From NCBI GenBank assembly GCA_002224055.1, contig AZLU01000388.1:1-22315 (forward strand): a stretch of DNA of 22,315 nt. The letters run 5' to 3'. The position numbers and the translations under genes are program-made. The notes under the pieces are model-generated. The model ran no database searches. It was not told where the DNA came from and saw only the letters and a program-made list of their open reading frames with translations. Of this stretch, positions 1-22,315 are shown piece by piece (positions within the stretch are counted from its first letter, which is position 1; each line of letters starts with the position of its first letter). Source of the DNA: Pezizomycotina sp. ARF18 (Eukaryota > Ascomycota).

Positions 1-2941
1 GCGCTTATTATAAGAATAGAGTAAATAGCGTAGAAATAATAAGGCGCTTAGTTATTTAAATAAATTAATCTTTATCGTTTATTTATAAGATTTAGATATA
101 ACTATTATAAAAGGTACGTATATTTAACTCCTATAAAGTAATATTAATAATAGTATATATATTAAACGCTCGAGCGTTAGCGACTTAAGAAACCGGCCTC
201 TACGAAGATTTAATATAGATTATATAGAATCGCCTATAAGAATAGTAGAGTATTAAGAAAATAGTAGTAGATTTATAGTATAGTTAATAATATGAATTAT
301 ACGGCTAAATACTTCTATATAGTAATAAAAAGAAGTAATATAAATAATAGATAAATAGATTAAGGCGCGAATTACTAAATATGCTGTAAAGCGCTCTAAC
401 TTAAGAGGCCGCGATTAGTATTATTATAACCTCTATTCTCGTTATTTATTATAATAGCGGCGGTAAGATATGTAATTAATTAATAATATAATTTAAGAAT
501 ATACTAGCCTTATATAGTATAGTAGTAGCGGTATATACTAAATAATTATAGAAACGGAGTAGTAGAACGTTTTCTACTAACTATTATAAATAAGGCGTAC
601 GCGGTACTTTACGATATAGATCTACCGCTTTATTTATTAGGAAAAAGCTATTTAATATATTTATAACTAAGGAAATATTACTATAAAGGTACTTTAGGGT
701 AAGACGGCTTATAAGGTATATCGAGGCTATAAACTAGAATATTAGTAAATTCTATCTATTTAATATTAATATATAGGTAAAGGATTATTATCCTATTAAT
801 AAACTCGCTATAAGAGTATAGAAAGGAAATATATAGAATTTAAAGGTAGCGGTAAGATAGTTAGAGTATAATAATCTAACTCGGTAATAAGATATTATAA
901 ACCTCTTATTTATGATAGCCGCTAGATTAAATCTACCGCGATAGATTAAATATAATAATTTTACGCTTACCGCTTAGAATAGCTTTTTAATTTCTATTAA
1001 CGCGGTAGCCCTCGCCGTATACTAGGATATTAGAGATCTAGATACTATTACTACGCTTAAGTAATATAATCGCTAGAGAAAGTAAAATCGTAGGTAATAA
1101 TAAAGAAAAACTACTCTCGCTAGAGAAGTATGGCGTATAAAAACTAATTTAAATAAATATAAGAAGAATTAAGTAGTAGTATCTACTACCGCTAAAATAA
1201 TTTTTATTATAAATAAAACGCTTAGAATAAGATTGTTTGTTATAAGGTAAGACTAGTAGTTCTAGGCTATTTATAGGATTAATAAAATAACGATATATAT
1301 TTACCGGTTATTAAATTCTCTATGGCCCGCGCTATTTTAGCGATAGCCGCCGCGTAGATCTCGAGGTATAATATAGGGATATTATTTCTATATTTTTTAG
1401 AGGGAATCTAGCGCCTAATTAGTAAGTAATATACTCGTGCCTAAAAGTATATACTAATATAGACGATTTTTAATAAACTAACGTATAAAGGCGTAGTATA
1501 TTACTCTACCTTACTAAATTAATATATAGCCTATATATCTCGCTATTAATCTAGAATAATAAACTTTATAAAATACTAACTAATATAGAATTATATTAAT
1601 TACTCTATAATATAGGTATTACTATAGCTTAAGAGATATCGATATAAAAGCGTCGGTATATATATTCTCGTATTTATTAATACTTACTTATTATCGTATA
1701 TAATAACTAGCGATAAGATTAAAAAAGAGCTACTTAAACGGCTTAATATTAAGTAATTAATAACGCGGTATATTTTTTTAAGAGCTTAAATCGAGAGGAA
1801 TTATTATAAAAGAACGATATACTTATCGTAGAAGGCGTATATTAATAAATTACTTTAACGTTATAGTATATAGAACTACGTAGTCGTAATAATACTAATA
1901 GTTTAATATCCGCGCTATACCGTCTTAAAGAGAATTAAATCATTAGACTAGAGACTATCGTAGTAAACTTAGAAAAACTTAGTATCTAATAGTTTAGACG
2001 CGCCTAGAACTAGTCTTTACTTAGTTAGAATTAGCTATCTTTACTACCTACCTAAAGAACTTATAATATATCGTAATATAGCGGTACTTACGCTATCTAT
2101 AGAAACGCGTAAGTATAGCTACGCTTTAGCCTAAGTAGTACTAATAGAAAGATATAGCCTTAAAATATATAGATAGCGACTTCGCTTAAGCTAAAGATCG
2201 CTACTTAGTTAGTAGCTACGCCTTTATAATATATAGAGGAGTAGTATCGTTTATATCTTATAAATAAACTACCGTCGCTATTTTAATAATAGAGGTAGAA
2301 TATATAGTACTTAGCGCTACGATTTAGGAGGTAGTATAGCTTAAAAGGATATTCTAGCTAAGTTACTTATAAACTAATAGACCGGAGCTACTAGTAATAA
2401 GAAGATAATTTCTATTAAATTAAAAATTAATAATACGGGCGTCTACTACCTAGCTATAAACGTAGCTTATAACGTTAATAAACGAACTAAGTATATCGAT
2501 ATTAAATATTATTTTATTAGAAAAAAAATTAAAGATTATAAGATCACGCTAGCGCGCGTTATATCGGCCGATAACGTCGTCGATATATTTACTAAACCGT
2601 TAGCTCTACTGGTATTTATTAAATTAAGGTAGGCGCTAGGAGTACGCTCTATTCTAGATTATAAAGAATAGGGAGGCCTCGGCTTATAGCGGGTAAGGAA
2701 GGCTATTAGATATAAGTAGTAAAGGAATATTAAATGATATGAATATATTAAAATTACCCGTAGCGCTATATATTAACCGACTCGGCTAAGCTCTATAATA
2801 AACGGTATATATCGATGCGAGGATACTATATCGTGAAGATTCGTTTTATATAGAATTCCTTTTATATATAAACGGTAGGATATTGCCTCGATAGATAGTT
2901 TTGTTCTTTATGCAATTGATAATTTTGATCTTCATCCTACA
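1..2941 (+). mobile_element. Ty1/copia LTR retrotransposon, 3' part, RIP-degraded
   Basis: Remains of a copia polyprotein read left to right and riddled with stops. The order integrase, reverse transcriptase, RNase H is that of Ty1/copia, not gypsy. An integrase C-terminal-like stretch lies near 690-850 (ISKFYLF). The reverse transcriptase begins near 1229 (KIVCYKVRLVVLGY, family usually YKARLVARG) and continues with VIKFSMARAILAIAAA (1306-1353). The catalytic YVDD region at about 1655-1750 now reads LVFINTYLL, so the aspartates are lost. RNase H is clearest: DSDFA near 2170, then 2484-2610 with KYIDIKYYFIRKKIK and SADNVVDIFTKPL. Stops are TAA/TAG. The first 600 bases show no CpA and four TpG by eye, while CpG persists, as expected of RIP. 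Gag and most of integrase lie left of the window or are unrecognisable. The element cannot be active. Confidence 0.9.
2704..2941 (+). repeat. Probable 3' LTR of the copia element
   Basis: A purine-rich stretch (GGGTAAGGAAGG, 2691-2702) downstream of the RNase H end resembles a polypurine tract and is followed by TATTAG, which would be TGTTAG before a RIP-type G-to-A change. The sequence CCTACA at 2936-2941 would be the opposite end. A TATATATAAA box lies near 2863-2873, as expected in an LTR. The 5' LTR is not in the window, so the ends cannot be confirmed by comparison. Confidence 0.45.
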
Positions 2942-3230
2942 ATATATAATTAGAAAATATTTAAAGAGTATTTAATATTTAAATACTTTAAGTTATTTAA
3001 TTATTAATCTAACTTTTTTATTTATTTTGCTAAATTTTTATCATAAAATATTAGAATAAACATTTTTTTATATAAAAAATGGAGCTTATTATTTTTAATA
3101 ACTTGTAATAAAAAATTTAGCTATTATGATCTTAAATAAAAGATATATTAATTTTTTATATTTAATATTATTTTTATTATTTTAAATAATTTTTGATGTT
3201 GCCGCAATATACTAAAATTTCCACTATGCC
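2942..3230. other. AT-rich spacer up to a sharp composition boundary
   Basis: Almost pure A/T with homopolymer-like stretches and no coding frame. Composition changes abruptly around 3195-3230 to mixed sequence. It probably marks the edge of the RIP-affected block. No transposon ends were recognised inside. Confidence 0.6.
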
Positions 3231-3667
3231 GTGTCCGGGGATGGTACATTTGGCGACCAGCCGACAAACACGAACAACGGGTAGTAGTCATTATACAAAG
3301 TATATAAATAACGATTTCTTATCCTACTGCAATCAGGAAGCCAGTTCTGTGGTCTTCAAACTAAAATAGAATGCCTGTTAATTAAGGAATATTATACTTA
3401 CAATGGAAAAAAGACAATGTAAAGAATAATGATTACTTAAGTAGTACAATGCAAAATTTCTTAGGACTCGGACGAACAGGTCTCAAGACATTTCATGGAT
3501 CTCGAGTTCGAGCCCGGGCAAGAAGACCAGCACCATTGAGCTTCCAGGTCAATCAATCAATTCCAGCATCTTTTTTTCGGGAGCCAATTCTCAGGCCAGG
3601 ATTTCAATTCAAAACCGCTACACGAATAAGCCTAAAACTCTCAGGTTCCTCCTTAAGAAACAAAATC
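3231..3667. other. Upstream region of the first array copy; no clear gene
   Basis: Mixed-composition sequence. An open frame from 3449 runs into the first array gene, but the inner ATG at 3668 fits the paralogues' N-termini, so the upstream part is more likely leader than protein. A tRNA-sized element with an acceptor-like stem and a TTCGAGC T-loop-like heptamer lies at 3457-3526; see the findings. Confidence 0.4.
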
Positions 3668-3978
3668 ATGAGTGACGACGACACTTTGCACGCTAGGATC
3701 GCTGAGCTAAAAAGGTTGGACGCAAGAATACAGAGATTTCACAGGTATCACTAGAAGCGTTGGCCGATGTCGCTGGAGCAAGCGCCGCGATCGCACAGGC
3801 TAGTGAATTACTACCTTTCTTTAAAGGCAAAGCGCACGGAGCTATGGAAGAAGAGTTGAACAACTGCCTCCATAGGTGGACCACAGCGACCTTACTCGCC
3901 TCTAACTACGCTAAAAGGATAGAGGATATGGAGGAGGAGAAGCAGAAAGTCCGGGCATGGACGACTCGGTTCGGTTAA
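3668..3978 (+). pseudogene. Small coiled-coil array protein, copy 1 (one frameshift)
   Basis: First of a tandem family of roughly 100-residue charged helical proteins that I do not recognise. The ATG at 3668 gives an N-terminus (MSDDDTLHARIAELKRLDAR) that matches copy 4 (MTDNTNARIAALIEQD). After about 26 codons the reading moves by -1 near 3740-3760; the second frame then continues to a TAA at 3976. That part contains SELLPFFKGK, matching EDILPHLEGG of copy 3, and ends in KVRAWTTRFG, matching EIRAWTTEDN of copy 4. The spacing of charged and hydrophobic residues suggests amphipathic helices, with no signal peptide or membrane segment. A TTG at 3760 could start a shorter product but is not a likely fungal start. 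The frameshift may be real decay or an assembly error. Confidence 0.6.
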
Positions 3979-4949
3979 AGGTTAAAGATACTGAGGAGGA
4001 CGTTCCTTCATATCATTAGATAGATTCTAGTACATTTGAGGTTTTGCCTTATTATCTACGTTGTTTGAACTTTACTCCGATTCTTTTAATTAGCGCGAAG
4101 GTAATATTGGTTTTGATTAACTTAACTCTGTTTATAATAAACATCCGAGTCCACTAAGCTGCATACGCCCGAGTCGCATCAAGTTACAGGAATTTGTTAA
4201 TATACGTCTTAGGTTGAGTTTTCGCCACATTATAAGACGGGTGATGTTGAGGATATTACTACATTCCAAGACTGCATTTAGTTACGTTGGACGCCTTCAC
4301 AAGCTACCTGACAACAGGTAGCTAGTCTTTTTTGCTCGAAGCTGTATCCTAAGCTTGAGCTCATCAAGTACACTTACGTATCTACGGACAACATCTTCCT
4401 TATCATGCTATCGTAGATATGGATTAAGAATCACGAGTTACAATGACTGATCTCACCGTTCTTTCAAAATTCGGACCTATAATTTCTCCGTACTCAGACA
4501 TACGGATGTTATAAAAAAACACATTCGATCATATGAAGGACTCGGAGGTTTGAAGATGGACAATTGAATAAAGTAATAATCGATCAAAGTGGCACAAAGA
4601 AATTTGTTCGATATAGTCGAGTCCCGTTTTGAAAGGTTCTTCTTGAGCTTGAGTATATACTGCTACGTGAAGAGATAAGCCTAGCGCCCTTAAGTTGCAC
4701 ATCTGGTTTCTCAAATTCACCGAGCAGTAGGCGTCTCGGGTGCCTAGGATATTTATAACAGGTCGGCAAGGAACCTCCACGCCTTTCAATCCAATCTCCA
4801 ACATACACCTTTCTTCATTTCAGCCATAAAATATCTTTCATAACACACACACGCTCGCACTCACACTCCCACACATACATACATACATACATATCTCCCA
4901 GATAATCTTAAAAACCAAAAAAATCAGGCAGATCTTTAGAAAAGGGAAA
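3979..4949. other. Intergenic; 3' half is a duplicated upstream block
   Basis: No convincing gene. From about 4630 the sequence is related to the region upstream of copy 3 (about 5490-5793). The clearest part is 4707-4741 against 5571-5605: 27 of 35 positions identical and all eight differences transitions. Open frames here lack family resemblance and overlap this duplicated leader. Confidence 0.55.
4842..4893. repeat. CA/CATA microsatellite upstream of copy 2
   Basis: A run of CA dinucleotides passing into repeated ACAT tetranucleotides, about 60-100 bases before the copy 2 ATG. The equivalent position before copy 3 (5725-5766) carries CA and ACGC repeats, so the repeat was probably part of the duplicated unit and expanded differently. 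Confidence 0.8.
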
Positions 4950-5242
4950 ATGCCGGCTATTTCGGAGACAAGAGACAAAATAAAGAAGCTGGATAAAGAG
5001 ACGGCGATGTATTGGACGGGCCACAAGCAGTCGACAGACATCATGAAGCGATTGAAGGAAAGGATCGAGGAGATGGAGGAGATATTGCCCAGCTCAGGGG
5101 CCAAAGTTTCAACGACATGGCCGACCAACTGGAACAACATGAGCGCCGGTATGAGCGCGAGGAAAAGAACGCTTCATTTTATTTCAAAAAGATGAAGGAC
5201 GCGGAGAAGAAAAGGAGCGAAATAATTTTTGGCTCATTGTGA
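4950..5242 (+). pseudogene. Small coiled-coil array protein, copy 2 (one frameshift)
   Basis: The ATG at 4950, in an AAAATG context, begins MPAISETRDKIKKLDKETAM and continues through IKERIEEMEEILP-like heptads. The frame moves by -1 at about 5090 and goes on as FNDMADQLEQHERRYEREEK, ending KKRSEIIFGSL at a TGA (5240-5242). Copy 3 reads ATATTGCCCC at the equivalent place where copy 2 has ATATTGCCC, so the break is explained by loss of one C from a run of four. Joined across the break the product is about 97 residues, without cysteine, signal peptide or membrane segment, and strongly helix-forming. The alternative reading after the break ends at 5195 and loses all family resemblance. Function unknown. 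Confidence 0.65.
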
Positions 5243-5793
5243 GCCACTGTGGCTGTACATTAAAATATTCTAACTTAATAAGAACATCCGATTATCAATA
5301 ATATCATTAACGTTTACCAGTCTTTACCGCATCCATAAACTTGAAAATATCCAGATCCAGAGACGTATCACAAAAGTCGTTCAATCATCCATCAAATGAA
5401 TATGCTTTGAAAAGAAGTGAATATGATAATAAATAATGCAAAGCGCAAAGAGGATGTAGATCTGTTACGTGTACTCTCTCCATTGCGAGAGCCTTTTCTT
5501 GAGCCTGAGAACAGTTTAAGACGAGAACTCTCTACGTACGGGGGACAATCGCGGGTTCGCAACACGGGCATTTCTCAAGTTTGCTGAGCAGCAAGCACCT
5601 CGGGTCCTCTCAGCAATGCTTTAAAGGTTTGGCGTAGCGGAGCTTCTCTGCTGATTGGCAACCCAATCCCCTGCATTCATCATTATTCAAAAGTTATACT
5701 GAACTAGGAATCGCTTTTGAAATTACACACACACACACATACACGCACGCACGCACGCACAAACATACCAGACCTATCTTTATAGAAAGAACC
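5243..5793. other. Intergenic; duplicated upstream block of copy 3
   Basis: No gene seen. About 5490-5793 is the counterpart of the block before copy 2. The region next to the ATG is also alike: CTATCTTTATAGAAAGAACC here against GATCTTTAGAAAAGGGAAA before copy 2. The shared leader suggests that promoter and gene were duplicated together. Confidence 0.55.
5725..5766. repeat. CA/ACGC microsatellite upstream of copy 3
   Basis: A CA repeat followed by four ACGC units, ending about 30 bases before the ATG at 5794. It corresponds in position to the CA/ACAT repeat before copy 2. Confidence 0.8.
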
Positions 5794-6104
5794 ATGAGTG
5801 AGGATACAAACGCCAGGGCTCTCGCAGCTTTGCGGAGATGGGACAATAAGCTAAGGATGTTAGAGAGGGGCTTCGATCAAACGAAAGCCATTTATCGCGA
5901 ACTGAGGCTACAATCGATAGGATGGAGGATATATTGCCCCATCTAGAGGGGGGAAAGCGCGAGGCTATGGCTCAAGAGCTAGAAGAATGCGGCGCTCGGT
6001 GTAAGGTCCAGAAGAAGATTGTTTTGTGGTATAAAAGGCAAATAGAAAAGACTCAGCGAGAAAGAACTAGATTTATCTCTAGGTCACTAAATGCTCAGCA
6101 TTAG
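5794..6104 (+). pseudogene. Small coiled-coil array protein, copy 3 (one frameshift)
   Basis: The ATG at 5794 (ACCATG context) begins MSEDTNARALAALRRWDNKL, close to the start of copy 4. After AIYRE (about 5900) the reading must move by -1 to continue as TEATIDRMEDILPHLEGGK, QELEECGARCKVQKK, and KRQIEKTQRERTRFI, ending at a TAG (6102-6104). The whole is about 103 residues. The central MEDILP-x-L-E-G motif is the best family landmark: EMEEILP in copy 2, ASELLPFFKG in copy 1, EMIANLEGEE in copy 4. An ATG at 5922 would give a 60-residue C-terminal piece if the break is real. No cofactor or catalytic motif is visible. Confidence 0.62.
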
Positions 6105-6615
6105 AGGGATACAAATTTATACTAGCACTCATTTTGAATGTATTTTATCCAGAATGACTTCAGCGAAGCTATTGTTAGAGCTTTAATATACAATATTTCT
6201 TCGCGAGTTGCATGCATTTTGATTAAAGAGTGAACGAAGAGGCATGTCTGGGAATTCTATGCTCGATAATGGAGATAAGCCCTTCGCCAACCCTCCAACA
6301 TCTCCTCCAGCTTACGGAGACAGTGCGTATCGTGGATGCACCAGGTTTCCCAACGCCCCAGGTCATTCAACCGTCTTTTTTTTAAGGATACGTCTTATCG
6401 AGGTTTACGCTAACTTCACTTCCTGTTAGCTTTTTAGATTTCAAACCAGAGGTTTTCTCTTAAAACTTGCTATACCCTCACTTTATCGGAGGAAAGCAAG
6501 TCCTCGACTAATACTTCCTGCTTCCATTAGAGAGGCTCATTTGCTCCGGATCCTTTTGTGAGAATGGCTTCAGTAACCCTTCTCGCTACAGCCCGAACGG
6601 AGGCTATCCCTAACA

Positions 6616-6822
6616 ATGGCGGGTGGTATAATCACCGCAATACTTGCAGATGATCGCTGAACCGTCGAAGGGCAGTTCGCACTCGCTAAGAGAGACTGAT
6701 GTTAAGTCAAAGAAAAGGCAATAAAAACAGAAAAGGAACAAAGGTCGCACGTTAAATTAAAACTACGAAAACTTGAAACCAAGAAAATAGGTGGAATATT
6801 ATCTCAAGTACAACTAATGTAG
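6616..6822 (+). pseudogene. Possible decayed array copy between copies 3 and 4
   Basis: From the ATG at 6616 one frame reads MAGGIITAILADDR, TVEGQFALAKRD, then VKEKAIKTEKEQRSHVKLKL and RKLETKKIGGILSQVQ, separated by three in-frame stops (two TGA, one TAA). The charged helical character and the C-terminal K-L-x-x-x-x-K-K-x-x-x-I pattern recall copy 2 (KDAEKKRSEIIFGSL). Its position fits the array: starts are 844, 822, 770 and 754 bases apart from copy 2 to copy 5. Identity with the other copies is low and membership is an inference; it could be unrelated lysine-rich sequence. Confidence 0.35.
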
Positions 6823-6980
6823 CCTGTGGACCATACCAAAATGTGCTCACACACAATCCCTACACTTATACATACAGGTAAACAAACTTGAAGCCTTTAG
6901 GAGAATAAGGATATGTTACACCGTATCCATGATGAGAATATATTACCAATTAGTTTTTTCTCAGCAGCAAACTTGTCCTC

Positions 6981-7211
6981 CTAGCCCTTCTTCAAACCCA
7001 CCCAGGAATCATGAGTGGGTTTATGCCCTCTAAAACGGTAGAAAATCACCGCGGACCTGAAGCCAATATTGTATATAACATGTATACAACTGTTGTCGGT
7101 GACAAATCCGTTTAATACTGCAGAACAAGCTTGAAATAATCCATAGGCATGAATGCATACGCCTTTATCCAAATCCACTATAAAGCTAAGCCGTCTATGC
7201 CGGCTTGTCAA
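6981..7211 (-). CDS. Doubtful small hypothetical frame
   Basis: An open frame of 76 codons on the minus strand that begins at a TTG, not an ATG, with a stop two codons upstream. It contains three cysteines, aromatic residues and an ending of HDSWVGLKKG. It does not resemble the array family and I do not recognise it. It lies wholly in the gap between two array copies and may be chance; it is listed because that gap would otherwise be empty. Confidence 0.15.
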   Translation of the reverse strand: MTSRHRRLSFIVDLDKGVCIHAYGLFQACSAVLNGFVTDNSCIHVIYNIGFRSAVIFYRFRGHKPTHDSWVGLKKG

Positions 7212-7385
7212 TTGCTACAGTAACTAGCTCCACAACTCTTCTCGATCTATATACTAAAGGCACCTTTTACTTCTTTGGTTTGCAACTGGGAAAATCAAAT
7301 CCGTAATTCAAGGTAAACCCAAATCAAATAAAAAGGAAAAAAGAAAGAGAAAGCCTTAGTACTCCTACATAACTCTGAAGACGAG

Positions 7386-7685
7386 ATGACCGACAACACT
7401 AACGCCAGGATCGCCGCACTGATAGAGCAGGACGAGCTTATAAAAATATATCACAGGGCTAGACTCGGAGGAAGAATGGAGCAACTTGAGGAGCAGATCA
7501 AAGTCAGCAACGAAATGATAGCGAATCTCGAGGGCGAGGAGCGACAAGCCGTGAAAGACGCGCAGAAATTGGACATCGAGGAGTTAGACAGGTGCAATAA
7601 GAGCGCTGAGTTATAACACAGATTGATCGAAGGTTGCGAACATAGAAAACAGGAAATCAGAGCGTGGACGACGGAAGATAATTGA
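7386..7685 (+). pseudogene. Small coiled-coil array protein, copy 4 (in frame, one internal stop)
   Basis: The best preserved member. The ATG at 7386 opens MTDNTNARIAALIEQDELIK, followed by RMEQLEEQIKVSNEMIANLE and KLDIEELDRCNKSAEL up to a TAA at 7614-7616. The same frame then continues as HRLIEGCEHRKQEIRAWTTE to a TGA at 7683-7685. Because RAWTT also ends copy 1, the TAA is a premature stop; CAA to TAA, a RIP-type change, would explain it. Read through, the protein is 99 residues. The truncated 76-residue form could still be made. Heptad-like hydrophobic spacing and the balance of Glu and Lys predict a coiled coil. The leader is AG-rich and unlike those of copies 2 and 3. Confidence 0.68.
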
Positions 7686-8139
7686 GGAGTGTTTCTTTAC
7701 TACTGTGTTGTTCGACCACATGTGTTGTTACACGAAAAACGCAAAAGTAGGGATAGGCTGTATAAACCTTTGATATATCCTATGGGTATTTCATTCACTT
7801 TTAACATCACTACTGGAAAATTAAATGTACGAAAAGGAAAAAATAATAATAATAATAATGAATATTAAGTATATACTTTTCTTTTGGCCGAATTGTATAC
7901 GTGGAATCGAGGTGACAACATACCACTAACACAAGCTTAAGGTGATTTATTGAGAGCTAGAGCTTGAGCGAAAGCTTTGGTTTCTTATACCTGAACCTCA
8001 AGTATTTAAGAATTGAATTTGGGTACAATGCACGTGTATAAGTAAATAGCTTATATAGGTGCGGAGAACCCGCCTAGTGTATCGAACAACTCGATCCAAG
8101 ACTAATTTACCGACGATTATCAGATCACCAACTCTAAGG
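7686..8139. other. Intergenic between copies 4 and 5
   Basis: No gene seen. An AAT trinucleotide repeat lies at about 7845-7859. TATA-like sequences (GTATAAGTAAAT and CTTATATAGG, about 8036-8057) lie some 80-100 bases before the copy 5 ATG and could be its promoter. Confidence 0.4.
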
Positions 8140-8459
8140 ATGACCACGGTCAAAGAAGAGATACAGAACCTTTTGGCTGAAGACGATAAGATCGCGAAGC
8201 TGCAGGAGTTAGACAAGGAGCTGGAGAGGTAGTCAAAGCCCACAGTTATATGGCAGCGGAGATCGAAAAGATTCGGAAGGTTATTACAACATTAAACGAA
8301 AGGATGTCAGGCTCCAAGAGAGGAGAAGGAAGACGCAAAGGCAGAGCTAAAGAAGCAAGAGGACGTCATCAGGGTGGCCATAAACGTCGCCAACGAGATT
8401 TCCACCCAATACAAATGGATCAACTGAAGAAGCGGTATTACGCGGCGCAGGAACCATAA
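8140..8459 (+). pseudogene. Small coiled-coil array protein, copy 5 (several frameshifts)
   Basis: The ATG at 8140 opens MTTVKEEIQNLLAEDDKIAK and LQELDKELER, then meets a TAG at 8230. A -1 shift continues as MAAEIEKIRKVITTLNERMS. A +1 shift near 8310 gives PREEKEDAKAELKKQEDVIR and VAINVANEISTQYKWIN. A further -1 shift near 8420 gives QLKKRYYAAQEP to a TAA (8457-8459). Each alternative reading between these points loses the heptad pattern and becomes Arg/Gly-rich, which is why the switches were chosen. The total is about 105 residues, as for the other copies. The single 69-codon frame from 8250 is partly out of frame and should not be taken as the protein. Confidence 0.55.
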
Positions 8460-9282
8460 GCCCTTGATCTCGAGGCCGACAGCTTTGCTATGTCACCGGT
8501 ATCTGTGGAAATTGATAGCATATTCCTGAGTATCCAATTAGTATCGATCAGAATATCTTCTGGGGTTCCCGATAGCTTAACGTAGCAGATAGTATTCCAG
8601 AACGTTAAACTAGAAGCTACATCGATTAAAAAATATTCTGGTCAAAAGAATACCAGTATGTCGGTAATGAAGCGAAAATATTATGAAAATGCCGGGCGTA
8701 TCACATTAATCGAGTAAACGTATAATCCTGATGTAGATCGGGTAATACGGGCATGCGAAATCATCCAGAAGAAAAGAAAAAACTTTAATATCAGCTTGGT
8801 TTCCGAAACCTTTCATCGATATGGCCTTCTTGTCTCGAGGAAAAGCCGTTGTCGACGCGGTGTGAATTCGGCTCCATCCTTGATCCGACTAGTAGAATAA
8901 AAGTCCTTGGAGTCAATCCAGTGATACCTAGACAACATCCCTTAGAGGTAGTTTAGCGTAGAGTATTGCTAAATGAACTGAAGCTCTGAGTACACCAATA
9001 ATGTGTTCAATGGCTCGCTATATCACGAATGATATTTGCTTTGAAATCACAGGACCCTTCAAAGTGATTATCCTCAGATTGAGAAAGCCCTCAAGCTTAA
9101 GAGGCCTGAATATTTGTACCGGAGCTGGTGGCCCGGAACTGGCAAATATTCTTAGCCAGATCAGATCTCGAGCTCGATATATTACTAAACATCCAATCCG
9201 CAAGACAATATCTCCAGCTCTCGCAAATATTGCCGGGGAAAAGAAAAAAGTCTAAACGAGAACAAAAATAAAACCCACAAAA
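8460..9282. other. Intergenic between copies 5 and 6
   Basis: No gene supported. Open frames around 9001-9255 have no family resemblance and low-information composition. A small perfect hairpin (CTGGC and GCCAG around an 11-base loop) lies at about 9138-9158. The distance between starts (1143) is larger than elsewhere in this half of the array, so a fully decayed copy may once have been here, but I cannot see it. Confidence 0.4.
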
Positions 9283-9574
9283 ATGGAAGCCCCAGAATCC
9301 CGAAACTGTGACGATTAGATACCTTGATGAGGAGAGTTCTTCAAGTATCTGATAACGGCAACGACCAGGTCCTCCGCGTAACCGGTCTAATCGAAGCTAT
9401 GGGGAGAGACATGCCCCGCTTCGAGGCGACGCCCAGAAGCAGGCTATTGCAAGGGTAAAGGAACTGCTCCACTACAGGAAGGAACAAAACGAAATTGTGT
9501 TGCGGTGCCGCGATGACATCCGACCAATAGCTCACAAAGAGCAAAAGGAGGCAGCGCGGCAATATCATCCTTAA
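9283..9574 (+). pseudogene. Small coiled-coil array protein, copy 6 (two frameshifts)
   Basis: The ATG at 9283 (AAAATG context) opens MEAPESRN and stops at a TAG (9316) unless the frame moves by -1. It then reads RLDTLMRRVLQVSDNGNDQV and GLIEAMGRDMPRFE. A second -1 shift near 9430 gives AQKQAIARVKELLHYRKEQN, EIVLRCRDDIRPIAHKEQKE and AARQYHP, ending at a TAA (9572-9574). The pattern I-E-A-M-x-x-x-x-P-x-F-E before the second helix corresponds to MEDILPHLEG of copy 3, and KEQNEIVLRCRDDI to VQKKIVLWYKRQI. Length across the breaks is about 96 residues, the family size. Confidence 0.6.
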
Positions 9575-10241
9575 GAATCTTTTTAGCATAACCTTCTTGT
9601 GACCGGTTTGTTATTAATGTCTCAACAGATCGGTAGTAATTATTTCGCTCTTAGCATTTCTTCGATTTCATCGTGGACTTAGTCTCGATATTGTCAAGCC
9701 ATCACTGGGCCTCCAAGTTAATGAATTGTATTGTAATTATGCTCACAATAGCAAAATGAATGGCCTGCCTTCCTAACACTTCATATTTTCCCTTGATTAC
9801 GTCGCGGCGCACACGACCTCCTTGCACGTAATTGCGCCGTGAAATACACTCAGCAGGAAACTGCTAGAATATTTGCGGAGGTATTCATACGTGGTCAAAG
9901 TGTCCTGTTGCATGAAAACTGGCGCAAAAGGCTCGTCGCCTGGCTCCGCTCGTAGCCACTTCAGCTGCTTTGCCAATAAATGCATGCGCTGAGTCGTTTA
10001 ATGGTCCAAAGTGACACAGCTTTTCAAATATGCTGTGTATCCTGTAGAACTCGTCGTGACATCTCAGTCATCGGACAGGAACAGGCCGCCCTACGCGAGG
10101 CAGTGTCTCGGCTTCGGGAGAAACCTCTACAGTGTAACGGTTGGTTGATTATGCCGAGCACACTTGACTTGGAACATGTCTTAAACTGCCCTGTAGAACC
10201 GCTTTCACGGCGTCCGACTTATGTCTCCAGTAGATGATGGG
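9575..10241. other. Region without a supported gene
   Basis: Short frames exist on both strands, including a plus-strand frame from 9980 and a minus-strand frame ending at 9797. They overlap one another, start inside each other's coding sense, and match nothing I recognise. Composition is mixed and not RIP-like. Confidence 0.4.
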
Positions 10242-10249
10242 ATATATAA
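10242..10249 (+). promoter_or_regulatory. TATA box of the secreted-protein gene
   Basis: The sequence ATATATAA lies about 90 bases before the ATG at 10339, a usual distance for fungal TATA-containing genes with a short leader. It is the only clear TATA element close to this start. Confidence 0.5.
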
Positions 10250-10338
10250 GTTAGCGGTCCTGTCGCTGTCTGCTCAGCGCTCCTTCTCGAAATTTCGGGC
10301 AAGAAAACACAACGTTTTAGACCATAGTGTTAGTCAGA

Positions 10339-10752
10339 ATGCAGTTCATTACCATTTTCTCGTTGGCTGCCGCGCATGCACTGTCTCCGCTTCACCAGTG
10401 CCAGCACCAACCGGTACCCACCGTTCCGAAGGGGAAAATCGTGGACATCGTTCTGGTGAAAAATTCAATCCCTTCCAGCGACTCCGATATTGCTCTAAAC
10501 AATGCCTACGGCAGATACACTCCTTCAACTGTTATTTCACGCTCAAGGTTCAGTCCACAGGAAATACCCGCCGAGTCTCGAAGACATCGAGAATTGGGAC
10601 CAAACGCGCCGTCGAGTCAGAAGAGCACTAAGAAGAAGGTGATTTCTCATTCGAAGCTCGGTCCGCAGGGATTCTCGGAGCCAACCTTTGAGGATGTCGA
10701 GAATGGAACCAAGGGAACACGACTCCGGCTCAAAAGGGTATCCAGAAGATGA
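10339..10752 (+). CDS. Small predicted secreted protein with an imperfect internal repeat
   Basis: The ATG at 10339 is preferred over an in-frame GTG at 10327 because it opens a typical signal peptide, MQFITIFSLAAAHALS, with cleavage likely after AHA or ALS. The mature part (about 120 residues) is basic and Ser/Pro/Lys-rich, with one Cys. The DNA contains two related copies of about 80 bases: one from GTTATTTCACGCTCAAG (about 10530) and one from GTGATTTCTCATTCGAAG (about 10640). The repeats are matched best in different frames: LEDIENWDQ in one and FEDVENGTK in the other. The open frame ends RLKRVSRR at a TGA (10750-10752), while two other frames continue with plausible sequence to about 10800. 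A frameshift is therefore likely and the C-terminus uncertain. Role unknown; a secreted effector or a Kex2-processed peptide precursor are possibilities only. Confidence 0.5.
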   Translation: MQFITIFSLAAAHALSPLHQCQHQPVPTVPKGKIVDIVLVKNSIPSSDSDIALNNAYGRYTPSTVISRSRFSPQEIPAESRRHRELGPNAPSSQKSTKKKVISHSKLGPQGFSEPTFEDVENGTKGTRLRLKRVSRR

Positions 10753-10800
10753 ACAAGAGGATCCGAAGAATCGAACGACACCCTACGCACTGCAATCCGC

Positions 10801-11920
10801 TATGCTAAAACTGGCTTGAAGCCGTGAACGGCGTGCTGAAGGACGGGCATCGGATACGAGGAATAGGCTAGGGTATTTGAGTCGTTTAACGTTGACGAGA
10901 ATCTTATGAGGTGAAAGCCGCACCAGAAGACGCGGATAGGAGTCAGCAGCAGGTCGAGGGCGGCAAAGGCTCGATACTGAAATATCAGGATGATGCAGGG
11001 AGAATGTGAAAGCTGATGATAGTCATTGTTGATTAATTCAAGACTTGCACTTAAACTCGATATCGTTGAAGCATGAAGTAAAGCCACTTGGATAAAAGTG
11101 CAGTCGTCCCGACTGAAAATTGACAATAATAGAACATTGACAAAGATATATAATTGTCCGTCATGACATTATATCGAGTTAAGCTCGGGATAGCTACACG
11201 AGTGAACGTACCTAATTTGAATTCAGAATATAATATATATCGTGATATCTGACATTATTTACTCTTTTATTTGTACGGTCCTGTATCACAAAATTGATCA
11301 GGAAAGGTTAACATCCCTTGAACAGTCTTGCCAAAGCTATATGGAATACACATGAGACCAAAGACTGCCGCAGCTGGACGGAAATATCTTTTAAGAAGCA
11401 ATATTGAGCAAGTCTACATCCCGTAATAAATACGCAGTATGACGAAAAAGGATAGATAGGTTATAGTTCTAAATTACTGGCCAAAGTACTTATTAATTAG
11501 CGGATAAGCAACGTACTACTGAATAACCATGTAACGGTTATAACCATGCATGCAAGCTTCACGATTTAGTAAAAAAAAAATTGACGAAAAGCATGTATAT
11601 GGTAATTTATGTGTAAATCATCGTTAATAACTTGAATCCAGGATATTAAAATATTTCAGAATGAAGTCTTTGCTATAAGCAGATATTTACGAATAAGCGC
11701 GTACTTGATTATAAGCATGCTTGCTTCATTATTTGACAGTGTCCAAAACCTCGTACGCATGCATGCTTGTTCGCCAATTAAAGGTTTAAAAAGGATACTT
11801 GTATTATACACTTCCATGTTTTGGTAAAAAGAAAAGTTACAAGAGTCATACTTGATAAATATTCACGGAAGTCGAGAAATTAAAGGGAGAACTACATATT
11901 GTATATCGGCAGGATACTGA
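10801..11920. other. AT-leaning intergenic region
   Basis: No gene supported; the minus-strand frame 10800-11126 has no recognisable features. Three GCATGC-centred motifs lie at 11544-11772: CATGCATGCAAGCTTCACGA, AAGCATGCTTGCTTCATTA and CGCATGCATGCTTG. Confidence 0.4.
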
Positions 11921-12112
11921 GGAATAATAGAGTATAGGTTGAATATTCTATTATATCTACACAATGCCGCAAGTCTGAGATTTAACATCCTAGATATTCA
12001 GAACGCATTTCCACGAAGACAGGACGAAGAGGCAGAAAACTATGCAACAATTAAGAAGCGGGAACAGGAAGGACACTTAAAAGCACGAAGGGACGAAGAT
12101 ACAAGAGATTAA
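11921..12112 (+). pseudogene. Charged 63-codon open segment, no start codon
   Basis: Between a TGA at 11918 and a TAA at 12110 one frame stays open for 63 codons with no methionine. It reads YRLNILLYLHNAASLRFNIL, then QNAFPRRQDEEAENYATIKK and REQEGHLKARRDEDTRD. The hydrophobic-then-charged layout and balanced Glu/Lys/Arg content look like coding sequence, perhaps a terminal exon or the tail of a decayed gene. Similarity to the coiled-coil array is only in composition. Confidence 0.25.
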
Positions 12113-12381
12113 AAGATCAATAATTATATTTCTCATATCACATTATCTTCAGGGAGAAGGAAGAATCGAATTTTGGTAGAACTTAAAAAGAACAATAATC
12201 AAATTATATGCGTTAAAATAATACAGTAGAAAGTTATTTAACACTACAAAATAAAATCTTCAAATTTTTAAATAAAAGAATCCTAATTAACGTGACTAAT
12301 TTCCCCATTTTAATTTGTACACCATGATGCTTTCTCCTATCGTTAAAAAGAACATCCACCCTACTCAACACAGAGTCAGAT

Positions 12382-13740
12382 TTACAGAGCGAAAGCACGA
12401 GGACGGCGAGACCAGCAACAAAGGTGAAGCTGGCCTTGAGACGGAAGCAGCACCAGTGTACGGGGGAGGAGCCTCAGGCGAGGTACGTGGTGGGGGCAGC
12501 GGGGACAGCGACCGACGACGGGCAAGGGTCGTAGCCGGGCCAGGGGCCGGAGCAGGACCCTCAGTGTGAACAGCAACGGGGTCTCGCAAGGACTGGTACC
12601 GGACCGGGGCCTCAGTGGGGGTGGCAGTCTCGCACGGGATGTGATCGGGTAGGGCGACCGTGGGGCAAGCCGGGTGCTTGAAGTGGTTGTAGAAGTCGTT
12701 GTCTGGAAGCAGAACTGGGGAGAGTAGACGACATCACCAGTGTCCTTGCAGGTAACCTTGTAACCGTAACCGTACAGGCCACCGGTAGGAGGAAGGTTGG
12801 ACGGCGGGTCCACTCGTAGGAACCGGTGTTATCGCAGTCGTCGTGGACGGTGGTATAGTGGTGGCAGTCATCACCACCCTTACCGTAGACGACTTCGATC
12901 TTGACCTTCTTGCCCTTGAATCCGGACCAGCTGATCTTGGACGGCTTGCCGCACTCTACGGACTCACCCTTGGTAGGGTAAGAAATGTCATAGCCAGAAG
13001 GCCGAGTGTAACCAGACGGTGGTAGTCGTAACCGTAGTTGTCTGGCTGTCCGTAGTCGTTCTTGGCGGGTAAGACGGTTGTACGGGTGAGAATCGGTATC
13101 GTAATCACCAGTGTAGCTGTTGTCATCGTAAGGCTTGCTGTCGGAGTAGTCAGACTGCGGGGGGTACTCCTTGGGGGGCTCGTAACGCCAGTGGGGTAGT
13201 AAGGGGTATAGACGGTGGGGCTACCAGCCGGCGGGGCAGGGCTGCCAGCCGCGGGGCAGGGCTGCCGGCCGGAGGGCAGGGCTGCCGGCCGGAGGGGCAG
13301 GCTACCAGCCGCGGGGCAGGCTGCCAGCCGGCGGGGCAGGGCTGCCAGCTGGTGGGCAGGGCTACCAGCTGGTGGTGCAGGGCTACCGGTGGCGGTGCTC
13401 CACCGCTGGGGTCAGCCGGAGTACCTTTTCCTTGAGCGGAGTTAGGATCGAGACCGGGCTTAGTGGACCATTCTCTGCAGAGCGGGGAGAAGAAATGTTA
13501 ATACACACCTGGTCTGCAGCTAGGGGGAGATCATTGGGTCTGCGCCAATGCAATTGATGTCACACCTCCGGCAGAGGTAGTAAGGGTGCTTGGAGAACCC
13601 TGACAAGAAAAAAAAAAAAACATTAGCACTTACCAATGGTAGATGGAGGCCCAAATCAGCGCGGCGCTGGAACTCACCAGCAGGAGAGCGGCAGCCTGAG
13701 CGGCGACGGCGAAAGCGGCAACGGCAAGAACAGCGCGCAT
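12382..13740 (-). CDS. GPI-anchored, Pro-rich cell-wall protein with Kre9/KNH-like domain
   Basis: Minus-strand gene opening at 13740 with a signal peptide, MRAVLAVAAFAVAAQAA. Two short GT-AG introns are possible: 13600-13633 (GTAAGT...TTGTCAG) and 13475-13508 (GTGTGT, ATTAAC, CTGCAG). A Pro-rich stalk follows, built from A-G-S-P-A-P-P units, then a Tyr/Pro/Asp-rich part. Next comes a beta-rich domain: SYPTKGESVECGKPSKISW, KKVKIEVVYGKGGDDCHH, NTGSYEW, GGLYGYGYKVTCKDTGDVVY. This fits the Ser-Thr-rich GPI-anchored Kre9/KNH family (PF10342). A Pro/Thr/Ala tail ends TGAAS plus the hydrophobic run FTFVAGLAVLVLSL, a GPI signal; the TAA is at 12382-12384. At least four single-base breaks interrupt the frame. 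The likely role is in wall assembly or as a surface structural protein, beta-1,6-glucan being the classical Kre9 link. Exact exon ends are uncertain. Confidence 0.65.
13221..13382 (-). repeat. 21-base minisatellite coding the AGSPAPP stalk
   Basis: Eight tandem units of 21, 20, 20, 20, 19, 21, 20 and 21 bases, read on + as CTGCCAGCCGGCGGGGCAGGG with variants, plus a diverged ninth. In the sense direction a 21-base unit gives Ala-Gly-Ser-Pro-Ala-Pro-Pro. Almost every length change is loss of one base from a G run (GGGG to GGG, GGG to GG). Confidence 0.85.
13600..13633 (-). other. Putative intron 1 of the wall-protein gene
   Basis: In the sense direction it begins GTAAGTGCTAATG, with CTAAT as a branch-site-like element, runs through a T tract of 13 and ends CTTGTCAG. 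It is 34 bases here, shorter than typical fungal introns. An alternative donor, GTGAGT, lies upstream at about 13667. Confidence 0.45.
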
Positions 13741-16380
13741 TTTGATCGTTAGAATTAGGTATTAAAAGGGGATTCCTTAAAATAAAAAGCAAAGAAGGTA
13801 TTAGTAGCGTTGAGAAGAACGTGAGGTGACTGAAGAGTCGGACGTAAAAATTAAAGAATGGATGCGCAAAGAGCGACTGAGGTCAACACTGCTGAAGAGA
13901 GAGTGGATGATGGTGAGAAAAGAGAAAAAAAGAGAGAGACTGGAGGGGGAGTCTCGCTGCAATATATGCACTTTTTTTCCCCCTATATTACAATCGTATA
14001 GCAGGACTGTAATCATTAGAGTGTGCCTGCTCTCTTCTCACAGACCCGCCAGGTCTCTCTCTTTTTGCCATCCTGCGTCTGCGCAACTGACTGCGTCCAG
14101 ACGTTCAATCCGTATGTGCAGCAAGGCCCTATGCACGGTATCGCAACCCTTTCCGATTACAGAACCAAGTACTGTAAAGGTAGGTAGGGGTACATAAATC
14201 GAGTCGCGTAGTACGCGCCAAAGAAAGGAAAAACAAACCACATGGTTGTTTGAGCCTCCTTAGTAAAAGAATGGAAAAGGGCACCAATCAGGGATAAGCG
14301 GGTTGTCGAGAACTCGAGTAAACCCAGATGTCCCTTCTGAGCGGTGAATGGCTGGCGGGGTACTTGCCGCCCACCTTATCGACTATGTCCCTCAGAAGCT
14401 GCAATTGGAGGTACATTCGGTACATCTCGGTAGGTACCAGAGGTACCGGTCCAGCTCACGGCTATTCCTGTTTGTTTAATTTTAAAAAAAAAAAAAAAAA
14501 AAAAAAACAATTTCTTTTCAAAAAGCCCGAGACCTCTTTGACTCTTCGCCCTAGTAAATTAGTATGGCATGTTTGTTTTTTCCTGTCTGTTAACAGTCGC
14601 GATGTCTCTTTTTTCTTCTGGTTAATTTTTACGACGGTGGCTACCGTGGGAAATGAGATTTTCTCCTGAATTCCCGCATTAGTGGCCTTGTCATCGCGTT
14701 ATCCTTCTCTATCTTTTGCCTTGTTAACCTAACATGAACAGTCTCCACTTCTTATCCAGGAGTCTTGAAGTCTTGAAGTACCGCTAGGTTGTCCAGCCCA
14801 AAGGGAGAGAGACATAAAAAAAAAAAAAAAAAAGACTCATGTAAGGCTCCATCGGAAGTACCCTTCTTATCCCCAAATTTGGTTAAGAAGTAGGTATCTC
14901 GGCTATTCCCAAACCTGATTGTCGCTCTAATCCCCCGTAAAGGAGCCAAAAAAAAAAAAAAAAAAAGGGTAAATCACACTTGCGGATTGCTTGTAGGGTA
15001 CTTTTTTTCTTTTTTCTTTACTAACGACAACAACACTCTCTCTTATCACAAGCGGTCTGGGCAATGAAAGCGGTCTATGGGCACTTATTTTTCTCAGACT
15101 TGCGATCGGTCGAAAAAGCACCCTGAAATTAAAGGTTGGAGGCCAGGTCATGAAATTTGGTGGCGTTCTCCACTTCAGCGTTTCGCAGCCTGTATCTGAA
15201 AAGGGTCTACCGACACGAGCAGTATCTCTTCCCCTGAACTTTGCTGCGAGGGTGACTTGTCGAGCTCGTCGCTAGCAGGAACAGCTCTTTAGACTTTGGG
15301 ACCTCTCTCGATGTCGATGTTGAGCAGGAAGGATTCAATTTCGAACCAATTTCGATTGATTGATTGATTGATTGTTTTTTTTCCCTTCGAAATGAGTACC
15401 CTCCAGCCGAGAATTGTGCCAAAACTACCTCATCTCCTTTAATCGTGGGCACAAAAAAAAAAAAAAAAAAAAAAAAAAAGACACGCAATAACAGAATGTT
15501 GGCAATCCGGTTCCCAAAATTTTTGCTCTTTTTATTCAAACTCAGTAACAGATAGGAGGAAATAACTCTCACGTTCTCTATCAATCACGCAAGCAATCTT
15601 GATAATTGTTTGTCCCCATGGAAATGAAAAAGCAGCTCGTAGGGCTTGTCATATATACGTAAGCGTCCAACATCTCTCATTAAAACAACAATAGCATTAA
15701 TAAGTGGAAGGCTTATGTAGAGGAGAGCGTCTCTTCGGTTCAAAGGGTGTGCAGCGAGCGTGCATGTGGGCAAGGGTAAATTAAAACCCCGTCGTCAAAA
15801 AGCCCTTCGAGTTCCAGCACTCTCATTTGTCATCCTTGCCCTGCGATACGGTAGGAACCGAATTTTTCGTCTCCTATCTTTCCACCCTTGTTAGCTACCA
15901 TCGCCCTTCCAATAACTCGAGGTTAGGATCACCTGCTCTGCTGCTACTTACTTCCCCTTCACAGAACAACCGTTGTGTGCAATGGATCTCAAAAGAACGA
16001 GGAACCAGACCTTCCTGGTTTCAGCAGCCGTCAATCTTAAAATTGCACGCAAAGAAAGAGAAAGAGACCAACCCAGCCAAACCCCAATTCGAATCACAAT
16101 TTCGGTATTTTAAAAATAGTTCCCTTGCCTTTGTTTGTTTATCCCACGAGGTCTATCGATACGGAACGAAGTGGCTGGCGAGAGACGAGCGAGAGCGACG
16201 AACGTGGATTTGCTTCCTCTTCGTGAACCGAAATTACGGCCGTAAGGGCAGAGCGCGTTGCCTAAGCAGATGCAAAGGACGAATGGGAGCGCTCGAGTGT
16301 GATATCGATTAATTAAAGCCCCCATGTCCGCACTAAACTGTTTCGAATAAATCAAAAAAAAAAATTAATAAATAAATAAA
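13741..16380. other. Gene-free region rich in poly-A runs; likely regulatory
   Basis: The first few hundred bases are probably the promoter and leader of the minus-strand wall-protein gene. The rest has many short frames on both strands, none with recognisable motifs. A runs of 24 (14484-14507), 18 (14816-14833), 19 (14948-14966) and 27 (15453-15479) occur, and a GATT repeat at about 15354-15374. No tRNA or snRNA seen. Confidence 0.5.
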
Positions 16381-17780
16381 TTGAATGAAATGGGTAAAAT
16401 ATCGCCTCTTTCAACAGAGTTTCTCTCGCTTTCTTTTGCTTTCTGGTGTTTGTTTTTTGCTTCCTTTTTCCCACGCAGATTACCTCTGTCATCTTGGTCT
16501 AAACGACCCAAAAAAGTACGAAGGAAAAGAAATTTTAAAATTAAACGATTAGGGGGCGAGCTTACGTTAAGCGTTAAGAAAGAACCCTCCTTTGCTGGCT
16601 TTCGTTCGATCTCTAGTAGATTCTCTACCCGCCAGCACCGCCTCTTTTTTCGACCCCTCGTACACCTCCACTTTTTTGGGAACCTTTAATCTCATCTTTG
16701 ATATCGTCGTATTTCGTTTTTTTATTGTGCCAGGAAAAAGCTATGTAAGATGAGTGATCGTCATATTGCGTTTTGTCTCGTTCGCCGTTTATCAGTTTTT
16801 CAATATCGTTGTTTATTATTGTAAGACTTCCTCTTTTTTTTTTTCTTTTTTTTTTTTTTTTTTGCCGGCGGTTCCTGAAATCCGCCATCTCGCCGTCGCG
16901 TGCCTTTTTCCACCCACCGGATCGTGACGCTCTGGCGACATTATGAGGCTTGACCAAGCATTTTGATTCTGATTCCTTTTCTTTTCTTTTCTTTTCCCAG
17001 GCGGCTTCGAATCGGCACGCAAGTAGGTATTACATTACACAACTCGAACCGGTCCGTTGGAGCGCTTCCCTTCAATATCATGACTCTCGGTCAAATGCAA
17101 GATGAACAGAGTTGTCGGACAACGTTCGCTCGTTATAAAAAAAAAAAAAACAATAACGTTTTTCCCTTTCGGGCGACAGGGCTGATAGTTACTCCTTTTC
17201 CTTGATATTTAGTATCCAGAAAAGAGTTTGATCATATCAGTCGTGGAATGATTCAATTGAACCACGTTCATTTCGAGGTCTCCACGGGGAGGATGCAATG
17301 CAGCTGCAGTCAAATATCTAACTGAGGCGCTTTTGCTTGTCCTGCTGGCTCCAGCGCTCGTAAGTCACGTTGTCGCCTTAGTCTGTGGAGTTCCGCTCTC
17401 GACGATGAAAGCCAAAAAGGCCTGGACGTGCTAGACGAAAAGGGGATGTGGATTCTTGTTCAGCGGTTCCTGCGGACGCCAAGAGGTTTTATCCCTCGCT
17501 CCTTTTTTTATCCTGGCTAGTCCCCAATGAACCTTCGGGTTTTCCGATCGAGAGATTTTATCATCTCAATGATCCAAGAATAGGAATACCGCGAGCGTTT
17601 GCCTTCTTCTTCTTCTTCTTGCTTCTTTGAGCTGGATTGCTCATTGTTATGTTTAGTTTGGATAAGGTTATATTTTTTCTTTGGAGTTGAATGTCGTGAC
17701 AAATGTTTCTGTGAGAGCAATGGAGAGTTCGCCTCCGTATTGCAATCTTGGAATTAACTTTCCCTCTTCTTGCAGATGTG
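16381..17780 (+). promoter_or_regulatory. Pyrimidine-rich stretch, possible promoter/leader of an unrecognised plus-strand transcript
   Basis: Long T and CT tracts on the plus strand (for example 16834-16863 and CTTTT repeats at 16976-16999) resemble the pyrimidine-rich sequence before transcription starts in filamentous fungi. Splice-like signals occur: CTCGTAAGT at 17357-17365 and CTCTTCTTGCAG ending at 17775 directly before an ATG. The frame after that ATG is short and unconvincing, so a non-coding or spliced-leader transcript is possible. The inference is weak. Confidence 0.25.
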
Positions 17781-19800
17781 GGCAAGGATACGCTTCTTGC
17801 CTTCAATTTTCTACTGCAAGTCTTTGGCTCCATGCACACCCGTAACATCCGCCGAGGCTTTTCGCAGCCTTGCTTTTTGGCTGGCGTAGAAATTCCTCAA
17901 GCTAATTTAGATCGGGACTTTGGGGGGCGTGGAAACTTCCGGACGCCAAAGAAAAAAGCCCTCCATCGTGTCGGAATCGTCGCTTTCAGTTCCGACGACG
18001 GAATAAGTTATAACTCCCTCAACTTCGATCTCCTTTTCTCTCGACGGCTGAGGCTGCCTTCTCTGACGAAAGAATAGATCGTGACTTCTGCAACTGCACC
18101 CCTTCGTGTCTCCAATCCAGAACGTTTCTAACCGAGAAGAAATAATCAGGTACTGCACCTCAAAGACTCGCTTGAAAGGAGTAGCAGACCTTTGGTTCAG
18201 TTGTTTGCAGGCTCCTGTCCGGAAATTACCTGCAGCTCCCTCGACTGTTTTGAGACAAATTTCTCTTCCCTGATAAGCTTTTTTCTGCAGTGCAGGATGC
18301 ATCACGCCAGAGGCGTTTGAGGTGTCCACTTATGTCTTGGTCAGCCTTATGAAAGGGAAATATAACCGACCCCTATTTCCGCATGAAAAAATTTTCTACT
18401 GTTGGAGGAAATCTGAGTGACGGCGTTCTCCATCTTCAAAGAAGCAAACTTGAAGCCTTTTGATCCAAGGACTGTCTGTCACTGGAGGCTTATGACTGGC
18501 TTGAAGCTCTTTGTTCGTGCTCCTCAAAGTTACCAATCGGGAAATGCAAATATTCCACATTTGATTGTCGCATGCTTCGTGGAGATTTGGGTGGAGGGAT
18601 CGACAGGTCAATCGTTCGTTTGAACACGATAGACCTGTCTCGTAACTCCAATGAGAAACGCGGTGTTTGACTCTCTGCTCAATGCTTCCCTTTTCCTCAT
18701 CCGTAAAAAGAATCAACGCAGATTGCAGATACGACGTGCTTCGTACCCGTGCTGCTACCGGCCCTGCTGAGCTTCATCTCCGAATCCTCCTCAGGAAGTA
18801 AAAATGGTTGCTCCCGAAAATCTAGATCTGTGAAACAATGAAATGAAATCCCATGAGCAGAGCTTCCCCAGAATAGATGTCCAAATCACTTATCCCCCGC
18901 GAAAACATGATACTCCAGATTCGCAAGGCCAGATAAAGAGACAAACGCTGCTGAACGTGACCGTTGATGTCGGACTTTTTGCTAGAACCGGCCGTACTCG
19001 ATTGATAGCTAATCACCGCGGCCGCGAGGATTTGCGATGCGGTAATAGCGATGCGCGCTCGCCCCAAGATGAGCGGAAAAAACACTTCGTAGCTCTGCCG
19101 TTTCAATCCCTGGACGGCATGAATGTGGAGAGACGGTGAAAACCTGGTCGTAGATAGGTGATTCGGCCATCCATCGGTTCCGAAACGGTCCTTTCCTTTG
19201 TCCGACTCCGATGCCATACATCGAGCTGCCTGTATTGTAGACCTCGTTAGCTAACCTGCCCTCAACTGAGCCCACCACTGCTTTGAATTCTCGTGCCCCT
19301 CTTCCGAGCCTCCGCTCATGAGTAACTACCGCGATCAACCAACGACCAACCATACTCATCCCTCCTCCAGTTCTCGTTGTTCCTTTCCTTTCCTTTTGGC
19401 TCCTGTTGGTATTGCTTGAGATCCTTTCTGTCGCTTTGCTGCTTCTGTCGTTTACCTCCGGTTCGGTAGTGTTTCGTTGGAGTGGAGCTCGTTCCAGCCG
19501 CCGTGTAAGCTGCCGTACAGCGGTGAACGACAAGCGCAGGCGTACTGCAGCTCTTGGTCTGTGCTCTTCGTGACGACGGCGATGACGATGATGATAGCTC
19601 TGATAATGACAATGTTGAATTGATGGACGAGAGGGATCCGTGAATGACGATGGTGATGAGGACAGTTGTTTCTGGAATCATCGGGATGGGAATATCAGCG
19701 AGGATTAAATACTACCATACAGCCGTTTTATTTTTTTTTTCTTGTTATTTTTTAATTCTGGTTTATTATTATGGTAGCCCTTGGTCGATGCTGCCTGTTC
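17781..19800. other. Region with overlapping doubtful frames
   Basis: Several frames of 100-174 codons overlap on both strands. The best-looking are on minus: 18822-19217, with a fairly hydrophobic segment around SQILAAAVISY, and 18396-18716 downstream of it; 19009-19533 overlaps the first in another frame. I recognise no domain, start context or intron linking them. The CT-rich plus strand at 19360-19450 yields a Leu-rich frame that is probably compositional. A minus-strand gene broken by indels is possible. Confidence 0.3.
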
Positions 19801-19984
19801 GGATCAATTGCTGTATCTCTAAACACTAGAAATGAAGCTTAATTGTAACATCACGAGATACTTATTATATATGTCCTAAATAGTAGTTAGAAAGAAAGAT
19901 AGGGAGCGTTCCCTAGCTCGGTAGTATTCTATACCTGCAGTGGCCTTCAGCGATAGCTCGAGCTATAGCTATAAAGCTATGTAC

Positions 19985-20741
19985 GCAGATAATGTAAGTA
20001 GTCTTCTGTGAATACTCAGGGCCTGTTCTTGTAGAGCTCACTTCGGATCTTCAGGTCCTTTAGGAGATGATATGCATCTGGATCTGTTACTTAGCGATGA
20101 TGCAATGTTGTATCATTGCCGAGTCCAGCGTAAGCCTTTGATGTTATTGTACTGTATCTGGTCATCGTAATCTTGGACATCGATGATATGTAGCTTAAGC
20201 TTGCTTTGATTTCTACAGCATAACTCGAGAGCCAGTTCAAGTGCCAACCCTCCTAGACGACATTGAATGAGTCCGATCCGAATTGCGATGGCCAGTCCCT
20301 CGTGTATCAGGGTTAAGGGGTAAGAATATGAACGCCATGCTGACTCGGAGTGAAATCAGCAGAGGCATGTTATCTTAGCCCTCATACAGTTACACGTTAC
20401 GCTATTATAGCATAGCATCGGCTTGGTTCACTCTCTTGATTCGTATATATAGATGTATGACGAGCCATCGATATCCCCACCTCTAGCGATCTTGAAAGTG
20501 TGTCTCCACGTATTAACTCAACGGGTGCAGCTAGGGCTTGGTCCATGATCATTGAACTGAAGCCCTCAATGCGACCGTTTGCTTACTAGGGATCAGACGC
20601 AGCACTAGTGACCTGTGGTCGAGTAATATCACCGGTAAAATGAAAGCTGGTTGCTCGCACCAATCCTAAACCTAAAGAGCCAGTAATAAATAGGCTCTCA
20701 TTCGATTCAAGTATTCTTTAGAGCCCTGTGATAACAAGTTC
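19985..20741 (-). pseudogene. Decayed unrecognised gene in three minus-strand frames
   Basis: Three successive minus-strand segments look like protein. 20741-20397 contains FITGSLGLGLVRATSFHFTG, a TAG-TAA pair at DP, then ANGRIEGFSSMIMDQALAAP and VELIRGDTLSRSLEVGISMA. 20355-20113 (80 codons, no Met) contains IHEGLAIAIRIGLIQCRLGG and KLKLHIIDVQDYDDQIQYNN. About 20105-19985 contains DPDAYHLLKDLKIRSELYKN and VFTEDYLHYLRT around a TGA. The internal TAG/TAA stops would arise from CAG/CAA by C-to-T change. Two frame changes separate the parts. I recognise no family; a host gene remnant or a transposon-borne gene are both possible. It may extend to about 20880. Confidence 0.45.
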
Positions 20742-20924
20742 TCAATGGGCATGGCACAAAAGCCTCAGATATATGTATCACTCATAGATTATCACAAGAA
20801 AAATTTCCCCTCGTATTCCTGGAATATATTTGATGATGATGATGATGCTAATTTGAGGTTTGATCGCACGGTTTGCAATATACTCAGGTAGCTACCCCCA
20901 TCATGATATCAACACGGAAATTGC

Positions 20925-20950
20925 AAAAAAAAAAAAAAAAAAAAAAAAAA
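20925..20950. repeat. Poly-A run of 26
   Basis: An uninterrupted run of A between the two minus-strand coding remnants. A short GATGAT repeat lies about 90 bases to its left. On the minus strand it is a T tract downstream of the gene ending at 21044. Confidence 0.85.
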
Positions 20951-21043
20951 GCCAGGAGAAGAATGCAGAAGGAGGCCCTTGAGGTAAAGTTACAAGATAT
21001 GAACTGCATCAACAACGGCTTTGGACCGCCGCTGCAAGCACTA

Positions 21044-22315
21044 TCACTCCAACTCAAACGGTCCATACCCGTCGCTCCTCCGCATCTCCTCATCTTGCTG
21101 AGGGGAGCGCACTCGGCGGCCGGGCAAGCTCACAAGGTAATCGCCGATTCTACCGAGCGCGTCCGGTAAGTTTGCGATCACGATAAGAACCGAGCTGAAT
21201 GATACCATGAAAGGCGCCAAGATATCTTTGGCCCCACCGCCGGATTGGAAAACCCCAGCCATGACCATCGCGATGAATACGTCGAATAGAACTGCGAATG
21301 GCTCGAATGGTCGACTCAATTGCAATATCTTCCTGGAATAGTACCAGCCGGCGTGACGACCCATCCAACCCTGTTGATCGCCCCGCCATTGGCGCCGAGG
21401 AAGACGTATCTTCATACAGCACTAAGGGAGGGTTGCCAGTGTGCACATGATGAACGGTAACGCGAGGTTCAGGTCCTCCCTTCGGGTAAATGAAAACGAG
21501 GTAGCGCTTGTGTCGCCATGCCCTGGATCTGCCCGAGCGGTGGCGACGAAATCGCTGAATAGGAGAATCCTCAAGATACTCTGAAACGCTTGAGATTTTG
21601 CAATATTCATATATCGGAGAGTGCTTTGTGAAACGTGAAGGATATCTCATTGCAAGGTTTAGGATCCCGGTCTCGATATAAACTTGGTCGAGGATCTCCT
21701 TCTTGGCTAGATGGATGCACTGATGAAGGTTGAACACTTCGTCCCCCACCTGCTACCCAGTAGTCGGACCCTTCGCGCCGAGGTCCGTCCCCTACATTGC
21801 TCGCTTGTTTTCGTCTCCAAGAGATGCTCATCTAACAGTTCGGGTCCTTTTCGAGCTTGATAGAACTCTCGAGGTCCGGATCGGATGCATTGCTTGAACG
21901 GTACACGTGCCGCTTCACCTCTTCTTGCTCCTCCCGCGCTATTCTTTTCAACGGAGGGAATGGACTAGTTTGCTCTTCCTAAAGCCTTGAATCGTCCTCT
22001 GATAAGGATTCTAGTCGCGGAAGAAGTTGGTCAGATTGGTCCGATAATACTTCCATCATGACCTTCCTGTAGTGCATTTATGGGTTGATAGAGATCATAG
22101 AACTACCAACGACCATTCCCTCCCCTGTTTCTTCAAGGTCCTATCTAGTACTCGGAGGCCTATCGTCGTCTGGAGAGGAACCGCTCGGTTCGGCACGGAG
22201 AGGTCCGAGAGGTGGCGCATATTGAGTATCGAGATTTTCAACTTCGATTTTTCAACTTTCGAAGAATGTTTGGGGAGCCTATCCATACGATTGCCCTCGA
22301 GGTTGGGCATTCTCT
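21044..22315 (-). pseudogene. Broken gene for a two-membrane-segment protein, running off the right edge
   Basis: Enters from the right edge reading left. The first frame (to about 21760) gives ENAQPRGQSYG, IEVENLDTQYAPPLGPLRAE, EGMVVGSSMISINP, MHYRKVMMEVLSDQSDQLLP and KRIAREEQEEVKRHVYRSSN, cut by six stops (four or more TAG/TAA where CAG/CAA fits). After a G run near 21757 the frame shifts to DEVFNLHQCIHLAKKEILDQ, YIETGILNLAMRYPSRF and ISSVSEYLEDSPIQ. A further shift near 21330 leads to FEPFAVLFDVFIAMVMAGVF and LAPFMVSFSSVLIVIANLPD, two membrane segments, then GRIGDYLVSLPGRRVRSPQQ and a TGA at 21044-21046. The layout is an acidic, disordered N-terminal part, a soluble middle and a C-terminal hairpin-like membrane anchor. 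No family recognised. Confidence 0.5.

Follow-up and report, generated by a model that had tools for sequence, protein, structure and literature searches.

A diverged tandem family of small, putatively helical proteins beside a RIP-mutated repeat in Pezizomycotina sp. ARF18

Do the small, charged reading frames that follow one another head to tail on this contig descend from a single gene, are they still genes, and has selection driven them apart? The window analyzed here, 22,315 nucleotides in length, is one entire contig of a 46.4 Mb assembly. A preliminary description saw in it a tandem array of six or seven fast-diverging coiled-coil protein genes next to a RIP-ruined transposon, and took this to suggest diversifying selection or a compartment of fast evolution. 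The reading that we favor, with moderate confidence, is that of an undescribed, lineage-restricted family of small soluble helical proteins that arose by old local duplication, is or was constrained at the protein level, and would act by pairing.

Membership of the array

All candidate copies lie on the forward strand. In copy 1 (3668–3978) an N-terminal part at 3668–3751 is followed, in a different frame, by a C-terminal part at about 3730–3975. Copies 2 (4950–5242) and 3 (5794–6104) are likewise divided between two frames, with N-terminal parts at 4950–5090 and 5794–5910 and C-terminal parts at 5090–5239 and 5901–6101, respectively. Copy 4 (7386–7685) is open until an in-frame TAA at 7614–7616, beyond which a conserved tail continues in the same frame (7617–7682). 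The probable copy 5 (8140–8459) finds support over its first 30 codons only, after which the frame changes, and the copy claimed at 9283–9574 is a set of open stretches spread over several frames. We write n1–n5 for the N-terminal parts of copies 1–5 and c1–c5 for their C-terminal parts.

Relatedness was assessed for 70 cross-copy piece pairs against 2000 shuffles that preserve heptad register, with a threshold of z 2.5, which nine pairs exceeded. For five of these (c1–c2, c1–c3, c1–c4, c2–c3, and n1–n4) none of the 2000 shuffles was as good, and reversed sequences scored 18–22 as compared to 42–64 for the real ones. The pairs n3–n4 and n1–n3 were each matched by 9 of 2000 shuffles and n1–n5 by 14 of 2000. 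The pair c1–n2 was discarded, as 44 of 2000 shuffles were as good and the reversed control scored higher (38 vs 35). Under the same shuffles neither c5, m5, nor any piece of 9283 formed a pair above z 2.5, and n2 had no significant pair with the N-terminal parts of the other copies. The long C-terminal parts are 23–27% identical to one another in amino-acid sequence.

Four profiles were also searched against the 727 frames of the window. The first non-member found with the profile of copies 1–3 was the tail of copy 4 (E 0.0017), and the best non-member found with an N-terminal profile of copies 1–4 was copy 5 (E 0.024). Neither copy 5 nor the N-terminal part of copy 2 is among the 12 matches listed for an N-terminal profile of copies 1, 3, and 4. 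The 9283 region is absent from the matches listed for all four profiles, and frames near 6777 and 6901, in the region of a copy claimed at 6616, appear only at E 1.3 or worse.

At the level of sequence comparison, copies 1–4 (at 3668, 4950, 5794, and 7386) are confirmed as homologous beyond chance and as a head-to-tail family of tandem paralogues. The membership of copy 2 is supported by its C-terminal part together with the upstream DNA that it has in common with copy 3; copy 5 (8140) is a probable member, by its N-terminus only. The six or seven copies first claimed are thus reduced to four, with a fifth probable: scores above shuffled sequences were obtained for copies 1–4 but not for 9283, and 6616, checked by profiles alone, gained no support from them.

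The motifs attributed to the array hold in part. The N-terminal pattern M-x-x-x-T-x-A-R-I-A-x-L, reported for copies 1, 3, and 4, fits copy 4 exactly, but can be matched to copies 1 and 3 only with extra residues inserted. The central E-x-I-L-P-x-L-E-G is complete in copy 3 only and looser in the other copies than claimed; the site reads ELLPFFKG in copy 1 and EMIANLEG in copy 4, and spans the frame jump in copy 2. The RAWTT of copies 1 and 4 is real, although in copy 4 it lies beyond the in-frame TAA.

Frame breaks and coding pattern

None of copies 1–5 is a single open frame. The preliminary description spoke of frame-corrected proteins but merely touched on the correction, and every copy proves to be broken. 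The breaks give rise to the strongest rival reading, which we consider unlikely yet a serious alternative: a decaying pseudogene cluster, in which the frame jumps and stop codons would be genuine mutations and the copies would resemble one another as relics of an older, once functional family. In keeping with such decay, copy 5 and the 9283 region seem more heavily disrupted than copies 1–3, and in copies 2 and 3 the coding DNA is conserved no better than the DNA upstream of it (see below). The conventional actin gene of the same assembly (contig C382), however, is interrupted by four frame jumps, each of one or two bases, over roughly 930 coding bases, besides one ordinary 99-base intron. Because this gene is disrupted at a rate similar to that of the array, breaks are to be expected in intact genes, and those of the array are little evidence for pseudogenes. 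A second actin-type gene (C274) likewise falls into blocks in two frames, which overlap by 7 bases. The ribosomal marker uL2 was found as a single partial match, which played no part in the analysis.

By analogy with actin, errors in the assembly are the most likely source of the frame breaks in copies 1–3. Copy 4 is interrupted by a stop codon instead of a frame jump, and copy 5 is broken in several places, so some copies may indeed be dead. Third codon positions are the least conserved in six of seven aligned pairs, n1–n4 being the exception, and identities at codon positions 1, 2, and 3 are 0.535, 0.57, and 0.394 in four pooled pairs (142 codons, with pieces reused). The array frames therefore look coding, which also weighs against pseudogenes, though past constraint could explain this pattern.

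Two other sources of the frame changes were rejected. As judged by eye, the two-frame parts of copies 1–3 abut or overlap and leave no spare DNA for introns, and the single donor–acceptor pair worked out for copy 1 gives the wrong frame. The jumps of copies 1, 2, 3, and 5 all go in the same direction, at different places, and no slippery site common to them, as programmed frameshifting might use, was seen by eye. Three of the four actin jumps likewise share one direction, so no special mechanism is needed for those of the array.

Upstream DNA, neighboring repeat, and mode of divergence

The DNA upstream of copy 2 (4707–4896, forward strand), which ends in a CA-rich stretch, is homologous to that upstream of copy 3 (5571–5779, forward strand). 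Their local alignment has 130 identities, 60 mismatches, and 19 gaps (z 16.3, equaled by 0 of 100 shuffles). Among 28 pairs of upstream blocks, only this one and the pair from copies 1 and 5 (z 7.1) scored higher than every one of 100 shuffles; the latter was set aside as low complexity, a 58-base A-rich stretch. Copies 2 and 3 are about equally alike in coding DNA (104 of 160 aligned bases) and upstream DNA (130 of 190). Weak constraint and age alone fit this near-equal likeness. These comparisons support duplications that are old, copies that have strongly diverged, and an expansion that is local; to this extent the claim of a local expansion of small helical proteins with strong divergence is borne out, for four or five copies.

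To the left of the array, positions 1–2941 belong to a dispersed repeat that the end of the contig truncates. With 40 of 61 candidates scored, giving 43 other matches, the repeat recurs near full length in at least 18 other places (81–85%), and about 2706–2941 alone recurs in at least 13 further places. Its TpA/ApT is 1.44–1.53 and its (CpA+TpG)/(ApC+GpT) 0.07–0.16. Copy search and dinucleotide indices together confirm that a RIP-mutated dispersed repeat lies by the array, as had been described. The stretch at about 2706–2941 appears to behave as a terminal repeat of this element, which is probably an LTR element. The RIP signature is absent from the array: in seven 1-kb windows across 3001–10000, TpA/ApT is 0.66–1.04 and (CpA+TpG)/(ApC+GpT) 1.01–1.45.

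The tandem arrangement, the low identity of the long C-terminal parts, and the adjoining repeat would accord with a family for recognition or antagonism that diversifies rapidly beside transposons, whether for self-recognition, drive, or an effector-like role. We nonetheless consider such a family improbable: coding divergence does not exceed that of the flanking DNA in copies 2 and 3, RIP has left no signature in the array, no hydrophobic N-terminal stretch was seen by eye in copies 1–5, whose N-termini are polar and charged, and the libraries searched gave no relative with such a role. The first two of these observations lend no support to the proposed diversifying selection or fast-evolving compartment. 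For self-recognition, partner inhibition, or an effector role, labelled speculation when first raised, we found no evidence.

In fungal genomes, regions poor in genes and rich in transposons harbor lineage-restricted tandem gene families. The array resembles them in its small orphan genes, tandem order, and adjoining RIP-mutated element; it differs in that no secretion signal was seen by eye, and it is read here from one assembly.

Relatives, predicted fold, and significance

No match over cut-off was found in Pfam (10 + 8 proteins scanned, most of them array pieces) or in NCBIfam (7 proteins, all but one from the array). The few matches were below cut-off; pieces were searched apart, such that short ones may be missed. 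One piece of copy 3 (5850–6101) weakly resembles Lebercilin (PF15619; E 0.00034, 20.7 bits), a score short of the curated 34.3-bit cut-off; it is the only scanned piece to match, and the likeness is that of coiled coils in general. Together with an all-against-all BLAST of the 727 frames, in which the best family pair reached E 0.005 and the family was not separable from like-sized pairs among unrelated frames and in a reversed-window control, this might suggest that copies 1–4 are alike merely as charged helical sequences, the least probable reading in our estimation, which the five pairs unmatched by any heptad-register shuffle, their low reversed scores, and the non-coding upstream DNA common to copies 2 and 3 largely refute for copies 1–4, although it stands for 9283 and 6616.

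A PDB profile search gave a single match, TraC (E 0.48), which we do not believe; the last rows of the input alignment were poorly aligned. Protein searches of the fungus's own genome with c3, c1, and n4 returned these themselves, leaving their sister copies in the window likewise unlisted, and one additional chance-level match (C220, E 0.396). DNA searches with 3500–4400, 4400–6200, and 6200–9700 found the window only and are blind to likeness at the level of copies 2 and 3. In a limited search of titles and abstract openings there was seemingly no description of such a family, which is no proof that it is unpublished. The earlier statement that no described family fits agrees with these results, there being no Pfam or NCBIfam relative over cut-off and no significant PDB relative.

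The C-terminal piece of copy 3 is predicted as a two-helix hairpin (mean pLDDT 92.5; helices 2–31 and 35–82) that turns at the "LEG" of the central motif; residues 1–17 of the folded piece precede the start of the family frame. A piece of copy 4, folded from its single sequence, is predicted as one long helix without a turn, in five differing models (mean pLDDT 94.9, 92.3, 68.4, 67.4, and 59.9). None of 231 Foldseek matches (E <10) to the predicted copy 3 piece reached E ≤0.001. Among the 50 of these that were listed, the N-terminal domains of ING4 and ING5 and HP0062 (4afl, 5me8, 3fx7) are antiparallel hairpins like the copy 3 model (TM-score by query length 0.62–0.77), with only 14–15% sequence identity. 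Two-helix hairpins are common, and such likeness is uninformative on ancestry.

In the explanation that we favor, one ancestral gene would have been duplicated locally, long ago. Its products would be soluble proteins of about 95–105 residues, almost wholly alpha-helical. The N-terminal part of each is probably helical and would lead into an antiparallel pair of helices with its turn at the LEG sequence, as in the copy 3 model. The hairpin would probably self-associate or pair with the product of a sister copy or with some partner protein. The lineage restriction, the fold, the pairing, and any function are what we infer from these data, which give no hint of an exotic function. That the diverged hairpins pair in specific combinations, as a local recognition or antagonist system under selection for difference in a family found only in this lineage, seems to us very unlikely.

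A local orphan gene family can thus be recognized even in an error-rich assembly. In such assemblies, frame breaks should be judged against those of a housekeeping gene before pseudogenes or fast evolution are called. If expressed and variable among strains, the array would be a small system for the divergence of pairing among helical-hairpin paralogues.

Membership of the tandem array

In the preliminary description, positions 3668–9574 carry a tandem array of six or seven genes that encode small coiled-coil proteins. Five of these we number copies 1–5 (plus strand, at 3668, 4950, 5794, 7386 and 8140); the others were claimed at 6616 and 9283. The six claimed copies apart from 6616 were split into 13 N-terminal (n), middle (m) and C-terminal (c) pieces, none bridging a frame change, and 70 cross-copy pairs were compared. 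Eight of these exceeded z 3 against plain shuffles. Since the pieces have composition and heptads in common, the test was repeated with 2000 shuffles per pair that kept every residue in its own heptad register, and nine of the 70 pairs exceeded z 2.5. No shuffle was as good as c1–c3 (score 64), c1–c4 (56), c2–c3 (51), c1–c2 (48) or n1–n4 (42); nine were as good as n3–n4, nine as n1–n3 and 14 as n1–n5. The pair c1–n2 (44 of 2000) was dropped because it scored higher in a reversed control. No pair with c5, m5 or the pieces of the 9283 region (n6, c6) exceeded z 2.5 under heptad-register shuffling, and none of the other N-terminal pieces paired significantly with n2. Scores above shuffles, the test named in the preliminary description, were thus obtained for five pairs among copies 1–4 and for no pair with 9283.

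Profiles were searched against 727 stop-to-stop frames of the window (at least 20 residues), with reversed-window frames as control, and the best 12 rows of each search were considered. The first non-member retrieved by a C-terminal profile of copies 1–3 was the copy 4 tail (E 0.0017; next E 0.71; best control E 0.48). A profile of the N-termini of copies 1–4 ranked copy 5 first among non-members (E 0.024; control 0.97). Copies 2 and 5 were both absent from the best 12 rows for a profile of N-termini 1, 3 and 4, whose first non-member was an unrelated frame at E 0.5. The 9283 region was absent from the best 12 rows of every search, and frames near 6777 and 6901 appeared there at E 1.3 or worse. 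In a blind all-against-all BLAST, family pairs reached E 0.005 to 0.08, the same range as unrelated frames and the control. Judged from these sequence comparisons combined, copies 1–4 are firm family members and copy 5 is a probable one; 9283 (shuffles and profiles) and 6616 (profiles) are unsupported.

Reading-frame breaks and divergence

None of the claimed copies consists of a single open frame. Judged by start positions, the N-terminal part of copies 1, 2, 3 and 5 is offset from the next part by one frame step, in the same sense in all, and copy 5 has at least two frame changes as read in its later parts. Copy 4 keeps one frame throughout, with a TAA at 7614–7616 between its first 76 codons and the conserved tail. 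Actin-type genes on two other contigs (C382 and C274) of the assembly (46,361,250 bases, 408 contigs, the window being one complete contig) served as a yardstick. On C382, adjacent blocks of the actin profile overlap in DNA but occupy different frames; within about 930 coding bases the reading frame of this conventional actin gene shifts four times, by one or two bases each time, and the gene also has a normal 99-base intron. Two blocks of the second gene, on C274, lie in different frames and overlap by 7 bases. The PDB match ranked best for an actin piece was 8a5d chain V, which we take to be a Chaetomium protein. The source is probably a filamentous fungus, judging by the RIP signature, the short actin intron and the Kre9/KNH domain of the window.

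The break rate in copies 1–4, about one per 300-base copy, is similar to that in actin, so the breaks in copies 1–3 tell little about decay. An insufficiently polished long-read assembly could account for the actin frame jumps; homopolymer errors that change reading frames are described in a study of nanopore assemblies of one fungus (PMC7500977). Assembly error accounts less easily for the stop codon within the frame of copy 4 and for the multiple breaks of copy 5, which may be real. Given the frame jumps in its conserved genes, any claim of a pseudogene or frameshift based on this genome calls for caution.

In protein-guided codon alignments the third position was least alike in six of seven pairs (exception n1–n4), and pooled identity was 0.535 at position 1, 0.57 at position 2 and 0.394 at position 3 (four pairs, 142 codons; pieces reused and not independent). 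The DNA upstream of copy 2 (4707–4896) can be aligned with that upstream of copy 3 (5571–5779) at z 16.3, giving 130 identical positions, 60 mismatched ones and 19 gaps; the coding DNA of the two copies has 104 identical and 56 mismatched positions. The two copies look like an old tandem duplication taking in gene plus promoter. Divergence in their coding part does not clearly exceed that of the flank and so gives no evidence of faster protein evolution.

Surroundings of the array

The ruined transposon proposed beside the array was borne out. Positions 1–2941 form a dispersed repeat, nearly whole at 81–85% identity in at least 18 of at least 43 other matches; at least 13 of these have roughly 2706–2941 only (40 of 61 candidates scored). 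Since such terminal-repeat-only matches are expected of an LTR element, the repeat is probably one, with about 2706–2941 as its terminal repeat. Its RIP indices are extreme (TpA/ApT 1.44–1.53; (CpA+TpG)/(ApC+GpT) 0.07–0.16). Over 3001–10000, which covers the array, the values are 0.66–1.04 and 1.01–1.45, and no RIP signature was found. The contig starts within the RIP-mutated repeat, making the contig break a repeat break.

Downstream, a plus-strand open frame of 137 codons (10339–10752) begins with a hydrophobic stretch, signal-like by eye (MQFITIFSLAAAHA), and has no match in Pfam or NCBIfam. On the minus strand, in the region 12615–13497, a Kre9/KNH-like domain (25.3 bits, cut-off 24.6) is adjoined by a 20-base tandem repeat of 8.2 copies (13218–13384); this is perhaps a repeat-bearing cell-wall protein gene, apparently likewise frame-broken. 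Eight A or T runs of 13–27 lie between 13608 and 20950; the rest of the window has no such run of 12 or longer. The eight runs may be genuine, or they may be artefacts of polishing, a kind reported for nanopore assemblies in the same study (PMC7500977).

Predicted fold and nature of the family

An 84-residue copy 3 piece, whose first 17 residues precede the start of the family frame, was predicted from a five-row alignment to form helices at 2–31 and 35–82 (mean pLDDT 92.5, pTM 0.68). The predicted turn falls at the LEG of E-x-I-L-P-x-L-E-G, the landmark of the preliminary description. For copy 4 (76 residues, no alignment) a single helix was predicted, and the models differ. Foldseek gave only generic hairpins among the 50 PDB matches listed (0 of 231 matches at E ≤0.001), a PDB profile search gave no significant match, and Pfam and NCBIfam scans of the array pieces gave nothing above cut-off (Lebercilin in Pfam, 20.7 bits against 34.3). 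Own-genome searches found no close paralogue in DNA and no further member in protein, the latter likewise not listing the known sister copies. By sequence, the family thus appears to be without a relative in Pfam, NCBIfam and the PDB.

Diversifying selection, self-recognition and effector roles for the array proteins are speculation. The array is real and of an ordinary kind, a small and local family of genes for predicted helical hairpins; pairing via the hairpin would be its most likely mechanism.
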